A DNA stretch of 64,000 nt from Rhodospirillaceae bacterium. Lineage in GTDB: Bacteria > Pseudomonadota > Alphaproteobacteria > SHVZ01. The notes under the pieces are model-generated. The model was given only the letters and a program-made list of their open reading frames with translations. It was not told where the DNA came from and ran no database searches. The translations under genes were made by a program, and so were the position numbers. Shown piece by piece: positions 1-64,000 of the stretch. Each line of letters opens with the position of its first letter. Position 1 is the first letter of the stretch. Location: the NCBI GenBank assembly GCA_016792585.1, contig JAEULB010000048.1, forward strand, positions 1 through 64,000. Direction: 5' to 3'.

Positions 1-1089
1 GACCTGACCAAGGAGAAGGCGAGGATCAAGTCGGCGGCGCTCGGCGTGCCGCTCTACGAGGCGCTGATGGACGAGTACGAACCGGGCGGCCGCACCGACC
101 GGATCGATGCGATCTTTGACGACTACGCCGCCTTCCTTCCCGGCTTCCTCGAGCAGGTGCTGGCCAGGCAGGCGAGCCGGCCGCCGGCGATCCGCCCCGA
201 GGGTCCATTCGCGATCGAGAAGCAGAAGGCGCTCGGCCAGAAGCTGATGGGGCTCATCGGGTTCGACTTCAATCACGGGCGCCTCGACGTCAGCGCGCAT
301 CCGTTCTGCGGTGGCGTGCCGGACGACGTCCGGATCACCACGCGGTACACCGACGGCGACTTCACCCAGAGCCTGATGGGCGTGCTGCACGAGACCGGGC
401 ACGCGATGTACGAGCGCCAGCTGCCGTCCCGCTGGCGCTGGCAGCCGGTCGGCGAGGCGCGCGGCATGAGCGTGCACGAGAGCCAGTCGCTGCTGATCGA
501 GATGCAGGTCTGCCGGGGGCCGGAGTTCATGGCCTTCGCCGCGCCCCTGATGCGCGAAGCCTTCGGCGGCTCGGGCCCCGCCTGGGAGCCGGAGAACCTG
601 AGGAAGATCTACTCGGGTGTCGCCCGCAGCTTCATCCGCGTCGAAGCCGACGAGGTCACGTATCCAGCTCATGTGATCCTCCGCTACCGTATCGAGAAGC
701 GGCTGATCGCCGGCGATCTCAGGATCGGGGACGTGCCCGGCGCGTGGGCCGAGGAGCTGAAGCGGCTGCTCGGCATCACGCCGCCTGACGACCGCCGCGG
801 CTGCCTCCAGGACATCCATTGGCCGGAGGGGATCTTCGGCTACTTCCCCACATACTCGCTGGGCGCGATGACCGCGGCCCAGCTGTTCGACGCGGCCAAG
901 CGTGCGGATCCGTCGATCCTGCCCGGCATCGCCAAGGGCGACTTCGCGCCGCTGATGGGCTGGCTCAAGGCCAACGTCCATGGCCTGGGATCGAAGCTCT
1001 CGACCGACGAGCTGCTCGCCAAAGCGACCGGCCGTCCGCTCGATCCGGAGGTGTTCAAGGCGCACCTCGCGGCGCGCTACCTCGACTAA
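1..1089 (+). CDS. M32 family metallocarboxypeptidase (carboxypeptidase Taq type), 5' partial
   Basis: The reading frame is open from base 1, so the true start lies outside the window and about 362 C-terminal residues are present. The zinc motif HETGH is encoded at 388-402, followed by the family segment MSVHESQS and the C-terminal block GIFGYFPTYSLGA. These are hallmarks of M32 peptidases, which are cytoplasmic zinc enzymes of about 500 residues that remove C-terminal amino acids from peptides. A GTG at 46 could be read as a start, but in-frame codons upstream continue the same helical pattern and full-length family members are longer. The gene ends 4 bases before the convergent PAS gene. Confidence 0.93.
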   Translation, partial: DLTKEKARIKSAALGVPLYEALMDEYEPGGRTDRIDAIFDDYAAFLPGFLEQVLARQASRPPAIRPEGPFAIEKQKALGQKLMGLIGFDFNHGRLDVSAHPFCGGVPDDVRITTRYTDGDFTQSLMGVLHETGHAMYERQLPSRWRWQPVGEARGMSVHESQSLLIEMQVCRGPEFMAFAAPLMREAFGGSGPAWEPENLRKIYSGVARSFIRVEADEVTYPAHVILRYRIEKRLIAGDLRIGDVPGAWAEELKRLLGITPPDDRRGCLQDIHWPEGIFGYFPTYSLGAMTAAQLFDAAKRADPSILPGIAKGDFAPLMGWLKANVHGLGSKLSTDELLAKATGRPLDPEVFKAHLAARYLD

Positions 1090-1093
1090 TGGC

Positions 1094-1591
1094 TCAGTAC
1101 CGCTGGCCGTCGGAGTAGAAGAACAGATAGACGGCGAGGATCATGTCGACGGCACGGCCGTCCTCGGCGAGCGGCAGGAGAATTCGTTCGATCCCGAGAA
1201 AGGATTTGCCGCGCTTCACGGACTGCGCGCCACGATACCAGCTGGGCACACCGTCAGTGACCACCTGCCGATAGTCCTTCGCGGCTCGGCTGTCGTCGAA
1301 GTCCGGAATCACTTCGTCGAAAAAGCTCCCGACCAGGCCGGTACCGTAGACCTCGGTCAGCTTGCTTCCGCTCATCCGCCCCTTTACCCGGATGTGGGGT
1401 TCGCGCACCACGTCCAGCATGGCGACATTGGGCAGCAGGCGAGGAATCTCGACCGGATCGAAGTGCCGTCGCCCGGGAAGCATCCCTTCGCTTGGACGGA
1501 TGCGTTGCCAGTAGGCGATGGCCTCGGCGATGAGCGGATCGCAGGGCAGGGCGACGATCGCGGCGAGCGCCGTGTCGACCGCGTCCGTCAT
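1094..1591 (-). CDS. PAS domain protein (PAS_5-type), downstream copy
   Basis: A 165-residue soluble protein consisting almost entirely of one PAS_5-type domain, a family largely restricted to Alphaproteobacteria and of unknown function. Its paralogue lies immediately upstream, and the two share blocks such as LPGRxHFDPVE, REPxxR, GSKxxE, DYxxVxTDG and WYRG. The ATG (1591-1589) overlaps the TGA of the upstream copy by one base (TGATG), which points to translational coupling. There is no output domain, signal peptide or membrane segment, so any signalling would need a partner protein. The ligand is unknown. Confidence 0.85.
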   Translation of the reverse strand: MTDAVDTALAAIVALPCDPLIAEAIAYWQRIRPSEGMLPGRRHFDPVEIPRLLPNVAMLDVVREPHIRVKGRMSGSKLTEVYGTGLVGSFFDEVIPDFDDSRAAKDYRQVVTDGVPSWYRGAQSVKRGKSFLGIERILLPLAEDGRAVDMILAVYLFFYSDGQRY

Positions 1592-2106
1592 CAGCGGATC
1601 TGGGCGCCGAAGATCATCAGGCCGACGATCGCGTCGGGGGCGGTCCCGTCCGTCGCCAGCGGCAGGAACAGTCGCTCGACCGGCAGGAAGGCCTTGCCGA
1701 TCGCACTGGTCTGGCGCCCACGGTACCAGACCGGGATGCCATCGGTGGCGACGCGGAAGTAGTCCTGCGCCACCAGGGTCGCCGCGAAGTTCGGCACCAG
1801 CTCGTCGAGATACTGGCCGACTAGGCTGGGGCCGAGCGTCTCCTCGATCTTGGAGCCTGCGAGGCGGACCTCCAGCCTGAGGTCAGGCTCGCGCAGGATG
1901 TCGATCAGCCCGATGAACGGCAGCAGCTTGGGCACCTCGACCGGATCGAAATGCTGTCGGCCGGGGAGGAGCCCGGGGCCGGGGCGTATCCGCCGCCAAT
2001 AGTCGATCATCTCGACGACCAGCAGGTGGCAACGCGCCGCCAGCGCGGTCGCGAAGACCGCCTCTGCCGGGTCGTTGGGGGGCTGGATTACGGACTGGTC
2101 TGACAT
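1591..2106 (-). CDS. PAS domain protein (PAS_5-type), upstream copy
   Basis: A 171-residue PAS_5-type protein and first gene of a two-gene operon with its paralogue. The start is ATG at 2106 (MSDQSV). The frame stays open further upstream, but that extension looks non-coding and would occupy the whole divergent region before thrC. The shared blocks with the second copy (LPGRQHFDPVEVPKLLP, REPDLRLE, GSKIEETLG, TDGIPVWYRGRQ) indicate tandem duplication. The roughly 110 bases between this gene and thrC must hold promoters for both directions. Confidence 0.85.
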   Translation of the reverse strand: MSDQSVIQPPNDPAEAVFATALAARCHLLVVEMIDYWRRIRPGPGLLPGRQHFDPVEVPKLLPFIGLIDILREPDLRLEVRLAGSKIEETLGPSLVGQYLDELVPNFAATLVAQDYFRVATDGIPVWYRGRQTSAIGKAFLPVERLFLPLATDGTAPDAIVGLMIFGAQIR

Positions 2107-2215
2107 CGGCGCCCAGGGATTGTAGAAGGCCCGGGCAAGCTCGGACAGACCTTGCCCGGGCAGGGGAGGGCATGTAGCGTCGCCCGCCCCCTTCGACCGA
2201 CGGAAAGCCTTCAAC

Positions 2216-3610
2216 GTGCGCTATGTCTCGACCCGCGGCCAGGCGCCGGTTCTCGGCTTCGAGGACGTGCTGCTGGCCGGCCTCGCCCGCGACGGCGGCC
2301 TCTATGTCCCGGAGGCCTGGCCCTCCCTGTCGGCGGTCGAGATCCGCTCGCTCTCGGGCAGGCCCTACGCCGAGACGGCCGCCAAGGTGCTGGCCCCTTA
2401 TGCCCCAGGCGCCGTCGCCGAGGCGGATCTCGCCAAGCTCTTCGCCGAGGCCTATCGCGGCTTCGGCCATGTCGCGGTGGCGCCACTGAAGCAGATCGGC
2501 TCCCGCCACTGGCTGCTCGAGCTGTTCCACGGGCCGACGCTCGCCTTCAAGGACTATGCGCTGCAGGCCGTCGGGCGGTTGTTCGACCGGGTCCTGGCGA
2601 CGCGCAACCAGCGGATCACGATCGTCGGCGCGACCTCGGGCGACACCGGGTCGGCGGCGATCGAGGCGCTTCGCGACCGCGCCTCGGTCGACGTCTTCAT
2701 CCTGTTCCCGAAGGGGCGCGTGTCCGAAGTCCAGCGCCGGCAGATGACGACCGTCGCCGCCGACAACGTCCACTGCGTCGCCCTCGACGGTACCTTCGAC
2801 GACTGCCAGGACATGGTGAAGGCCATGTTCAACGACCAGGCCTTCCGCGACCGCCACACGCTCTCGGCGGTCAACTCGATCAACTGGGTCCGGATCGCGG
2901 TCCAGATCGCCTATTACGCCGCGGCAAGCGTCGCGCTTGGCGCGCCGGACCGGCGGATCGCCTTCGCGGTGCCGACCGGCAACTTCGGCAATGTCTTCGC
3001 GGCCTATGCGGCGAAGCGGATGGGCTTTCCGATCGAGCGCCTGGTGCTGGGCTCCAACTCGAACGACATCCTGACGCGGTTCCTGGGCACGGCCGAGATG
3101 ACGATGGCGCCGGTGGTGCCGACGATGTCGCCGAGCATGGACATCCAGGTCTCCAGCAACTTCGAGCGCATGCTGTTCGAGGCCGTCGGCCGCGACGGCA
3201 CGCGCGTGACCGAACTCCTGACCCGCTTCCGCAAGGACAGCCGCTACAAGCTCGACGGCGAGGCGATGGGGCAGATCCGCGCCCTCTTCGACGGCCATCG
3301 CCTCGACGAGGCCGGCACGCTGGAGGTGATCCGCCGCGTCTATCGCGAGACCGGCGAGCTGGTCGACACCCATACCGCGATCGGCATCGCCGCGGCCGAA
3401 CGGAGCCGGCTCGACCCGGGCATGCCCGTCGTCTCGCTGGCGACCGCGCATCCAGCGAAGTTTCCGGACGCGGTCGAGAAGGCGGTCGGATTCCGCCCGA
3501 AGCTGCCCGAGCGGCTTCACGCGATGATGACCGCCAAGGAGCGAGTCCAGGATCTTCCCAATGACGTGAAGGCGGTCCAGGCCTTCATCGCCGGCCGGGT
3601 CCGGGGGTAA
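2216..3610 (+). CDS. thrC: Threonine synthase
   Basis: A 464-residue PLP enzyme converting O-phospho-L-homoserine to L-threonine. The GTG start at 2216 gives MRYVSTRG, the conserved N-terminus of the family, followed by RDGGLYVPE. The PLP lysine is K112 in HGPTLAFKDYALQ. Further motifs are VGATSGDTGSAA (phosphate-binding loop), SINWVRI and VPTGNFGNVFA. The length is normal. It is first in a three-gene run with an M16 peptidase (9-base gap) and a GNAT acetyltransferase, an order I associate with Alphaproteobacteria. asd, which acts earlier in the same pathway, lies about 5 kb away. Confidence 0.97.
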   Translation: MRYVSTRGQAPVLGFEDVLLAGLARDGGLYVPEAWPSLSAVEIRSLSGRPYAETAAKVLAPYAPGAVAEADLAKLFAEAYRGFGHVAVAPLKQIGSRHWLLELFHGPTLAFKDYALQAVGRLFDRVLATRNQRITIVGATSGDTGSAAIEALRDRASVDVFILFPKGRVSEVQRRQMTTVAADNVHCVALDGTFDDCQDMVKAMFNDQAFRDRHTLSAVNSINWVRIAVQIAYYAAASVALGAPDRRIAFAVPTGNFGNVFAAYAAKRMGFPIERLVLGSNSNDILTRFLGTAEMTMAPVVPTMSPSMDIQVSSNFERMLFEAVGRDGTRVTELLTRFRKDSRYKLDGEAMGQIRALFDGHRLDEAGTLEVIRRVYRETGELVDTHTAIGIAAAERSRLDPGMPVVSLATAHPAKFPDAVEKAVGFRPKLPERLHAMMTAKERVQDLPNDVKAVQAFIAGRVRG

Positions 3611-3619
3611 GATCGGCCG

Positions 3620-4882
3620 ATGACCAGCGTCCGCGTCACCACGCTTCCGAACGGCCTTCGGGTCGCGACCGACACGATGAGCCAGGTCGAGTCGGTCTCG
3701 GTCGGCGCATGGATCGGCGTCGGCGCCCGGCACGAGCCGGCGCGGGTCAACGGCGTCGCCCACATGCTCGAGCATATGGCGTTCAAGGGCACCGAGCGGC
3801 GCTCGGCGCTTGCCATCGCCGAGGAGATCGAGGCGGTCGGTGGCTACCTCAACGCCTATACGGGCCGCGAGCAGACCGCCTACTACGGCAAGGTGCTCGC
3901 CGCCGACGTGCCGCTCGCGATCGACATCCTCGCCGACATCCTGCAGCACTCGGTCTTCGATCCGCAGGAGCTGGAGCGCGAGCGCCAGGTGATCCTGCAG
4001 GAGATCGGCCAGGCCGAGGATACGCCCGACGACATCATCTTCGACCACTTCCAGGCGGCCGCCTTCCCGAGCCAGGCGCTCGGTCGCCCGGTGCTGGGCT
4101 CGGCCGAGATCGTCGGATTGCTGAAGCGCGAAGAGATCAAAGACTACATGCGGAGCCACTACGGGCTCGGCACGATGCTGATCTCGGCCGCCGGCAAGAT
4201 CGAGCACGACCATCTGGTCGACCTGGTCGGGCGGCATTTCGACGCGCTCGGGCCTTCCGAGCGGGCGAAGCCGGAACCCGCGGCCTATGCCGGCGGCGAG
4301 CGCCGCGACGAACGCGATCTCGAGCAGGCGCATGTCGTCCTGGGCTTTCCGAGCGTCGGCTATCACCACCCGGACCATCACGCCTTCCAGGTCTTCTCGA
4401 CCCTGTTCGGCGGCGGCTCGGCCTCGCGCCTGTTCCAGCAGGTGCGCGAGAAGCGCGGGCTCGCCTACTCGATCTACTCCTTCGCTTCGGCCTTCCTCGA
4501 CGGCGGCGTCTTCGGCATCTACGCCGGCACCTCGCCCGAGCAGGTGACCGAGCTGATGCCGGTGCTGGCCGACGAGCTGGCGACGGTCGCCGACACGCTG
4601 ACCGAGGTGGAGCTGAAGCGCGCCCGCACCCAGCTCAAGGCCGGCATGCTGATGTCCAGGGAGTCGACCGGCAACCGCGCCGAGACCCTCGCCAACCAGA
4701 TGATGATCTTCGGCCGGCCGGTGCCGATCGCCGAGACCGTCGCCAAGATCGACGCGGTCGATGCGGTAGCGATCCGTCGCGTCGCCGGCCTACTTCGGTC
4801 CGGCAAGCCGACCGTCGCCGCGGTCGGTCCGCTCCAGGCGCTCGAGTCCTATGAGCGCCTGTCGGATCGGTTCGCGGCCTGA
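3620..4882 (+). CDS. M16 family zinc peptidase (mitochondrial processing peptidase-like)
   Basis: A 420-residue insulinase-type (pitrilysin clan) peptidase. The inverted zinc motif HMLEH is at residues 48-52 (HxxEH), with the distal ligand glutamate at about E128 in RQVILQEIGQ. The second half carries the usual GGGSASRLFQQVREKRGLAYS region. Proteins of this type are the bacterial relatives of mitochondrial MPP-beta and cleave peptides or presequences. No signal peptide is visible, so it is predicted cytoplasmic. It sits between thrC and the GNAT gene in the same orientation and is probably co-transcribed. It looks active because all zinc ligands are kept. Confidence 0.93.
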   Translation: MTSVRVTTLPNGLRVATDTMSQVESVSVGAWIGVGARHEPARVNGVAHMLEHMAFKGTERRSALAIAEEIEAVGGYLNAYTGREQTAYYGKVLAADVPLAIDILADILQHSVFDPQELERERQVILQEIGQAEDTPDDIIFDHFQAAAFPSQALGRPVLGSAEIVGLLKREEIKDYMRSHYGLGTMLISAAGKIEHDHLVDLVGRHFDALGPSERAKPEPAAYAGGERRDERDLEQAHVVLGFPSVGYHHPDHHAFQVFSTLFGGGSASRLFQQVREKRGLAYSIYSFASAFLDGGVFGIYAGTSPEQVTELMPVLADELATVADTLTEVELKRARTQLKAGMLMSRESTGNRAETLANQMMIFGRPVPIAETVAKIDAVDAVAIRRVAGLLRSGKPTVAAVGPLQALESYERLSDRFAA

Positions 4883-4892
4883 GGGGCGGGGG

Positions 4893-5483
4893 ATGGCCTT
4901 CTTCCTTCTCGAACGCGACGAGCCGAGGGTCGAGGGGCCGCGCATCTATCTTCGTCCGCCGATCCGGCGCGACTGGCGACTCTGGGCCGAGGTCCGGACA
5001 GTCAGCCGCGAGTTCCTGGTGCCGTGGGAGCCGACCTGGCCGTCGGACGCGCTGACCCGCACCGCCTTCCGCCGTCGCCTCGACCGCCAGTCGGAGGAGT
5101 GGGAGCGCGACACCGCCTACTGCTTCTTCGTCTTCCGCCGTGCCGACGACACGCTGATCGGCGGCATCAACCTGAACAACGTCCGTCGCGGCGTGGCGCA
5201 GATGGCGAGCCTTGGCTACTGGATCGGCAAGCCCTATGCCCGTCGCGGCTACATGACCGAGGCGGTGCGCTGCGCGATCACCTTCGCCTTCGAGCATGTG
5301 GGATTGCATCGGCTGGAGGCGGCCTGTTTGCCGCACAACGCCGCCAGCCGCGCCGTGCTGCTTCGCTCAGGCTTCAAGGAGGAAGGCGTCGCCCGACGCT
5401 ATCTCCGCATCAACGGCGAATGGCAGGACCACCTGCTGTTCGGCTATCTCCGCGAAGACGACCAGCTACGCGTAGAAGCCTAG
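4893..5483 (+). CDS. GNAT family N-acetyltransferase (RimJ/RimL-like)
   Basis: A 196-residue acetyl-CoA-dependent N-acetyltransferase. The start at 4893 (MAFFLLERDE) is preferred because a purine-rich ribosome site (GAGGGGCGGGG) precedes it by a few bases, whereas the earlier frame opening overlaps the M16 gene. Visible family features are LGYWIGKPYARRGYMTEA (acetyl-CoA loop) and the C-terminal HRLEAACLPHNAASRAVLLRSGF block typical of RimJ-like proteins that modify ribosomal proteins or antibiotics. The stop codon is TAG within a CTAG palindrome shared with the convergent dsbD-like gene. Confidence 0.92.
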   Translation: MAFFLLERDEPRVEGPRIYLRPPIRRDWRLWAEVRTVSREFLVPWEPTWPSDALTRTAFRRRLDRQSEEWERDTAYCFFVFRRADDTLIGGINLNNVRRGVAQMASLGYWIGKPYARRGYMTEAVRCAITFAFEHVGLHRLEAACLPHNAASRAVLLRSGFKEEGVARRYLRINGEWQDHLLFGYLREDDQLRVEA

Positions 5484-7525
5484 CGCTTCTTCGCCGCGTC
5501 CAGCGCCTCGATCACCGCTCCCGCCGTCAACAGTTCCGGCAGTACGATGCCGTCCGGCTTGCCGGGTCCATAGACGACGTTGAACGGAATGCCGTAGCGG
5601 CCGTGGCTTGCCAGGTAGTCCGCGATCCCGGGATCGGGGCGGGTCCAGTCCGCCTTGAGCGCCACCACGTCCGGAGCCTTGAGCCGGGCGGCGACCGCGT
5701 CGTCGGCGATCGCGACCCGCTTGTTGACCTGGCAGGTGAGGCACCATTCGGCGGTCACGTCGACCACCACGGTCTTGCCGTCGGCGACCAGGCGCGGGAT
5801 CGCCTGTCGGTCGAAGGGCCGCCAAAGCGTCGCATCGAGGGTCCTCTCGGGGGCGGTGCCGAGCGCCGATGGGGCGAGGAAGGCGAAGACGACGAGGCCG
5901 GCGACCGCGATGCGCGCTCGCGGCAGCAGTACCAGCGCCGCGATGGCGGCTACCATCAGCACACCGACGCCGATCGCCGCCGGCCTTCCGCTGGACGAGG
6001 CCAGAACCCAGAGCAGCCAGAGGGCCGTCGCTCCCAGCGCCAGCGCGAGTACACGCCGCATCGTCGCCATCCAGGCACCCGGTCGCGGCAGTCTGGTAGC
6101 GAGCCCCGGGAAACCGGCGACCGCAAGGTAGGGAAGGGCGAGGCCGAGGCCGAGCGCCAGGAAGATCGCGTAGATCTCCCCGGCTCCGCGCGACAGGGCG
6201 AAGGCGATCGCGGTGCCGAGGAATGGAGCCGAGCAGGGCGTGGCAAGAAGCGTCGCGAGCGCGCCGGTGAGGAAATGTCCGGTGAGGCCCGGCGCATCCG
6301 CGCTGCTCACCATGCCCGCGAGACGTGACGGCAGTGCCACCTCGAAAAGGCCCCAGAGGTTGGCGGCGAACAGCGTCACCACGACGATCATGAAGACGAT
6401 GAACAGAGGTTCCTGGAACTGCATGCCCCAGCCGACCGTGGCACCGGCCGCCTTCAACGCGACCGCACCCGAGGCGAGCAAGGCGAATGACGCGAGGATG
6501 CCGGCGGACGAGGCGAGGAAGGAGCGCCGCGTCGCCGGGCGCTCGGCACCCCCGTGTCCGACCATGCCGAGCAGCTTGATCGACAGCACTGGCAGCACGC
6601 AGGGCATCAGGTTCAGGATGAAGCCGCCGAGCAAAGCGGTCAGGAGCGCGACCAGCAGTCCGCTGTCGCCGACCATTCTCGCGCCCTGCTCGGGCGTGAC
6701 CTTGGTCTCGAGCGCGCGGTCGCCGTCGGTGACGGTGAGCATCAGCGGCGTGCCGGCCAGCCCCGTCTCCGGCATCAAGAAGGCCGGGACGACGAAGCGG
6801 ACGGACCGGCCGCCGTCGCGAGGCTCGATCTGCGGCTTGCCGAATGAGAGTCCCGGCGGACCCTCGATCAGCAGATCGGGACGGACGAACGGCGCGTCCG
6901 ACCGCGCCGTGACCGTCAGGCGTTGCGACTTGCCGCTGCCGGTGGCGACGGCTTCCTCCACTGCGAGTCCCGCCGCGGTTGCCGGCGAGGGGACGCGGAC
7001 GTTGAAGCGGTCGATCAGGTGTGCGGCGTCGCTGGGCCGCGCCGGGCCGGCGGGAAGATCGAGCTTGAGCGCCGTCGTGATCGGAACGCAGATGTCCTTG
7101 CAGACGAGATAGTCGACACTCGCTTCGAGCTTGAGCGCCTCGCCCGGTTTCTCGGGTCGAGCGGTGATCGGCAGCACGACCTCGCGCTCGAAGCCGAACG
7201 TCTCGAGGCCGAAGAGGCTGAAGCGCTCTGGGATCGGCCAGCGGATCTCCGCGTCGGCGAGATTGCTCGACCCGCTCCAGTCGATGCGCGCGGGCAAGCC
7301 CGCGTCGCCGGGAGAGCGCCAATAGGTCTTCCATCCTTTGGGCAAGGTGATGTGCAGACCGAGCGGTATGCGAGCGAGCGAGCCGGTCGCCTCGACTGCG
7401 CTGACCAGCGTCGCGGTGCCCAGGTCTGCCGGAACCGGATTCGACTCGGACGCATGCGGAAGTTGCGGGAAGACCAGCAACCCGAGCACGATCACCAGCA
7501 GTCGAGCGATTTTGCCTGAGGGCAT
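5480..7525 (-). CDS. DsbD/ScsB-type membrane thiol:disulfide interchange protein
   Basis: A 681-residue polytopic membrane protein that would carry reducing power from cytoplasmic thioredoxin to the periplasm. The layout is a signal peptide (residues about 1-25), a periplasmic immunoglobulin-like alpha domain with a cysteine pair in YLVCKDICVP, a membrane core with the redox cysteines in LMPCVLP and ATPCSAPF, and a C-terminal thioredoxin domain with CLTC near residues 595-598. The long ScsB-type N-terminal domain separates it from the short CcdA form. The gene is convergent with the GNAT gene and its last bases are the shared CTAG. A TATATA box lies only 8 bases upstream of the ATG. Confidence 0.92.
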   Translation of the reverse strand: MPSGKIARLLVIVLGLLVFPQLPHASESNPVPADLGTATLVSAVEATGSLARIPLGLHITLPKGWKTYWRSPGDAGLPARIDWSGSSNLADAEIRWPIPERFSLFGLETFGFEREVVLPITARPEKPGEALKLEASVDYLVCKDICVPITTALKLDLPAGPARPSDAAHLIDRFNVRVPSPATAAGLAVEEAVATGSGKSQRLTVTARSDAPFVRPDLLIEGPPGLSFGKPQIEPRDGGRSVRFVVPAFLMPETGLAGTPLMLTVTDGDRALETKVTPEQGARMVGDSGLLVALLTALLGGFILNLMPCVLPVLSIKLLGMVGHGGAERPATRRSFLASSAGILASFALLASGAVALKAAGATVGWGMQFQEPLFIVFMIVVVTLFAANLWGLFEVALPSRLAGMVSSADAPGLTGHFLTGALATLLATPCSAPFLGTAIAFALSRGAGEIYAIFLALGLGLALPYLAVAGFPGLATRLPRPGAWMATMRRVLALALGATALWLLWVLASSSGRPAAIGVGVLMVAAIAALVLLPRARIAVAGLVVFAFLAPSALGTAPERTLDATLWRPFDRQAIPRLVADGKTVVVDVTAEWCLTCQVNKRVAIADDAVAARLKAPDVVALKADWTRPDPGIADYLASHGRYGIPFNVVYGPGKPDGIVLPELLTAGAVIEALDAAKKR

Positions 7526-7602
7526 ATCGTCCTATATAGTCGGTCCGGTCGCAGCGCGAAGCGTCACATTCACGTGGCTACCCTGCGATTGAGGTAAGCA
7601 AA

Positions 7603-8301
7603 ATGGCGCGCAGCAAGGAAGGGAGCGACAAACCGGAACGGCCGAAGCAGCCGGCGAAGAAAGCGCCGTCCGAATCGCGCTCCGCCGCAAAGGTGCTCCC
7701 GACCGACGCCGAGTTCGTTCCCGACATGTCGCCCAAGAGCGGCAAGCAGCAAGGTTACCTCGCCGGGCAGCTTCTCGTCGCCATGCCCAACATGCGGGAC
7801 CCGCGCTTCGAGCGCACGGTCATCTACATGTGCGTTCACAATGCCGAAGGCGCGATGGGCCTGGTCATCAACAAGTCGGTCGGCTCGCTCACCTTCCCGC
7901 AGCTGCTGCGCCAGCTCGGCATCCCCAAGGAAGGCGCCATCGACCGCCGCGTGCATTTCGGCGGGCCGGTCGAGATGGGTCGCGGCTTCGTGCTGCATAC
8001 CGACGAGTACGAGCAGGAAAGCACGGTCAAGGTGAAGCCCGGCTATGCCGTCACCGCGACCATCGACATCCTGAAGGCGATCGCCGAGGGGGGCGGACCG
8101 AAGCAGGCCCTGCTCGCGCTGGGCTATGCCGGCTGGGCGCCGGGCCAGCTCGATGGCGAGATCCAGGCGAACGGCTGGCTGCATGCGCCGGCCGATCTCG
8201 GCATCGTCTTCGACGACGAGCTCGACACCAAATGGACTCGGGCGATCAGCAAGATCGGCATCGATCTCGCGCTTCTGTCCGGCGAGGCCGGCCACGCCTG
8301 A
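7603..8301 (+). CDS. YqgE/AlgH family protein (DUF179)
   Basis: A 232-residue protein. Residues 1-47 are a lysine-rich, low-complexity extension. The conserved domain then begins with GYLAGQLLVAMPNM and FERTVIYMCVHN, and includes GAMGLVINK, FGGPVEMGRGFVLH and the C-terminal GYAGWAPGQLDGEI block. The family is widespread in Proteobacteria and its biochemical role is unsettled; AlgH was named for effects on alginate regulation. The basic N-terminal tail is longer than in most relatives. The gene is divergent from the dsbD-like gene over a 77-base gap. Confidence 0.93.
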   Translation: MARSKEGSDKPERPKQPAKKAPSESRSAAKVLPTDAEFVPDMSPKSGKQQGYLAGQLLVAMPNMRDPRFERTVIYMCVHNAEGAMGLVINKSVGSLTFPQLLRQLGIPKEGAIDRRVHFGGPVEMGRGFVLHTDEYEQESTVKVKPGYAVTATIDILKAIAEGGGPKQALLALGYAGWAPGQLDGEIQANGWLHAPADLGIVFDDELDTKWTRAISKIGIDLALLSGEAGHA

Positions 8302-8325
8302 GCGTGACCGGCCGGCCGTAACAAA

Positions 8326-9336
8326 TCAGACCAGCTTCTCGGCGATCTGGACGGCGTTCAGCGCGGCCCCTTTGAGGAGCTGGTCGCCGGCCACGAACAT
8401 GGTGATCGAGTGGCCGAAGGGATCGCTGATGTCCTGGCGGATGCGGCCGACCAGGATGTCGCCCTGGCCGGAAGCGTCCTTCGGCATCGGGAAGTAGTTC
8501 TTCACCGGATCGTCGACGATCTTCACGCCCGGGGCGTCGCCGAGGATCTCGTGGACGTCCTTCGGGGTGATCGGCCGCTCGCACTCGATGGTCAGCGCCT
8601 CGCAATGCGCCCGGAGCACCGGCACGCGCACGCAGGTGGCCGAGATGCGGATGTCGTTGTCGCCGAAGATCTTCCGCGTCTCCTTCACCATCTTCATCTC
8701 CTCCTCGTTGTACCCGTTGGCCGGGTCGATCTTGGAGTTATGGCTGAAGAGGTTGAAGGCGTACGGATGCGGCAGGACCGTGTTCTTGTAGGTCTCGCCC
8801 TTGATGTAGGCCTCGGTCGAGGCGCGGAGCTCTTCCATCGCCGCCGCACCAGCGCCCGACGCCGCCTGGTAGGTCGACGCGATCAGGCGCTTGATCCGGT
8901 TCTTCTTGTGGATCGGCCAGAGCGGCGTGATGGCGATGATGGTCGAACAGTTCGGGTTGGCGATGATGCCCTTGTGCTTGGCGATCGCGTCCGGGTTGAT
9001 CTCCGGAATCACCAGCGGCACGTTCGGGTCCATCCGGAAGGCCGAGGAATTGTCGACCGCGATCGCGCCGGCCTTGGCGGCGACCGGGCAGAGCTCGCGG
9101 CTGATCGAGCCGCCGGCCGAGAACAGGGCGATGTCGATGCCCTTGAAGCTCTCCGGGGTCAGCTCCTGGATGACGATGTCGGTGCCCTTGAACTTCATCT
9201 TTTTGCCTTTGGACCGGGCCGAGGCAAGCAGACGGAGTTCAGACATGGGGAAGTTGCGCTCCTCCAGGCACTGGAGGAACTCGACCCCCACGGCGCCGGT
9301 GGCTCCAACCACCGCGACATTGGGCGACGACGACAT
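8326..9336 (-). CDS. asd: Aspartate-semialdehyde dehydrogenase
   Basis: A 336-residue NADP-dependent enzyme that reduces beta-aspartyl phosphate to aspartate semialdehyde, the branch point to lysine/diaminopimelate, threonine and methionine. The N-terminal GATGAVG loop (residues 11-17) binds the cofactor, and the nucleophile is C130 in NPNCST. STYQAASGAG and VRVPVLRAHCEAL are further family blocks. The length is normal. A good ribosome site (AAAGGAT) precedes ATG 9336. It is monocistronic here and convergent with yqgE across 24 bases. Confidence 0.97.
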   Translation of the reverse strand: MSSSPNVAVVGATGAVGVEFLQCLEERNFPMSELRLLASARSKGKKMKFKGTDIVIQELTPESFKGIDIALFSAGGSISRELCPVAAKAGAIAVDNSSAFRMDPNVPLVIPEINPDAIAKHKGIIANPNCSTIIAITPLWPIHKKNRIKRLIASTYQAASGAGAAAMEELRASTEAYIKGETYKNTVLPHPYAFNLFSHNSKIDPANGYNEEEMKMVKETRKIFGDNDIRISATCVRVPVLRAHCEALTIECERPITPKDVHEILGDAPGVKIVDDPVKNYFPMPKDASGQGDILVGRIRQDISDPFGHSITMFVAGDQLLKGAALNAVQIAEKLV

Positions 9337-9504
9337 CGGAAATCCTTTCTCTAGACGGGGTTAGCCGCCGGAAAGCCAGCGACGGGACGGACATTTGCGG
9401 CGGCGCAGCATCGGCTGTCAACGCTGGAAATGCCGCAGTTGAGCCGGAAATCGCCGATCCCGCGGCCTTTTCGCCCGGGTGGTGCTAGAAAGCCCCGCCC
9501 AAGG

Positions 9505-10392
9505 ATGACGACCGCCCTCGCGACCCGCCCCGATCGCCCGCTCACCGGCATCGCCCTGATGCTGACGTCGATGGCGATGTACATGATCACCGACACTACG
9601 GCGAAGTACCTGACCGACGAGGTCCACCCGGTCCAGATCGTCTGGTCGCGCTACATCTTCTATGTCTTCTACCTGGTGCCGGTGGTCCTCTGGTACGGCG
9701 TCGGCCGGGCTTTCGCGACCAGCCACAAGGTGGCCCATGTCGGGCGGTCGGCGGCGATGCTGCTGTCCGGCACCTGCTTCACGATCTCGCTCGCCCATCT
9801 CGACCTCGCCTTCGCGATCACGCTCGCCTTCGTCTCGCCGCTGTTCGTGACCTTGCTGTCGATGATCTTCCTCGGCGAGAAGGTCGGGATCAGGCGCTGG
9901 TCGGCGGTGCTGGTCGGCTTCCTCGGCGTCCTGATCGTGATCCGGCCGGGCGGGGACTTCTCGCCCTGGTCGCTGCTGCCGATGCTCTCGGCCTTCCTCT
10001 GGGCGATCAGCCTGATCCTGACTCGGCGCACCGGCCACGACCATCCGCTGCCCACGCTCGTCTACACCACCATCGTCGGGCTGATCGGCTCGTCGCTGAT
10101 GGTGGTCCCTTTCTGGGGTCCGGCCTCCTGGACCGCCTGGGCGATGATGGCGGCGATCGCCGGCTGGAACCTGATCGCGCTGACCGTGATGATCCGGGCT
10201 TTCTCCTATGCGCCGGCCTCGACGCTGGCGCCGTTCAGCTACAGCCAGATGATCTGGTCGACGATCCTCGGATGGCTGGTGTTCAGCCACATCCCCGATC
10301 TCTGGACCTATGTCGGCGGCGGCATCGTGGTCGCCAGCGGCATCTATATCTGGCATCGCGAGCGGGTCCGGGCCCGCTCGCAACCGGCCTGA
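9505..10392 (+). CDS. EamA-type DMT superfamily transporter
   Basis: A 295-residue integral membrane protein with two EamA repeats, about ten transmembrane helices. The start chosen is ATG 9505 (MTTALATRP), just after AAGG; an upstream ATG in frame would add a basic, non-conserved stretch. The segment LAFAITLAFVSPLFVTLLSMIFLGEK is typical of drug/metabolite exporters. Substrate cannot be inferred. A TAGAAA box lies 14 bases upstream of the start with no convincing -35. It is followed at 46 bases by the TPP-enzyme gene. Confidence 0.9.
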   Translation: MTTALATRPDRPLTGIALMLTSMAMYMITDTTAKYLTDEVHPVQIVWSRYIFYVFYLVPVVLWYGVGRAFATSHKVAHVGRSAAMLLSGTCFTISLAHLDLAFAITLAFVSPLFVTLLSMIFLGEKVGIRRWSAVLVGFLGVLIVIRPGGDFSPWSLLPMLSAFLWAISLILTRRTGHDHPLPTLVYTTIVGLIGSSLMVVPFWGPASWTAWAMMAAIAGWNLIALTVMIRAFSYAPASTLAPFSYSQMIWSTILGWLVFSHIPDLWTYVGGGIVVASGIYIWHRERVRARSQPA

Positions 10393-10437
10393 CGGGCTGG
10401 TATATCCGGGCATCCACTTTCGACGGATTTCCTCTGC

Positions 10438-12114
10438 ATGAGCACGCTCAAGGAACGGAACGGCGGCCAGATCCTGGTCGATCAGCTGAAGATCCACGGG
10501 GTCGACACTGCCTTCGGCGTTCCCGGCGAGAGCTATCTCGCGGTGCTGGACGCGCTGCATGACGCGAACTCGATCAAGTTCGTGATCTGCCGTCAGGAAG
10601 GCGGAGCGGCGATGATGGCGGAGGCCTACGGCAAGATGACCGGCAAGCCAGGCATCTGTATGGTCACGCGCGGCCCCGGCGCCACCAACGCCTCGTCCGG
10701 TGTGCATGTCGGGTTCCAGGACTCGACGCCGATGATCCTGTTCATCGGCCAGGTCGGCCTGGACGCAATCGAGCGCGAGGCGTTCCAGGAGATCGACTAC
10801 CGCCGCATGTACGGCCAGATGGCCAAGTGGGTGGCGCAGATCGACGACCCGGCGCGCATCCCGGAGTACCTGAGCCGTGCCTTCCACACCGCCACGTCCG
10901 GCCGGCCCGGACCGGTGGTGCTGGCGCTCCCTGAGGACATGCTGACGGCCAAGGCAAGCGTTGCCGATGCCGAGCCTTACCGCGCGACCGAGCCGCATCC
11001 GGGGCCCGAGGCGATGGCCGAGATCCGCTCGATGCTGGCGAAGGCGAAGAAGCCTTTCGTGATCCTCGGCGGCTCGGTCTGGGACGATGGGGCTTGCGCG
11101 AACATCAAGACCTTCGCCGAGAAGAACAGGCTTCCGATCGGCACCTCGTTCCGCCGCGCCGACCGCTTCGACAACCTGCATCCCAACTATGCCGGCGACG
11201 TCGGCATCGGCCCGAACCCGAAGCTGGCCGAGCGCATCAGGGCGTCAGACCTGCTGCTCGTGGTCGGCGCGCGGCTCGGCGAGATGACGACCGGCGGTTA
11301 CACCCTCTTCGGCATTCCGACGCCGAGCCAGGCCATGGTCCATGTCCATCCGGACCCGGAGGAGCTGGGCCGCGTCTATACGCCGAAGCTTGCGGTGAAC
11401 GCGGGCGTGAAGGCGATGGCCTCGGCGCTGGCGCGGATGGAGCCGGTCGATGCCTCGGCCTGGGCCGGCGCTGCCGACCAGGCCCATGCCGACTATCTGG
11501 CATACACCAAGCCGGTGAAATGCCCCGGCGACGTGCAGATGGCCGAGATCATTTCCTGGCTCGACGAGACCCTGCCCGAAGACACGATCTACACGAACGG
11601 CGCCGGCAACTTCGCCACATGGCTCCACCGCTTCCATCGCTACCGCAAGCTCGGCACCGAGCTGGCGCCGACCTCGGGCTCGATGGGCTACGGCCTGCCG
11701 GCGGCGGTCGCCGCCAAGATCCGCTACCCGAACCGTACAGTGGTCTGCGTCGCCGGCGACGGCGACATCCAGATGACCGTCAATGAGCTCGGCACCGCCC
11801 AGCAGGCCGGCGCCGCGCCGATCGTGATCGTCGTCAACAACGGCATGTATGGCACGATCCGCATGCATCAGGAGCGCGAGTACCCGGATCGCGTCTCGGG
11901 CACAGACCTGGTGAACCCGGACTTCGCCGCGATCGGCCGTGCCTATGGCGGCATCGGCGAGACGGTGACCAGGACCGACGAGTTCAAGCCTGCCTTCGAG
12001 CGTGCCCGGGCATCGGGCAAGCTCGCGGTGATCGAGCTCCGGCTGCACCCGGAGGCGCTGACCATCCGGGCCTCCTTGAGCGAGATCCGCAACCAGGCCA
12101 AGGCGAAGCGCTAG
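10438..12114 (+). CDS. Thiamine-pyrophosphate-dependent enzyme, acetolactate-synthase-like large subunit
   Basis: A 558-residue three-domain TPP enzyme. The N-terminal PYR domain has GVPGESYLAVLDAL and the catalytic glutamate in RQEGGAAMMAEAYGK. A central domain follows, and the C-terminal PP domain carries the TPP/Mg motif GDGDIQMTVNEL ending in VVNNGMYG. No regulatory small subunit (ilvH/ilvN) is adjacent, which argues against the main branched-chain acetolactate synthase and for a catabolic decarboxylase, lyase or carboligase. The metallophosphoesterase gene begins 2 bases after its stop, so the two are probably one transcript. The substrate is unknown. Confidence 0.9.
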   Translation: MSTLKERNGGQILVDQLKIHGVDTAFGVPGESYLAVLDALHDANSIKFVICRQEGGAAMMAEAYGKMTGKPGICMVTRGPGATNASSGVHVGFQDSTPMILFIGQVGLDAIEREAFQEIDYRRMYGQMAKWVAQIDDPARIPEYLSRAFHTATSGRPGPVVLALPEDMLTAKASVADAEPYRATEPHPGPEAMAEIRSMLAKAKKPFVILGGSVWDDGACANIKTFAEKNRLPIGTSFRRADRFDNLHPNYAGDVGIGPNPKLAERIRASDLLLVVGARLGEMTTGGYTLFGIPTPSQAMVHVHPDPEELGRVYTPKLAVNAGVKAMASALARMEPVDASAWAGAADQAHADYLAYTKPVKCPGDVQMAEIISWLDETLPEDTIYTNGAGNFATWLHRFHRYRKLGTELAPTSGSMGYGLPAAVAAKIRYPNRTVVCVAGDGDIQMTVNELGTAQQAGAAPIVIVVNNGMYGTIRMHQEREYPDRVSGTDLVNPDFAAIGRAYGGIGETVTRTDEFKPAFERARASGKLAVIELRLHPEALTIRASLSEIRNQAKAKR

Positions 12115-12116
12115 GC

Positions 12117-12953
12117 GTGGCGCTGGCGCTGACCCTTCTCGGCGATTCCTGCTCGGGCGTACCCGGCCAGAAGTTCGAGGCCAATCTCGCGCGGGTCGTC
12201 TCGCGCATCCTCGAGCGGAACGCGCCGGCCGACGCGCTTCTCTATCTCGGCGATCACGTCGAGGGCTATACGGACGACGAAGCCAAGCTCCATGCGCAAT
12301 GGAGCCATTTCCTCGACAAGGAGTTCCGCCCGCTCGACGAGCGCTATCCGCGCGTGCTGCATCTCGCCGGCAATCACGACGCCAACACGCCGGTCAGTGC
12401 CGCCCTCTGCGAGGCGCGGATGCCGTTCCCACCCCAGGCACGGCAGAGGAAGGGGCTCAACTACGTCGTTGACCTCGGCGAGGCTCAGGTCGTCGTGATC
12501 TCGACCTGCGACCTCGCCAACCGCGGTTTCGCGGCGGTTGACATGGATTGGCTCGCGGGAGCGCTGCAAAGTCTCTCGGCACCGATCCGGCTCGTCGCCG
12601 GCCACTACCCCTTCCATCCGGTCAACGGCTACGAGGAAGTTCCCAAGTGGGTCTTCCCGGCGGACCAGCGGGTGCGGGCCTGGCAGCTGTTCCGCGAAGC
12701 CGGCGTCCTGGCCTATCTCTGCAGCCACATCATCGCTTTCGACTTCCAGGTGCATGACGACATCGTGCAGCTCTGCAGCGGCGGAGCGGGCACCGAGTAC
12801 GGACCCGACGGCGTGATGGGCAGCGGCGAATTCCGCCACTTCGTGACATGCAGCGTTTCGCCGGAGCGCTTCGCCTTCGAGGCAATCGACGAGAACGGCC
12901 GGCCGCGCGAGACGGGCAGCCATTCGTTCGCCGCCAGGAGCCGGTTGCCTTAG
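12117..12953 (+). CDS. Calcineurin-like metallophosphoesterase with degenerate metal motifs
   Basis: A 278-residue protein starting with GTG 2 bases after the TPP-enzyme stop. The fold signature is visible as an early strand plus LLGDSCSG, then YLGDHVEGY, LAGNHDANT, VAGHYPF and a late CSHIIAFDF. GNHD and the GH of GHYP are intact. However, the usual DxH reads DSC, GDxxD reads GDHVE, and the GHxH block reads SHII. Several expected two-metal ligands are therefore changed. It may bind one metal, act on an unusual substrate, or be inactive. No signal peptide is seen. Confidence 0.82.
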   Translation: MALALTLLGDSCSGVPGQKFEANLARVVSRILERNAPADALLYLGDHVEGYTDDEAKLHAQWSHFLDKEFRPLDERYPRVLHLAGNHDANTPVSAALCEARMPFPPQARQRKGLNYVVDLGEAQVVVISTCDLANRGFAAVDMDWLAGALQSLSAPIRLVAGHYPFHPVNGYEEVPKWVFPADQRVRAWQLFREAGVLAYLCSHIIAFDFQVHDDIVQLCSGGAGTEYGPDGVMGSGEFRHFVTCSVSPERFAFEAIDENGRPRETGSHSFAARSRLP

Positions 12954-13001
12954 GCCTCCGGCTCTCGCTAGGCTCGCTCTTTCCGACAAGGGGGCTCGAC
13001 A

Positions 13002-14300
13002 ATGTGCGACACCATGGTGGCCGCGGGCGGCCAGTCGAACGACGGCGCTGTGCTTTTCGGCAAGAACAGCGACCGCGAGCGGAACGAGGCGCAGTTCCTC
13101 GATGCGCTGCCGGCGAAGACATACCGCAAGGGCGCCAAGGTCAAGCTGACCCATGTCGAGATCGACCAGGCGCAAGAGACGCATGCGGTGCTGCTCTCCA
13201 AGCCGTTCTGGATCTGGGGAGCCGAGATCGGCGCCAACGAGCACGGCGTGGTGATCGGCAACGAGGCGGTCTACGGCAAGAGGATGCCGTCGCCGAAGCC
13301 GGGCGTCATCGGCATGGACTATCTCCGCCTCGGCCTCGAGCGCGGGGCCACCGCCGAGGAGGCGCTCGACGTCATCACGCGGCTCCTCGCCAAGCACGGC
13401 CAGAGCGGCAATTGCGGGCACCTGAAGCAGCGCACCTACCACAATTCCTTCATCATCGCCGACCAGACCGGCGCCTGGGTACTGGAGACGATCGGCAAGG
13501 ACTGGGTCGCCGAGCACGTCGACGGCGTGCGCACGATCTCCAATGCCCTCTCGATCGAGAAGGACTACGACAAGATCAGCGACGGCTTCAAAGCCAAGGT
13601 CGGCAACAAGGGCGTCGCCAGCACGATGACCAATCCGCGTCGTGACAAGCTCTCCCAGGGCAAGGAGCGCTGCGCGCGCTCAACGGCCGTACTCGGCAAC
13701 CGCCGAGGCCGGCTCGACGTGCATTCGGTGATGGCGGCGCTCCGCGACCATGGGCCGGAGGAACGCGGCTGGCACCCCGACCAGACGACGATGAAGGCAA
13801 TCTGCATGCATGCCGCCTGGGGCAACAATGGCGGCCAGACCACCGGCGCGATGGCGAGCTGGCTCAAGGAGGGCCGTCAGCCGGTGCATTGGGTGACGGG
13901 CTCGGCCGCCCCCTGCCTCTCGATCTTCAAGCCGGTCTTCGTCGACCTGGGATTGCCGGTGAAGGAGAAGCAGCCGACCGGCAAGTTCGACGCGAAGACC
14001 CGCTGGTGGAAGCACGAGCAGCTTCACCGCAGCATCATCGACGACTTCGAGGCGCGGTCGGCCGCGATCTCCGGCGAGCGCGACGCGCTGGAGAAGGATT
14101 TTGCCAAGCGGATCGCCAAGGTGACCGGCGCCGACGCCGAGGCAAGGCGCGAGGCGGTCGAGGCGTGCTGGGAGGAGGCGGATGCCGCCGAAGCGCGCTG
14201 GGCCGAGAGCGTGCCGTCGATGGACTGCTCGGGCAAGACGACTGCGGCGCCCTATCGTCGCGCCTGGTCGCGCTTCAACCGCATCGCCGGCTTCACTTAA
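13002..14300 (+). CDS. C69/secernin-like N-terminal nucleophile hydrolase (dipeptidase-type)
   Basis: A 432-residue protein beginning MCDTMVA. Cys2 would become the N-terminal nucleophile after removal of Met, as in the C69/secernin group of Ntn hydrolases. Supporting blocks are VLFGKNSDRERNEAQFL, WGAEIGANEHGVVIGNEA and YHNSFIIADQTGAWVLET. Related enzymes hydrolyse dipeptides or amide bonds; the secernin-type substrate is poorly defined. No signal peptide precedes Cys2, so it is predicted cytoplasmic. A short gap of 26 bases leads to the hydroxyacid dehydrogenase in the same orientation. Confidence 0.88.
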   Translation: MCDTMVAAGGQSNDGAVLFGKNSDRERNEAQFLDALPAKTYRKGAKVKLTHVEIDQAQETHAVLLSKPFWIWGAEIGANEHGVVIGNEAVYGKRMPSPKPGVIGMDYLRLGLERGATAEEALDVITRLLAKHGQSGNCGHLKQRTYHNSFIIADQTGAWVLETIGKDWVAEHVDGVRTISNALSIEKDYDKISDGFKAKVGNKGVASTMTNPRRDKLSQGKERCARSTAVLGNRRGRLDVHSVMAALRDHGPEERGWHPDQTTMKAICMHAAWGNNGGQTTGAMASWLKEGRQPVHWVTGSAAPCLSIFKPVFVDLGLPVKEKQPTGKFDAKTRWWKHEQLHRSIIDDFEARSAAISGERDALEKDFAKRIAKVTGADAEARREAVEACWEEADAAEARWAESVPSMDCSGKTTAAPYRRAWSRFNRIAGFT

Positions 14301-14326
14301 AGAACAAACGAACCTTCGGGGGAAAC

Positions 14327-15286
14327 GTGTCGAAAAACATCGTCTTTCTCGAGCGCGACACCGTCGCGCCCGACGTGGTCATCCGCAAACCGTCGTTCCA
14401 GCACACATGGAAGGACTACGACCGCACCACGCCCGAGCAGCTGGTCGAGCGGCTCAAGGACGCCGATATCGCGCTGGTCAACAAGGTCAAGTTCCAGCGC
14501 CCGGCGATAGAGGCATTGCCGAAGCTGAAGCTGATCGCGGTCGCCGCCACCGGCACCGACAACATCGACATCGCCGCCTGCAAGGAGCGCGGCATTATCG
14601 TCTCCAACATCCGTGGATACGCGCTGCACACGGTGCCGGAGCACGCCTTCACGCTGATCCTGGCGCTCCGCCGCGGCCTGATCGGCTATCGCCAGGACGT
14701 GGTCAATGGCGAGTGGCAGAAGGCGGCGCAGTTCTGCTTCTTCAATCACCCGATCAACGACCTGCACGGCCAGCGCCTCGGCATCATCGGCGAGGGCGTG
14801 ATCGGCCAGGGTGTGGCCAACATCGCGCGCGCCTTTGGCATGCAGGTGATGTTCGCCGCTCACAAGGGCGTTCAGGGCCTGGGTCCGCTCTATACGCCCT
14901 GGGACGAGGTGATCGAGACCTCGGACGTGATCACGTTGCATTCGCCGCTGACCCCGCAGACCCGCAATATGATCGCGCTGCCCGAGTTCAAGCGGATGAA
15001 GCGGAACGCAGTGATCGTGAATACCGCACGCGGCGGCCTGATCAACGAGGAGGACCTGGCGACTGCACTCCGCGACAAGCTGATCGCCGGCGCCGGCATC
15101 GACGTGACCTCGCCCGAACCGCCGCCCAAGGACTCGACGCTGATGAAGCTGCTGGACATGCCGAACTTCATTCTGACCCCGCACACCGCCTGGGCCAGCC
15201 ACGAGGCGATCACCTCGCTCTGCAATCAGCTGATCGACAACGTCGAAGCCTTCGTCGCCGGAAAGCCCAGGAATATCGTTGGCTAG
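14327..15286 (+). CDS. D-2-hydroxyacid dehydrogenase (glycerate dehydrogenase-like)
   Basis: A 319-residue NAD(P)-dependent oxidoreductase starting with GTG 14327 (VSKNIVFLERD), with GGGGGA as ribosome site a few bases upstream. The nucleotide-binding loop is GEGVIGQG. The catalytic Arg, Glu and His are seen in NTARGGLINEEDL, AGIDVTSPEPP and LTPHTAWAS. It would interconvert a 2-oxoacid and a D-2-hydroxyacid such as hydroxypyruvate/D-glycerate. The gene probably shares a transcript with the upstream C69 hydrolase. Its TAG stop lies in a CTAG shared with the convergent molybdenum hydroxylase gene. Confidence 0.93.
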   Translation: MSKNIVFLERDTVAPDVVIRKPSFQHTWKDYDRTTPEQLVERLKDADIALVNKVKFQRPAIEALPKLKLIAVAATGTDNIDIAACKERGIIVSNIRGYALHTVPEHAFTLILALRRGLIGYRQDVVNGEWQKAAQFCFFNHPINDLHGQRLGIIGEGVIGQGVANIARAFGMQVMFAAHKGVQGLGPLYTPWDEVIETSDVITLHSPLTPQTRNMIALPEFKRMKRNAVIVNTARGGLINEEDLATALRDKLIAGAGIDVTSPEPPPKDSTLMKLLDMPNFILTPHTAWASHEAITSLCNQLIDNVEAFVAGKPRNIVG

Positions 15287-17562
15287 CGAGCACCCTGCAT
15301 CGCGCGCCAGACCTTCTCCGGCGTCAGCGGCATGTCGAGGTGGCGGACGCCGTAGGGCTGGAGCGCGTCGATCACCGCGTTGACGACGGCCGGTGGGGCT
15401 GCGGCGCAGCCGGCCTCGCCGCATCCCTTCACGCCCCAGGGATTGCTCGGCGCCGGGGTCGGGCAGGAGACGAAGTCGATCGGCGGGAAGTCGGCGGCGC
15501 GCGGAAGCTGATAGTCCATCAGGCTTCCGGTCAAGAGCTGCCCGTCCTTGCCGTAGACGATCCGCTCCATCAGCGCTTGTCCCAGCCCCTGGGCGATGCC
15601 GCCGTCGATCTGGCCCTTGAGCAGCAACGGGTTCAGGATCACGCCGAAATCGTGGACGACGAGATAACGCTGGATCGCGATCTCGCCGGTCTCCGGATCG
15701 ATCTCGACCTCGGCGACGTGGCAGCCGTTGGGATAGGTGTGGTTGGTCGGCTTGAAGTGGTGATAGCCGCTGACCTTCAGGTCCTTGACCAGATCGCTGA
15801 ACGGAAGCCGACGGTCGGTGCCGGCGACGACGAATGAGCCGTCGTCGAACTCGACATCGACCTCGGCGGCCTCCAGGCGCTCGGCCGCCTGGGGCTTTGC
15901 CTTCCTGATCACTTCCTCGATCGCGCCGTGCAGCGCCGAGCCGCCGAGCACCAGCGAGGCCGAGCCGCCGGTGCCGTGGCCGTCGGCGATTTTGTCGGTG
16001 TCGCCCTGGACGAAGCCGATCTCTTCGAGCTTGAGCCCCAGCTTGATCGCGACAAGATGCGCATAGAAGGTGTGATGGCCCTGGCCGTTGGCCATCGTGC
16101 CGGCATAGACCGTCGCCTTGCCGTTCTCGATGCGCAGCTCCGCACCTTCGCTCCAGCCGCCGGCGACGCGCTCGCAGAGATGGGCGAAGCCGAAGCCGCG
16201 AAGCTTGCCTCGAACCGCGCTGTCGTCGCGGCGGGCGGGATAGCTTTTGTGCCGCGCCTCGGCCAGCGCGCGGTCGAGAACTTGCTCGAAATGGCCGGAG
16301 TCGTAGTTGAGCCCGAGCGGCGTCGCCAGCGGCAGATCGGACGGCTGGATCAGGTTCAGCTTCCGAAGCGCGATCGGATCGCGGCCGGTCTCGCGCGCCG
16401 CCGCGTCGACCGTACGCTCCAGCGCATAGAGCGCCTCCGGCCGGCCGGCGCCGCGGTAGACGTCGGTCGAGACCGTATTGGTGAAGATGCCGCGCACCCG
16501 CACATGAATCGCCGGCGTGCGATAGACGCCGGCATAGGCGGGCGAGTTGTTGACCGGCGACGTGAGTCCCTTCGGCGAGATATAGGCGCCGAGCGCCGCC
16601 AGCGTGTCGACGCGCAACCCGAGGAAGCGGCCGTCCGCGTCCATCGCCAGCTCGACCGTGGTCAGGTTGTCGCGGGCCGCATAGTCGGACGAGAAGGCTT
16701 CGGCACGGTCGGAGACCCAGCGAACCGGGCGGCCGAGCCGCTTCGCCGCCCACAGCACCAGCGCGTGCTCGACATAGAGCGAGTTCTTGAGGCCGAAACT
16801 GCCCCCGACATCCTCGGAAATCACGCGGACTTGGCCCGGCTCCACCTTCAGCATGCGCGCCAGCGTCGCCTTGATGCCGTGCGGCATCTGGGTGCCGGTG
16901 GTCAGCGTGTAGCGGCCGTCGTAGACGCCGAGCGCGATCCGGGTCTCGACTGCCGCGCCGGATATCCGGTTGTTCACGACGGTGAGCCGCGAGACATGCG
17001 CCGCCTTGGCGAAGGCCGCCTTCGTCGCCTCGGGATCGCCGCCATGCCATTCGAAGGCGACGTTGTCGGGCGCTTCCGGCCAGATCGCGGTGTCGCCGGA
17101 AACCGCCTTCGACATGTCGACGACCGCCGGCAGGACGTCGTAGTCGATCTCGATCGCCTCGGCGGCGTCGCGGGCGGCATCTTCGGTCTCGGCGACGATC
17201 ATCGCCACCGGCTCGCCGACGAAGCGGACGCGCCCTTGCGCCAGCACCGGTTGCTCGGGCTTGCGTACCGGGCCGGGCGGCGGCCGGACTTTCGGAAAGC
17301 TCGGCAGGTTGATCTCGGAGATCACCGGACCCGGTCCGTCGACGGCGATATCCTCGCCGGTCAGCACCGCCAGCACGCCCGGCAACCTCATCGCTGCGGT
17401 CGCGTCGAGAGATGCGATGCGCGCATGGGCATGAGGCGAGCGCAGCACGACGGCGCGGGCCTCGTTCGGTAGGCGACGGTCGTCCGAAAAGCGACCGGCG
17501 CCGCGGAGCAGCGCATCGTCCTCGAGCCGCGTCAGCGGCTGTCCGAAGGCATGCTCCCCCAT
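15283..17562 (-). CDS. Xanthine dehydrogenase family large (molybdopterin-binding) subunit, form II type
   Basis: A 759-residue CoxL/XdhB-like subunit. It opens with the normal GQPLTRLEDDALLRGAGRF and includes VGGSFGLKN and VYRGAGRPEA. The last is the form II active-site loop (AYRGAGR type) rather than the AYxCSFR of true CO dehydrogenase. QGHHTFYAHL and a C-terminal GVKGCGEAGCAAAP loop bearing the catalytic glutamate are present. Such subunits bind the Mo-cytosine-dinucleotide cofactor and hydroxylate heterocycles or aldehydes. The usual FAD (CoxM) and 2Fe-2S (CoxS) subunits are absent nearby. The 3' end overlaps the dehydrogenase gene at CTAG. Confidence 0.93.
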   Translation of the reverse strand: MGEHAFGQPLTRLEDDALLRGAGRFSDDRRLPNEARAVVLRSPHAHARIASLDATAAMRLPGVLAVLTGEDIAVDGPGPVISEINLPSFPKVRPPPGPVRKPEQPVLAQGRVRFVGEPVAMIVAETEDAARDAAEAIEIDYDVLPAVVDMSKAVSGDTAIWPEAPDNVAFEWHGGDPEATKAAFAKAAHVSRLTVVNNRISGAAVETRIALGVYDGRYTLTTGTQMPHGIKATLARMLKVEPGQVRVISEDVGGSFGLKNSLYVEHALVLWAAKRLGRPVRWVSDRAEAFSSDYAARDNLTTVELAMDADGRFLGLRVDTLAALGAYISPKGLTSPVNNSPAYAGVYRTPAIHVRVRGIFTNTVSTDVYRGAGRPEALYALERTVDAAARETGRDPIALRKLNLIQPSDLPLATPLGLNYDSGHFEQVLDRALAEARHKSYPARRDDSAVRGKLRGFGFAHLCERVAGGWSEGAELRIENGKATVYAGTMANGQGHHTFYAHLVAIKLGLKLEEIGFVQGDTDKIADGHGTGGSASLVLGGSALHGAIEEVIRKAKPQAAERLEAAEVDVEFDDGSFVVAGTDRRLPFSDLVKDLKVSGYHHFKPTNHTYPNGCHVAEVEIDPETGEIAIQRYLVVHDFGVILNPLLLKGQIDGGIAQGLGQALMERIVYGKDGQLLTGSLMDYQLPRAADFPPIDFVSCPTPAPSNPWGVKGCGEAGCAAAPPAVVNAVIDALQPYGVRHLDMPLTPEKVWRAMQGAR

Positions 17563-17584
17563 CGCCCGCCTCCTATCCGCGTCC

Positions 17585-18898
17585 CTAGAAGAACGTCTTC
17601 AAGGCGCCGGTGACCGTGAAGTCGTCGGCGATGCGCCAAACCACGTCCCATTTGTCGAAGGCGGTCGAGGTATGCGAGATGCCGAAGGAGAGGATGTCGC
17701 CGATCCTGATGTCGGCACCCTTCGGATACTCGACGTAGCAATGCTGGTCGTTGGACTTGGTCATCTTCCAGTCCGGACCGAGATCCTCGATCAGCTTGCC
17801 ATCACGGAAGTGTTGAAGCGGAATCGGCAGCTCGATGTCGTAGGGGAGGTCGCGCATGCCCATGCCCATGATCGCCATCTCGGGGTCGGGCAGCGACTGC
17901 ACCGCGGCCCAGAGCTCGAGGCCCGGCTTGAAGCCGCTGGCCGAGGCCTTCCTGCCGCCGGGCAGGTCGAGGGCGCCGCGCTTGTCCATGTCGAGGGCAC
18001 GGCGCTTGTAGAACCCGTGGTCGAGCGCCAGGAAGGCGCCGCCGCGCGTGACGATGCGCACGCCCTTGTCCTTGGACAGGTGGCCGAAGCGGCGGATCAC
18101 CTGGTCGAAGGAGGTCGAGCTGCCGGCCGAGAGGATCACCTCCTCGCCCTGGGCAAAGGCGCCCGACTGGCGACCGTGATCGAAGACCGCGAGCATCAGG
18201 TCGAGCAGCCTGTCGATGCCGGCCCAGACCTCCTCCGGCGTCGGCGCCTTGACGCCGCCCTCATAGGCCTCGACGCCGACGAGCTGTAGCTCGGGTGCCG
18301 AACCGATGGCAGCGATCACGGTCTTCGCCTGGTCGAGCGTGCGCGCGCCGGCGCGACCGCCGACCGGACCCATCTCGATCAGGACCGAGAGCTTCTGTCC
18401 GTTCAGGTGCGGCTTCGCCCATTTGGCGAGGAGCGCAGCACCATCGGCCGAATCGACCAAGCACATGAATTTCGTCTGGGGAAACGCCTTCATCAGGCCT
18501 GCGAAGTGGGCGACGTTGGCGGGCGCCGCCAGCTGGTTCGCCAGCAGCACATTTTTCGCGCCCGTGCGGGCGGCCAGCAGCCCCTGCTGCACGGTTGCGG
18601 CGGTGAAGCCCCACACGCCGCCGTCCTTCAGCATCTTTCCGTAGAGCTGCGGCGCGCCCGTGGTCTTGGCGTGGGGCGCGAGCGAGACGCCGTTGTTCGC
18701 GGCGATGTCGCGCATCAGCGCCAGGTTGTTGGCGACCGCGGAGTCGCGCAGCGTCATCGCCGGCAGCGCGATGTCGCCCTTCACCACGTTCCAGCCGCGG
18801 GATCCGATGTCGCCCAGCCGGATCGTGCCCTCGGCGAAGGGCACGCCCTTCGTGGTTCCATCCAGGGCCAGGTCGTCAATCGCCTCGATCGCGTTCAT
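17585..18898 (-). CDS. D-threonine-aldolase/D-serine-deaminase-like PLP enzyme (alanine racemase fold)
   Basis: A 437-residue fold-type III PLP enzyme. ATG 18898 is chosen because GGAGGAAG precedes it; the longer frame upstream would run into the divergent M81 gene. The PLP lysine is K78 in LAPHAKTTGAPQLY. LIEMGPVGGRAGARTL and the C-terminal NDQHCYVEYP with GDILSFGISHTSTAFDKW match the metal-assisted D-threonine aldolase/D-serine dehydratase group. It should act on a D-configured beta-hydroxy amino acid by aldol cleavage or deamination. Exact activity cannot be told. It is divergent from the M81 peptidase across 91 bases. Confidence 0.88.
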   Translation of the reverse strand: MNAIEAIDDLALDGTTKGVPFAEGTIRLGDIGSRGWNVVKGDIALPAMTLRDSAVANNLALMRDIAANNGVSLAPHAKTTGAPQLYGKMLKDGGVWGFTAATVQQGLLAARTGAKNVLLANQLAAPANVAHFAGLMKAFPQTKFMCLVDSADGAALLAKWAKPHLNGQKLSVLIEMGPVGGRAGARTLDQAKTVIAAIGSAPELQLVGVEAYEGGVKAPTPEEVWAGIDRLLDLMLAVFDHGRQSGAFAQGEEVILSAGSSTSFDQVIRRFGHLSKDKGVRIVTRGGAFLALDHGFYKRRALDMDKRGALDLPGGRKASASGFKPGLELWAAVQSLPDPEMAIMGMGMRDLPYDIELPIPLQHFRDGKLIEDLGPDWKMTKSNDQHCYVEYPKGADIRIGDILSFGISHTSTAFDKWDVVWRIADDFTVTGALKTFF

Positions 18899-18989
18899 TT
18901 TCTTAAGTCTTCCTCCAGAAGGCGATGGAGCTTGCCGCAAGAGCGCCCTCCTGGCCACCATCAGATCCTCACTGACGAAAGCCCGCCCC

Positions 18990-20486
18990 ATGCGCATCGC
19001 CGTCGGCCAGATCCTGCAGGAAACCAACACCTTCTCGCCGATCCCGACCACGCTCGAGACCTTCAAGCGCTACTACGTGCACAAGGGCGAGGAGGTGCTG
19101 ACCGGGTTCGGCAACGAGCGCATGGAGATCCCCGGCATCCTCTCGGTGCTGCGCAGCTCCAACGTCCAGGTGGTGCCGCTGATCGCCGCCAGCGCGCTGG
19201 CATCCGGGACCGTGACCAAGGAGGCGTTCGAGACGCTGGTCGGGGAGCTGCTGGAACGGCTGAAGGCCGCCGGCAAGGTCGACGCGGTACTGCTGGCACT
19301 CCACGGCGCCATGGCCGCCGAGCACGAGGACGACGCCGATGGCGCCATCATCGAACGGGTGCGAAAGCTGGTCGGGCCGGACGTTCCGATCGGCGTCAGC
19401 TTCGACCTGCACGCTCTCGTCACCAAGCGGAACCTGCAGCCGAACACCTTCATCATCGGCTACAAGGAATACCCGCATATCGACATGTTCGAGACCGGCG
19501 AGCGGCTGGCCAACCTGATGCTCGACAGGCTGGCCGGCAAGCGGAATCCGGTCATGTCGCTGGTCAAGCTGCCGCTGATCGCCAGCCCGATGGTGACGCG
19601 GACGACCGACGGGCCGCTGAAGCCGGTGGTCGACCGCGCCCGCCAGATGGAGGCCGAAGGCCGGGTGCTGCACGCGTCCCTGTTCCCGGTGCAGCCCTGG
19701 CTCGACCTTCCCGACCTCGGCTTCTCGGTGCTGGTCTGCGGCGACGGCGACCAGAAGGCTTCGGATGCCGCCGCCAACGAGCTGGCGCAGATGGTCTGGG
19801 ACCGACGCGACAAGTTCGACTCTGACCTGTTGCCGCTGAAGGAGGCGATCGATCTCGGCATTCGTTCGCCGGGCCTGACCGTGGTGGGAGATGCCGGCGA
19901 CGCGCCGACTGGCGGCTCGGCCGCGGATTCGGCTACGGTGCTGAAGGGACTGTTGGAATACGGCGCGGACAAGAAGTCCGAGCGGCCGATCTATCTGTCG
20001 CTCTGCGACGGCGAGACGGCGAAGGCGGCGGCCGCCGTCGGCATCGGCGCCACGGCCAGGTTCCGTGTCGGCCACAAGATCTCGACCGCCGACGGCGCGC
20101 CCATCGAAGTAACGGCGCGTGTCGTGACGCTGTCCGAAGGCGTCTATCGCATGCGCGACAAGGGCGCCAAGGGCATGCGCCTCGACAATGGCCTCTCGGC
20201 GGTGCTCGCGATCGGCGCGATCCGCATTGTCGTGCGCACGCATCCGGCGATGGAATGGGACACCGGCATGTACCAGTCGGTGGGCCTGGATCCGGCCGAG
20301 GCCTGCCTCGTCTTCGTCAAGTCGCCGTCGCATTTCCGCGTCGCCTACGGCCCGATCGCCGACCGCATCGTGATGGCCGACACGCCCGGCCCGACCCAGG
20401 GCAGCATGAAGGGCCTGGTGCTCAAGCGCGCGCCGCGGCCGATCTACCCTCAGGACGTGAACGCGACCTGGTCGCCGGCTTCGTAG
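18990..20486 (+). CDS. M81 family metallopeptidase (MlrC/microcystinase C-like)
   Basis: A 498-residue protein beginning MRIAVGQILQETNTFSPI, the typical N-terminus of the MlrC/DUF1485 family. Probable metal-binding segments are LHGAMAAEHEDDADG, GVSFDLHALVT and the C-terminal RTHPAMEWDTGMYQ. MlrC of sphingomonads acts late in degradation of linearised microcystin, but most family members have unknown substrates. No signal peptide is seen. The gene is divergent from the D-threonine-aldolase-like gene and is followed by an MFS transporter, which suggests uptake and breakdown of an unusual peptide or amide. Confidence 0.88.
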   Translation: MRIAVGQILQETNTFSPIPTTLETFKRYYVHKGEEVLTGFGNERMEIPGILSVLRSSNVQVVPLIAASALASGTVTKEAFETLVGELLERLKAAGKVDAVLLALHGAMAAEHEDDADGAIIERVRKLVGPDVPIGVSFDLHALVTKRNLQPNTFIIGYKEYPHIDMFETGERLANLMLDRLAGKRNPVMSLVKLPLIASPMVTRTTDGPLKPVVDRARQMEAEGRVLHASLFPVQPWLDLPDLGFSVLVCGDGDQKASDAAANELAQMVWDRRDKFDSDLLPLKEAIDLGIRSPGLTVVGDAGDAPTGGSAADSATVLKGLLEYGADKKSERPIYLSLCDGETAKAAAAVGIGATARFRVGHKISTADGAPIEVTARVVTLSEGVYRMRDKGAKGMRLDNGLSAVLAIGAIRIVVRTHPAMEWDTGMYQSVGLDPAEACLVFVKSPSHFRVAYGPIADRIVMADTPGPTQGSMKGLVLKRAPRPIYPQDVNATWSPAS

Positions 20487-20498
20487 AGCGCGAAGCAA

Positions 20499-20519
20499 CC
20501 CTCTTCCTCAAGGAGAGGG
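20499..20519 (+). terminator. Weak hairpin after the M81 gene
   Basis: Nine base pairs can form between CCCTCTTCCT and AGGAGAGGG with one bulged T and a very small loop, followed by TTTG. It lies 13 bases after the M81 stop. The same purine arm could instead be a ribosome site for a TTG at 20521. I regard attenuator or terminator as possible only. Confidence 0.3.
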
Positions 20520-20610
20520 TTTGTCAGAGACGGGCTCGAGAGCTTCATCCGGGGCGCATGCTGTGGCACCATGGCGGCCCCGTTCACGCCTAGCTCCTCC
20601 CGGACTTCCA

Positions 20611-21852
20611 GTGACTGAACCTGCTCCTTCGGTCGAATCGCCGCTCGGCTGGCAGATCGCGACCGTGTCGATGCTGCTGATGGCGATCGCCTTCGGCGGC
20701 CCCTACATCACGGTCGTCTCTCTGAAGGTGATCGCCGCCGAGTTCGACTGGCCGCGCTCCGTGCCGTCCTTCGCCAGCGCGGCCACCTATATCGGTGCCG
20801 GCATCGGCGGCATCGCCATGGGCTGGTTCGCCGACCGTATCGGTGTTCACTGGATCGCGCTGGTCGGCGCGATCATGATCGGTCTCGGCGCCATCGTCGC
20901 CAGCTTCTCGCAAGGAATGGCGCAGCTCTACTTCGCCCACGGCATCCTGTTCGGGCTTCTCGGGAACGCCACCACCTTCGCACCGCTGATCGCGAACACG
21001 ACACGCTGGTTCGACCGGCGCCGCGGCGTCGCGGTGGCGCTGGCCGGCAGCGGCCAGAGCGTCGGCGGATTCATCTGGCCGCCGGTCCTGAGCTACGCGG
21101 TCGAGCATTGGGGCTGGCGCGAGACGATGTTCTGGTGGGGCTTCCTCGCGATCGCGACCATGGTTCCGCTCTGCTTCCTGTTGCGCCACCGCCCGCCGGT
21201 GTCGCCGGTGCGCCCCGGCGTGCGCGTGCCGGAGAAGGGCGACCGGGTGCTCGGCCTCAACGGCAACTTCGTCCTCTTCCTGCTATGCCTCGCCATCGTC
21301 GGCTGCTGCGTCGCCATGGCGATGCCGCTGACGCATATCGTCGCCTATTGCACCGATCTCGGCATCTCGGCAGCGCGGGGCGCGGAAATGCTGTCGCTGC
21401 TGCTGGGCTCGGCGTTCATCAGCCGTCTCTATTGGGGCCGGCTCTCCGACCGTGTCGGCGGCCTCAAGACCATCCTCTACGGCGCCGCGGCCCAGGCGAT
21501 CGCGCTGTCCTTCTATATCGTCATCGACGGCATGATCCCGCTCTACATCCTGTCGATCGCCTATGGCCTCGCCTTCGGCGGCATCGTCCCCGCCTACTCG
21601 CTGGTCGTGCGCGAGGTGTTTCCGGTCAGCGAGGCCGGCTGGCGCATGGGCGCGCTCTATCTGTTCGGCACGCTCGGCATGGCGGGAGGGGCCTGGATCG
21701 GCGGCGTGGTCTTCGACCTCGCGCTCGACTATCGCCCGGCCTTCCTGGTCGGCGTGCTGTTCAACCTGTCCAATATCGCGATCATCGGCTGGCTGGTCTG
21801 GCGCCAGCAGCACCCGGAAGGCGGCCAGGTGGCTGCCGTCCAGGGCGCCTGA
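20611..21852 (+). CDS. Major facilitator superfamily transporter
   Basis: A 413-residue polytopic membrane protein with about twelve helices. The GTG at 20611 (VTEPAPSVESPLGWQ) is preferred: the first helix follows directly, and the 30 residues added by a TTG at 20521 look like translated leader. MGWFADRIGVHW is the MFS loop 2-3 motif and YWGRLSDRVGGLK its C-terminal counterpart. The overall layout resembles oxalate/formate- or monocarboxylate-type MFS carriers. The substrate may be the product or substrate of the adjacent M81 and PLP enzymes; this rests only on position. Confidence 0.88.
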   Translation: MTEPAPSVESPLGWQIATVSMLLMAIAFGGPYITVVSLKVIAAEFDWPRSVPSFASAATYIGAGIGGIAMGWFADRIGVHWIALVGAIMIGLGAIVASFSQGMAQLYFAHGILFGLLGNATTFAPLIANTTRWFDRRRGVAVALAGSGQSVGGFIWPPVLSYAVEHWGWRETMFWWGFLAIATMVPLCFLLRHRPPVSPVRPGVRVPEKGDRVLGLNGNFVLFLLCLAIVGCCVAMAMPLTHIVAYCTDLGISAARGAEMLSLLLGSAFISRLYWGRLSDRVGGLKTILYGAAAQAIALSFYIVIDGMIPLYILSIAYGLAFGGIVPAYSLVVREVFPVSEAGWRMGALYLFGTLGMAGGAWIGGVVFDLALDYRPAFLVGVLFNLSNIAIIGWLVWRQQHPEGGQVAAVQGA

Positions 21853-21860
21853 GGGTCAGA

Positions 21861-22679
21861 TCAGCTGCCTTCGCGCTTGGCGTTCGGGAAGAACAGCGAC
21901 TCGCCCTCGATCCGGTATGAGGCGATCGCCTGCTGGCCCTCGGCCGAGGTGATCCAGCTGACGAAGGCCATGCCGAAGTCGCGCTTCACATGCGGGTGGC
22001 GCTGCGGGTTCGTCAGCATCACGCCGTACTGGTTGAACAGCTTCACGTCGCCTTCCGACAGGATCTTCAGGCTCGCGCGGTTCTTGAAGGCGAGCCAGGT
22101 GCCGCGATCCGACATGATGTAGGCATCCATGCCCGAGGCGGTGTTGAGCGCCGGGCCCATGCCCGAGCCGGTCTCGCGATACCACGGCTTCTTGTCCGCC
22201 CAGGGCTGCAGCCCGGCCTGCCGCCAGAGCCGCTTCTCGGCCGCATGCGTACCGGAATTGTCGCCGCGCGAGACGAAGGGCGCCTCCTTCGCGGCGATCC
22301 GCTTCAGCGCCTCGCCGACATCCTTGATCCCGGCGATGCCGGCCGGATCGGCGGCGGGGCCGATGACCACGAAGTCGTTGTACATCACCTGTCGGTGCTC
22401 GATGCCGTGGCCGGCGGCGACGAAGGCCTTCTCGGCGTCCGGGTCATGCACCAGCAGCGCGTCAGCATCGCCGCGCTGGCCGACCGCCAAGGCTTGGCCG
22501 GTGCCGAGCGCCACGACGCGGACCTGGATGCCGGTCTTCTCGGTGAAGAGCGGCAGCAGGTGGCCGAAAAGGCCCGACTGCTCGGTCGAGGTGGTCGAGG
22601 CGAGGGTGATGAACTTCTCCTGCGCCGCGGCCGGAAGGGCCAGCAGCATCAGCGCGACGATGACACGCATCAGTCCCAC
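21861..22679 (-). CDS. tupA: Tungstate ABC transporter substrate-binding protein
   Basis: About 272 residues with an N-terminal signal peptide (cleavage after ALPAAAQ). The TupA hallmark TTSTEQSGLF is near residues 28-38, with RGDNSGTHAAEKRLW and ETGSGMGPAL as further oxyanion-pocket blocks. Last gene of a tupB-tupC-tupA operon. The GTG at 22679 is well spaced from GAGGAG; an ATG at 22670 that forms TGATG with the tupC stop is an equally reasonable start. Family knowledge points to tungstate over molybdate, though specificity is not proven by sequence. Confidence 0.9.
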   Translation of the reverse strand: MGLMRVIVALMLLALPAAAQEKFITLASTTSTEQSGLFGHLLPLFTEKTGIQVRVVALGTGQALAVGQRGDADALLVHDPDAEKAFVAAGHGIEHRQVMYNDFVVIGPAADPAGIAGIKDVGEALKRIAAKEAPFVSRGDNSGTHAAEKRLWRQAGLQPWADKKPWYRETGSGMGPALNTASGMDAYIMSDRGTWLAFKNRASLKILSEGDVKLFNQYGVMLTNPQRHPHVKRDFGMAFVSWITSAEGQQAIASYRIEGESLFFPNAKREGS

Positions 22680-23395
22680 GGAAGGTCTCCTCGGAGGAAG
22701 GCGCCAGCTTCCGGCGTATGTGGTTGGGTGAAGAAGATCGCCTTCGGCGCCCGTTCGATCAGGCGGCCGCGGTGCAGGAACAGGATCTCGTCGGCGAGCC
22801 GGCGTGCCTGTCCGAGATCATGGGTTGTCATGATGACCTTGGTGCCCTCGCCGGCGATCGCGGCGACGATCGCCTCGACCGCTCGGGTCGCCGACGGATC
22901 GAGGTTCGCGGTCGGCTCGTCGAGGAACAGCACCTCGGGCTTCATCACCCAGGCACGCGCGAGCGCCAGCCGCTGCTGCTCGCCGCCGGAGAGCAGGCGC
23001 GCCGGCCGCTCGGCCAGCGCCAGCAGGCCGACGCGCTCGAGCATCTGGCGCCCGCTCGCGAGGCGCTCGCCGCGGCCGACCCCGGCGATCGCGAGCCCAT
23101 AGGCGACATTGGCGAGGGCCGAGCGGCGCAGCATCACCGGCCGCTGGAAGACCATCGCCTGGCGCCGCCTGGGATCGCCGCCGAAGCCGCCATCCCAGGC
23201 GATCCGGCCCTGGGTCGGCGCCAGGAGGCCATGGCAGAGGCGGAGCAGCACGCTCTTGCCGGCGCCGTTGGCGCCGAGGATCACGCTGACCGGGCCCTTC
23301 TCGAAACGCGCGGTGATGCCGTCGAGGATGCGGTTGCCGCCGGCCGAGAATCCGACCTCGGCGAGCTCGAGCGGCAGGATGCTCTCGGCGCTCAT
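22670..23395 (-). CDS. tupC: Tungstate ABC transporter ATP-binding protein
   Basis: A 241-residue ABC ATPase. Walker A is GANGAGKS (residues 41-48), the signature is LSGGEQQRLALARA, Walker B is VLFLDEPTANLD and the switch histidine is in TTHDLGQ. It overlaps the upstream permease by 4 bases (ATGA) and the downstream binding-protein gene, so the three are translationally coupled. It energises uptake of an oxyanion, probably tungstate, at the inner membrane. Confidence 0.9.
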   Translation of the reverse strand: MSAESILPLELAEVGFSAGGNRILDGITARFEKGPVSVILGANGAGKSVLLRLCHGLLAPTQGRIAWDGGFGGDPRRRQAMVFQRPVMLRRSALANVAYGLAIAGVGRGERLASGRQMLERVGLLALAERPARLLSGGEQQRLALARAWVMKPEVLFLDEPTANLDPSATRAVEAIVAAIAGEGTKVIMTTHDLGQARRLADEILFLHRGRLIERAPKAIFFTQPHTPEAGAFLRGDLPWD

Positions 23396-24096
23396 GCGCC
23401 TTGCCTCGCCGCGGCGTTGCGAAGCGCCAGAGCCGCGGCATTGACCGCGAGCACGATCGCCATCAGCACGAAGCCCAGGCCGAGGGCCTGCGGCAGGTCG
23501 CCCTTGCTGGTCTCGAGCGCGATCGAGGTGGTCATGACGCGCGTCACGCCGTCGATGTTGCCGCCGACCACCAGAACCGCGCCGACCTCGGCGGCGGCGC
23601 GGCCGAAGCCGGCAAGGATCGCGGTCATCAGCGAGAAGCGGCAGTCGTAGAGGAGGGTGGCTGCCGCCTGCACCGATCCGGCGCCGAGCGACGTCAGTTG
23701 CTCTCGGTATTCGCCCCAGGCGTCGGCGACGATCTGGCGCGAGACCGCGGCGATGATCGGCAGGATCAGCAGGGTCTGGGCGACGATCATCGCCCCCGGC
23801 GTGAACAGGAGGCCAAGCGGCCCGAGCGGTCCTGCCCGCGACAGCAGCAGGTAGACCACCAGGCCGACCACGACCGGCGGCAAGCCCATGCAGGCGTTCA
23901 GCACCACGATCGCCAGGTTGCGGCCGGGAAAGTCCTTGAGCGCCACCAGCGCGCCCAGGGGCAGGCCGATCGCGGCAGCGATCACGGTCGCGGCGAGGCT
24001 CACCTTGAGGCTGAGCGCCACGATCGACCAGAGCCGCACGTCGGCGCCGAGGATCAGCTGTATGGCGGCGGAGCCCGCCTGGCCGAGGTCGCCCAT
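23392..24096 (-). CDS. tupB: Tungstate ABC transporter permease
   Basis: A 234-residue inner-membrane permease with about five helices. The EAA-type coupling loop is visible around YREQLTSLGAGSVQAAATLL, and the C-terminal half has AEVGAVLVVGGNIDGVTRVMT, typical of TupB/ModB-like permeases. First gene of the tup operon. It begins one base before the end of the small Rap1a-like gene, which lies upstream in the same orientation, so read-through from that gene or sodB is possible. Confidence 0.9.
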   Translation of the reverse strand: MGDLGQAGSAAIQLILGADVRLWSIVALSLKVSLAATVIAAAIGLPLGALVALKDFPGRNLAIVVLNACMGLPPVVVGLVVYLLLSRAGPLGPLGLLFTPGAMIVAQTLLILPIIAAVSRQIVADAWGEYREQLTSLGAGSVQAAATLLYDCRFSLMTAILAGFGRAAAEVGAVLVVGGNIDGVTRVMTTSIALETSKGDLPQALGLGFVLMAIVLAVNAAALALRNAAARQGA

Positions 24097-24097
24097 C

Positions 24098-24439
24098 TCA
24101 CCCTTTGCACGGATAGACAGTCTTCAAGGCGTGACCGACCAGGATCTCGGCGGGTGAATCCCGACGCTCCTTGTCCTTCCTAATGTACTCGACGATCGCC
24201 TCGACCGTCTGCTGGGCCGAGGCGCCGTTCGGGATGCAGGCTCGGCCGGGGTCGGTCTTCGGCAGCAGGTGCTGGGTCGTGTCGATCACGCCCATGATGT
24301 AGCTGGCGCAGATGTAGCGCTCATCGATCGAGGCCGAGGTGCAGTGGCCGTGGAGGTCCTCCCCGCCGAGGAAGCCGGCGAGGGCAGGGCCTGAAACGGC
24401 TGCGGCGGCCATGAGGGCCGCCGCGAAGATGCGTCGCAT
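24098..24439 (-). CDS. Small exported Rap1a/Tai-like domain protein
   Basis: A 113-residue protein with a signal peptide (MRRIFAAALMAAAAVSGPALA). The mature part carries conserved cysteines and a CASYIMGVID segment, CIPNGASAQQTVEAIVEYI and a C-terminal TVYPC. This is the Rap1a/Tai immunity-protein fold. The family was defined by type VI secretion immunity proteins, but many members, as here, have no effector or T6SS gene nearby and a housekeeping envelope role is possible. It lies between sodB and tupB on the same strand. Confidence 0.75.
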   Translation of the reverse strand: MRRIFAAALMAAAAVSGPALAGFLGGEDLHGHCTSASIDERYICASYIMGVIDTTQHLLPKTDPGRACIPNGASAQQTVEAIVEYIRKDKERRDSPAEILVGHALKTVYPCKG

Positions 24440-24454
24440 GAGACCTCCTCGGCG

Positions 24455-25081
24455 TCAGCCGAGGTTCTGCTCGGCGAAGCGCCAGTTCAGAAGCTTGTCG
24501 ATCACGGCTGACAGGAAGTCCGGCCGCTTGTTCTGGTAATCAAGGTAATAGGCGTGTTCCCAAACGTCGATGGTCAGCAGCGCCTTGCAGCCCTTCTCGG
24601 TCAGCATGCTCTCGGCGTTCGGGGTCTTCTTCAGCATCAGCTTGCCGCCTTCGAGGCAGAGCCAGGCCCAGCCCGAGCCGAACTGCTCGACGCCGGTCTC
24701 GGTCAGCTTCTTCTTGAAGTCCTCGTAGCTGCCGAAGCTGGACTCGATCATCTCCTTCATCTTGCCCGTGGGCTTGCCGCCCTTGGGGTCGAGGCTGTTC
24801 CAGAAGAAGTCGTGGTTCCAGACCTGGCCGGCATTGTTGAAGATCTTCCTCTTCGCCTCGTCCTTGTGGGTAGCCTTGATGATGCTCTCCAGCGACTGGC
24901 CCTCGAACTCGGTGCCGGCGATCAGCTTGTTCAGGGTCTCGACATAGGTCTTATGGTGCTTGCCGTGATGGAAGCTGATTGTCTTGGCCGAGATTACCGG
25001 CTCCAGCGCCGTGTCCTCGTAGGGCAACTTCATCAGCTCGAATGGCGCATGGCCGGATGTCTTCGCCTTGGCGGCGGTCAT
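24455..25081 (-). CDS. sodB: Superoxide dismutase (Fe-type)
   Basis: A 208-residue Fe/Mn-family superoxide dismutase. Metal ligands are visible in [21 protein letters not shown] and [12 protein letters not shown], and the glutamine in [13 protein letters not shown] favours the Fe form. The ATG at 25081 has a strong AAGGAG site, so the 16-residue extension before [11 protein letters not shown] is probably real. It removes superoxide, presumably in the cytoplasm as no signal peptide is present. Confidence 0.96.
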
Positions 25082-25219
25082 CGGAGTCTCCTTGGATGGA
25101 CGGGAGAGGGGTATGGGGGGAACACCCCGAGCTTACGACCGTTCCGCCCATCGGCTTGCGCGACTTTCTGTCGCCCGGTAGGGTCACCATTCGCGCGCTC
25201 GAAGGGAATTCCGCCGGCT

Positions 25220-25501
25220 ATGGGCAACCCGTTTCAGAACATCTTCAACGCGGTGGTCGAGCTCTACATCTGGTGCTTGATCGTCTGGGTCATCTTGAGC
25301 TGGCTCGTCGCGTTCAACGTGGTGAACACGCGCAACCGCTTCGTCGCGGTGGTCGGCGATTTCCTCGATCGCATCACCGAGCCTGTGCTTCGGCCGATCC
25401 GGCGGATTCTGCCCAATCTCGGCGGCATCGACATCTCGCCGATCCTGCTGATCCTGCTGATCTACTTCATCCGCGACTTCGTCAATTGGTACATCTTCTG
25501 A
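25220..25501 (+). CDS. YggT family membrane protein
   Basis: A 93-residue protein with two hydrophobic segments ([20 protein letters not shown] and [13 protein letters not shown]) separated by the conserved amphipathic [19 protein letters not shown]. YggT proteins are small inner-membrane proteins linked to osmotic tolerance and cell-division-associated functions, with no defined biochemistry. It starts a three-gene overlapping run with DUF167 and folD. Confidence 0.92.
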
Positions 25502-25797
25502 AGCCGGCCCTAGGGGGCGCGCTTCTCACCGTCCATCTGACGCCGCGCGCCAGCCGCACGCGTCTCGGCAAGGCCGAGGCGGATGCCGCCGGCCAGCCTC
25601 GCCTCAAAGCCTGGGTCAATGCGCCGCCGGCGGACGGTGCGGCCAACTGCGCCCTGATCGAGCTGATGGCGGACGCGCTCGACCTGCCGAAATGCGACAT
25701 TGAGATTCGTCGTGGTCTCACCGACCGCACCAAGACCCTGTTTATTGAAGGCGACCCCGAGGCGATCGCTCGGCGACTGAAGAAGGTGCTCGGATGA
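25486..25797 (+). CDS. DUF167 (YggU) family protein with a non-ATG start
   Basis: About 100 residues matching the DUF167/YggU family: [38 protein letters not shown] and the [18 protein letters not shown] block. No ATG or GTG is available before the conserved domain. Candidates are TTG 25486 inside the end of yggT or a CTG at 25498 that overlaps the yggT TGA. Translation probably depends on coupling to yggT. The stop overlaps the folD start by 4 bases (ATGA). The function of the family is unknown. Confidence 0.85.
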
Positions 25798-26660
25798 CCG
25801 CGCGGATCATCGACGGCAAGGCGGTGGCCGACCGCCTCAACGCCGACACCGCGGCCAAGGCCGCCGTCTACGCCAAGGCCCATGGCCGCCCGCCGGGCCT
25901 GGCCGTGGTGCTGGTCGGCGAGGATCCGGCGAGCCAGGTCTATGTCCGCAACAAGGGCAAGTCGACGATCGCCGCCGGCATGCTGTCGATCGAGCACAAG
26001 CTGCCGGCCGACACCTCGCAGGACGAGCTGCTCAGGCTGGTGCGGGCGCTGAACGAGGATGCGCGCATCGACGGCATCCTGGTGCAGCTGCCGCTGCCGA
26101 AGCATCTCGATGCCGACCTGATCATCGACACGATCGATCCGGACAAGGACGTCGACGGTTTTCATGTGGTGAACGCCGGCCGGCTCGTGGTCGGCTTCGA
26201 CGGCTTCGTGCCCTGCACGGCGCTGGGATCGATGATGCTGATCGACGAGGCGGGCGTGAAGGTCGAGGGCGCGGAGGCGGTGGTGATCGGCCGCTCCAAC
26301 CTCGTTGGCAAGCCGGTCTCCCAGCTTCTGCTCCGCCGCAACGCCACCGTCACGATGGCGCATTCGCGCACGAAGGATCTCGCCGCCGTCTGCCGGCGGG
26401 CCGACATCCTGATTGCTGCGGTCGGCCGGCCGCGGCTGGTGCAGCCGGACTGGATCAAGCCCGGTGCGGTCGTGATCGATGTCGGCATCAACCGGATCGA
26501 GGAAGGCGGCAGGAACCGGCTGGTCGGCGACGTCGCCTATGACGGCGCAGCCCAGGTGGCCGGCGCGATCACGCCCGTGCCGGGCGGCGTCGGCCCGATG
26601 ACGATCGCCTGCCTGCTCAAGAACACGCTGACCTCGGCGGAGCGCCGCGCCAAGCGGTAG
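25794..26660 (+). CDS. folD: Bifunctional methylenetetrahydrofolate dehydrogenase/cyclohydrolase
   Basis: A 288-residue enzyme interconverting 5,10-methylene-, methenyl- and 10-formyl-tetrahydrofolate. The catalytic lysine lies in [17 protein letters not shown]. Other family blocks are [29 protein letters not shown], the Rossmann [11 protein letters not shown] and the C-terminal [16 protein letters not shown]. The length is normal. The ATGA overlap with the DUF167 gene indicates one polycistronic unit. Confidence 0.97.
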
Positions 26661-26733
26661 CCGGCTACGGCTGTGACAGACCTGTGACCGCGTATCCTTC
26701 GTGCCGGTTTCCTTGGCACGGGTGAGGTGTCGG

Positions 26734-27309
26734 GTGGATCGCAGGGGCTTTCTGAAGCGCGCATCGGCGCTGCTCGCCGTCGGCGGCACGCCGACATCGA
26801 TGCTCGATCGCGGCGTCACCGCCTATCGCGAGGTCGCGCTCGATGCGCGGACCGATCCGGAGGAGGCGCGCCGCATCTTCGCGAAGGAGCTGGATGCGGC
26901 GCGCAAGCGCCACCCCGTCTACGTGCTCTACTATCAGGCCGAATCGCCGCATCTGGCCTCGTATCGCAAGGCGGTCGACGCGGTCCTGCGAAGGAAGGGT
27001 TACCGGGGGGCGGTCGTCTCGGTCGACATCGACCGCCATGCCGAACTCGCGAAGAACAACTTCTTCGACGTGAACGGCCGTTCCTACACGATCAACGCTT
27101 CGCTCGCGGCCTTCGTCGACGGCGAGCTGATGAGCTTCTACAGGACCTCGATCCGCTCCGAGGTCGATGGCACGAAGTTCAGCCTGTCGTATCCGGGCAT
27201 CGCCGGAGTCGCCGCAGGCCCGCTGGGAGACGACGTCGAGAAGCTGGCCTCGCGGATCTCCGGATTCGTCGAACGGACCGATCAGGCCTTCGCCGAGCCG
27301 GCGAAGTAG
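26734..27309 (+). CDS. Unknown protein with a twin-arginine-like N-terminus
   Basis: A 191-residue protein I do not recognise. GTG 26734 is preferred (GGTGAGG six bases upstream) and gives VDRRGFLKRASALL, a near match to a Tat signal (RRxFLK), though the hydrophobic stretch after it is short. The mature region has VYVLYYQAESPHLASYRKAV and NASLAAFVDGELMSFYR, alternating strands and helices that could be a thioredoxin-like fold, but no CxxC is present. It follows folD by 73 bases on the same strand and precedes a MATE exporter. Confidence 0.7.
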   Translation: MDRRGFLKRASALLAVGGTPTSMLDRGVTAYREVALDARTDPEEARRIFAKELDAARKRHPVYVLYYQAESPHLASYRKAVDAVLRRKGYRGAVVSVDIDRHAELAKNNFFDVNGRSYTINASLAAFVDGELMSFYRTSIRSEVDGTKFSLSYPGIAGVAAGPLGDDVEKLASRISGFVERTDQAFAEPAK

Positions 27310-27324
27310 GCAGGCGGCCCCGCC

Positions 27325-27352
27325 TTGACCTGACAGGTCGCCCCGCTATGGT
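27325..27352 (+). promoter_or_regulatory. Probable sigma70-type promoter of the MATE gene
   Basis: TTGACC (27325-27330), a 16-base spacer and TATGGT (27347-27352) lie 25 bases before the ATG of the MATE exporter. The match is good for a high-GC genome. It would give a short leader. Confidence 0.55.
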
Positions 27353-27376
27353 GGCGGCCCCGTTCCGGCCTTAACC

Positions 27377-28765
27377 ATGACTGCAGCGAACATCCCCTCG
27401 GGCGCCGCCTGGCGCGCCGAGGCCAAAGCCACTCTCGTGCTCGGCCTGCCGCTGGTGGGCTCGCAGCTCGCCCATATCGCGCAGACCTCGACCGACGTCC
27501 TGATGATGGGCTGGGTTGGGCCGGAGACGCTTGCGGCCGGAGCGCTCGGGTTCAACGTCTATGTGACGCTGTTCATCTTCGTCATGGGCGTCGCCTATGC
27601 CGCCGGCGGGCCGATGGCGCAGGCCTTCGGCGCCAAGCGGCCCGGCGAGATCGGCTATCTCCTGCCGCAGAGCCTGATCGTGACTACGATCGTGGCGCTG
27701 CCACTGGCGCTCGTCCTCACCCAGAGCGAGCGGCTCCTGGTCCTGTTCGGACAGACTCCGGAGAACGCGGCGTCCGCCGGCGCCTATGCGCTCGCCATGG
27801 CGCCCAGTTTCGTGCTGATCAACTGGTTCATCACCATCCGCAACCTTCTGGCCACCTATGGCCATACGAAGTTCGTGATGGCCGTGGCGATCCTCGGGAT
27901 TCCGCTCAACGCAGTGCTGGTCTATGCCTTCCTGTTCGGGCGCTTCGGCGCCCCGTCGCTGGGCCTGACCGGCGTCGGGCTCGCCACCAGCCTGGTCAGC
28001 ACGCTCAGCTTCGCGGCGATCCTCGTCTATGCGCTGGCGGTGCCGAAGCTTCGCCGTCATTTCCGCTTTCCCTGGCGCCCGGACTGGGCGCGCATCGCCA
28101 TGCTGCTGAAGCTGGGCCTGCCGATCGGCACGACGCTGCTGCTCGAGGTCTCGCTGTTCTCGGCCGCGGTCATGCTGATGGGGATCCTGGGCACGGCCGA
28201 GCTCGCCGCTCACCAGATCGCGCTGCAATGGGCCTCGATGACCTTCATGGTGCCGATGGGCCTGGCCCAGGCGGCGACCGTCCGGGTCGGCTACAACGTC
28301 GGTGCCGGCGACATGGTCGGCGCCCGGCGGGCGGGCCATGTCGGTCTCGTCCTCTCGGGCGGCTTCATGCTGTGCGCGGCAGCGGTCTTCTGGTTCGCGC
28401 CGGGACCCCTGGTCGCGATCTTCATCGACGGCGCCGCGGCGCCGATGGTGGCGACCCTGGCCGCCACATATCTCGGCATCGCCGCGATCTTCCAGCTGGT
28501 CGATGCCACCCAGGCAGTCGGCGCCGGCAGCCTCCGGGGCCTCAAGGACACGCGCTGGCCGATGATCCTGGCCGGGGTCGGCTACTGGCTGGTCGGCTTC
28601 CCGACCGCGGCCTTGCTGGGCTTCTGGGTCGGCTGGCGGGGCGTCGGCATCTGGATCGGGCTCGCCCTCGGCCTCGCGGTCACCGCCGTCCTGATGGTCG
28701 GCCGATTCGAAGCCCTGACCCGGAAGTCCTTGAGCCGTAGGGAACTCGCGACGGAAATCGGCTAG
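27377..28765 (+). CDS. MATE family multidrug/cation antiporter (NorM-like)
   Basis: A 462-residue, roughly 12-helix inner-membrane protein with the two-fold MatE architecture. Opening LGLPLVGSQLAHIAQTSTDV and VLMMGWVG resemble NorM, and the second half has LKLGLPIGTTLLLEVSLFSA and AAHQIALQWASMTFMVPMGL. It should exchange Na+ or H+ for cationic drugs or metabolites. It has its own probable promoter just upstream. Confidence 0.93.
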   Translation: MTAANIPSGAAWRAEAKATLVLGLPLVGSQLAHIAQTSTDVLMMGWVGPETLAAGALGFNVYVTLFIFVMGVAYAAGGPMAQAFGAKRPGEIGYLLPQSLIVTTIVALPLALVLTQSERLLVLFGQTPENAASAGAYALAMAPSFVLINWFITIRNLLATYGHTKFVMAVAILGIPLNAVLVYAFLFGRFGAPSLGLTGVGLATSLVSTLSFAAILVYALAVPKLRRHFRFPWRPDWARIAMLLKLGLPIGTTLLLEVSLFSAAVMLMGILGTAELAAHQIALQWASMTFMVPMGLAQAATVRVGYNVGAGDMVGARRAGHVGLVLSGGFMLCAAAVFWFAPGPLVAIFIDGAAAPMVATLAATYLGIAAIFQLVDATQAVGAGSLRGLKDTRWPMILAGVGYWLVGFPTAALLGFWVGWRGVGIWIGLALGLAVTAVLMVGRFEALTRKSLSRRELATEIG

Positions 28766-28768
28766 TCT

Positions 28769-28797
28769 CTCCCCCGGTTGGGCGACACTCGGGGGAG
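28769..28797 (+). promoter_or_regulatory. Hairpin sequestering the sthA ribosome-binding site
   Basis: CTCCCCCG at 28769-28776 is a perfect complement of CGGGGGAG at 28790-28797, with a 13-base loop. The right arm contains the only plausible Shine-Dalgarno (GGGGGAG), 6 bases before the sthA ATG. The pairing would mask it, so the hairpin may control translation. It could alternatively act as a terminator for the MATE gene, but no T tract follows. Confidence 0.4.
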
Positions 28798-28803
28798 CGC
28801 GCC

Positions 28804-30204
28804 ATGGCGCATGACTACGATCTGGTGGTGATCGGTTCCGGCCCGGCGGGCCAGCGGGCGGCGATCGCCGCCGCCAAGCTCGACAAGAAGGTCGCACTGG
28901 TCGAGCACCGCCAGGTGGTCGGCGGCGTCTGCATCAACACCGGAACGATCCCGTCCAAGACGCTCCGCGAGGCGGTGCTGCATCTCTCGGGATACCGGGA
29001 GCGCGGGATCTACGGCGCCTCGTATACGGTCAAGCAGAACATCAGCATGCAGGACCTGCTGTTCCGCACCAGCCACGTGATCCGCCACGAGATCGACGTG
29101 ACCCGTCACCAGCTGATGCGCAACCGGATCGAGATGTTCGAGGCTTCGGCAGGATTCGTCGACGCCAATACGGTCCGCATGACCAGCCTCAACGGCAAGG
29201 GCCATCGCGACGTCTCGGCCGGCGCGGTCGTCATCGCCTGCGGCACGCACGCGACCAAGGATGCGCATATCCCGTTCGACGGCCAGCGGGTCTTCATCTC
29301 CGACGACATCCTGACGCTGGAAAAGCTGCCGCGCTCGCTGGCGGTGATCGGCGCCGGCGTGATCGGCGCCGAGTACGCGACGATCTTCGCCGCGCTCGGC
29401 ATCCGCGTGACCCTGATCGACAAGCGGACGACGCTGCTGCCGTTCATCGATACCGAGATCACCCAGGCGCTCGCCTATCACATGCACCAGAACCGCGTGA
29501 CCTTGCGGCTCGGCGAAGGGGTGAGCGGCGTCGAGGTGTTCTCCGACGAGCGCGGCCAGCACGTGCGGATCAAGCTCGAGTCCGGCAAGCAGGTGGTGAC
29601 GGACTCGGCGCTCTATTCGATCGGCCGCACCGGCGCCACCGAGAAGCTGAACCTGGATGCCGCCGGCGTGAAGTCCGACAGCCGCGGCCGTGTCCAGGTC
29701 AACGAGAACTACCAGACCTCGATCCCGCACATCTACGCGGTCGGCGACGTGATCGGCTTTCCGTCGCTCGCCTCGACCTCGATGGAACAGGGGCGGCTCG
29801 CCGCCTCGCACTCCTTCGGCATCCAGGCGAAGTCGATGCCGGGCCTCTTCCCCTACGGCATCTACACGATCCCCGAGATCTCGACGGTGGGGAAGACCGA
29901 GGCCGAACTGACCGAGGCGGGCGTTCCCTACGAGGTCGGCAAGGCGCGCTACAACGAGATCGCGCGCGGCCAGATCATCGGCGACACCGGCGGCCTCCTG
30001 AAGCTGCTCTTCCACTACGACACGCGCGAGCTGCTCGGCGTCCACATCATCGGCGAGGGCGCGAGCGAGCTGATCCATATCGGCCAGGCAGTGCTCGCTC
30101 TCGGTGGCACGGTCGACTATTTCGTCAACACGGTCTTCAACTACCCGACGCTCGCCGAGTGCTACAAGACCGCGGCTTTCGACGGGCTCAACCGCCTCGG
30201 CTAA
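28804..30204 (+). CDS. sthA: Soluble pyridine nucleotide transhydrogenase (Si-specific)
   Basis: A 466-residue flavoprotein that balances NADPH and NADH. It has the FAD loop IGSGPAGQRAA, then GVCINTGTIPSKTLREA, where C43 is followed by Thr in place of the second redox cysteine of lipoamide dehydrogenases, as in SthA. A second Rossmann motif is VIGAGVIGAEYATIFA, and the dimer-interface region (IPEISTVGKTEAEL) is present. The start is ATG 28804, with a Shine-Dalgarno held in a hairpin. Confidence 0.95.
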   Translation: MAHDYDLVVIGSGPAGQRAAIAAAKLDKKVALVEHRQVVGGVCINTGTIPSKTLREAVLHLSGYRERGIYGASYTVKQNISMQDLLFRTSHVIRHEIDVTRHQLMRNRIEMFEASAGFVDANTVRMTSLNGKGHRDVSAGAVVIACGTHATKDAHIPFDGQRVFISDDILTLEKLPRSLAVIGAGVIGAEYATIFAALGIRVTLIDKRTTLLPFIDTEITQALAYHMHQNRVTLRLGEGVSGVEVFSDERGQHVRIKLESGKQVVTDSALYSIGRTGATEKLNLDAAGVKSDSRGRVQVNENYQTSIPHIYAVGDVIGFPSLASTSMEQGRLAASHSFGIQAKSMPGLFPYGIYTIPEISTVGKTEAELTEAGVPYEVGKARYNEIARGQIIGDTGGLLKLLFHYDTRELLGVHIIGEGASELIHIGQAVLALGGTVDYFVNTVFNYPTLAECYKTAAFDGLNRLG

Positions 30205-30225
30205 GCAGTCGGACAGACCTCATTG

Positions 30226-30252
30226 AGCCGGGCCGGCTTTTCATCTTATTTT
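30226..30252 (+). terminator. Rho-independent terminator after sthA
   Basis: AGCCG, loop GGC, CGGCT, then TTTTCATCTTATTTTT. A short GC stem followed directly by a T-rich run, 21 bases past the sthA stop. T runs are otherwise rare in this window, which strengthens the call. Confidence 0.65.
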
Positions 30253-30285
30253 TAGGGGTCTCTGGCCGAGGCCGTCAGGACCCGC

Positions 30286-31386
30286 ATGGCCGTCGAAAGC
30301 ACGCTGAGCGCACCTGCAGAAGTCGGGAGGACTCAAGGAGCAGTCCTGTCCGGGTTCCTGCGCGACTGCGCGAACGAGCTCGAGGGCCTCAACTTCAGCC
30401 GGGTGAAGGTCGACTACAGCGAGGTCGAGAAAGAGGTCTTGACCGATCTCCAGAAGGGCAAGGCCTTCCGCCTGCGCGAGCGCCGGACGACGCTGATCGG
30501 CGCCAAGCTCAACTTCAGCATCGTCGACGGCGAGGTGAACGTCATCGATCCCCTGGGGATCAAGGGCGTCGAGTTCATCCGCCACGGCAAGACGGCGGGC
30601 CTGCTCAAGGAGTATGGCCTCGACGATCCCTACAACGCCTGCGTCCTGACGGTGATCACCAAGCTGCTCTCGATGGGCATCACCGATGCGATCGAGATGG
30701 GCGTAGCCCTTCCCGAGAGCGTGCTGATCTTCCTTCAGCCGCCGATCAGCGAGGAGGAGGCGGTCAAGTCGAGCGTCGACGTGGTGATGGGCGCGCTCTC
30801 GCGCTTCAAGACGCTCTCGCCGGCCGAGCTCCAGGACTTCGCCGAGAAGTACCGCTCGATCGCGATCCGGCTCGCCGGCTGCGGCATTCCGAAGTACCGG
30901 CTGACCGCCGACCGGATCCTGACGACGATCCAGCAGGAGGCGGTCAGGGCCTGCGTCCGCATCGACGTCTGGCACAGGGTCTGGCGCTCCTTCAACGAGG
31001 CGATGGAGCCGGCGGCCGAGCTCCGCGCCAGCGAGGCGGTGAAGGCGCTGCCCGCTAACATGGCGCTGGCCGACAAGCTGATCCAGGCCTTCAAGCGCCA
31101 GATCACCGTCATGCAGCAGCATCTGCGGAATCTCGACCGGCTCAAGGCGACGGTGGTCAACGGCAAGCAGTTCTACGTCGATAGCCTGCTGCTGATCATC
31201 TACGTGTTCGAGAATAAGCAGGCGGTCGAGGACATGTTCGCGATGCGGGTCGCCTGGACGGATGCTGCCAAGGCCGCGATCAGGATCGGCTCGATGCAGG
31301 GCATCCAGAACGCGCTGATGCCGCACGAGTCGGCGATCGACGAAGCGATCGCGATGCCGATCCCGCCGACGGTGAAGCCGCTCTAG
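30286..31386 (+). CDS. Unrecognised 366-residue cytoplasmic protein
   Basis: I do not recognise this family. It has no signal peptide, a single weak hydrophobic patch (DSLLLIIYVF) too short for a sure membrane span, and a mostly helical C-terminal half. Possible features are the basic patch KGKAFRLRERRTTLIG, the strand-rich AKLNFSIVDGEVNVIDPLG and the charged EVEKEVLTDLQ. Codon usage matches the neighbours, so recent transfer is unlikely. It follows the sthA terminator and has a Spy/CpxP-like gene 15 bases downstream on the same strand. Confidence 0.72.
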   Translation: MAVESTLSAPAEVGRTQGAVLSGFLRDCANELEGLNFSRVKVDYSEVEKEVLTDLQKGKAFRLRERRTTLIGAKLNFSIVDGEVNVIDPLGIKGVEFIRHGKTAGLLKEYGLDDPYNACVLTVITKLLSMGITDAIEMGVALPESVLIFLQPPISEEEAVKSSVDVVMGALSRFKTLSPAELQDFAEKYRSIAIRLAGCGIPKYRLTADRILTTIQQEAVRACVRIDVWHRVWRSFNEAMEPAAELRASEAVKALPANMALADKLIQAFKRQITVMQQHLRNLDRLKATVVNGKQFYVDSLLLIIYVFENKQAVEDMFAMRVAWTDAAKAAIRIGSMQGIQNALMPHESAIDEAIAMPIPPTVKPL

Positions 31387-31401
31387 CAGACGGAGCATAC
31401 G

Positions 31402-31929
31402 ATGATCGTTCGATCCCTGGTCCTTATCGCCCTCGCCGGATCGGCGATGGCGGCGCCGCACCAGCACGCGCCGTCGCCTTACGCGGGTCATCGCGATCGC
31501 GCCGTTGCCGCGCTCTCGGACCAGGAGGTAACCGACCTTCGGAACGGCGCGGGGATGGGATTGGCGTTGCCGGCCGAGCTCAACGGCTATCCCGGGCCGC
31601 GCCACGTTCTCGATCTTGCCGCCGAGCTGGGGTTGACCGCTGCCCAGCGGGCAACGGCCGAACGTTTGATGTCCGAGATGCGCCGCCAGGCGATCCCGCT
31701 CGGCGAGCAGGTGATCGCGGCGGAGGCGGAACTCGGACGGCTGTTCAGCGAGGGCGTCGCATCAACGGGGACGGTGGCCGTGGCGACCGATCGCGTCGCA
31801 CGGCTGCGGGGCGAGCTTCGTTCGGTTCACCTCGTGGTGCACCTCGCGATGCGGGAGGCGCTTACGGCCGAGCAACGCGCCGCCTACGATCGTCTTCGCG
31901 GGTATGCCGGCGGGCACGGCAAGCACTAG
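31402..31929 (+). CDS. Spy/CpxP-like periplasmic protein
   Basis: A 175-residue exported protein with signal peptide MIVRSLVLIALAGSAMAA. The mature N-terminus is histidine-containing (HQHAPSPYAGH) and the C-terminus ends HGKH, suggesting metal contact. Two LTxxQ-type repeats, LTAAQRATAERLM and LTAEQRAAYDRL, are the signature of the Spy/CpxP/CnrX-like helical chaperone and metal-sensor superfamily. It probably shares a transcript with the unknown upstream gene. Whether it is a chaperone or a metal sensor is open, as no sigma or two-component gene is adjacent. Confidence 0.78.
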   Translation: MIVRSLVLIALAGSAMAAPHQHAPSPYAGHRDRAVAALSDQEVTDLRNGAGMGLALPAELNGYPGPRHVLDLAAELGLTAAQRATAERLMSEMRRQAIPLGEQVIAAEAELGRLFSEGVASTGTVAVATDRVARLRGELRSVHLVVHLAMREALTAEQRAAYDRLRGYAGGHGKH

Positions 31930-31999
31930 CGGCGGGCCTCTACCGGGTGTTCCGGCGGTAAGCTAGTCTCCCGGCCCACTTGGTCCAGGATTGTCAAAA

Positions 32000-33106
32000 A
32001 TGACTCAGAATTCGGCCGCCGGCATTCTCCGCCGCACCGTCGCCGCGATGCCCCCGCATCGCGGCCCGCAGATCGAGGAGGACATGGCCGGGGTCAACGC
32101 GCCGCTCCGGCGCATGAGCCTGAACGAGTCCGCCGATCCGCCGTCGCCGAAGGTGATCGCCGCGGTCCAGCAGGCGGTCGCCGGAGTCAACCGCTATCCC
32201 GATCCCAAGGCCCGCGCACTCGCCGCCGCGATCTCGGACCGTACCGAGATCCCGGTCTCGCGCATCGTCTTCGGCAATGGCAGCCACGAGCTGATCATGC
32301 TGATGGGCAACGCCTTCATGGAGGCCGGCACGCGGATCGTGGTGCCGAACCCCTCGTTCCAGCCCTATCAGTCGGCAGCGAAGATCGCCGGTGCCGATCT
32401 CACGATCGTGCCCGTCACCGAGGAGGGCGCCAACGACGTCGACGCGATGCTCGCCGCCTGCAATCCCGCGCCGCGAATGGTGATCGCGGCGACGCCGAAC
32501 AACCCCACCGGCGCGCTGCTTTCGGAAAGCGCGCTCGCCAAGCTGATCGCGGGCGTTCCCGAGACGACGCTGCTGGTGATCGACGAGGCCTATTTCGAGT
32601 TCGGCCGGCTTGCCGGCGGCCCGGACGTGCTGAAGGCGCTCAAGGCGCGGAAAGCGCCATGGCTGGTGCTCCGCACATTCTCCAAGGCCTACAATCTCGC
32701 GGGCCTGCGGGTCGGATATGCGCTGGCGAGCCATGACGAGCTGACCGAGGGCATCAACCGGGTGCGCGGTGTCTTCAACGTCAACCGCGTCGCCCAGGCC
32801 GCGGCGCTGGCGGCGCTCTCGGACGAGCCTTACGCGAAAGCTTCGCAGAAGAAGACTGCGGCCGAGCGAGACCGGCTGGCCGTCGGGCTCAAGGCGATGG
32901 GACTCTCGCCACTGCCGTCGGCGGCCAACTTCGTCGCGGTCAAGACGCCCAAGCCGGGGACGGAAGTGGTCGGCGCGCTCGCCAAGCAAGGCATCATGAT
33001 CGTGCCGGTCGGCGGCCCCCCCTACGAGAATCACATCCGCATCACGATCGGCTCGGCCGAGGACACGGATGCAGTGCTGGCGGCGCTGAAGACGGTGCTG
33101 CGATGA
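32000..33106 (+). CDS. Fold-type I PLP aminotransferase (histidinol-phosphate aminotransferase-like)
   Basis: A 368-residue class I/II aminotransferase. The PLP lysine is K229 in RTFSKAYNLAGLRVGYA. ATPNNPTGALL, VIDEAYFEFG and the N-terminal RMSLNESADPPSP match the HisC/aromatic group. ATG 32000 is chosen over TTG 31991. It overlaps the downstream DadA-like gene by 4 bases, with the racemase-like gene third. This context favours a role in amino-acid catabolism over histidine synthesis, because no his genes are near. Confidence 0.9.
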   Translation: MTQNSAAGILRRTVAAMPPHRGPQIEEDMAGVNAPLRRMSLNESADPPSPKVIAAVQQAVAGVNRYPDPKARALAAAISDRTEIPVSRIVFGNGSHELIMLMGNAFMEAGTRIVVPNPSFQPYQSAAKIAGADLTIVPVTEEGANDVDAMLAACNPAPRMVIAATPNNPTGALLSESALAKLIAGVPETTLLVIDEAYFEFGRLAGGPDVLKALKARKAPWLVLRTFSKAYNLAGLRVGYALASHDELTEGINRVRGVFNVNRVAQAAALAALSDEPYAKASQKKTAAERDRLAVGLKAMGLSPLPSAANFVAVKTPKPGTEVVGALAKQGIMIVPVGGPPYENHIRITIGSAEDTDAVLAALKTVLR

Positions 33107-34350
33107 AGGTGCTCGTCCTGGGCGCAGGCCTTGCCGGCGTCACCGCCGCGCATTTCCTCGCCCGCGACGGCCATCAGGTCGAGGTCGTCGATCGCCAATC
33201 GCAGGCGGCCTCCGAGACCAGCTTCGCCAATGCCGGGATGATCACACCCGGTCATGCCTTTCCGTGGGGCAATCCGAACGCCCCGAAGATCCTGCTGCGC
33301 TCGCTGTTCAAGGGCGACCAGGCGCTCAGGTTGAAGCTCGTGCCGGACCCGCAGATGTGGCGATGGGGGCTCAAGTTCCTGGCCGAATGCACCAGCGAAC
33401 GTACACGCATCAACACCGAGCGGAAGGCCAGGCTCTGCGTCTATTCGCAGAGGAAGCTGCGCGAGGTCGCCGACGAGACCGGCATCGACTACAACGCGAC
33501 CCGAAAGGGCGCCTTGTTCCTCTATCGCGAAGCCGAAGCCTTCGAGCGGGGCGCCGTCCGGATGAAGATCCTCCAGGACCTCGGCATCGCGCTCACCACG
33601 CTGGATCCCGCCGGCGTCGTCGCCAGAGAGCCGGCGCTGGCCGGCGCCAAGGACAAGATCGCCGGCGCGATCTTCGCGCCCAACGACGAGAGCGGCGACT
33701 CTTGCCTGTTTACGCGCAGGCTGGCCCAGAGGCTCGAGAGCCAGGGCCACATGTTCCGCTACGACACTCAAGTCATTCGCTTCCGCGCCGAGCAGGGCCG
33801 CATCGTCGGCGTCGAGACCTCGGCCGGCCTGCTGACCGCGGATGCCTATGTGCTGGCGCTCGCCAGCGAGTCGCCGAAGCTGGTGCGCCGGATGGGCATC
33901 GATCTCCCGGTCTATCCGGTGAAGGGCTACTCGCTGACGCTCCCGATCGGGCCCGAGCACCGGCCGCCGGAAATCTGCGGCGTCGACGAGGGCTATCTGG
34001 TCGCCTTCTGCAAGATGGGTAACGAGCTCCGGCTCACCGCGACTGCCGAGTTCTCCGGCTTCAACACCGCGCACGAGCCCGGCGACTTCGACGGCATGAT
34101 CCGGCTCGTCAAGGACCTGTTCCCGAACGGGGCCGACTTCGACCATCCGAAGTACTGGGCCTGTCTGCGGCCGATGACGCCGGAAGGGACCCCGATCGTC
34201 GGCCGCTCGCGCTACGAGAACCTGTGGATCAACACCGGTCACGGCCACATGGGCTGGACCATGTCCTGTGGTACCGCCCAGGCGCTGTCCGACCTGGTCG
34301 CCGGCCGGAAGCCCGAGCTCGACCTCGCCGGCATGGAGGTTCCCCCATGA
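33103..34350 (+). CDS. DadA-like FAD-dependent D-amino acid dehydrogenase
   Basis: A 415-residue DAO-superfamily flavoprotein. The FAD loop is LGAGLAGVTAAHFLARDGH, followed by SFANAGMITPGHAFPWGNP and the C-terminal GTPIVGRSRYENLWINTGHG block, as in DadA. It would oxidise D-amino acids to 2-oxoacids at the membrane with electron transfer to quinone. It is coupled by ATGA overlaps to the aminotransferase before and the racemase-like gene after. Confidence 0.92.
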   Translation: MKVLVLGAGLAGVTAAHFLARDGHQVEVVDRQSQAASETSFANAGMITPGHAFPWGNPNAPKILLRSLFKGDQALRLKLVPDPQMWRWGLKFLAECTSERTRINTERKARLCVYSQRKLREVADETGIDYNATRKGALFLYREAEAFERGAVRMKILQDLGIALTTLDPAGVVAREPALAGAKDKIAGAIFAPNDESGDSCLFTRRLAQRLESQGHMFRYDTQVIRFRAEQGRIVGVETSAGLLTADAYVLALASESPKLVRRMGIDLPVYPVKGYSLTLPIGPEHRPPEICGVDEGYLVAFCKMGNELRLTATAEFSGFNTAHEPGDFDGMIRLVKDLFPNGADFDHPKYWACLRPMTPEGTPIVGRSRYENLWINTGHGHMGWTMSCGTAQALSDLVAGRKPELDLAGMEVPP

Positions 34351-35126
34351 CCCTCGCCGCGGACGACCTGGTCCTCAATCGCCAGAATCTGCCCTTCACG
34401 CTCGACGAGGGCATCGGTGCCCGTGCCCGCATCGGGCTAATCGTGCTCGCCACCGACCACACGATCGAGCACGAGTGGCGCCAGATCATGGCGATCCCCG
34501 GCGTCGCCTACTACGAGAGCCGGATCTTCAATTCGAGCGCGATCACGCCCGAGACCCTGGCGACGATGGAGCGCGACCTGACCCAGGCGACGGCGGTGAT
34601 CCGGCCCGGCCAGCCGATGGACGTGATTGCCTATGGCTGCACCTCGGGCGCGATGGTGATCGGCGAGGACAAGGTCGCCGCGCGGGTCCGCGAAGCCCGT
34701 CCGGGGATCGCCGTCACCAACCCGATCAGTGCTGCGATCGCCGGCATGAAGGCGCTGGGGTGCCGGCGGATCGCGCTGCTGACGCCCTATATCGACCGCA
34801 TCAACCGCATGATGCGCGACTACATCCAGGCGCGTGACTTGGGCGTGCCGGCCATGGGCTCGTTCAATCACGAGGAAGACAACGAGGTGGCGCGGATCGA
34901 CGGCGCCTCGGTCAAGGCTGCGGCGCTCGAGATCGGCCGCCATCGCGACGTCGACGGGGTCTTCGTAGCCTGCACCAGCCTTCGGGTCGCCGCATTGATC
35001 GAGGACCTGGAAGCCGAGCTCGGCAAGCCGGTCACGTCGTCGAACCACGCGATGGCCTGGCACGCGCTCCGGCTCGCCCGCATCTCGGAGCCGCTCGGCG
35101 GTCGCGGACGTCTGTTCCGCGCCTAG
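34347..35126 (+). CDS. Asp/Glu racemase superfamily enzyme (maleate isomerase/arylmalonate decarboxylase-like)
   Basis: A 259-residue two-cysteine enzyme. C98 in VIAYGCTSGAMVIG and C209 in GVFVACTSLRV occupy the two catalytic positions of the Asp/Glu/hydantoin racemase superfamily, closest in pattern to maleate isomerase and arylmalonate decarboxylase. TPYIDRINRMMRDY supports this. It could racemise an amino acid, isomerise a cis-diacid or decarboxylate. The ATGA overlap with the DadA-like gene suggests a D-amino-acid related substrate, which is inference only. Confidence 0.85.
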   Translation: MTLAADDLVLNRQNLPFTLDEGIGARARIGLIVLATDHTIEHEWRQIMAIPGVAYYESRIFNSSAITPETLATMERDLTQATAVIRPGQPMDVIAYGCTSGAMVIGEDKVAARVREARPGIAVTNPISAAIAGMKALGCRRIALLTPYIDRINRMMRDYIQARDLGVPAMGSFNHEEDNEVARIDGASVKAAALEIGRHRDVDGVFVACTSLRVAALIEDLEAELGKPVTSSNHAMAWHALRLARISEPLGGRGRLFRA

Positions 35127-35204
35127 CCGTTAACCATATTCTCCCGTCGGCGCGTTCCCGAATCGGGTTTCGCCTCGGCCAAGTCCTTGGCATTGTAGGC
35201 GCCA

Positions 35205-36566
35205 ATGACCGCCCCCGACGCGAGCCCGACGACCCGCCGCGGCGTGCGATCCGTCGCCGTCAGAGGCGTCATCGCCTTCCTGGTTCTCCTTGCCGTCGTC
35301 GCTGGTGGCGCGGTCGCCCAGCGCAAGGCCGTCGAAAATCTTGGAGAGCCGGCGGTGGCCGTCAGCCTTTCCGGCTGGCTCGGCACGCTCGCGGTGAAGG
35401 CGAGCCTCGCCGCCCGCGATCTCACGTCTCCCGACGACGGCGTGCGCAGCGAAGCGCGCATCCGGCTCGCGGTCGTCCTCGACGAGATGCAGCAGCAGCG
35501 CCAGCGCCTGGCGCGCCGCGCGCCCTTGCCGGCCGACGTGCAGGGCGCCCTCGACAATTTCCTCACCGCCGGGCGCGCTCTCGTCGACATCGAGGCGGCC
35601 GATGTCGCCGAGCGGCCGGTCTACCGCACGATCGCGGAGCTGGGTCCTGAGCGCCTGCCGGCGCTTCTCGATCGACTGGCAGGTCGCAACGAGGCCGAAG
35701 GGCGCGCGCGCGCCGAGGTCGTGACGCAGGTCCAATATGCGACGGCCGCCGCCGCGCTGCTGGTGCTCCTGCTGTCGGCATTGGCGATCTCCCCGGCGAT
35801 CCGCCGTGCCCGAGACGAGGTCAGATCGCTCGAAGACGAAGCGGCCAGGCTCACCGTCGGCTCGGCCGCGGCGGATGCCAGCCGCCGCGACCTCTCCCAG
35901 TTCCTTCTCCGGCTCGAGCAGACGCTGGCGGCGGCAGTCAAGACGGTGGTCGGCCTTTCCGACGTGCTGGCGCTGGGCGCCGCCGGGCCGCTCAACGACA
36001 AGCAGCGCGAATACGCCCAGCGGATACGCGGCGACGGCCAGCGCCTGGCGCAGCTGCTCGAGGATGTCCACGACCTGGCGCTGATCGACGCCGGCCAGCT
36101 CAAGCTCGACGAACGCACGATCGACCTCGGGCCGTTCATCGCGCAGACGCTGGACCAGATGCGTGGCCAGGCCGACCGCAGCCGGATCGCGCTGATGCAC
36201 AGCCTGCCGGTCGACATGCCGCGCCTCTCGGCCGATCCGAGCCGGCTCCGCCAGATGATGCGCCGCCTGCTCGACTTGGCGATCCGGGCCGGAGAGAGCG
36301 GCGGCCAGGTCCATGTCCGGGTCGCGCGCGAGCCGTCCGGCGGCCTCGCGCTCTCAGTCGAGAGTGCGAGCCAGGGCTTCGGCCATCCGGATGCGGAGGT
36401 GGCGCTATCGCGCGCCGAAGGACCGGGCGGGGCTTCGGCGCTGACCTTGCCGCTGGTGAAGGCGCTGGCGGAACGCCACGGCGGCCGGATGAGCGTCGGT
36501 CCGGCGCCGGGTCGCGGTTCGGTCGCGACGCTTCACTTCCCCCCGGCCCGGACGATCGCGGCCTAG
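35205..36566 (+). CDS. Membrane histidine-kinase homologue with lost catalytic residues (pseudokinase)
   Basis: A 453-residue protein with two membrane segments (residues about 18-38 and 178-197) enclosing a periplasmic domain. It then has HisKA-like and HATPase-like regions. The HisKA core aligns well around GLSDVLALGAAGPLNDKQ, EYAQRIRGDGQRLAQLLEDV and IDAGQLKL, but the phosphoacceptor histidine position is Q239 and the following proline is Ala. The N box reads RRLLDLAI (Asn replaced by L358), and the DxGxG and GLGL boxes are absent although HGGRMSVGPAPGRGS is kept. It is probably a regulatory pseudokinase. No response regulator is adjacent. The stop is shared with the convergent cyclase at CTAG. 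Confidence 0.88.
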   Translation: MTAPDASPTTRRGVRSVAVRGVIAFLVLLAVVAGGAVAQRKAVENLGEPAVAVSLSGWLGTLAVKASLAARDLTSPDDGVRSEARIRLAVVLDEMQQQRQRLARRAPLPADVQGALDNFLTAGRALVDIEAADVAERPVYRTIAELGPERLPALLDRLAGRNEAEGRARAEVVTQVQYATAAAALLVLLLSALAISPAIRRARDEVRSLEDEAARLTVGSAAADASRRDLSQFLLRLEQTLAAAVKTVVGLSDVLALGAAGPLNDKQREYAQRIRGDGQRLAQLLEDVHDLALIDAGQLKLDERTIDLGPFIAQTLDQMRGQADRSRIALMHSLPVDMPRLSADPSRLRQMMRRLLDLAIRAGESGGQVHVRVAREPSGGLALSVESASQGFGHPDAEVALSRAEGPGGASALTLPLVKALAERHGGRMSVGPAPGRGSVATLHFPPARTIAA

Positions 36567-37741
36567 GTGCCGGCCGGGGCGAACGCCTCGCGCTCGCCGG
36601 CGATGCCCTTGAAGCTGTGGCGGCCGAGCGGCCGCATCTCGGTCGCCGCTGCCTTCGCCGCTTCGGCCGACAGCACGATCTGCTCGCCGAGCGGCTTGCA
36701 GAGCTGGGCGAGCCTGCTCACCAGGTTGACCGCGGGCCCGATCACGGTGAAATCGAGCCGCTCGGGCGCGCCGATGTTGCCGTACATGACCGGCCCCAGA
36801 TGGACCGCGATGCCGCAGCGGATCTCGGGATAGTTGGCGCCGGCGCGCTCGCCGCTGATGGCCGCGAGCTTGGCGACCAGGGACCGCGAGGCGGTGAGCG
36901 CGCGGGTCGCCGCGTCGCCGTCGCCGTTCTCGCAGCGGAAGATCGCGAGGATGGCGTCGCCCATGAACTTGAGCACCTCGCCGCCGGCCTCGGTCACCGA
37001 TTCGACCGCGGCGGAGAAGTAGGTGTTGAGAAGGCCCAGCATCTCATCGCGCGCCAGGCTTTCCGAAAGGGACGTGAAGTTGCGGAGGTCGCACCACCAG
37101 ACGACGGCGCGCACCGTGTGGCCGACGCCCTGCACGACCTCACCGTTCAAGATCCGCCGCGTCGGCTCGGCGCCGACATAGGTGTTCATCAGCCCTTCGA
37201 TCGACCGCCGGCTCGCGTAGATCTGGCCTATCGCCGCCAGGGCCGGCACGGTTGCATCGAGAAGCTTGAGGTGATCCGGCTGGAATCCGTCCGGATGGTC
37301 CGAGCCGTAAGTGACGATGCCGCCCTGTAGCCTAGGCCCCATGTCGAGCGGCATCACGTAGTAGTCGGTAAGCCCCTTGTCGCGCAGCTCTTCGAGAACT
37401 GGAAAGTCGAACTCGGCTTCCGGCCCGACCAGTCGGCGGCGAAGCGGCTCCCGCGTCCGCATGACCTGGGCGATCGGGCTGTGGGAGAAGACGCGTGAGC
37501 CCATCAGGTCTCGTCGGCGCGCGATGTCGCGCGCCGGCGTTCCTCGGACCCATTCGGACGTCGACGCTCGGTAGACCGGATGCAGATGGGTCATGGTCAG
37601 GCCCATCCGAAACAGCGGCACGCCGCCCTCGATCAGGCGCTCGGCGGCTTTTTCGACGAATGCGGTCGATGACTCGAAACGTCCGCCCTCGGTCAGCAGC
37701 CATTTGGTGATGGCCGATGCGGGCGTCGCGGCTGCGCTCAC
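36563..37741 (-). CDS. Class III adenylate/guanylate cyclase, soluble
   Basis: A 392-residue protein starting GTG 37741, which overlaps the nuclease-like TGA by 4 bases (GTGA). The longer open frame above that overlaps the nuclease gene and looks like a shadow. Residues about 1-200 form a soluble sensor-like region with no obvious match (possibly GAF-like), and the catalytic domain starts near 210. Metal aspartates are D218 in WWCDLRNFTSL and D262 in KFMGDAILAIF. The GIAVHLGPVMYGNIG and TVIGPAVNLVSRLA segments are typical of class III cyclases. Predicted product is cAMP, since most bacterial homologues make it. Confidence 0.9.
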   Translation of the reverse strand: MSAAATPASAITKWLLTEGGRFESSTAFVEKAAERLIEGGVPLFRMGLTMTHLHPVYRASTSEWVRGTPARDIARRRDLMGSRVFSHSPIAQVMRTREPLRRRLVGPEAEFDFPVLEELRDKGLTDYYVMPLDMGPRLQGGIVTYGSDHPDGFQPDHLKLLDATVPALAAIGQIYASRRSIEGLMNTYVGAEPTRRILNGEVVQGVGHTVRAVVWWCDLRNFTSLSESLARDEMLGLLNTYFSAAVESVTEAGGEVLKFMGDAILAIFRCENGDGDAATRALTASRSLVAKLAAISGERAGANYPEIRCGIAVHLGPVMYGNIGAPERLDFTVIGPAVNLVSRLAQLCKPLGEQIVLSAEAAKAAATEMRPLGRHSFKGIAGEREAFAPAGT

Positions 37742-38250
37742 GTGCCGGGCTTGGGAGGTTGCGGGTGCGGCGGGCGCACGGGCCGCGGTCGGGGGCGAAC
37801 GATCACGTCGACCGGTTGTCCCCAGATGCCGACGCGTCGCGATTCCGCCAGCCGCTCCCACTGCACGTACTCGAACGGCGCATCCTGCCCGGCCATCGCC
37901 CAGCCGTTCAGCACCATCCAGCCGCCGAGATCCTCGCCGAGAACGGTGCAGCGCCCGAGCATCGCGCCCGCGTCGTCGCGGCCGAGATCGCGACAATGCA
38001 CGAACTCCGAGCCGATCTTGCGCGTGAGCTGCAGAACCGACCGCGGACCGCAGGCGCCCGGCATGTCGGTCGAGTTGCAGATCCTATCCGAGGGAGGGAT
38101 CGAGACGCCGTGAAGCCGTACGTGCCGTCCGTTGACCGAGAGGCTCCCGTCGTCGAGCACGCGAGCGTAGCTGGTCAGGTCTCCGCGCGCGGGAACCACG
38201 GCCGTCAAGGCGATCGCGGCAGCAGCGCAGAGGATCCGGATACGGGTCAT
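37738..38250 (-). CDS. Exported thermonuclease (SNase-like) family protein
   Basis: A 170-residue protein with a signal peptide (MTRIRILCAAAAIALTAVVPARG). The SNase fold is suggested by ARVLDDGSLSVNGRHVRLHGVSIP and the family's C-terminal RCTVLGEDLGGWMVLNGWAMA with WERLAESRRVGIWG. The tail is proline-rich (RPRPRPVRPPHPQPPKPG). The canonical catalytic Arg/Glu residues are not all evident, so activity is uncertain. It is coupled to the downstream cyclase by the GTGA overlap. Confidence 0.8.
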   Translation of the reverse strand: MTRIRILCAAAAIALTAVVPARGDLTSYARVLDDGSLSVNGRHVRLHGVSIPPSDRICNSTDMPGACGPRSVLQLTRKIGSEFVHCRDLGRDDAGAMLGRCTVLGEDLGGWMVLNGWAMAGQDAPFEYVQWERLAESRRVGIWGQPVDVIVRPRPRPVRPPHPQPPKPGT

Positions 38251-38321
38251 GGAAGGCTCGGAGGAACGTCCTAGTCCGAGCAGAGCATATAGGTACGGCG
38301 AAATCTTGGCGAAAGCCCGCC

Positions 38322-38924
38322 CTAGACGATCCGGCTCGCCAGGCCGACCAGCGCGCCCCGCAGTGCCGCGCGCCAGGATCCGCCGGGCGGGCGGCGGAAT
38401 ACCCCGACCGTGTCGCCCCATTGCGCGCTGTCGGGGACGGGATGCGGTGCCCAGTCGGTGGTGACCTCGACCAGCTCGAGCCCCGAATACTTTGCGAGAG
38501 CCCGATAGCCGTCCGGATAGAAGCGCCAGCAGTCGGTGGGGTAGCGGTGCTCGGGCCCACGTGACGGCGCGATCAGGAAGATGTGACCGCCGGGCTTGGT
38601 GACTCGCGCCATCTCGAGGAAGAGGACCCAGAAGAACTCAGCGTGCTCGAAGGCCTGGCCCGAGACGATCAGGTCGGCGGTGCCGCCGGGAAGCGGCAGC
38701 CGGTTGGGGTCGGACATCACGATGTCGACGTTCTTGCCGGGCGCTATGTCGATGCCGCGATAGCGCCAGCCCGGGTTCTCGAACAGCGGCCGGTAGCTGC
38801 CGGGCTGCGCCGGGTCCGGGTCGACCACGTCGGACGAGCCGATGTCGAGGATCTCCAGGCGCCTGCCGCGGTCGAGATACCGGCCGATCAGGTCCTGCAT
38901 GTGCTGGTAGGAGCTGAGGTGCAT
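38322..38924 (-). CDS. Class I SAM-dependent methyltransferase (glycan locus)
   Basis: A 200-residue methyltransferase. Motif I is LEILDIGSSDVVDP, motif II RYRGIDIAPGKN, and the TADLIVSGQAFEHAEFF block with EMARVTKPGGHIFLI is Methyltransf_11-like. ATG 38924 overlaps the stop of the Wzt ATPase by one base (TGATG). Last gene of a run with wzt, wzm, the glycosyltransferase fusion and manC. It may methylate a sugar of the exported glycan. Confidence 0.87.
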   Translation of the reverse strand: MHLSSYQHMQDLIGRYLDRGRRLEILDIGSSDVVDPDPAQPGSYRPLFENPGWRYRGIDIAPGKNVDIVMSDPNRLPLPGGTADLIVSGQAFEHAEFFWVLFLEMARVTKPGGHIFLIAPSRGPEHRYPTDCWRFYPDGYRALAKYSGLELVEVTTDWAPHPVPDSAQWGDTVGVFRRPPGGSWRAALRGALVGLASRIV

Positions 38925-40267
38925 CAGCCGGACGTCCTCTCGATCGAGATCTCGTGCATGGGGACGCCGACGAGGCCGGTCGCCGCACTGGACGCGTGCG
39001 AGGTGAAGGCGAGCGCGTCGTGGATCCAGTGGTGCTGGATGTGGTCGGTGACGTCGCCGTCGGCGACTGCGACCGCGACCGTGTAGGTGCCGGTGGCGAG
39101 GAGCGGCATGCGGAAGCGGAAGCGCGCACGCAGCGTCTCGCCTGCGGCCATCGGAACCGCGTCGCCGGCGTGGCTGAGATAGGTGTTGTCGCCGAACAGG
39201 TGCTGTCCGAGACGGTCCTTGACCAGGAATCCGACGATCGGCCTCGCGATCGCCTCGTGCGCGAGGACGTCGATCGCCAGCGTCGCCATCTCGCCGCCGA
39301 CGCACCAGGAAAGGGGCTGTCCGTCCTCGGTCTCCAGCCGGACGCCGACGATCTCGGCCTGTCCCTTGCCGAAGGAGGCGCCGTCGGGCTTGAAAGCGAA
39401 AAGCTCGATGTCGTTCCGATGCTGGCTGGCGTTGATGAGGCGGAGCCGGCCGTCGATCGCCGACGCCGGCCGGCCGGACTCGTCGATCAGGTGCCGGCGC
39501 GGGCGCGGGCCGCTCTCGCCCTCGGCAGGCGCGCCTTTCGCGGCATCGGCCAGGTAGTCCTCGACGACGACCTTCGCCGGGCCGATGGCGCGGACGCGGC
39601 CATGTTCGAGCCAGATGACCCGATCGCAGAAGCTCAGGATCGCACCGGTGTCATGGCTGACGAAGAGGATCGACCCGGTTTCCTGGAACTTGCGAAGAAA
39701 GCGGATGCACTTCTGGGCGAAGAATGCGTCGCCGACCGATAGCGCCTCGTCGACGATCATCAGGTCGGCGTCGACATGAGCCGCGACCGCGAAGGCGAGC
39801 CGCATGTACATGCCGCTCGAATATGTTCGAACCGGCCGCTCGATGTGCTCGCCGAGCTCGGCGAAGGCAACGATGGAATCGTAGCGCTCGGCGATCTCCC
39901 GGGGCGTGAGGCCGAGGAGCGCCGCGTTCAGGTGGATGTTCTCGCGGCCGGTGAAGTCCGGGTTGAAGCCGGCGCCGAGCTCGAGGAGTGCCGCAATGCG
40001 GCCATGCACCTCGATGGTGCCGGATGTGGGCTGCACGGTGCCGGTGACGAGCTGGAGGAAGGTCGACTTGCCGGCGCCGTTGCGGCCGATGACGCCGACG
40101 GTCTCGCCACGGTCGACGTCGAGCGAGATGTCGTCGACGGCCTTAAGCTCGTGATGGAGCTTGCGGCGGCCGCGCCACAGCGACTCCATGAGGCGGTCAC
40201 GCGGACTGGCGTAGAGCCGATAGCTCTTAGACAGGTTTCGGGCACGGAGGATCGGCTCGCCGGGCAT
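38924..40267 (-). CDS. wzt: Wzt-type polysaccharide ABC transporter ATPase with C-terminal substrate domain
   Basis: A 447-residue protein. Residues 1-240 are an ABC ATPase of the TagH/KpsT/Wzt type: Walker A GRNGAGKST (61-69), the YSSGMYMRLAFAVA signature and the LMIVDEALSVGDAFF Walker B. Residues about 245-447 form a beta-rich Wzt_C-like domain, which in E. coli O8/O9a recognises the modified non-reducing end of the polymer. It is paired with the permease 4 bases upstream and coupled to the methyltransferase downstream. Confidence 0.92.
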   Translation of the reverse strand: MPGEPILRARNLSKSYRLYASPRDRLMESLWRGRRKLHHELKAVDDISLDVDRGETVGVIGRNGAGKSTFLQLVTGTVQPTSGTIEVHGRIAALLELGAGFNPDFTGRENIHLNAALLGLTPREIAERYDSIVAFAELGEHIERPVRTYSSGMYMRLAFAVAAHVDADLMIVDEALSVGDAFFAQKCIRFLRKFQETGSILFVSHDTGAILSFCDRVIWLEHGRVRAIGPAKVVVEDYLADAAKGAPAEGESGPRPRRHLIDESGRPASAIDGRLRLINASQHRNDIELFAFKPDGASFGKGQAEIVGVRLETEDGQPLSWCVGGEMATLAIDVLAHEAIARPIVGFLVKDRLGQHLFGDNTYLSHAGDAVPMAAGETLRARFRFRMPLLATGTYTVAVAVADGDVTDHIQHHWIHDALAFTSHASSAATGLVGVPMHEISIERTSG

Positions 40268-40271
40268 CTTG

Positions 40272-41153
40272 CTAGAGCACGTCCGAGAAGCCGCGCCGGA
40301 GCTTCATGAAGAAAAGGTAGCCGCCCCAGGCGACCGCCCAGCCCAGCAGCCCGACCCAGGCGAGCTGGACCCAGTCGGGCGAGCGTCCCCAGAGCAGCAC
40401 GCCGCGCGCCTCCTCGACCAGAATGGCCAGCGGGTTGAGCGTGATGATCGGCCGGAAGGCCTCCGGCACCGCGCCGATCGGATAGAAGATCGGAATCAGG
40501 AACATCAGCAGCGTGACCAGCAGCCCGATTGCCTGGCCGAGGTCGCGGAAATAGACGCCGGCGGCCGATACCGCCCAGGTGATGCCAAGGATGCCGAGCA
40601 GGAGCGGAGCCAGGACCAGCGGGAAGGCGAGCGCGGTTATCCCAGGCGTGAAGCCGAGGAACGCTGCGATCACCAGCAGGACCGCGGTCGCGATGAGGAG
40701 ATGGAACAGCGCTCCGCCCAGGATGACCGCGGGCAGGATCTGCACCGGGAAGACCACCTTCTTCACCATGTTGGCCTGCGCCAGGACGAGGGTCGGGGCG
40801 CGCGTCACGCAGTCGGAGAAGCAGGTGAAGACCAGGAGCCCGGCGAAGGCGACCAGCGCGAACTCGCCGTGCCCTGCGGTCGAGGCGCCCCATCTGACCC
40901 GGAAGATCACGCTGAAGACGAAGGTGTAGACGACCAGCGTCAGGAGCGGAGTCGCCAGTGACCAGAGAAAGCCCAGTGCCGAACCGCGATAGCGACTCTC
41001 GATCTCGCGGCGGGTCATTGCCGCCAGCAGCGCGCGGTTGCGCCAGAGATCGAGAAAGGGCGCGATCGGGCTGAAATCGATGCGGGAACGGGTCTCGTTG
41101 GTCGCGACCGGGTGACGCCGATCCTGGCCCGTCGGAGGTGCCGCGATGCTCAC
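40272..41153 (-). CDS. wzm: Wzm-type polysaccharide ABC transporter permease
   Basis: A 293-residue ABC-2 permease with about six helices. It begins with the conserved amphipathic region WRNRALLAAMTRREIESRYRGSALG, then FLWSLATPLLTLVVYTFVFS. GTG 41153 is the preferred start since it overlaps the TGA of the glycosyltransferase gene by 4 bases; a GTG further in (VATNETRS) is possible. It forms the export pore with the Wzt ATPase for a lipid-linked polysaccharide. Confidence 0.9.
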   Translation of the reverse strand: MSIAAPPTGQDRRHPVATNETRSRIDFSPIAPFLDLWRNRALLAAMTRREIESRYRGSALGFLWSLATPLLTLVVYTFVFSVIFRVRWGASTAGHGEFALVAFAGLLVFTCFSDCVTRAPTLVLAQANMVKKVVFPVQILPAVILGGALFHLLIATAVLLVIAAFLGFTPGITALAFPLVLAPLLLGILGITWAVSAAGVYFRDLGQAIGLLVTLLMFLIPIFYPIGAVPEAFRPIITLNPLAILVEEARGVLLWGRSPDWVQLAWVGLLGWAVAWGGYLFFMKLRRGFSDVL

Positions 41154-44100
41154 GCGGCGGCCGTCGACGGCTTCAGGAAGGCGTGCCAGGGGCGTTCGCG
41201 CCTTGGCGGGAAGGCCATGACCGGATGCGCGGTCGAAAGCGAGAGGTTGGGATTGAAGAAGGGGTCGGTATCGAGGCGGCCGCCCCATCGTTCGCGCATG
41301 AAGGCGATCTCGCTCTTGAAGCGTTCGAGATGTTGCGGCTGGAGATCGTTGCCGCGGCTCTTCGATTCCCAGTGATAGAGCGTCGCTTCAGGCGTCCAGA
41401 CGATCTGGTAGCCCTTCTCGGTGATCCTGAGGCAGAGATCGACATCGTTGAAGGCGACCTTGAGATCGACCTCGTTCAGTCCGCCGACCTCGTCGAAGAC
41501 CGAGCGCCGGAACGCGAGGCACGCGGCGGTTGCCGCCGACACGTTCCGAGCGATCCTGAGCCAGCCGAAATAGCCCGGAGAGTCGGCCGGCACGCCGGCA
41601 TGAAGATGTCCGGCGACGCCGTTGAGGCCGAGGACGACGCCGCCATGCTGGATGGTGTTGTCCGGGTAGAGCAGCTTGGCGCCGACCGCGCCGACCTCGG
41701 GCCTGACGGCGTGCTTGACCATCTCCTTGAGCCAATGGCTCTCGATGATCTCGATGTCGTTGTTGAGGAGCAGCACGATCTCGCCCGTCGAGGCACGGAC
41801 CGCGCCGTTGTTGATCGCCGAGTAGTTGAAGGGGCCGGGGAAGTCGAGGACGCGCACGCGGGCGTCACCGCGGAGCGAGTCGAAATAGGCCAGCGTCTCC
41901 GGTTCGCTGCTGTCGTTATTGGCGATCACCAGCTCGATGTCGGGATAGTCGGTGCGCTTGAGCACGCCGTCGACGCAAGTCTTAAGGACCATGAGGTGGT
42001 CGCGCGTCGGGACGATGATCGACACCTTGGGCCAAGTCACCGGGGCCGGCCTTACGACGCGGTGATAGGCATGCAGCCAGGGCTGGACGTCGGCCTCGAC
42101 GCCCTTTCCGCGGAGATGTTCGGTGATGCCTTTTCTCGCGGCCTCGGATGCCTTCTCGATCTGGGTCGAGGAGAAGGTGCCGGCGCCAGGGAACAGCCGC
42201 CAGTGATAGAGCACCCATGGCATGTGCACGACCGGGCCCTTGGTGCGGGCGACGACGCGCAGCATCAGGTCGTAGTCTTGGCTCCCTTCGAAGCCGAGAC
42301 GGAAGCCGCCGACCGCCTTGATCGCGTCGAGGCGGTAGACGCCGAGATGGCTCACATAGTTCTGGCCGAAAACGAGATCGAGCCCGAAGTCGGGCTTGAA
42401 GTAGGGCTCGGTACGGCGGCCGGCGTCGTTGATCTTGTCCTCATCCGAGTAGAGGACGTCGGCGTCCGGATGATCGTTGATGGCGACGGCGGCGATGTAG
42501 AGCGCATGCTCGGCGAGAAGGTCGTCATGATCGAGAAGCGCAACATGGCTTCCCGACGCCATCTCGATCGCCGTATTGCTGGCGGCCGAGATATGGCCGT
42601 TCTTCTCGCGGAACGTAACCTTCACCCGTTGGTCCCGGCGTGCGTACTCTTCCAGCACCTGCCGTACGTGGGGCGCGGTCGAGGCGTCGTCGGCGAGGCA
42701 GAGCTCCCAGTTCGGGTAGAGCTGCGCCAGGACGGAGTCCAGCATTCCCCGGAGATGCGCCTCGCTCGGGTTGTAGACCGGTACCACCACCGAGATCAGC
42801 GGACGGCTGCGGAGCGTCTGGATGTGGGCTGCGATCGCGGCGCGGTCGGCGTTCGTCAGCGTGTCATAGGCTTCGATCCAGCGCTGATACAGGTCGGCGC
42901 CGGCCTCGCCGAAGGCGGTCGCCGCGCGGGCAACCGTTGCGTTCAGCCCGTGCTGCATCAGATGGCGGAATGCACGAGGCAGGCGGCCGCGCTGTCGCCA
43001 GAGGAGGCGAAGGGCGAGCTCGGCGGAACCGATCTCGCGGATGAGGAGCTGAGGCGTGCCTGGAACCGGATCGCCGGAACCCTGGACCTTCACGCGAAGC
43101 GCGACGAGGCCATCGGGGAGGCGCAGGAGAAACGCATCGAGCCGTCCATGAATCGCCGGCACGCCGATCGCCTGCCATTTGCCGTCGCCCGGATCGGCGT
43201 AGATCGTAACGAAGACCGTGCCGTCATAGGCCGGGCCGAGGTAGCTGAAGGAGATCCAGCGGTTCGGCAGCCATCCCCGCGACGACGAGACCTCGTACCA
43301 GTCGGCATGCCCGGTCGGTGTATGGGAGGTCTCCGCCGGCGGACAGCGCACGAGCTCGACGTCGTGCCCGTTCGATCGGAGGAGGCGGCGGAAGCGGCCG
43401 ACCCTTCGGCCGAGGCCGCGCAGCGGCGCCGTCAGGCGCCAGGAAGTCGATGTCTCGAACCCGTGGATGCGTCGCTCCAGTGCCTGGACCTGCCGAGCGG
43501 TCGCCTCGGTCGTAGCCTGGAGATGCTGGCGCAGCTGCGCCTCGACGGTCTTGAGCTCGCCGATCTGCTCCGCCTTCGCCTGGACCTCGCCCTCGACGAC
43601 GGCGATCCGGCGATGCGCCTCGTCGATGACGCCCTGGCGCCAGGTCGCGTGCTCGTGCTCGGCCTGGGTGCGGAGATTGGCTTCGTGCAGCTCCGTCAGG
43701 GCGGCGGAGAGCTCGACCCGTGCCGTCTCACGAGCGGCCGTCAACTCGGCGCGCACCGCGTCATGCGCCCTGGTCATGTTCTCCGCGTGGGTCTCGGCGG
43801 CCTTCCAGTGCCGATCGCTCCGCTCGAGGTCGACCTCGAGCTGGATCGACCGTCCGCGGCCGGCGAAGAAGTCGCGTACCGTGGCGACGGCAGCCGGGCC
43901 GAGTCCGGTCAGCCAGCGGATCGCGTCCGGCTGTTCCGCGCCGACCGCGAGCACGCCGAGCCCGTGGCCGTGCAGGAAGTCGAAGGACGGGTAGCGTCCC
44001 TTGACCTCGTCCCAGAAACGCCAGGCACCGAAGGTGCCTCCCCGCTCGTTGATGTCGTGGAAGAGGACGACGGCGCGCGGGCTCAGCTTCGGAAACCAGG

Positions 44101-44593
44101 TCTCGAAGTCGCCACGAACCGCCTCGTAGGTGTGATAGCCGTCGATATGCAGAAGGTCGATCGAGCCGTCGGCAAAGCCAGTGACCGCTTCTTCGAAGGT
44201 CGAGCGGATCAGCGTCGAGAAGCTGCCGTAGCGCGCGTCGTGGTGCTGGCGGAGATTGTCGTAGACGTTGCCGGCATAGGCGGCGGCCGACTTGTTCGTG
44301 TGCTCGTCGCCCTGCCAAGTGTCGATCGCATAGCAGGATGTGCCGAGGCCGAGCTGCTTCACCGCCTGGGCGAAGGCGCAGTAGGACACGCCGGCATGGG
44401 ACCCGAGTTCGACCAGGACGCGCGGCCGGATCGCCTCGACCGCCCACATCGCGAACGGCGTGTGCTCCGTCCAGGCCGAGAGCTCCGACAGCCGCTCGGG
44501 CGCGGCGAAGGCGATCGGCCGGTACAGCCGCTCCGGGTTGGGTAGCGCGTCCGTCATCGGGCGGAATTCCGTCTCTCCCGGCAGTTCATCCAT
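41150..44593 (-). CDS. Giant fusion: SAM methyltransferase, coiled coil, and two GT2 glycosyltransferase domains
   Basis: A 1147-residue multidomain protein, predicted cytoplasmic. Residues about 20-220 are a Methyltransf_24-like domain (VLVELGSHAGVS at 59-70, LLHIDGYHTYEAVRGDF). Residues about 250-380 are a charged heptad-rich coiled coil ending in FETSTSWRLTAPLRGLGR. Residues about 410-530 are a beta-rich linker. GT2 domain 1 starts at ISVVVPVYNPS (600) with the metal site LLDHDD (686-691). GT2 domain 2 starts at VSIIVPTRDH (857) with LLLNNDIEII (941-950). It is followed by wzm with a GTGA overlap, and 12 bases downstream of manC. Likely makes, and may cap, the exported glycan. Confidence 0.9.
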   Translation of the reverse strand: MDELPGETEFRPMTDALPNPERLYRPIAFAAPERLSELSAWTEHTPFAMWAVEAIRPRVLVELGSHAGVSYCAFAQAVKQLGLGTSCYAIDTWQGDEHTNKSAAAYAGNVYDNLRQHHDARYGSFSTLIRSTFEEAVTGFADGSIDLLHIDGYHTYEAVRGDFETWFPKLSPRAVVLFHDINERGGTFGAWRFWDEVKGRYPSFDFLHGHGLGVLAVGAEQPDAIRWLTGLGPAAVATVRDFFAGRGRSIQLEVDLERSDRHWKAAETHAENMTRAHDAVRAELTAARETARVELSAALTELHEANLRTQAEHEHATWRQGVIDEAHRRIAVVEGEVQAKAEQIGELKTVEAQLRQHLQATTEATARQVQALERRIHGFETSTSWRLTAPLRGLGRRVGRFRRLLRSNGHDVELVRCPPAETSHTPTGHADWYEVSSSRGWLPNRWISFSYLGPAYDGTVFVTIYADPGDGKWQAIGVPAIHGRLDAFLLRLPDGLVALRVKVQGSGDPVPGTPQLLIREIGSAELALRLLWRQRGRLPRAFRHLMQHGLNATVARAATAFGEAGADLYQRWIEAYDTLTNADRAAIAAHIQTLRSRPLISVVVPVYNPSEAHLRGMLDSVLAQLYPNWELCLADDASTAPHVRQVLEEYARRDQRVKVTFREKNGHISAASNTAIEMASGSHVALLDHDDLLAEHALYIAAVAINDHPDADVLYSDEDKINDAGRRTEPYFKPDFGLDLVFGQNYVSHLGVYRLDAIKAVGGFRLGFEGSQDYDLMLRVVARTKGPVVHMPWVLYHWRLFPGAGTFSSTQIEKASEAARKGITEHLRGKGVEADVQPWLHAYHRVVRPAPVTWPKVSIIVPTRDHLMVLKTCVDGVLKRTDYPDIELVIANNDSSEPETLAYFDSLRGDARVRVLDFPGPFNYSAINNGAVRASTGEIVLLLNNDIEIIESHWLKEMVKHAVRPEVGAVGAKLLYPDNTIQHGGVVLGLNGVAGHLHAGVPADSPGYFGWLRIARNVSAATAACLAFRRSVFDEVGGLNEVDLKVAFNDVDLCLRITEKGYQIVWTPEATLYHWESKSRGNDLQPQHLERFKSEIAFMRERWGGRLDTDPFFNPNLSLSTAHPVMAFPPRRERPWHAFLKPSTAAA

Positions 44594-44605
44594 GATGCCA
44601 ACGGC

Positions 44606-46021
44606 TTACGCCCTTCCGTAGGCGTCGTCCAGCCGCTCTATGTCGTCTTCGCCGACATAGGCCCCCGACTGCACCTCGATCAGATGGAGGTCCTCGTCGC
44701 CTGGATTCGCCAGGCGGTGGGCAGCACCGGCGGGGACGACGACCGATTCGGTCGGCCCCAGCCTACGGGTCTCGCTGCCGACGGTCACTTCGGCGACGCC
44801 GGCGACGACGACCCAGTGCTCCGAGCGCTTCGCATGACGCTGCAGGGAGAGCCGGCCTCCCGGATTGACCACGATGCGCTTCACCTGGAATCCCGCGCCG
44901 GAGTCGACGTTCCTGTAGTGACCCCACGGCCGGTAGACGACGGCGGGCGAAGTCGCCTCCGCGCGCCCGGCGGCGGCGAGCGCCTCGACCACGCCTTTGA
45001 CCTCCTGCGCGCGGTCGCGGCGTGCGACCAGCACAGCGTCGGGGTCGGCGACGACGACCAGGTCCTCGACGCCGACGGTCACCAGCAGGCGTCCGTTCGA
45101 GCGGAGATAGGAGTTGCGGGTGCCGGCCGCAAGGACGTCGCCGATGCGGACATTGCCATGTTCGTCTTGCGGCGCGATCTCATGCAGCGCCCGCCACGAG
45201 CCGACGTCGCTCCAGCCGGGATCGACGGCGACGACGACGCCGTGATCGGTTCTCTCCATCACCGCATAGTCGATCGAGCGCGACGGCGCCGACGAGAAGG
45301 CGTCGGCGTCCAGCCTGAGGAAGTCGAGATCGCGACGACCCATTGCCACCGCCGCAGATGCCGCGTCCGCGATCTTCGGCTCGTGGCGCCTCAGCTCGTC
45401 GAGATAGGCGCGGGCGGAGAGAAGGAAGATGCCGGCATTCCAGTAGTGACGTCCGTCCGCGACCAGCCTTTCGGCGGTCGCCTGGTCCGGCTTCTCGACG
45501 AAGGCCTCGATTTTCCGGCACGGGCCGGCATCGGCGATCGCGGCACCGGCACGGATGTAGCCGTACCCGGTCTCGGCGCGCGCCGGCCTGATGCCGAAGG
45601 TGACGATGGATCCCGACCGTGCCGTCGCCTCGGCCGCGAAGACGCCGGCGAGCCACGGCTCCGGCCGGATCATCGCGTGGTCGGACGGAAGCACCAGCAT
45701 CACCGCATCGGGATCGCGGGCGAGGAGCGCCTCGGCGGCCGCGGCGATCGCGGGCGCGGTGTTGCGTGCCATCGGCTCCAGCAGGATTGCCGCCGCCGGC
45801 CGGTCGACCTGGCGAAGCTGCTCGGCGACGACGAAGCGATGCTCGGCGTTGCAGACCACGACCGGGGCGTGGAAGCGCGAGGGATCGGCGACCCGGAGGG
45901 CCGTGTCCTGCAGCAGGCTGTGGAAGCCGACCAGCGGCTGCAGCTGCTTCGGAAAGAGCGCGCGCGACATCGGCCAGAGACGGCTGCCGGTGCCGCCCGA
46001 CAGGATCACGGGATGGATCAT
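44606..46021 (-). CDS. manC: Mannose-1-phosphate guanylyltransferase/mannose-6-phosphate isomerase
   Basis: A 471-residue type II PMI-GMP enzyme making GDP-mannose. The N-terminal pyrophosphorylase loop is GGTGSRLWP (residues 9-17) with FPKQLQPL. The NAGIFLLSARAYLDEL and VDPGWSDVGSWRAL blocks follow, and the C-terminal cupin isomerase has PWGHYRNVD, GGRLSLQRHAKRSEHWVVV and PAGAAHRLANPG. Top gene of the glycan operon. It shows that mannose or a sugar derived from GDP-mannose (rhamnose, fucose, perosamine) is part of the product. Confidence 0.95.
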   Translation of the reverse strand: MIHPVILSGGTGSRLWPMSRALFPKQLQPLVGFHSLLQDTALRVADPSRFHAPVVVCNAEHRFVVAEQLRQVDRPAAAILLEPMARNTAPAIAAAAEALLARDPDAVMLVLPSDHAMIRPEPWLAGVFAAEATARSGSIVTFGIRPARAETGYGYIRAGAAIADAGPCRKIEAFVEKPDQATAERLVADGRHYWNAGIFLLSARAYLDELRRHEPKIADAASAAVAMGRRDLDFLRLDADAFSSAPSRSIDYAVMERTDHGVVVAVDPGWSDVGSWRALHEIAPQDEHGNVRIGDVLAAGTRNSYLRSNGRLLVTVGVEDLVVVADPDAVLVARRDRAQEVKGVVEALAAAGRAEATSPAVVYRPWGHYRNVDSGAGFQVKRIVVNPGGRLSLQRHAKRSEHWVVVAGVAEVTVGSETRRLGPTESVVVPAGAAHRLANPGDEDLHLIEVQSGAYVGEDDIERLDDAYGRA

Positions 46022-46098
46022 GCTCGGCTCCGGCTACTTGAGGGGGCGGGGCCTGTCAACCTTGCGCCCCGGTGAGGCCGGGGGCATCGTCCGCCCCG

Positions 46099-46884
46099 AT
46101 GCTGTCCTGGCTTCAGCCTTTTCCGGCCGATCCTGTGCTGGTGGTGGCCTCCGCCGCCGGCTTCGCTGCGGTCGGCAGCTTCCTCGGCGCCGCCCAGGCC
46201 CGGCTCGGGGCGGCCATCGACGGCGAGTCGACCTATGCCCGCACCTCGTTCTGGACCGGCCGGTCGATCTGCCCGGCCTGCCGGGCGGCGCTCACCGTCC
46301 GCGACCTCGTGCCCGTAGTCTCCTGGCTCGCGCTCGGGAGCAGATGCCGGCATTGCGGAGCCCCGGTTCCCGTCGACTACGCGGCGATCGAGGCCGGATC
46401 GGCGGCGGCTTTCCTTCTCGCCTTTTGGAGCGGCGGGCCGTGGCCGGTGGTTCTTGCCCATGCGCTTCTCGGCGCGATCCTGACCGCACTCGTCGTGGTG
46501 GATCTCCGCCGCCAGCTGCTGCCGGATGCTCTCGTCTGGCCGCTTCTGCCCCTTGGCCTCCTTCAGGCGTGGCTCGTCGGCGACATTCCGGCGGCTGTCG
46601 CCGGAGCGGTCTTTGGCGGTGGGCTGCTCTGGCTCGTCCGCGCCATCCACCGGCGGATAAGGGGACGCGAAGGGCTCGGGCTCGGCGACGTCAAGCTGAT
46701 GGCGGCCGGCGGTGCCTGGGTCGGTGCCGCGGGCATCGGCCCGGTGCTGCTGGTGGCGGCGCTGGCAACGCTGGCTGCCGTGGGGATCGCCTATCTGTCC
46801 CGCAGGGGGCCCAGCCTCGCCAGCCGGATTCCCTTCGGTCCCGGACTCGCGTTCGGTCTCTTCGCGGTGACGCTTTTCGGCTAG
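46099..46884 (+). CDS. Type IV prepilin peptidase (A24 family, PilD/TadV-like)
   Basis: A 261-residue membrane aspartic peptidase. The N-terminal zinc-binding cysteines are C58/C61 (CPAC) and C83/C86 (CRHC). The two catalytic aspartates are D135 in LVVVDLRRQLLPD and D197 in GLGLGDVKLMAA. It would cleave and methylate prepilin-like proteins. No pilin or secretion gene is nearby. ATG 46099 is chosen over a GTG at 46072. Its TAG stop is shared, as CTAG, with the convergent UPF0114 gene. Confidence 0.92.
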   Translation: MLSWLQPFPADPVLVVASAAGFAAVGSFLGAAQARLGAAIDGESTYARTSFWTGRSICPACRAALTVRDLVPVVSWLALGSRCRHCGAPVPVDYAAIEAGSAAAFLLAFWSGGPWPVVLAHALLGAILTALVVVDLRRQLLPDALVWPLLPLGLLQAWLVGDIPAAVAGAVFGGGLLWLVRAIHRRIRGREGLGLGDVKLMAAGGAWVGAAGIGPVLLVAALATLAAVGIAYLSRRGPSLASRIPFGPGLAFGLFAVTLFG

Positions 46885-47396
46885 TGCGCCTTCGACGCGT
46901 GGCCCGAGATCTTGTCGAGGTAGGCCAGCAGCAGCGCCGAGAATACGAACACCAGGTGCATGATCATCAGCAGGACGATCTTGCTCTCGCCAAGCTCGTT
47001 GATGTTCAGGAACGCCCGCAGCAGGTGGATCGAGGAGATTGCGACGATCGCCGCGGCGACCTTCACCTTCAGGTTCCCGGCGTCGATCTTGCCGAGCCAG
47101 TCGGGCGCTTCCTCGTTCTCGCCGATCGCGATGTCCGAGACGAAGTTCTCGTAGCCGCTGATCACCACCATGACGATCAGGTTCGCTACCAGCACGACAT
47201 CGACCAGCGACAGCACCATCAGCACGACCTCGGCTTCGCCGGCGGTGAAGATGATGTGATAGAGGTGCCAGAGTTCGCGGAAGAACGTGACGCCGAGGGC
47301 GACCACGACCAGCACGAGGCCGAGATAGAACGGCGTCAACAGCCAGCGGCTGTTGAGGATGACGCGTTCGACGCCGTGCTCGAAGCGGCTGGACAT
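46881..47396 (-). CDS. UPF0114 (YqhA) family membrane protein
   Basis: A 171-residue inner-membrane protein with three or four helices. FEHGVERVILNSRWLLTPFY at the N-terminus and DVVLVANLIVMVVISGYENF are the family signature. Function is unknown. It lies 4 bases after the NDUFA9-like gene on the same strand, so the two are likely co-transcribed. It ends in a CTAG shared with the prepilin peptidase gene. Confidence 0.92.
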   Translation of the reverse strand: MSSRFEHGVERVILNSRWLLTPFYLGLVLVVVALGVTFFRELWHLYHIIFTAGEAEVVLMVLSLVDVVLVANLIVMVVISGYENFVSDIAIGENEEAPDWLGKIDAGNLKVKVAAAIVAISSIHLLRAFLNINELGESKIVLLMIMHLVFVFSALLLAYLDKISGHASKAH

Positions 47397-47400
47397 GCCG

Positions 47401-48342
47401 CTACGCCGCCGCCGAGAAGCGGCCGCCCGGACGGAAGCGGTCGAGATACGAGGGGATCACCGCCTCGACCGGCGTCGGCCTGACGCCGAGCTCGACCAGG
47501 CCGGGGACGCCGGATGCCGCGATGTTGTCGCGCTCGAGCAGGCGGACCTGGTCGACGGTGAGCGGCGGCACCGGCAGCACCTGCAGCAGGCGAGCTTCCA
47601 GCCGCGCGATCGGGAACGGCACGCTGACGAGGCAGCGCTTGCGCCTGATCTCGCGCAGCATCAGCTCCATCAGCTGGCGGAAGGTATAGATCGTCGGCCC
47701 GCCGAGCTCATAGGTCTGCCCCGCGGTCTTCTCGTCGTTGAGTGCTCTGATGACCGCCTCGGCGACGTCGCCGACATAGACCGGCTGGAAGCGGGTCTTG
47801 CCGCCGCCGAACAGCGGCAGCGCCGGCATCACGCGGGCGAGACCGGCGAAGCGGTTGAAGAAGCCGTCCTCGGGCCCGAACACCAGGCTCGGGCGGAAAA
47901 TCGTGGCGCCGGGGAAGGCGGCGCGGACTGCGGATTCGCCGGCTGCCTTGGTCCGCGCGTAGAGCGACGGAGAGGCGGCGTCGGCGCCGATGGCGCTGAT
48001 GTGGATGAGCCGGGCGACGCCGGCCGCAGCGGCGGCCTCGGCGACTGCCTTGGCGCCCTGGTGGTGAATCGCCTCGAAATTCTGGCTGCCGGACTCGTAG
48101 AGAACCCCGACGAGGTTGATGACGACCTCGGCGCCGGCGACCGCGGCGGCGACGGCCGCCTTGTCGCGGATCGATACCGCCATCGGGGTGACCTGGCCGA
48201 CGTCGCCCATCGGCTTCAGGAACTTGGCGTACTCGGCATCCCGGACGGCGACGTTGACCCGCCAGCCGTCGCGCGCGAGCTGGCGGACGATATAGCGGCC
48301 GACGAAGCCGGATCCGCCGAAAACCGTTGCAAGTCGAGCCAT
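47401..48342 (-). CDS. NDUFA9-like NAD(P)-binding epimerase-type protein
   Basis: A 313-residue atypical short-chain dehydrogenase/epimerase. The nucleotide loop is FGGSGFVGRYIVRQLA, the active-site-like YARTKAAGE keeps Tyr and Lys, and FRPSLVFGPEDGFFNRFA is typical of the group related to the mitochondrial complex I accessory subunit NDUFA9. In Alphaproteobacteria it is thought to help quinone or complex I biogenesis, which is family knowledge rather than something seen here. Confidence 0.88.
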   Translation of the reverse strand: MARLATVFGGSGFVGRYIVRQLARDGWRVNVAVRDAEYAKFLKPMGDVGQVTPMAVSIRDKAAVAAAVAGAEVVINLVGVLYESGSQNFEAIHHQGAKAVAEAAAAAGVARLIHISAIGADAASPSLYARTKAAGESAVRAAFPGATIFRPSLVFGPEDGFFNRFAGLARVMPALPLFGGGKTRFQPVYVGDVAEAVIRALNDEKTAGQTYELGGPTIYTFRQLMELMLREIRRKRCLVSVPFPIARLEARLLQVLPVPPLTVDQVRLLERDNIAASGVPGLVELGVRPTPVEAVIPSYLDRFRPGGRFSAAA

Positions 48343-48468
48343 CTACGCCCCCCGGATGAGTCCGGCCGCGTTATAGCCAAGCCGGCCGCGACGGTCGAGG
48401 GCACGGGCTGGAATATCCGTGCCATAACCACTACATACTGGGCTGGGTTTCTTCAGGGGAGGTTAAAT

Positions 48469-49464
48469 ATGTTGTTCAAGAAGGGCGGCCTCGTCGCGAC
48501 AGCCCTCGTTGCCGGGCTTCTGGTGCTGACCCCGACCTTGGCGGAGGCCGCCGCAGGCAGCCGGTCGAGCCAGGGCAGCCGCGGCTCGCGCACCTTCGAT
48601 TCGTCGGGCGCCGGCCGCCCGATCGAGCGGTCGACCACGGCGCCGCAGCAGCAGCGGGCGCCTGTCGCCCAGCAGCAGACCGCGCCGCAGCCGGCCGCCC
48701 CTGGCGGCTTCGCGCAGCAGCGTCCCGGCTTCGGCATGGGCAGCCCGCTGATGACCGGCATCATGGCCGGCCTCGCCGGCTCGTTCATCGGCAACATGCT
48801 GTTCGGCAGCCAGAACGCGGCACAGGCGGCGCAGAATCCCGAGGCGTCGCCGACCGGCTCCATGATCGGCAGCCTGCTGCCGTGGCTGGTGATCGGCGGC
48901 ATCGGCTTCCTCGCATTCGCCTTCTTCCGTCGGCGCAACGAGGCGCAGCGGATGTCGCCCGAGGCGCTGCAGCGCGGCCCGGTCGACCTGACCGGTCTTC
49001 GGGGCGGCCCCGGTGGCCCGCTTGGCAGCGGTTTCGGCGCCGGCAGCGTGCCGACCTCCGATGTCGACATCGGGTCGTCCGACCAGGAGACCTTCGGCCG
49101 GCTTCTCATGGACATCCAGACGGCCTGGGGCCGCGGCGACACCGAGGCGCTCAAGCCGCTTCTGACCGAAGAGATGTCGGCCTACTTCTCGGGCCAGCTC
49201 GCCGAGCTCAAGGGCAAGGGCCTCGCCAATCGGGTCGAGGACGTGAGCCTGCTGAAGGGCGAGGGTACCGAGGCCTGGTCGGAGAACGGCATCGACTACG
49301 CGACCGCCTATCTCCGCTGGTCGGCCCGCGACTACACGGTCGACACGACTTCGGGCCAGGTGGTCGAAGGCGACAAGAACCGGCCGGTCGAGATCGAGGA
49401 GGTCTGGACCTTCGTCCGCCGCCCCGGCGACCACTGGCGCCTGTCGGCGATCCAGCAGGTCTGA
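48469..49464 (+). CDS. Tim44-like domain membrane protein
   Basis: A 331-residue protein. It has a signal peptide or anchor (residues about 5-27), a Gln/Pro/Ala-rich linker, a Gly/Met-rich segment (LMTGIMAGLAGSFIGNMLFG), a second membrane helix (LLPWLVIGGIGFLAFAFF) and a C-terminal Tim44-like domain of about 150 residues. ATG 48469 has an AGGGGAGG site. The Tim44 fold is shared with mitochondrial import and ribosomal proteins. The bacterial role is undefined. GCACGG...CCGTGC (48401-48422) is an inverted repeat in the leader. Confidence 0.88.
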   Translation: MLFKKGGLVATALVAGLLVLTPTLAEAAAGSRSSQGSRGSRTFDSSGAGRPIERSTTAPQQQRAPVAQQQTAPQPAAPGGFAQQRPGFGMGSPLMTGIMAGLAGSFIGNMLFGSQNAAQAAQNPEASPTGSMIGSLLPWLVIGGIGFLAFAFFRRRNEAQRMSPEALQRGPVDLTGLRGGPGGPLGSGFGAGSVPTSDVDIGSSDQETFGRLLMDIQTAWGRGDTEALKPLLTEEMSAYFSGQLAELKGKGLANRVEDVSLLKGEGTEAWSENGIDYATAYLRWSARDYTVDTTSGQVVEGDKNRPVEIEEVWTFVRRPGDHWRLSAIQQV

Positions 49465-49486
49465 CGCATCGGACATCGCGAATGAT

Positions 49487-49516
49487 GAAGGGGCGGGTCG
49501 AAAGACCCGCCCCTTC
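49487..49516. terminator. Perfect 13-bp hairpin between convergent genes
   Basis: GAAGGGGCGGGTC, loop GAAA, GACCCGCCCCTTC. It sits between the Tim44-domain gene and the convergent GST gene, the natural place for a bidirectional terminator. T runs on either side are weak, so it may act by stem strength or as a transcript 3' end protector. Confidence 0.65.
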
Positions 49517-49521
49517 ACGTT

Positions 49522-50172
49522 TCAGGCGGCTTTATCGAGCTCGGCCTGGGCGGAGGTCTCGCGCTCGAGCGCGCGCTTCACGCTCGGGCGCTCCGCCATG
49601 CGGGCGGCGTGCTTGGCGTAGTTCGGATAGCCCGAGAGATCGAGCTTGAGGAAGCCGGCCCAGCGCCAGAACACGAAGAGATAGGCGTCCACGACCGACC
49701 ACTGGCCGAGGATCCACTCCTTGCCGGCCAGCATCTTCTCGACCATCGCGAAGTTCTTCGCCGTGTCCTCGGCCGCGAGCTTCTTCACGTTGTCGGCGCT
49801 GTCGGGCAGGTCGCAGAGCTTCTGCGGGGCGAACAGCGCGCCGAAGCGCGGATGGATGCCGGAACCGCACCATCCCAGCAGCGACATCGCCTCGGCTTCG
49901 GCATTGAGGTCGCCCATCGGCAGCAGCTTCGCCGCGGGAAAGCTTTTCGCCAGGTAGTAGGCGATCGCGATGTTCTCGGTCAGCGGCTTGCCGTCGACCA
50001 GCATCAGCGGGACCTTCCCCTTCGGATTGAGCGCCAGGTATTCAGGCGTCCGCTGATGGCCCTTGCGGAGCGAGATCGGCTTCGCCTCGAAGGCAGCACC
50101 CGCCTCCTCCAGCGTGATGTGAGGCACTAGCGAACAGGCGCCTGGTCCGAAATAGAGCGTCAGCTTGGGCAT
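49522..50172 (-). CDS. Glutathione S-transferase
   Basis: A 216-residue GST. The N-terminal thioredoxin-like domain begins MPKLTLYFGPGACSLVPHITLEEAG with a Cys/Ser active-site region, followed by NPKGKVPLML (cis-proline loop), LTENIAIAYYL and a helical C-terminal domain. ATG 50172 is preferred over one at 50196 because GGGAGA precedes it. Divergent from an HxlR regulator with an operator-like palindrome in between, so it is probably an electrophile-detoxification enzyme controlled by it. Confidence 0.92.
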   Translation of the reverse strand: MPKLTLYFGPGACSLVPHITLEEAGAAFEAKPISLRKGHQRTPEYLALNPKGKVPLMLVDGKPLTENIAIAYYLAKSFPAAKLLPMGDLNAEAEAMSLLGWCGSGIHPRFGALFAPQKLCDLPDSADNVKKLAAEDTAKNFAMVEKMLAGKEWILGQWSVVDAYLFVFWRWAGFLKLDLSGYPNYAKHAARMAERPSVKRALERETSAQAELDKAA

Positions 50173-50250
50173 GCGGGTCGTCTCCCTGGAGGCCAACCGC
50201 GGGGCGCGGCGGCGGGTGACGGGATTTGCTCGTCAACGCTATCATTTTGC

Positions 50251-50277
50251 AAGTAGGCACCTTTTTGGGGCATACTT
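50251..50277. promoter_or_regulatory. Operator-like inverted repeat between GST and HxlR genes
   Basis: AAGTAGGCACC, spacer TTTTT, GGGGCATACTT. Nine of eleven positions pair as an inverted repeat. HxlR proteins are winged-helix dimers that bind such sites near their own start. It lies 5 bases before the HxlR ATG and about 79 bases before the GST start, so it could control both. Confidence 0.6.
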
Positions 50278-50282
50278 ACCCT

Positions 50283-50732
50283 ATGGATACTATCGACATC
50301 GCCGAGCGCCACGCCTACGACGGCACAACCTGCCGCCTGCTGATCGGTTCCGTACTCGACCTGATCGCCAACAAATGGGCGGTGCCGATCATCCTGGCGC
50401 TGGCGCGCGCCAGGGGCGACATGCGGTTCACGGAACTGTCCCGTGCGATCCCGAACATCACGCAGAAGGAGCTGACCAAGCAGCTTCGCGAGCTGGAGTC
50501 GGTGGGCCTCGTCGGCCGCCGGGTCCATGCGGTCGTGCCGCCGAAGGTCGAGTACTGGCTGACCGAGACCGGCGCGTCGCTTCAACCGGTCCTGGATACG
50601 CTCGCGGCCTGGGCGGCGGCGAACGGCGAGACGCTGGCGCGGGCCCGCTCGGCCCGCGCCGCTGCCTCAGGCGAGGCGCCGCTCAGGCGTGGCGCAGATA
50701 CTGCTGGACCCAGTCGTAGTTCACGAACTTGA
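50283..50732 (+). CDS. HxlR family winged-helix transcriptional regulator
   Basis: A 149-residue regulator. DLIANKWAVPIILAL and RFTELSRAIPNITQKELTKQLRELE with GLVGRRVHAVVPPKVEYWLTETG are the HxlR core. C17 in TTCRLL is at the position used for quinone or aldehyde sensing in YodB/HypR-type members. The C-terminus overlaps the 3' end of the convergent aminotransferase gene by 50 bases. Predicted to regulate the divergent GST and itself. Confidence 0.9.
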   Translation: MDTIDIAERHAYDGTTCRLLIGSVLDLIANKWAVPIILALARARGDMRFTELSRAIPNITQKELTKQLRELESVGLVGRRVHAVVPPKVEYWLTETGASLQPVLDTLAAWAAANGETLARARSARAAASGEAPLRRGADTAGPSRSSRT

Positions 50733-51606
50733 CGTAGGCGTCCATCAGCTTCTTCGTCACCGGACCCGGGATCGCGTGCTCCGCCATCGGGTTGCCGTTG
50801 ATCGAGCGCACCGGGCAGATGCAGAAGCTGGTGGAGGTGATGAAGGCCTCGTCGGCGACATAGGCGTCGAACAGGTCGATGTCGCCTTCGACCAGCTTGA
50901 TGCCCAGGTCCTTCGCCATGTCCATCGCCGTCTGCCGGCTGACGCCCGGCAGCACGTAGCGCTCCGATGGGGTGAACACGACGCCGTCGCGGACGATGAA
51001 GATGTTGGAGCCGATGCCTTCGGCGAGGTTGCCGTTCTCGTCCAGCAGCACCGCCCAGGAGTTCGGGTTGGTCGCCTTCGCCTCCTGCTCGCCGATGATC
51101 ATGTTCAGGTAGTTGTGGGTCTTGGCGCGCGGGCTCAGCATGCTGGGCGCCACGCGGCGGGTCGACGGCACCACGACGTCGAGCCCGGCCCGATAGAAGT
51201 TGGCGCGTGCCTTCAGCGGCAGCGGCGTGCACTCGATCACCACGGTCGGGCCGGTCTGGATCGGCTGCTCGCCCATGACGTTGTCGACGCCGCGGCTGAC
51301 GCGCTGGCCGAGCCAGTAGTCGTCGTGCTTGTCGAGCAGGTGCATGTTCCGCTCCAGCACCTCCTCGCTCTTCTGGATCATCTCCTTCGGGCTCATGCCC
51401 GGATCGATGCGGACGTAGCGGAGCGAGCGGTAGAAGCGGTCGATGTGCTCCTGCAGCTTGAAGACCTTGTGGCCGAAGGTCCGCGTCATGTCGAAGACGG
51501 CGTCGCCGTACTTGTAGCCGCGATCGCGGAACGACACGCGGACCTCGCTCTCAGGCAGGATCTGGCCGTTCAGATAGGCGACGCGCTGGTTGGCGAGGGC
51601 AGTCAT
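50683..51606 (-). CDS. Class IV aminotransferase (branched-chain or D-amino-acid type)
   Basis: A 307-residue fold-type IV PLP enzyme. The PLP lysine is K162 in SPRAKTHNYLNMI. YLNGQILPESEVRVSFRDRGYKYGDAVFDM and EGIGSNIFIVRDGVVFTP are class IV hallmarks. It may be a branched-chain (IlvE) or D-amino-acid aminotransferase; the substrate loop is not decisive. The 50-base overlap with the HxlR gene is antisense to its last codons. Confidence 0.9.
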   Translation of the reverse strand: MTALANQRVAYLNGQILPESEVRVSFRDRGYKYGDAVFDMTRTFGHKVFKLQEHIDRFYRSLRYVRIDPGMSPKEMIQKSEEVLERNMHLLDKHDDYWLGQRVSRGVDNVMGEQPIQTGPTVVIECTPLPLKARANFYRAGLDVVVPSTRRVAPSMLSPRAKTHNYLNMIIGEQEAKATNPNSWAVLLDENGNLAEGIGSNIFIVRDGVVFTPSERYVLPGVSRQTAMDMAKDLGIKLVEGDIDLFDAYVADEAFITSTSFCICPVRSINGNPMAEHAIPGPVTKKLMDAYVKFVNYDWVQQYLRHA

Positions 51607-51631
51607 GGGAGAGTCCTTGAGGTTTGGCAGG

Positions 51632-52336
51632 TCAGAATCGGAGATCGTCGTTGGTCTGCGCGATCTCTCGGATCAGCTTGGCGAGAATGGCTTCGCCGAA
51701 TTGCTCGAAGTTGCGGGCGACGATCATGAAGGCGCCGGGACCGCCGATCACGTCGGTCTCGTAGTAGACGTCGAGATTGGCGTCCGGCGGAAATCCGAAG
51801 GTCGGGCGGTCGTTGATGATCGGCAAGCCATTGATGGTGATGCCGCGGGCGACCGCGTCGTTGCGGGCGAGGTGCGCCTGCCTTCCGTCGTTGTTGCGGC
51901 CGTCGCCGGAGACGTCGATTACCAGCCGCTCGCCCTCGAAGCCGTTCTTGCCGAAGAGCTGTATCGAATAGTCGATGGCGCCGGAGATCGAGGTGCGGCT
52001 GTGCGACTGCATCGGTGCTTCGGCGAGCTTGCCGGCGAAGGCGTCGGCCGACGCCTGGTCACTGATCAGGGTCCAGCCGATGAGGGTGAACTGCACGCTC
52101 GCCGCCGCCCATTCGACGTAGGTAAGCGCGATGCGGCCATGAACGCCGGAGCGGATCGCCTGGACCACGCGCTCGTCGGTGAGCGCGCGGACATAGCCTT
52201 CGCGCTGCAGGCGTGCTTCGTCCGGATCGATCGAGCGCGACACGTCGACGGCGAGCACGAGTTCGAGATCGACGGGCAGGGCCGCGGCCGGAGAGGCCGT
52301 GAGCAGGAGGGCGAGGAGCGCCAGGATCCGCCGCAT
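51632..52336 (-). CDS. DUF1194 von Willebrand A-like exported protein, first paralogue
   Basis: A 234-residue protein with a signal peptide (MRRILALLALLLTASPAAAL) and a von Willebrand A-like domain. The MIDAS metal motif is DVSRSID (D31), then TSISGAIDYSIQLF and VIDVSGDGRNNDG. This is DUF1194, a family common in Alphaproteobacteria with unknown function. It is 25 bases upstream of the class IV aminotransferase on the same strand. A paralogue lies at 55019-55735 in the same orientation, on the far side of three plus-strand genes. Confidence 0.87.
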   Translation of the reverse strand: MRRILALLALLLTASPAAALPVDLELVLAVDVSRSIDPDEARLQREGYVRALTDERVVQAIRSGVHGRIALTYVEWAAASVQFTLIGWTLISDQASADAFAGKLAEAPMQSHSRTSISGAIDYSIQLFGKNGFEGERLVIDVSGDGRNNDGRQAHLARNDAVARGITINGLPIINDRPTFGFPPDANLDVYYETDVIGGPGAFMIVARNFEQFGEAILAKLIREIAQTNDDLRF

Positions 52337-52404
52337 GGGAGAAGCCTAGCGCAGCGCCCCGGGGGCTGTCATGCTGCCCGAGACGATATTGAGACTTTAC
52401 TGAA

Positions 52405-52845
52405 ATGAAGGGAAACGAAGTGCCCGGGAAAAAGGCCCAGGCAGAGGATTCCGGCCCGGTTCTGACCGCCAACCGCGAGTTCTACCGAGCCTTCCGCACC
52501 CGCGACATGGGCGCCATGGAAAGCCTGTGGGCGGAGGCGGTGGGCCTCGTCTGCGTTCACCCCGGCTGGGAGGCGCTGACCCGCCGCGCCGAGATCCTGG
52601 AAAGCTGGCGCGGCATCCTCGAAAGCAGCGACACGCCGCCGATCCGCTGCCAGGACGAGAGCGTGCGCTTCGTCGGCGACACGGCGGTCGTGCTGTGCAC
52701 CGAGATGATCGGCGAGCGCGCCCTCGTCGCGACCAACATCTTCATCCGCGAAGGCGGCTCCTGGCGGCTGGCCCTTCACCACGCCACCCCGACCGCCCGC
52801 ACGCTGGCTCCCCGCAAGGCCGAGACACCGAAGACGCTGCATTGA
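52405..52845 (+). CDS. NTF2-like (SnoaL/DUF4440-type) protein
   Basis: A 146-residue single-domain protein of the cystatin-like NTF2 fold: NREFYRAFRTRDMGAMESLW, VHPGWEALTRRAEILESW and a late strand block FIREGGSWRLALHHATPT. Members include ketosteroid-isomerase-type enzymes and small-ligand binders. No catalytic pair is assigned. It is first in a plus-strand run with threonine aldolase and the AspA-type deacylase. Confidence 0.82.
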   Translation: MKGNEVPGKKAQAEDSGPVLTANREFYRAFRTRDMGAMESLWAEAVGLVCVHPGWEALTRRAEILESWRGILESSDTPPIRCQDESVRFVGDTAVVLCTEMIGERALVATNIFIREGGSWRLALHHATPTARTLAPRKAETPKTLH

Positions 52846-52920
52846 CCTTCGGCCCGTCCTTCGGGCACAAGTTTCCTATCCGAAATCATCCTCTCCGAAA
52901 AACTCGACGGACGTCCTCCC

Positions 52921-53964
52921 ATGCTCCCAGTCAACCTGTATTCCGACAACGTCGCCCCGGCGGCGCCCGAAATCATGGCGGCGCTCGCCCGCGTCAACGT
53001 CGGCCCGGCCCAGCCCTATGGCATGGATCCCGAGACCAAGGCGCTGAAGGCGGCGCTGTCCGACCTGTTCGGCACCGAGGTCTGGGTCTTCCTGGCGTCG
53101 ACCGGCACCGCGGCGAACGCGATCGCGCTCTCGGCGATGACGCCGAACTACGGCGCGATCTACTGCTCGGAGACCGCGCATATCGAGACCAGCGAGTGCG
53201 GTGCTGCCGAGCTCTTCACCGGCGGCGCCAAGCTGCAGCTGATCCGCGCCAAGTCCGGCCGCATGGACCCGGACGCGCTCGACGAGAAGATCAGGACGGC
53301 GGGCAAGGGCATGCCGCACCGGATCCAGCCGGCGGCGGTCAACCTCACCATCGGGACCGAGCGCGGCACGGTCTATTCGGTCAAGGAGCTCGAGCGCATC
53401 GCCGAGATCACCAAGAAGCACGGGCTCAAGTTCCACATGGACGGTGCCCGCATGGCGAACGCGCTCGTGGCGATCGGGGCGTCTGCCGCCGAGGTCACGA
53501 CGCGGATCGGCGTCGACGTGCTCTCGTTCGGTGCGACCAAGAACGGCGCGCTGAATGCCGAGGCGATCGTCGTCTTCAACAAGGACATCGCCGAGGAGCT
53601 GCGCTTTCGCATGCGCCGCGCTGGCCAGATCTGGTCGAAGATGCGCTATGCCGCGGCCCAGATCGGGGCCTATGTCGAGAACGGTCTCTGGCTCAAGCTC
53701 GCGCGCCAGGCCAATGCCGCAGCCAAGCGCCTCTCCGAAGGCCTGGTCCAGGTGCCGGGCGTGCGCATGATCGAGACGGTCGAGATCAACCAGCTCTTCA
53801 TCGAGATGCCCGAACGGGTTATCGCCGGCCTCGAAGCCGACGGCATCGGCCTCGGCCGCCGCGACGGCGGCGTCCGCATGGTCACGGCCTGGTCGACGAC
53901 CGACGAGGAAGTCGACCACGTGGTCGCCCGCGCCAAGGCGCACGGCGCCCGCGCCGCCGCCTAA
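52921..53964 (+). CDS. Low-specificity L-threonine aldolase
   Basis: A 347-residue fold-type I PLP enzyme that splits L-threonine or L-allo-threonine to glycine and acetaldehyde. The PLP lysine is K207 in SFGATKNGALNAEA. YSDNVAPAAPEIMAAL, HIETSECGAAELF and FHMDGARMANAL are typical blocks. It is followed at 33 bases by the deacylase gene. Confidence 0.93.
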   Translation: MLPVNLYSDNVAPAAPEIMAALARVNVGPAQPYGMDPETKALKAALSDLFGTEVWVFLASTGTAANAIALSAMTPNYGAIYCSETAHIETSECGAAELFTGGAKLQLIRAKSGRMDPDALDEKIRTAGKGMPHRIQPAAVNLTIGTERGTVYSVKELERIAEITKKHGLKFHMDGARMANALVAIGASAAEVTTRIGVDVLSFGATKNGALNAEAIVVFNKDIAEELRFRMRRAGQIWSKMRYAAAQIGAYVENGLWLKLARQANAAAKRLSEGLVQVPGVRMIETVEINQLFIEMPERVIAGLEADGIGLGRRDGGVRMVTAWSTTDEEVDHVVARAKAHGARAAA

Positions 53965-53997
53965 CTTTTTTCTACGCTCGCAGGGGATTCAAAGACG

Positions 53998-55014
53998 ATG
54001 GCCAAGACTCAAGGACAGCGGTCCCGCATCACGACCGACCTCGACTTCAACGCCGACGGCAAGCAGATCGGCTATCTGCGCCTGCCGCACTCGGTTCATC
54101 GCTCGGCCTACGGCTTCCTCGCGATGCCGATCGCCATCATCAAGAACGGCAAAGGTCCGACCGTGCTGTCGATGTCGGGCAACCACGGCGACGAGTACGA
54201 AGGACAGATCGCCAACTCGAAGCTGATCCGGGGCCTGAACCCGAAGGACATGAAGGGCACCGTCATCGTGCTGCCGATGGCGAACTTCCCGGCGGCGCAG
54301 GCCGGCATGCGCACTTCGCCGATCGACCAGGGCAACCTAAACCGGACCTTCCCCGGCGATCCCAACGGCACGCCGACCTGGATGATCTCGCACTTCATCG
54401 AGACCGAGCTGATGCCCAGGGCCGACCTGGTGCTGGACCTGCACTCCGGCGGCTCCAGTCTCAACTACATCCCGAGCGCGCTCGCCCGCATGGGCGGCGA
54501 CAAGAAGCGCGACGCCAAGATCAAGGCGCTGCTCGAGGCCTTCGCGGCGCCGATCAGCTACGTCACCACGGCGCTGGGCGAGAACCGCACGTCGACGGCG
54601 GCGGCGGAACGCGCGGGCACGACCATCATCGGCACCGAGCTCGGCGGCAAGGGCACGGTCGACATCGACGGTACCAAGGTCGCGGTGAACGGCGTGCGCG
54701 GCATCCTCGAGCACATGGGCATCGTCAAGGAGACCGACATCACCCGGAAGCGGCCGAAGACCCGCATCATGGAAGTGAAGGACGTCAGCTACTACGTCTA
54801 CGCCCCGCATCCCGGCCTGTTCGAGCCGGTGGTCAAGCTGGGCGCCACGGTGAAGAAGGGCCAGACCGCGGGCTTCGTCCACTTCATGGACGATCCGGGC
54901 CGCGAGCCGGTCGAGGTCAAGTTCAACACCAACGGGCTCGTCCTCTGCGAACGGATTCCCGGCAAGATCGAGCGCGGCGACTGCCTCTTCCACCTCGCTT
55001 CGGACGTGAAGTAG
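53998..55014 (+). CDS. Succinylglutamate desuccinylase/aspartoacylase family deacylase (M14)
   Basis: A 338-residue zinc carboxypeptidase-like amidohydrolase. Zinc ligands H63 and E66 are in GNHGDEYEG and H149 is in LDLHSGG. NQGNLNRTFPG-like DQGNLNRTFPGDPNG is also conserved. The size and the C-terminal barrel-like domain (PGLFEPVVKLGATVKKGQ) resemble DoeB-type N-acyl-diaminobutyrate deacylases, but no other ectoine gene is present. It probably removes an acyl group from an amino acid. Confidence 0.88.
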   Translation: MAKTQGQRSRITTDLDFNADGKQIGYLRLPHSVHRSAYGFLAMPIAIIKNGKGPTVLSMSGNHGDEYEGQIANSKLIRGLNPKDMKGTVIVLPMANFPAAQAGMRTSPIDQGNLNRTFPGDPNGTPTWMISHFIETELMPRADLVLDLHSGGSSLNYIPSALARMGGDKKRDAKIKALLEAFAAPISYVTTALGENRTSTAAAERAGTTIIGTELGGKGTVDIDGTKVAVNGVRGILEHMGIVKETDITRKRPKTRIMEVKDVSYYVYAPHPGLFEPVVKLGATVKKGQTAGFVHFMDDPGREPVEVKFNTNGLVLCERIPGKIERGDCLFHLASDVK

Positions 55015-55018
55015 GCCT

Positions 55019-55735
55019 CTAGCGAATTTCCGCGAGATCGCCCGGCGGAGCGGGATTCGCCGCAATCTCGCGGATCAGCTTGTTGAGGATCGCGGTCTGG
55101 AACGAGTGGAAGTCGTCGGCGACGATCATGAACGAGCCGGGCCCGCCGATCACGTTCTTGACGTAGTACTCGTCCAGGTTCGGCTCGGCCGGAAGCCACG
55201 GGCTCGGCCGCTCGTTGACGATCGGCAGCCCGTTGATCGTGATGCCGAGCTTGAGCGCATCGTCCCGGGCTTCCGCGACGGGCCTTCCTGAGTTGTTCGA
55301 ACCGTCGCCGGAGATGTCGATCACCATCCGGTCGCTCTGGAACGGGCTTCGCTCGAACAGCACGATGGCGTAGTCGATAGCGCCCGAGATCGAGGTCCAA
55401 CCGGCAAAGGCGCGGGGGGCGGCGAGGATCGCCTCGGCGAACAGCGCGGCACTCTCGCCGTCGCTGATCCTGGTCCACTTGACGATCTGCCTCTGCAGAT
55501 GCGCGTTCGACCATTCCATGTAGGTGACGCCGATCGCGCGGTTGCCGCCCGAGGTGATCGAGGCGAGCACCCGCGGATCCCTGAGCGCGTTGGCGTAGCC
55601 TTCGCGCTGGAGCTGGAACTCCTCGTCGTCGACCGAGCGCGAGACGTCGACGGCGAGCACGAGCTGGAGATCGACGATCTCCGCCGCGGCGGGGCCGGAG
55701 AGCAAGACGAGGATGAGCGCGAAGAGGCGCCGCAT
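55019..55735 (-). CDS. DUF1194 von Willebrand A-like exported protein, second paralogue
   Basis: A 238-residue signal-peptide protein with MIDAS DVSRSVD (D30), TSISGAIDYAIVLF and VIDISGDGSNNSG. It closely resembles the copy at 51632-52336 along its whole length, including the C-terminal VIGGPGSFMIVADDF segment. Stop lies 4 bases from the convergent deacylase stop. It follows the DUF4864 gene by 5 bases on the same strand, so these two form an operon. Confidence 0.87.
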   Translation of the reverse strand: MRRLFALILVLLSGPAAAEIVDLQLVLAVDVSRSVDDEEFQLQREGYANALRDPRVLASITSGGNRAIGVTYMEWSNAHLQRQIVKWTRISDGESAALFAEAILAAPRAFAGWTSISGAIDYAIVLFERSPFQSDRMVIDISGDGSNNSGRPVAEARDDALKLGITINGLPIVNERPSPWLPAEPNLDEYYVKNVIGGPGSFMIVADDFHSFQTAILNKLIREIAANPAPPGDLAEIR

Positions 55736-55740
55736 CGTCG

Positions 55741-56181
55741 CTAAACTTCGTTTTCCGGCTCGGCCAGCATGCAGCCGTTGATGCGCCAGGTACCGTCGGC
55801 CTGCTTCTCCATCACGTAGAGCGCCAGCGCCGGCGCGCCGTCCGGTCCGGTGACGTGGACCTTCTGGACCAGCGCCGTCCCGTCCTCGACCAGATCGCCG
55901 AAGCGGACCGCGCGCGGCCGATAGACAGGTTGATAGCCGTTCCTGACCATCGCCATGAAGTTCTCGGCGCTGCGGAAGATCCGGCGGATGCTAGGCGAGG
56001 CATAGCCGAAGGCGCGCTCGCCATCGTCTGAACGGAAGGCGCCGATCTGCGCCTCGATCACCTGGCGGATGGCGCCCTGCTCGGCCGCCGGGAGGGTGGA
56101 CAGGGGCTGGGCGGCAACAGGCGTCGCGGCGAAGGTCGCGATCAGTGCCAGGACCAGGAACACCCGACCGAGCACGGTCAT
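55741..56181 (-). CDS. DUF4864 exported protein
   Basis: A 146-residue protein with a signal peptide (TVLGRVFLVLALIATFAATPVAA) and the DUF4864 domain: IRQVIEAQIGAFRSDDGERAFGYASPSIRRIF and YVMEKQADGTWRINGC. Function is unknown; the fold resembles NTF2-like proteins. ATG 56181 has a strong AAGGAGA site. The gene is immediately upstream of the DUF1194 paralogue. Confidence 0.87.
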   Translation of the reverse strand: MTVLGRVFLVLALIATFAATPVAAQPLSTLPAAEQGAIRQVIEAQIGAFRSDDGERAFGYASPSIRRIFRSAENFMAMVRNGYQPVYRPRAVRFGDLVEDGTALVQKVHVTGPDGAPALALYVMEKQADGTWRINGCMLAEPENEV

Positions 56182-56261
56182 CGGCGTCTCCTTCAAGCCA
56201 GCCCCCTTGAAAAGAAAGTGTGTCACCTCGCCGCCGACGTGGCCAGCGCGAATCGCGGCCT

Positions 56262-57968
56262 TCACGGCAGGTCGGACAGTCGCTTCACGACACGGACCGG
56301 AAGCACCTGGCTGCGGCCGCGGATCTCGATCTCATGGCGCTCGAACCGCGAGAGGTCGACCTTGGCCACGTCTTCCAACGCGGTCGAGACGACGAGCTCG
56401 GCCTGGAACTCCTTGGTCAGGGTCTCGAGCCGGCTCGCGGTGTTGACCGCATCGCCGATCGCGGTGACGGTCGTCGCGCGCGCATATCCCATCTCGCCGA
56501 CGATCGCCGGACCGAGATGGATGCCGATGCCGATGCGGAGCGGCTCGCTCAGGTCGGCGGACAGCGCACGGTTGAGCGCGGCGAGGCTCTCGCCCATCCG
56601 CTTGGCGGCGGCGATCGCGGTCTGGGCGCCCGCTTCCGGCGAGGAGTCGATGCCGAACAGTGCCATGATGCCGTCGCCGATGAACTTGTCGACGCGGCCG
56701 CCGGCCTCCTCGATCGCGCGCCCCATCTCGGTGAAGTAGCGGTTGAGCAGGAAGACGACGTCGAATGGCAGCTTGTGCTCGGAGAGGCGGGTGAAACCGC
56801 GGAGGTCGGCGAACAGGATCGCGATCTCCTTCTCGGCGCCGGCGACGTAGTTCGGGCGGCGGAGCGCTTCCTTGGGCGACGCGGTCGGCGGCAGCAGCGG
56901 CGCCACCTCGAGGTTCTGCGTCGGGCGGATCTGGCAGGCGAGGCGGACCTTGGGCGGGGCGGCGACCCGGTCGAGCACCTTCTGCTCCTCCGCTGTCGGC
57001 GGCGCCAGCAGCTCCGCCCCGTGTCCGAGGCGGACCCGGCAGGTCGAGCAGCGGCCGCGGCCGCCGCAGACCGAGGCGTGGGGGATGCCGGCTGTCCGGC
57101 TCGCCTCCAGCACGGTCATGCCCGGCTGGATGGTGACCATCTTCCCGTCGGGATAGGTCACGGTGGCGCCCTTGCCGCGACCCAGCCAGTCGCGGACCAC
57201 GCGGGCCGCCAAGGTCGCGCCGAGGAGGCCGAAGAAGGCGATCTTGAGCGCGGTGTCGATACGGTCGATCTCATCGGCGGCGGAGGCTGGCGGGAAACGG
57301 ATCGCCTGGGCCATCCGCCGCATCCAGGCCGGGTCGGTCGACATCAGGAGGACGGTGCGTCCCGAGACGCCGAAGCCGACCAGGGCCAGAACCGGCACCA
57401 GCAGCGCCGCGCCATAGAGAAAAGGAAGCAGGCGGGGGTACCAGGGCCGGAGACGGAGCCAGAAATGGAGCCCGATGCACGCATGCAGCCAGGCGATCAG
57501 CAGAACCGCCACCTGTTGGAGTGCGTAGCCGGGGGAGAACACCCACTGGACGAGCAGGACGTAGGTGTAGAGGTCCTCGAGCCCGTAGAACGTGTGGGCG
57601 ACCCGGGTGCCGAGGATGTGAATGAAGAGGAGGGGGGGGATCGAGAGACCAAGGAGCAGCTGGGCCGCTTCCCAGGGCGGCATCCGAAGGCTGCGCCGCC
57701 GGTAGAGCGCCACGAAGGCAAGGCCCAAATGGGTCCAGAGCGAGCCGTAGAGGGCCACCGTCATCGGCGGAAGCCGCCAGAACCACACGAAACCGCGCCG
57801 AGCCATCTCCAGGGCCTCCAGCGAGATCAGGCCCACGGCATGGTTGAGAAGATGAGTCGTCACATAGGTGAAAAGGACGAGCCCGGTAACCAGCCGGAGG
57901 CGCCGGATGACCAGGGGCCAGTCGGTCCCGGCCTCTGCGGCGCCCATTCCCAAGCCGGTACCTGTCAT
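56262..57968 (-). CDS. Class III adenylate cyclase with heme-type membrane domain and 2Fe-2S ferredoxin domain
   Basis: A 568-residue membrane protein. Residues about 20-260 hold six or so helices like the SdhC/FrdC cytochrome-b anchor, with histidines H39, H43, H80, H117, H125, H162 and H168 as possible heme ligands. Residues about 268-360 form a plant-type 2Fe-2S ferredoxin domain with C301, C307, C310 and C345. Residues about 380-540 are the cyclase catalytic domain with metal aspartates D388 (LFADLRGF) and D432 (IGDGIMALF). A related enzyme without the ferredoxin, CyaC of Sinorhizobium meliloti, is a quinone-responsive diheme cyclase. Start ATG 57968. Confidence 0.92.
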   Translation of the reverse strand: MTGTGLGMGAAEAGTDWPLVIRRLRLVTGLVLFTYVTTHLLNHAVGLISLEALEMARRGFVWFWRLPPMTVALYGSLWTHLGLAFVALYRRRSLRMPPWEAAQLLLGLSIPPLLFIHILGTRVAHTFYGLEDLYTYVLLVQWVFSPGYALQQVAVLLIAWLHACIGLHFWLRLRPWYPRLLPFLYGAALLVPVLALVGFGVSGRTVLLMSTDPAWMRRMAQAIRFPPASAADEIDRIDTALKIAFFGLLGATLAARVVRDWLGRGKGATVTYPDGKMVTIQPGMTVLEASRTAGIPHASVCGGRGRCSTCRVRLGHGAELLAPPTAEEQKVLDRVAAPPKVRLACQIRPTQNLEVAPLLPPTASPKEALRRPNYVAGAEKEIAILFADLRGFTRLSEHKLPFDVVFLLNRYFTEMGRAIEEAGGRVDKFIGDGIMALFGIDSSPEAGAQTAIAAAKRMGESLAALNRALSADLSEPLRIGIGIHLGPAIVGEMGYARATTVTAIGDAVNTASRLETLTKEFQAELVVSTALEDVAKVDLSRFERHEIEIRGRSQVLPVRVVKRLSDLP

Positions 57969-58120
57969 GCTATCCCCCGCCGTCCGCCGGCCGCCCGAGG
58001 CTAACATACGGGCGGGGAACCGGATCGGATCCCCCTTGAATTCGGCTGTTGGCCGCCCAAATGGCGCCAAAATTCGATGGCAAGGGAGGCGAAGGGGTGG
58101 GAGCGACACAAGAGGGTGGC

Positions 58121-59056
58121 ATGGCCGAGATGATTGCGATCGACGGCCTCACGAAGCGTTTCGGGGCGCATACGGCTGTCGACGACATCTCGTTCTCGGT
58201 GAACCGGGGCGAGGTGCTGGGCTTTCTTGGGCCGAACGGCGCGGGCAAGTCCACGACGATGAAGATGATCACCGGCTTCCTGGCGCCGACGGCCGGCACC
58301 GCGAAGGTCTGCGGCTTCGACATCCAGGACAGCCCGATCGAGGCCAAGAAGAAGATCGGGTACCTGCCCGAGGGCGCGCCGGCCTATCCGGACATGACGC
58401 CCGCGGCGTTCCTCGACTTCATCGCGCGCGTGCGCAACGTCGACGGGGCGCTGCGCAAGCGCCGGATCGCCGACGCGGTCGAGAAGACCCAGCTCGGCGA
58501 GGTCCTCTACCAGTCGATCGACACGCTCTCGAAGGGCTTCAAGCGCCGCGTGGGCCTTGCCCAGGCGCTGCTGCACGATCCCGAGGTGCTGGTGCTGGAC
58601 GAGCCGACCGACGGCCTCGATCCGAACCAAAAGCACGAGGTCCGCGGCCTGATCAAGGCGATGTCCTACGACAAGGCAATCGTGATCTCGACCCACATCC
58701 TCGAAGAGGTCGACGCGATCTGCACCCGCGCGATGGTGATCGCCGGCGGACGCATCGTCGCCGACGGCACGCCGGTCGAGCTGGAACAGCTCTCGCGCCA
58801 CTACAACGCGGTTGCCGTCCGTCTCGAGGACGAGGCCGACACCGACGCGGTCAAGGCGGCGCTCGAGCGCGTCGACGGCGCGCTGTCGGTCGAGGCCAAC
58901 AAGTACGCCGGCGTGCTCACCGTCTATCCGAAGGACGCGCGCTCGCTGATCGCCGAGGTCGGCCAGGTGATGCGCCATGGCCGCTGGAAAGTCGCCGAGA
59001 TCCGCGTCGAGCGCGGTCACCTCGACGAAGTCTTCCGCCGCATCACGCAGGCCTGA
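58121..59056 (+). CDS. ABC transporter ATP-binding protein (GldA-like)
   Basis: A 311-residue ABC ATPase: Walker A GPNGAGKST (37-45), degenerate signature LSKGFKRRVGLAQALL and VLVLDEPTDGLDPNQ Walker B. The C-terminal roughly 70 residues are an extra domain as in GldA/NatA. ATG 58121 with AGAGGG is chosen over earlier frame openings that run into the divergent cyclase leader. First of four genes in a closely packed module. Confidence 0.92.
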   Translation: MAEMIAIDGLTKRFGAHTAVDDISFSVNRGEVLGFLGPNGAGKSTTMKMITGFLAPTAGTAKVCGFDIQDSPIEAKKKIGYLPEGAPAYPDMTPAAFLDFIARVRNVDGALRKRRIADAVEKTQLGEVLYQSIDTLSKGFKRRVGLAQALLHDPEVLVLDEPTDGLDPNQKHEVRGLIKAMSYDKAIVISTHILEEVDAICTRAMVIAGGRIVADGTPVELEQLSRHYNAVAVRLEDEADTDAVKAALERVDGALSVEANKYAGVLTVYPKDARSLIAEVGQVMRHGRWKVAEIRVERGHLDEVFRRITQA

Positions 59057-59072
59057 GGGGCTAGAGCCTAAA

Positions 59073-59804
59073 ATGGGTATCTACACGATCTTCCGGCGCG
59101 AGCTGACCAGCTACTTCCTGACGCCGCTCGCCTACATCTTCATCGTCATCTTCCTGGCGATGGCCGGCACCTTCACCTTCTTCGTCGGCAACTTCTTCGG
59201 CCGCGGCCAAGCCGACCTGCAGCCGTTCTTCCAGTTCCACCCCTGGCTCTACCTGTTCCTGATCCCGGCGATCACGATGCGGCTCTGGGCCGAGGAGCGG
59301 AAGACCGGCTCGATCGAGCTCCTGCTGACGCTGCCGATCTCGATGACCGACGCGGTGCTCGGCAAATTCCTCGCCGCCTGGTGCTTCACCGGCATCGCGC
59401 TCGCGCTGACCTTCCCGATGTGGATCACCGTCAACATCCTGGGATACCCGGACAACGGGGCGATCGTCGCCGGATACGCCGGCAGCTTCCTGATGGCCGG
59501 CAGCTTCCTCGCGGTCGGTGCGGCGATCTCGCCGCTCACCAAGAACCAGGTGATTGCCTTCGTCGTCACTTCGGTCGTCTGCTTCGTCTTCACCGTCGGC
59601 GGCACCGGCGTCGTGCTCAACTTCTTCACCGGCTGGGCGCCGACGCTCGTGGTCGACACCGTTGCGCAGATGAGCTTCATGACCCACTTCAACGCGATCT
59701 CGCGCGGCGTCATCGACGCCCGCGACATGGTCTACTTCGCCTCGGTGATCGGGTTCTTCCTGTTCGCCAACGTCATCTTCGTCGACCTCAAGAAGGCGGG
59801 CTGA
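59073..59804 (+). CDS. ABC transporter permease (GldF-like)
   Basis: A 243-residue ABC-2-type permease with six helices, starting IFRRELTSYFLTPLAYIFI. RLWAEERKTGSIELLLTLPIS is the conserved cytoplasmic loop of GldF/NosY-like permeases. It partners with the ATPase 16 bases upstream and with the auxiliary protein that begins 3 bases downstream. Confidence 0.92.
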   Translation: MGIYTIFRRELTSYFLTPLAYIFIVIFLAMAGTFTFFVGNFFGRGQADLQPFFQFHPWLYLFLIPAITMRLWAEERKTGSIELLLTLPISMTDAVLGKFLAAWCFTGIALALTFPMWITVNILGYPDNGAIVAGYAGSFLMAGSFLAVGAAISPLTKNQVIAFVVTSVVCFVFTVGGTGVVLNFFTGWAPTLVVDTVAQMSFMTHFNAISRGVIDARDMVYFASVIGFFLFANVIFVDLKKAG

Positions 59805-59807
59805 TCG

Positions 59808-61775
59808 ATGCCGAACGATACTCCCCGTTCGAGCGGCGCGGTGGCGGCCGGCGCCTCCAAGAGGCTCAGCGCCAGCGCCCGCCGTTCCTTCGCGTGGGCC
59901 GCGCTCGTGGCCGGCCTGGTGCTCTTCCTCGCGGTCAACGTGCTCTCCAACGCCTGGCTCCGCGCCGGCCGCGTCGACCTGACCCAGAGCAAGCTCTACA
60001 CGCTCTCGGACGGCACCAAGGACATCCTGTCGAAGATCGAGGAGCCGATCACGCTCCGGCTCTTCTTCTCGCCCAGGCTCGGCCGCGAGATCCCGCTCTA
60101 CGCCAACTATCACCAGCGCGTGCGTGACCTGCTGGACGAGTACACCAGCCTCGCCGCGGGCAAGATCAAGCTCGAGTTCTACGACCCGGCGCCCTATTCC
60201 GACGTCGAGGACCGCGCTGTCGCCTATCGCCTTCAGGGCGTGCCGATGGAAGCGGGCGGCGAGCAGGTGTTCTTCGGCCTTGCCGGCACCAACTCGACCG
60301 ACGACGAGGAGATCCTTCCCTTCTTCCAGCCGGAGCGCGAGCGCTTCCTCGAATACGATCTCACCAAGGTCGTCTTCAACCTCGCCAACCCGAAGCGCCG
60401 CGAGGTCGGCCTGATCGCGCAGCTACCGGTCGCCGGTGACGTGATGCCGATGGCCGGCATGCGCATGCCGCAGCCCTGGGTCGTCATGGACCAGATGCGC
60501 CAGGTCTTCCAGGTGCGTCAGTTCGGCAGCGACACCGGCAACCTGCCCAAGGATCTGCAGATCCTGATGCTGATCCATCCGAAGGAGCTGTCGGAGGAGG
60601 GCCAGTACGCGATCGACCAGTTCGTGCTGCGCGGCGGCAAGCTTCTCGTCTTCGTCGATCCGAACTCCGAGGTCGACGCCTCGCGCCCGAGCCGCGATCC
60701 GAACGCGATGCCCGGCCCGACCTCGTCGAACCTCGAGAAGCTGTTCGACGCCTGGGGCGTCGAGCTGGTCAAGGACCGGGTGATCGGCGACCGGCTCACC
60801 GCAACCCGCGTCAATGCCGGGACCCAGCAGCGCCCGCGCGTCACCGACTACATCGTCTGGAACAGCCTGAAAGCCGGCAACCTGAACCGCCAGGATGCCG
60901 TTACCGGCGAGCTCCAGGTGATGAACGTCGCCTCCGCCGGCATCCTCAAGCCGAAGCAGGGGGCGACCACCGCCTTCGCGCCGCTGGTGACCGCGAGCCC
61001 TGGCTCGATGTCGGTCGAGACCGACAAGATCAAGTTCGCTCCGGATCCGACCCAGCTTCTTCGCGACTACAAGCCCGAGACCGAGATCCTGACGATGGCG
61101 GCCCGCATCACCGGGCCGGTCAAGACCGCGTTCCCGGACGGCCCGCCCAAGGTCGAAGGCCGCCCGCCGCAGCCCGACCAGCTGCCGCACGTGGCCGAGA
61201 GCGCGGGCCCGATCAGCGTCATCGTCGTCGCCGACACCGACATGCTGGACGACCGCTTCTGGGTCTCGGCCCAGGAGTTCTTCGGCCAGCGCGTGGTGCA
61301 GCCGAACGCCAACAACGGCGACTTCGTCGTCAACGCGCTTGAGAATCTGGCAGGCGGCTCCGAGCTGATGAGCCTCAGGAGCCGCGGCGTCTCCTCGCGA
61401 CCGTTCGAGCTGGTGCAGGACATCCAGCGCGAGGCCGAGCGCAAGTTCCGCTCCAAGGAGCGCGAGCTTCAGGAGAAGCTGAAAGAGACCGAGAAGAAGC
61501 TCTCCGACCTGCAGACCAAGGAGCAGGCGGGCGGCGCCACGATCCTTTCCGCCGACCAGCAGAAGGCGATCGAGGACGCGCGGAAGGAGATCCTGTCGCT
61601 CCGCCGCGAGCTGCGCCTGGTCCAGAACGACCTGCGCAAGGACATCGACCAGCTGGAGACGACGCTCCGCGTGACCAACATCGGCCTGATCCCGGTGGTG
61701 GTGGCGCTGGTCGCGATCGTGCTCGGCCTGGTCCGCATCACGCGCCGCCGCCGGCGCGCGACTGCGTTGAGCTGA
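59808..61775 (+). CDS. GldG-like ABC transporter auxiliary protein
   Basis: A 655-residue inner-membrane protein with one N-terminal helix (residues about 28-48), a large extracytoplasmic domain of the GldG/ABC_transp_aux type (DLTQSKLYTLSDGTKDILSK onward), a coiled coil at about 540-625 (RKFRSKERELQEKLKETEKK) and a C-terminal helix (about 632-650). In Bacteroidota GldFG with GldA supports gliding, but homologues in non-gliding bacteria are uncharacterised. Substrate unknown. Confidence 0.9.
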   Translation: MPNDTPRSSGAVAAGASKRLSASARRSFAWAALVAGLVLFLAVNVLSNAWLRAGRVDLTQSKLYTLSDGTKDILSKIEEPITLRLFFSPRLGREIPLYANYHQRVRDLLDEYTSLAAGKIKLEFYDPAPYSDVEDRAVAYRLQGVPMEAGGEQVFFGLAGTNSTDDEEILPFFQPERERFLEYDLTKVVFNLANPKRREVGLIAQLPVAGDVMPMAGMRMPQPWVVMDQMRQVFQVRQFGSDTGNLPKDLQILMLIHPKELSEEGQYAIDQFVLRGGKLLVFVDPNSEVDASRPSRDPNAMPGPTSSNLEKLFDAWGVELVKDRVIGDRLTATRVNAGTQQRPRVTDYIVWNSLKAGNLNRQDAVTGELQVMNVASAGILKPKQGATTAFAPLVTASPGSMSVETDKIKFAPDPTQLLRDYKPETEILTMAARITGPVKTAFPDGPPKVEGRPPQPDQLPHVAESAGPISVIVVADTDMLDDRFWVSAQEFFGQRVVQPNANNGDFVVNALENLAGGSELMSLRSRGVSSRPFELVQDIQREAERKFRSKERELQEKLKETEKKLSDLQTKEQAGGATILSADQQKAIEDARKEILSLRRELRLVQNDLRKDIDQLETTLRVTNIGLIPVVVALVAIVLGLVRITRRRRRATALS

Positions 61776-61785
61776 GGAGCCTCAT

Positions 61786-62898
61786 ATGAAGCCTCGGGCC
61801 TTCTACATCCTGCTCGGCGCGACGGTGATCGTCACCTCGGCCGCAGCCCTCACCGCTTGGCAGCGCGCCGCCGCGACGCTCGGCACGGTCGCGGCCGAGA
61901 CGGTGGTCCCGGGACTGATCAACCGGGTCAACGACGTCGCCACGATCGAGGTCGTCAAGGGCAAGGACCAGATCAAGGTGCAGCGCACCGCCGACGGCTG
62001 GGTCATGCCTGACCGCGGCGGCTATCCGGTCAAGTTCGAGACGGTGAAGCAGAACATCGTCACGATGGCGGAACTCAAGACGGTCGAGCCGAAGACGGCG
62101 AAGGCCGATCTCTACAGCCGCATCGAGGTCGAGGATCCGGCCGGCGCCGACACCAAGTCCTCGCAGATGACCTTCAAGGACGCGGACGGCAAGACCATCG
62201 CCTCGATGGTTATCGGCCGGAAGCGCTATGCGCCCATCGGCGGCAAGGACATGGTCTATGTCCGCAAGCCCGGCGAGAGCCGCGCCTGGCTCGCCGAGGG
62301 TACCTTCGAGATCCGCACGCCGGCGCCGGAATGGCTGGTGAAGGAAATCTCCGGCATCAAGGATGAGCGCTGGAAGACGTTGACCTTCATCCAGGCGGAC
62401 GGCGCCAAGGCGGTGATGTTCCGCAAGGACGATCCGAACGCGCCGAAGCCCGAGTCCAAGGACGGCCCGCCGGAGATCTGGGAGGTCGAGGGCCGCCCGA
62501 CCGAGCGCGCGCTCCGTCCGCCGGCGACGGTCAGCTCGACCGCGTCGGCCTACAACTTCCTCAACCTCGACGACGTTCGCCCGGCCAAGGAGGTCGAGGA
62601 CGGTACGCCCAAGGCGACCTCCGAATTCGTCGCCTTCGACGGCCTGATCATGAAGTCGAAGATGGTCGAGAAGGGCGACGCCACCTGGACGATCTTCGAG
62701 GCGTCGACGACGGTCGACGCCATACAGGCGATCAAGCTCGAGGCGGCGGAGCTCAACAAGAAGCTCGCCGGCTGGGCCTACAAGCTGCCGGAGTACAAGC
62801 AGAACTTCCTGTCCCGCAAGTTCGACGACCTGGTCGAGCCGGTGCGCAACACCGAGAAGAAGGAAGAAGAGCCGAAGACCGAGCCGAAGGGCGGCTGA
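61786..62898 (+). CDS. DUF4340 domain protein
   Basis: A 370-residue protein with an N-terminal membrane anchor (FYILLGATVIVTSAAAL) and a DUF4340 extracytoplasmic domain whose repeats read like VAEIEVVKGKDQIKVQRTADGWVMPD. It is the last gene of the GldA/GldF/GldG module and ends in a charged Lys/Glu tail. Such proteins nearly always travel with this ABC module. Function unknown. Confidence 0.85.
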   Translation: MKPRAFYILLGATVIVTSAAALTAWQRAAATLGTVAAETVVPGLINRVNDVATIEVVKGKDQIKVQRTADGWVMPDRGGYPVKFETVKQNIVTMAELKTVEPKTAKADLYSRIEVEDPAGADTKSSQMTFKDADGKTIASMVIGRKRYAPIGGKDMVYVRKPGESRAWLAEGTFEIRTPAPEWLVKEISGIKDERWKTLTFIQADGAKAVMFRKDDPNAPKPESKDGPPEIWEVEGRPTERALRPPATVSSTASAYNFLNLDDVRPAKEVEDGTPKATSEFVAFDGLIMKSKMVEKGDATWTIFEASTTVDAIQAIKLEAAELNKKLAGWAYKLPEYKQNFLSRKFDDLVEPVRNTEKKEEEPKTEPKGG

Positions 62899-62922
62899 AC
62901 CACACGGCGTTTGCTTCGTTAG

Positions 62923-62948
62923 AGGGGCGCGGCCTAGGCTGCGCCCCT
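62923..62948 (+). terminator. Hairpin terminator after the ABC module
   Basis: AGGGGCGCGGC and GCTGCGCCCCT pair over eleven positions with one G-T wobble around loop CTAG, followed by TCGCATTTCT. It lies between the DUF4340 stop and the agmatinase gene. GC-rich, with a modest T content after it. Confidence 0.6.
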
Positions 62949-62969
62949 TCGCATTTCTGATAAGGACGC

Positions 62970-63860
62970 ATGGCAGGCACACCCACCTTCGCCGTCTCCG
63001 GCGGGTTCCTCGGAACGACGCGGCGCGAGCGCGACGCGCCGACCGTGGTCGCCGGCATTCCAGTCGACATCGCCACGACCAACCGGCCGGGCGCGCGCTT
63101 CGGACCGGAGGCGATCCGGCGGGCGAGCCGCATGCTGGTCGACGGCGATCACCCGACCTTGCGCGTCGATCTGACGGGTGGCGTCTCGGACATCGGCGAT
63201 TTCGGGATCGCGCTGGGCGATGTCCCGGCCACGCTCGCGCTGATCGAGCGACAGGCGGCGGGGATCGGCCATCTCGTGGCGCTCGGCGGCGATCATTCGA
63301 TCGCGCTGCCGCTGCTGCGGGCACTCGCCCGCCGCATCGGTCCCGTCGGCCTCGTCCACTTCGATGCGCATGTCGACACCTGGCCCGACAGCTTCGGCCT
63401 GACCTACGGCCACGGTTCGTGCTTCTTCCACGCGATCAAGGAAGGGATCGTCGATCCGAAGCGCATGATCCAGGTCGGCATCCGCTCGCCGGTTCAGGAC
63501 GCGGTGCTGCAATGGACGCTCGACCAGGGCGTCACGATCGTCGCCGCCCAGGACGTGCATCAGCAGGGCATCGCCGAAGTCGCCGCCCGGATCCGCTCGG
63601 TGGTCGGCACGGCACCCGCTTACCTCACCTTCGACATCGACGCGCTCGACCCTGCTTTCGCACCCGGCACCGGCACGCCGGAGATCGGCGGCCTCGCCAC
63701 CTGGCAGGCGCAGGCGCTGCTGCGCGATCTCAAGGGTGTCGACTTCGTCGGCATGGACATGGTCGAGGTGGCACCGGCCTACGATCATGCCGAGATCACC
63801 GCTCTCGCGGCGGCGACGATGGTCTACGAGTACCTGGCGCTCAAGGCTCGCGCAGTGTGA
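62970..63860 (+). CDS. Agmatinase/ureohydrolase family protein
   Basis: A 296-residue binuclear manganese ureohydrolase. Metal motifs are GGDHS (106-110), DAHVD (132-136) and DIDALDP (about 226-232). RPGARFGPEAIRRAS at the N-terminus is also conserved. It would release urea from agmatine, guanidinobutyrate or a similar guanidino compound. No arginine decarboxylase is nearby, so the substrate is not fixed. ATG 62970 follows the hairpin terminator at a short distance. Confidence 0.92.
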   Translation: MAGTPTFAVSGGFLGTTRRERDAPTVVAGIPVDIATTNRPGARFGPEAIRRASRMLVDGDHPTLRVDLTGGVSDIGDFGIALGDVPATLALIERQAAGIGHLVALGGDHSIALPLLRALARRIGPVGLVHFDAHVDTWPDSFGLTYGHGSCFFHAIKEGIVDPKRMIQVGIRSPVQDAVLQWTLDQGVTIVAAQDVHQQGIAEVAARIRSVVGTAPAYLTFDIDALDPAFAPGTGTPEIGGLATWQAQALLRDLKGVDFVGMDMVEVAPAYDHAEITALAAATMVYEYLALKARAV

Positions 63861-63884
63861 CGCGTCGGAGAATTTTTCGTCGCA

Positions 63885-63901
63885 GGACCTCATAGGTCTT
63901 G
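63885..63901. other. Small hairpin in the 140-base non-coding tail
   Basis: AGGACCT, loop CAT, AGGTCTT (one wobble pair) 24 bases after the ureohydrolase stop. No T tract follows. The rest of the tail to base 64000 shows no gene or clear site. Confidence 0.3.
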
Positions 63902-64000
63902 CATCCGGCGCGAAATGCCCTAAATCCCCTCGTCCGACGCAGATCGCACGTGCCCTGGGCCAAAGGGGTCAAGCAACGACGCAAGCGTCCTTTTCGGAGA

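Follow-up and report, generated by a model that had tools for sequence, protein, structure and literature searches.

Of the described systems closest to the gene considered here, the CyaC protein (SMc01818) of Sinorhizobium meliloti is the most direct comparison. According to the 2023 CyaC paper (PMC10463352), the protein contains two hemes b, undergoes a redox change by ubiquinone and is activated after oxidation by quinones, the legend of Fig. 6 marks a [2Fe-2S] cluster in CyaC itself, and the cyaC gene is described as flanked by LysR and TetR genes. A broader grouping was published in eLife in 2016 (PMC4821796), where a class IIIb cyclase group is defined by a four-histidine, fumarate-reductase-like anchor of six transmembrane (TM) helices, followed by a ferredoxin domain and then the cyclase; its authors regard this ferredoxin group as distinct because of the four heme-binding histidines.

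Results

The gene and its domains

The gene lies in the window, which is the whole stretch of 64,000 nucleotides that was analyzed, and has the following features.

56262..57968, minus strand: CyaC-type cyclase gene (six-TM diheme-type anchor, [2Fe-2S] ferredoxin domain and class III cyclase), 568 amino acids plus stop
57180..57920, minus strand: membrane anchor with six predicted TM helices, from an AlphaFold anchor model, a PDB fold match and conservation
56919..57149, minus strand: [2Fe-2S] ferredoxin domain, residues 274-350, from Pfam Fer2 and invariant cysteines
56304..56834, minus strand: class III nucleotide cyclase catalytic domain, residues 379-555, from Pfam, structure matches and a residue map

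The strand had not been given in the earlier sequence-only reading of this DNA. The ATG lies at 57968 and the stop codon at 56264-56262, and the choice of start is backed by a congener (L003) in which a stop codon closes the upstream frame shortly before the same ATG. Because full-length relatives occur both in four congeners (81-87% identical) and in other genera and families (38-66%), and because the GC content of third codon positions reaches 0.90 (compared with 0.48 at second positions), the minus-strand cyclase is a conserved gene and not a chance open reading frame. An overlapping plus-strand frame (56220..58004) was set aside, since the minus-strand frame is the strongly conserved one and carries the codon bias.

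The domain order in the single chain, as given by Pfam and the models, is that of the CyaC type: the six-TM anchor, then the ferredoxin domain, then the class III cyclase. The sequence-only reading had named an anchor with membrane histidines, a 2Fe-2S domain with four numbered cysteines and an intact cyclase, and all of this is borne out: six TM helices are predicted, the Fer2 (PF00111, E 1e-10) and Guanylate_cyc (PF00211, E 5e-20) matches both exceed their curated Pfam cut-offs, four membrane histidines are invariant, the cysteine numbering is exact and the catalytic residues are all there. The predicted model of the whole protein has a pTM of only 0.54, a modest value, and the placing of the domains relative to one another is therefore left uninterpreted.

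The membrane anchor

An AlphaFold model of the anchor, built from 48 anchor sequences, is confident (pLDDT 93.4, pTM 0.87) and consists of six long helices, corresponding to residues 17-47, 67-90, 98-128, 146-171, 177-209 and 228-263. Among the seven histidines that precede residue 170, only H39, H80, H117 and H162, which sit in TM1, TM2, TM3 and TM4 respectively, are invariant in all 101 readable homologues. The other candidate heme ligands were rejected: H125 and H168 both vary among these homologues, while H43 is near-invariant but is replaced in anchor-ferredoxin relatives that retain the other four histidines.

The top PDB match of the anchor model in Foldseek is subunit C of the Wolinella succinogenes quinol:fumarate reductase (QFR; 1e7p_C), with a probability of 1.00 and a TM-score of 0.57/0.60 but an E-value of 0.21, and subunit C of the D. 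gigas enzyme (5xmj_C) is also among the matches. Kinship to the succinate:quinone reductase (SQR) and QFR subunits is weak in the sequence itself, the best PDB sequence match having an E-value of 1.3. The SdhC b558 model TIGR02046 gives the window anchor an E-value of 0.14 and 11.8 bits, below its curated cut-off of 96, and is matched weakly but recurrently across the set (19 of 48 anchors at E-values up to 1, the best 0.0013). The anchor is predicted to have the FrdC/SdhC fold, that of the SQR/QFR diheme cytochromes b. It resembles FrdC (1e7p chain C, the diheme cytochrome b of QFR) in this predicted fold and in its four heme-type histidines. It differs in having no flavoprotein or separate FeS subunit, being fused instead to a ferredoxin domain and a cyclase, and, since FrdC has five TM helices, in an extra TM helix which leads to the ferredoxin domain.

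If the N terminus is inside, the depths read from the helix positions would put H39 and H117 in the outer half of the membrane, with H80 and H162 lying closer to the inner half. Loop charge fits this topology only partly: the positive charge of inner loops 2 and 4 and the negative charge of outer loop 3 are as expected, whereas the four basic residues of outer loop 5 are not.

The ferredoxin and cyclase domains

The predicted cluster ligands C301, C307, C310 and C345 show the spacing C-X5-C-X2-C-X34-C, which is the ISC/adrenodoxin-like ligand pattern, and none of the four varies in any of the 101 readable homologues. In the cyclase domain, whose closest structures are 1wc1 and then 2w01, the catalytic set of class III (IIIb) is complete, with D388 and D432 as the metal ligands, K428 and T502 as the purine pair, and N509 and R513 as the transition-state pair; D388, D432, T502 and R513 are invariant across the 101 readable homologues.

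The purine lysine is replaced by Gln (or Ala/Ser) in twelve anchored homologues (L017, L019, L020, L062, L081, L082, L089, L092, L102, L106, L113 and L115), in 8 of which His or Ser also takes the place of N509. A single branch holds eleven of the twelve, and bins labelled Rokubacteria, Nitrospinota and Betaproteobacteria are part of it. To judge from these substitutions, the proteins concerned may have a changed substrate or may have lost activity.

Relationship to CyaC and the published family

The comparison with CyaC was made via a homologue from Sinorhizobium sp. M103 together with the published S. meliloti numbering. The M103 protein aligns with the window protein over its full length (555 columns, 44% identity, E 4e-154), and carries a Fer2 domain; its gene lies between a LysR and a TetR gene, the arrangement reported for cyaC in S. 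meliloti. When its lysine is fixed at the published K410, T484, N491 and R495 fall exactly in place, and K428, T502, N509 and R513 of the window protein correspond to these four residues, each numbered 18 higher. A tree built from the ferredoxin-cyclase region places the Rhizobiaceae sequences within the same anchored family as the window protein.

The sequence-only reading had presented the ferredoxin domain as an insertion that set this protein apart from CyaC. This contrast was mistaken, because CyaC itself is marked with a [2Fe-2S] cluster (Fig. 6 legend, PMC10463352), because the 2016 paper (PMC4821796) had already described the anchor-ferredoxin-cyclase class as a whole, and because of the kinship to the Fer2-bearing M103 homologue and the position of the Rhizobiaceae sequences in the tree. 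The idea of a novel domain fusion was accordingly rejected; the literature and the homologue survey show the architecture to be known and common. What stands of the earlier interpretation are its domains and its proposal of redox or quinone control, with which the conservation, the predicted fold and the kinship to CyaC agree.

With the S. meliloti protein, the window protein shares the hexahelical diheme-type anchor, the [2Fe-2S] domain, the class III cyclase and the K/T/N/R register. With the ferredoxin-linked class IIIb adenylate cyclases designated 'Cluster 1' (PMC4821796; representative R. palustris Q132R4) it shares the four intramembrane histidines, the fumarate-reductase-like anchor, the ferredoxin domain, the class IIIb cyclase and a proteobacterial host; no difference of substance was found, although the family is now far larger than the 30 sequences then counted. 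On these sequence comparisons, the window protein is very probably an ordinary, orthologue-like member of the published CyaC family of redox-regulated adenylate cyclases.

Genome context

The window locus differs from that of S. meliloti in its neighbours. No CycR (TetR) or LysR gene lies beside the cyclase, so that the adjoining cycR expected for a CyaC-CycR-Clr complex is missing at this locus, and the Sinorhizobium TetR protein finds only a weak best match in the window genome (E 1.7e-8, N-terminal part only). Instead, the cyclase gene is followed immediately, on its own strand, by DUF4864 and DUF1194 genes (55019-56265, minus), which are possibly cotranscribed with it, and is adjoined on its other side by a divergent operon (58049-62898, plus) encoding an ABC ATPase, an ABC-2 permease, ABC_transp_aux and DUF4340. 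The DUF4864/DUF1194 pair was rejected as a conserved operon partner, as just 2 of the 80 loci have it beside the cyclase, and in these two the cyclase is 81-87% identical. The same divergent ABC arrangement is found in about 11 of the 80 homologous loci, several of which are from other genera such as Nisaea.

The genome has other cyclases alongside the CyaC-type gene, its Guanylate_cyc matches totalling ten; a second class III cyclase gene, without a ferredoxin domain, lies in the window itself (36563-37996, minus).

Distribution and natural variants

A search of 59 related genomes, in addition to the window's own, found full-length homologues in 19, and there are more in a larger named set. 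Of 289 Alphaproteobacteria sampled, 89 have a strong match, as do 45 of 299 members sampled from the phylum Pseudomonadota, although a minority of these matches are partial in their coverage of the protein; the survey of the architecture across genomes that had been proposed earlier thus finds it common. The anchor-ferredoxin part is present on 167 plasmid records, mostly from Rhizobium.

Two kinds of natural variant lack one module. Ferredoxin-cyclase proteins of about 310 amino acids without the six-TM anchor occur in other Pseudomonadota (L142, L143, L144, L145, L148 and L149), two of the six having longer, uncertain upstream frames; in the tree these form a separate, distant and well-supported group beside the anchored family. 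Anchor-ferredoxin proteins of about 380 amino acids without a cyclase (L146:1971-3095, minus; L147:1920-3080, plus) retain all four histidines and all four cysteines. A literature search for other FeS-cyclases returned no relevant match.

Discussion

By analogy with CyaC, the window protein most likely senses ubiquinone or the respiratory redox state and makes cAMP when oxidized. Two hemes b in the anchor, one held by H39 and H117 in the periplasmic half and the other by H80 and H162 in the cytoplasmic half, would come to redox equilibrium with the ubiquinone pool; the [2Fe-2S] domain, positioned in the cytoplasm after TM6 and before the cyclase, would relay or stabilize the heme redox state; the oxidized form would turn on the homodimeric class III cyclase; and the cAMP produced would act on a CRP-type regulator. 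Receivers for cAMP are plausible because the genome contains ten cNMP-binding-domain matches. For this particular protein we infer that the cofactors are bound, how the histidines pair on the hemes, what the FeS cluster does, in which direction regulation runs and that ATP and not GTP is the substrate; electrons may pass from the hemes through FeS to the cyclase, the 'wire' of the sequence-only reading.

A stronger form of this proposal, which we put forward tentatively, is that the [2Fe-2S] domain serves as an obligatory relay between the diheme anchor and the cyclase, in a modular family which also comprises the ferredoxin-cyclase and anchor-ferredoxin forms, the latter being possible quinone-linked electron-transfer proteins with another output. 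If this were true, an uncharacterized group of FeS-gated cyclases and an uncharacterized diheme-ferredoxin protein would be defined.

The [2Fe-2S] domain might alternatively be an independent input, responding to cytoplasmic redox state, O2, NO or a soluble reductase, while the anchor gives a second, separate signal. The existence of anchorless ferredoxin-cyclases in other Pseudomonadota (L142, L143, L149 and others) suggests that the FeS domain is able to serve a cyclase without heme, but those soluble proteins form a separate, distant group, and every one of the 101 anchored homologues retains both the four histidines and the four cysteines; we consider this account unlikely. It is far more doubtful that the anchor acts as a lipophilic-ligand receptor and not as a redox device. 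A receptor role is proposed in PMC4821796 for the anchors of six-TM cyclases in general, but the same authors set the ferredoxin group apart by its four heme-binding histidines; in the present family none of the four varies, and the anchor is predicted to fold like QFR subunit C. That the cyclase domain is degenerate and serves merely as a structural or binding module, as the related branch without the purine-binding lysine (K428Q and others), and sometimes without N509, might suggest, is scarcely credible for the window protein, which retains D388, D432, K428, T502, N509 and R513.

The window protein, as a most likely quinone- or redox-sensing cyclase, comes from an uncultured alphaproteobacterial lineage and adds one member to a sensor family that is widespread and already published. 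The role of its FeS cluster is a question for the whole family and is not specific to the window, and the natural variants that lack one module, which bear on the role of the FeS unit, could make that question testable.
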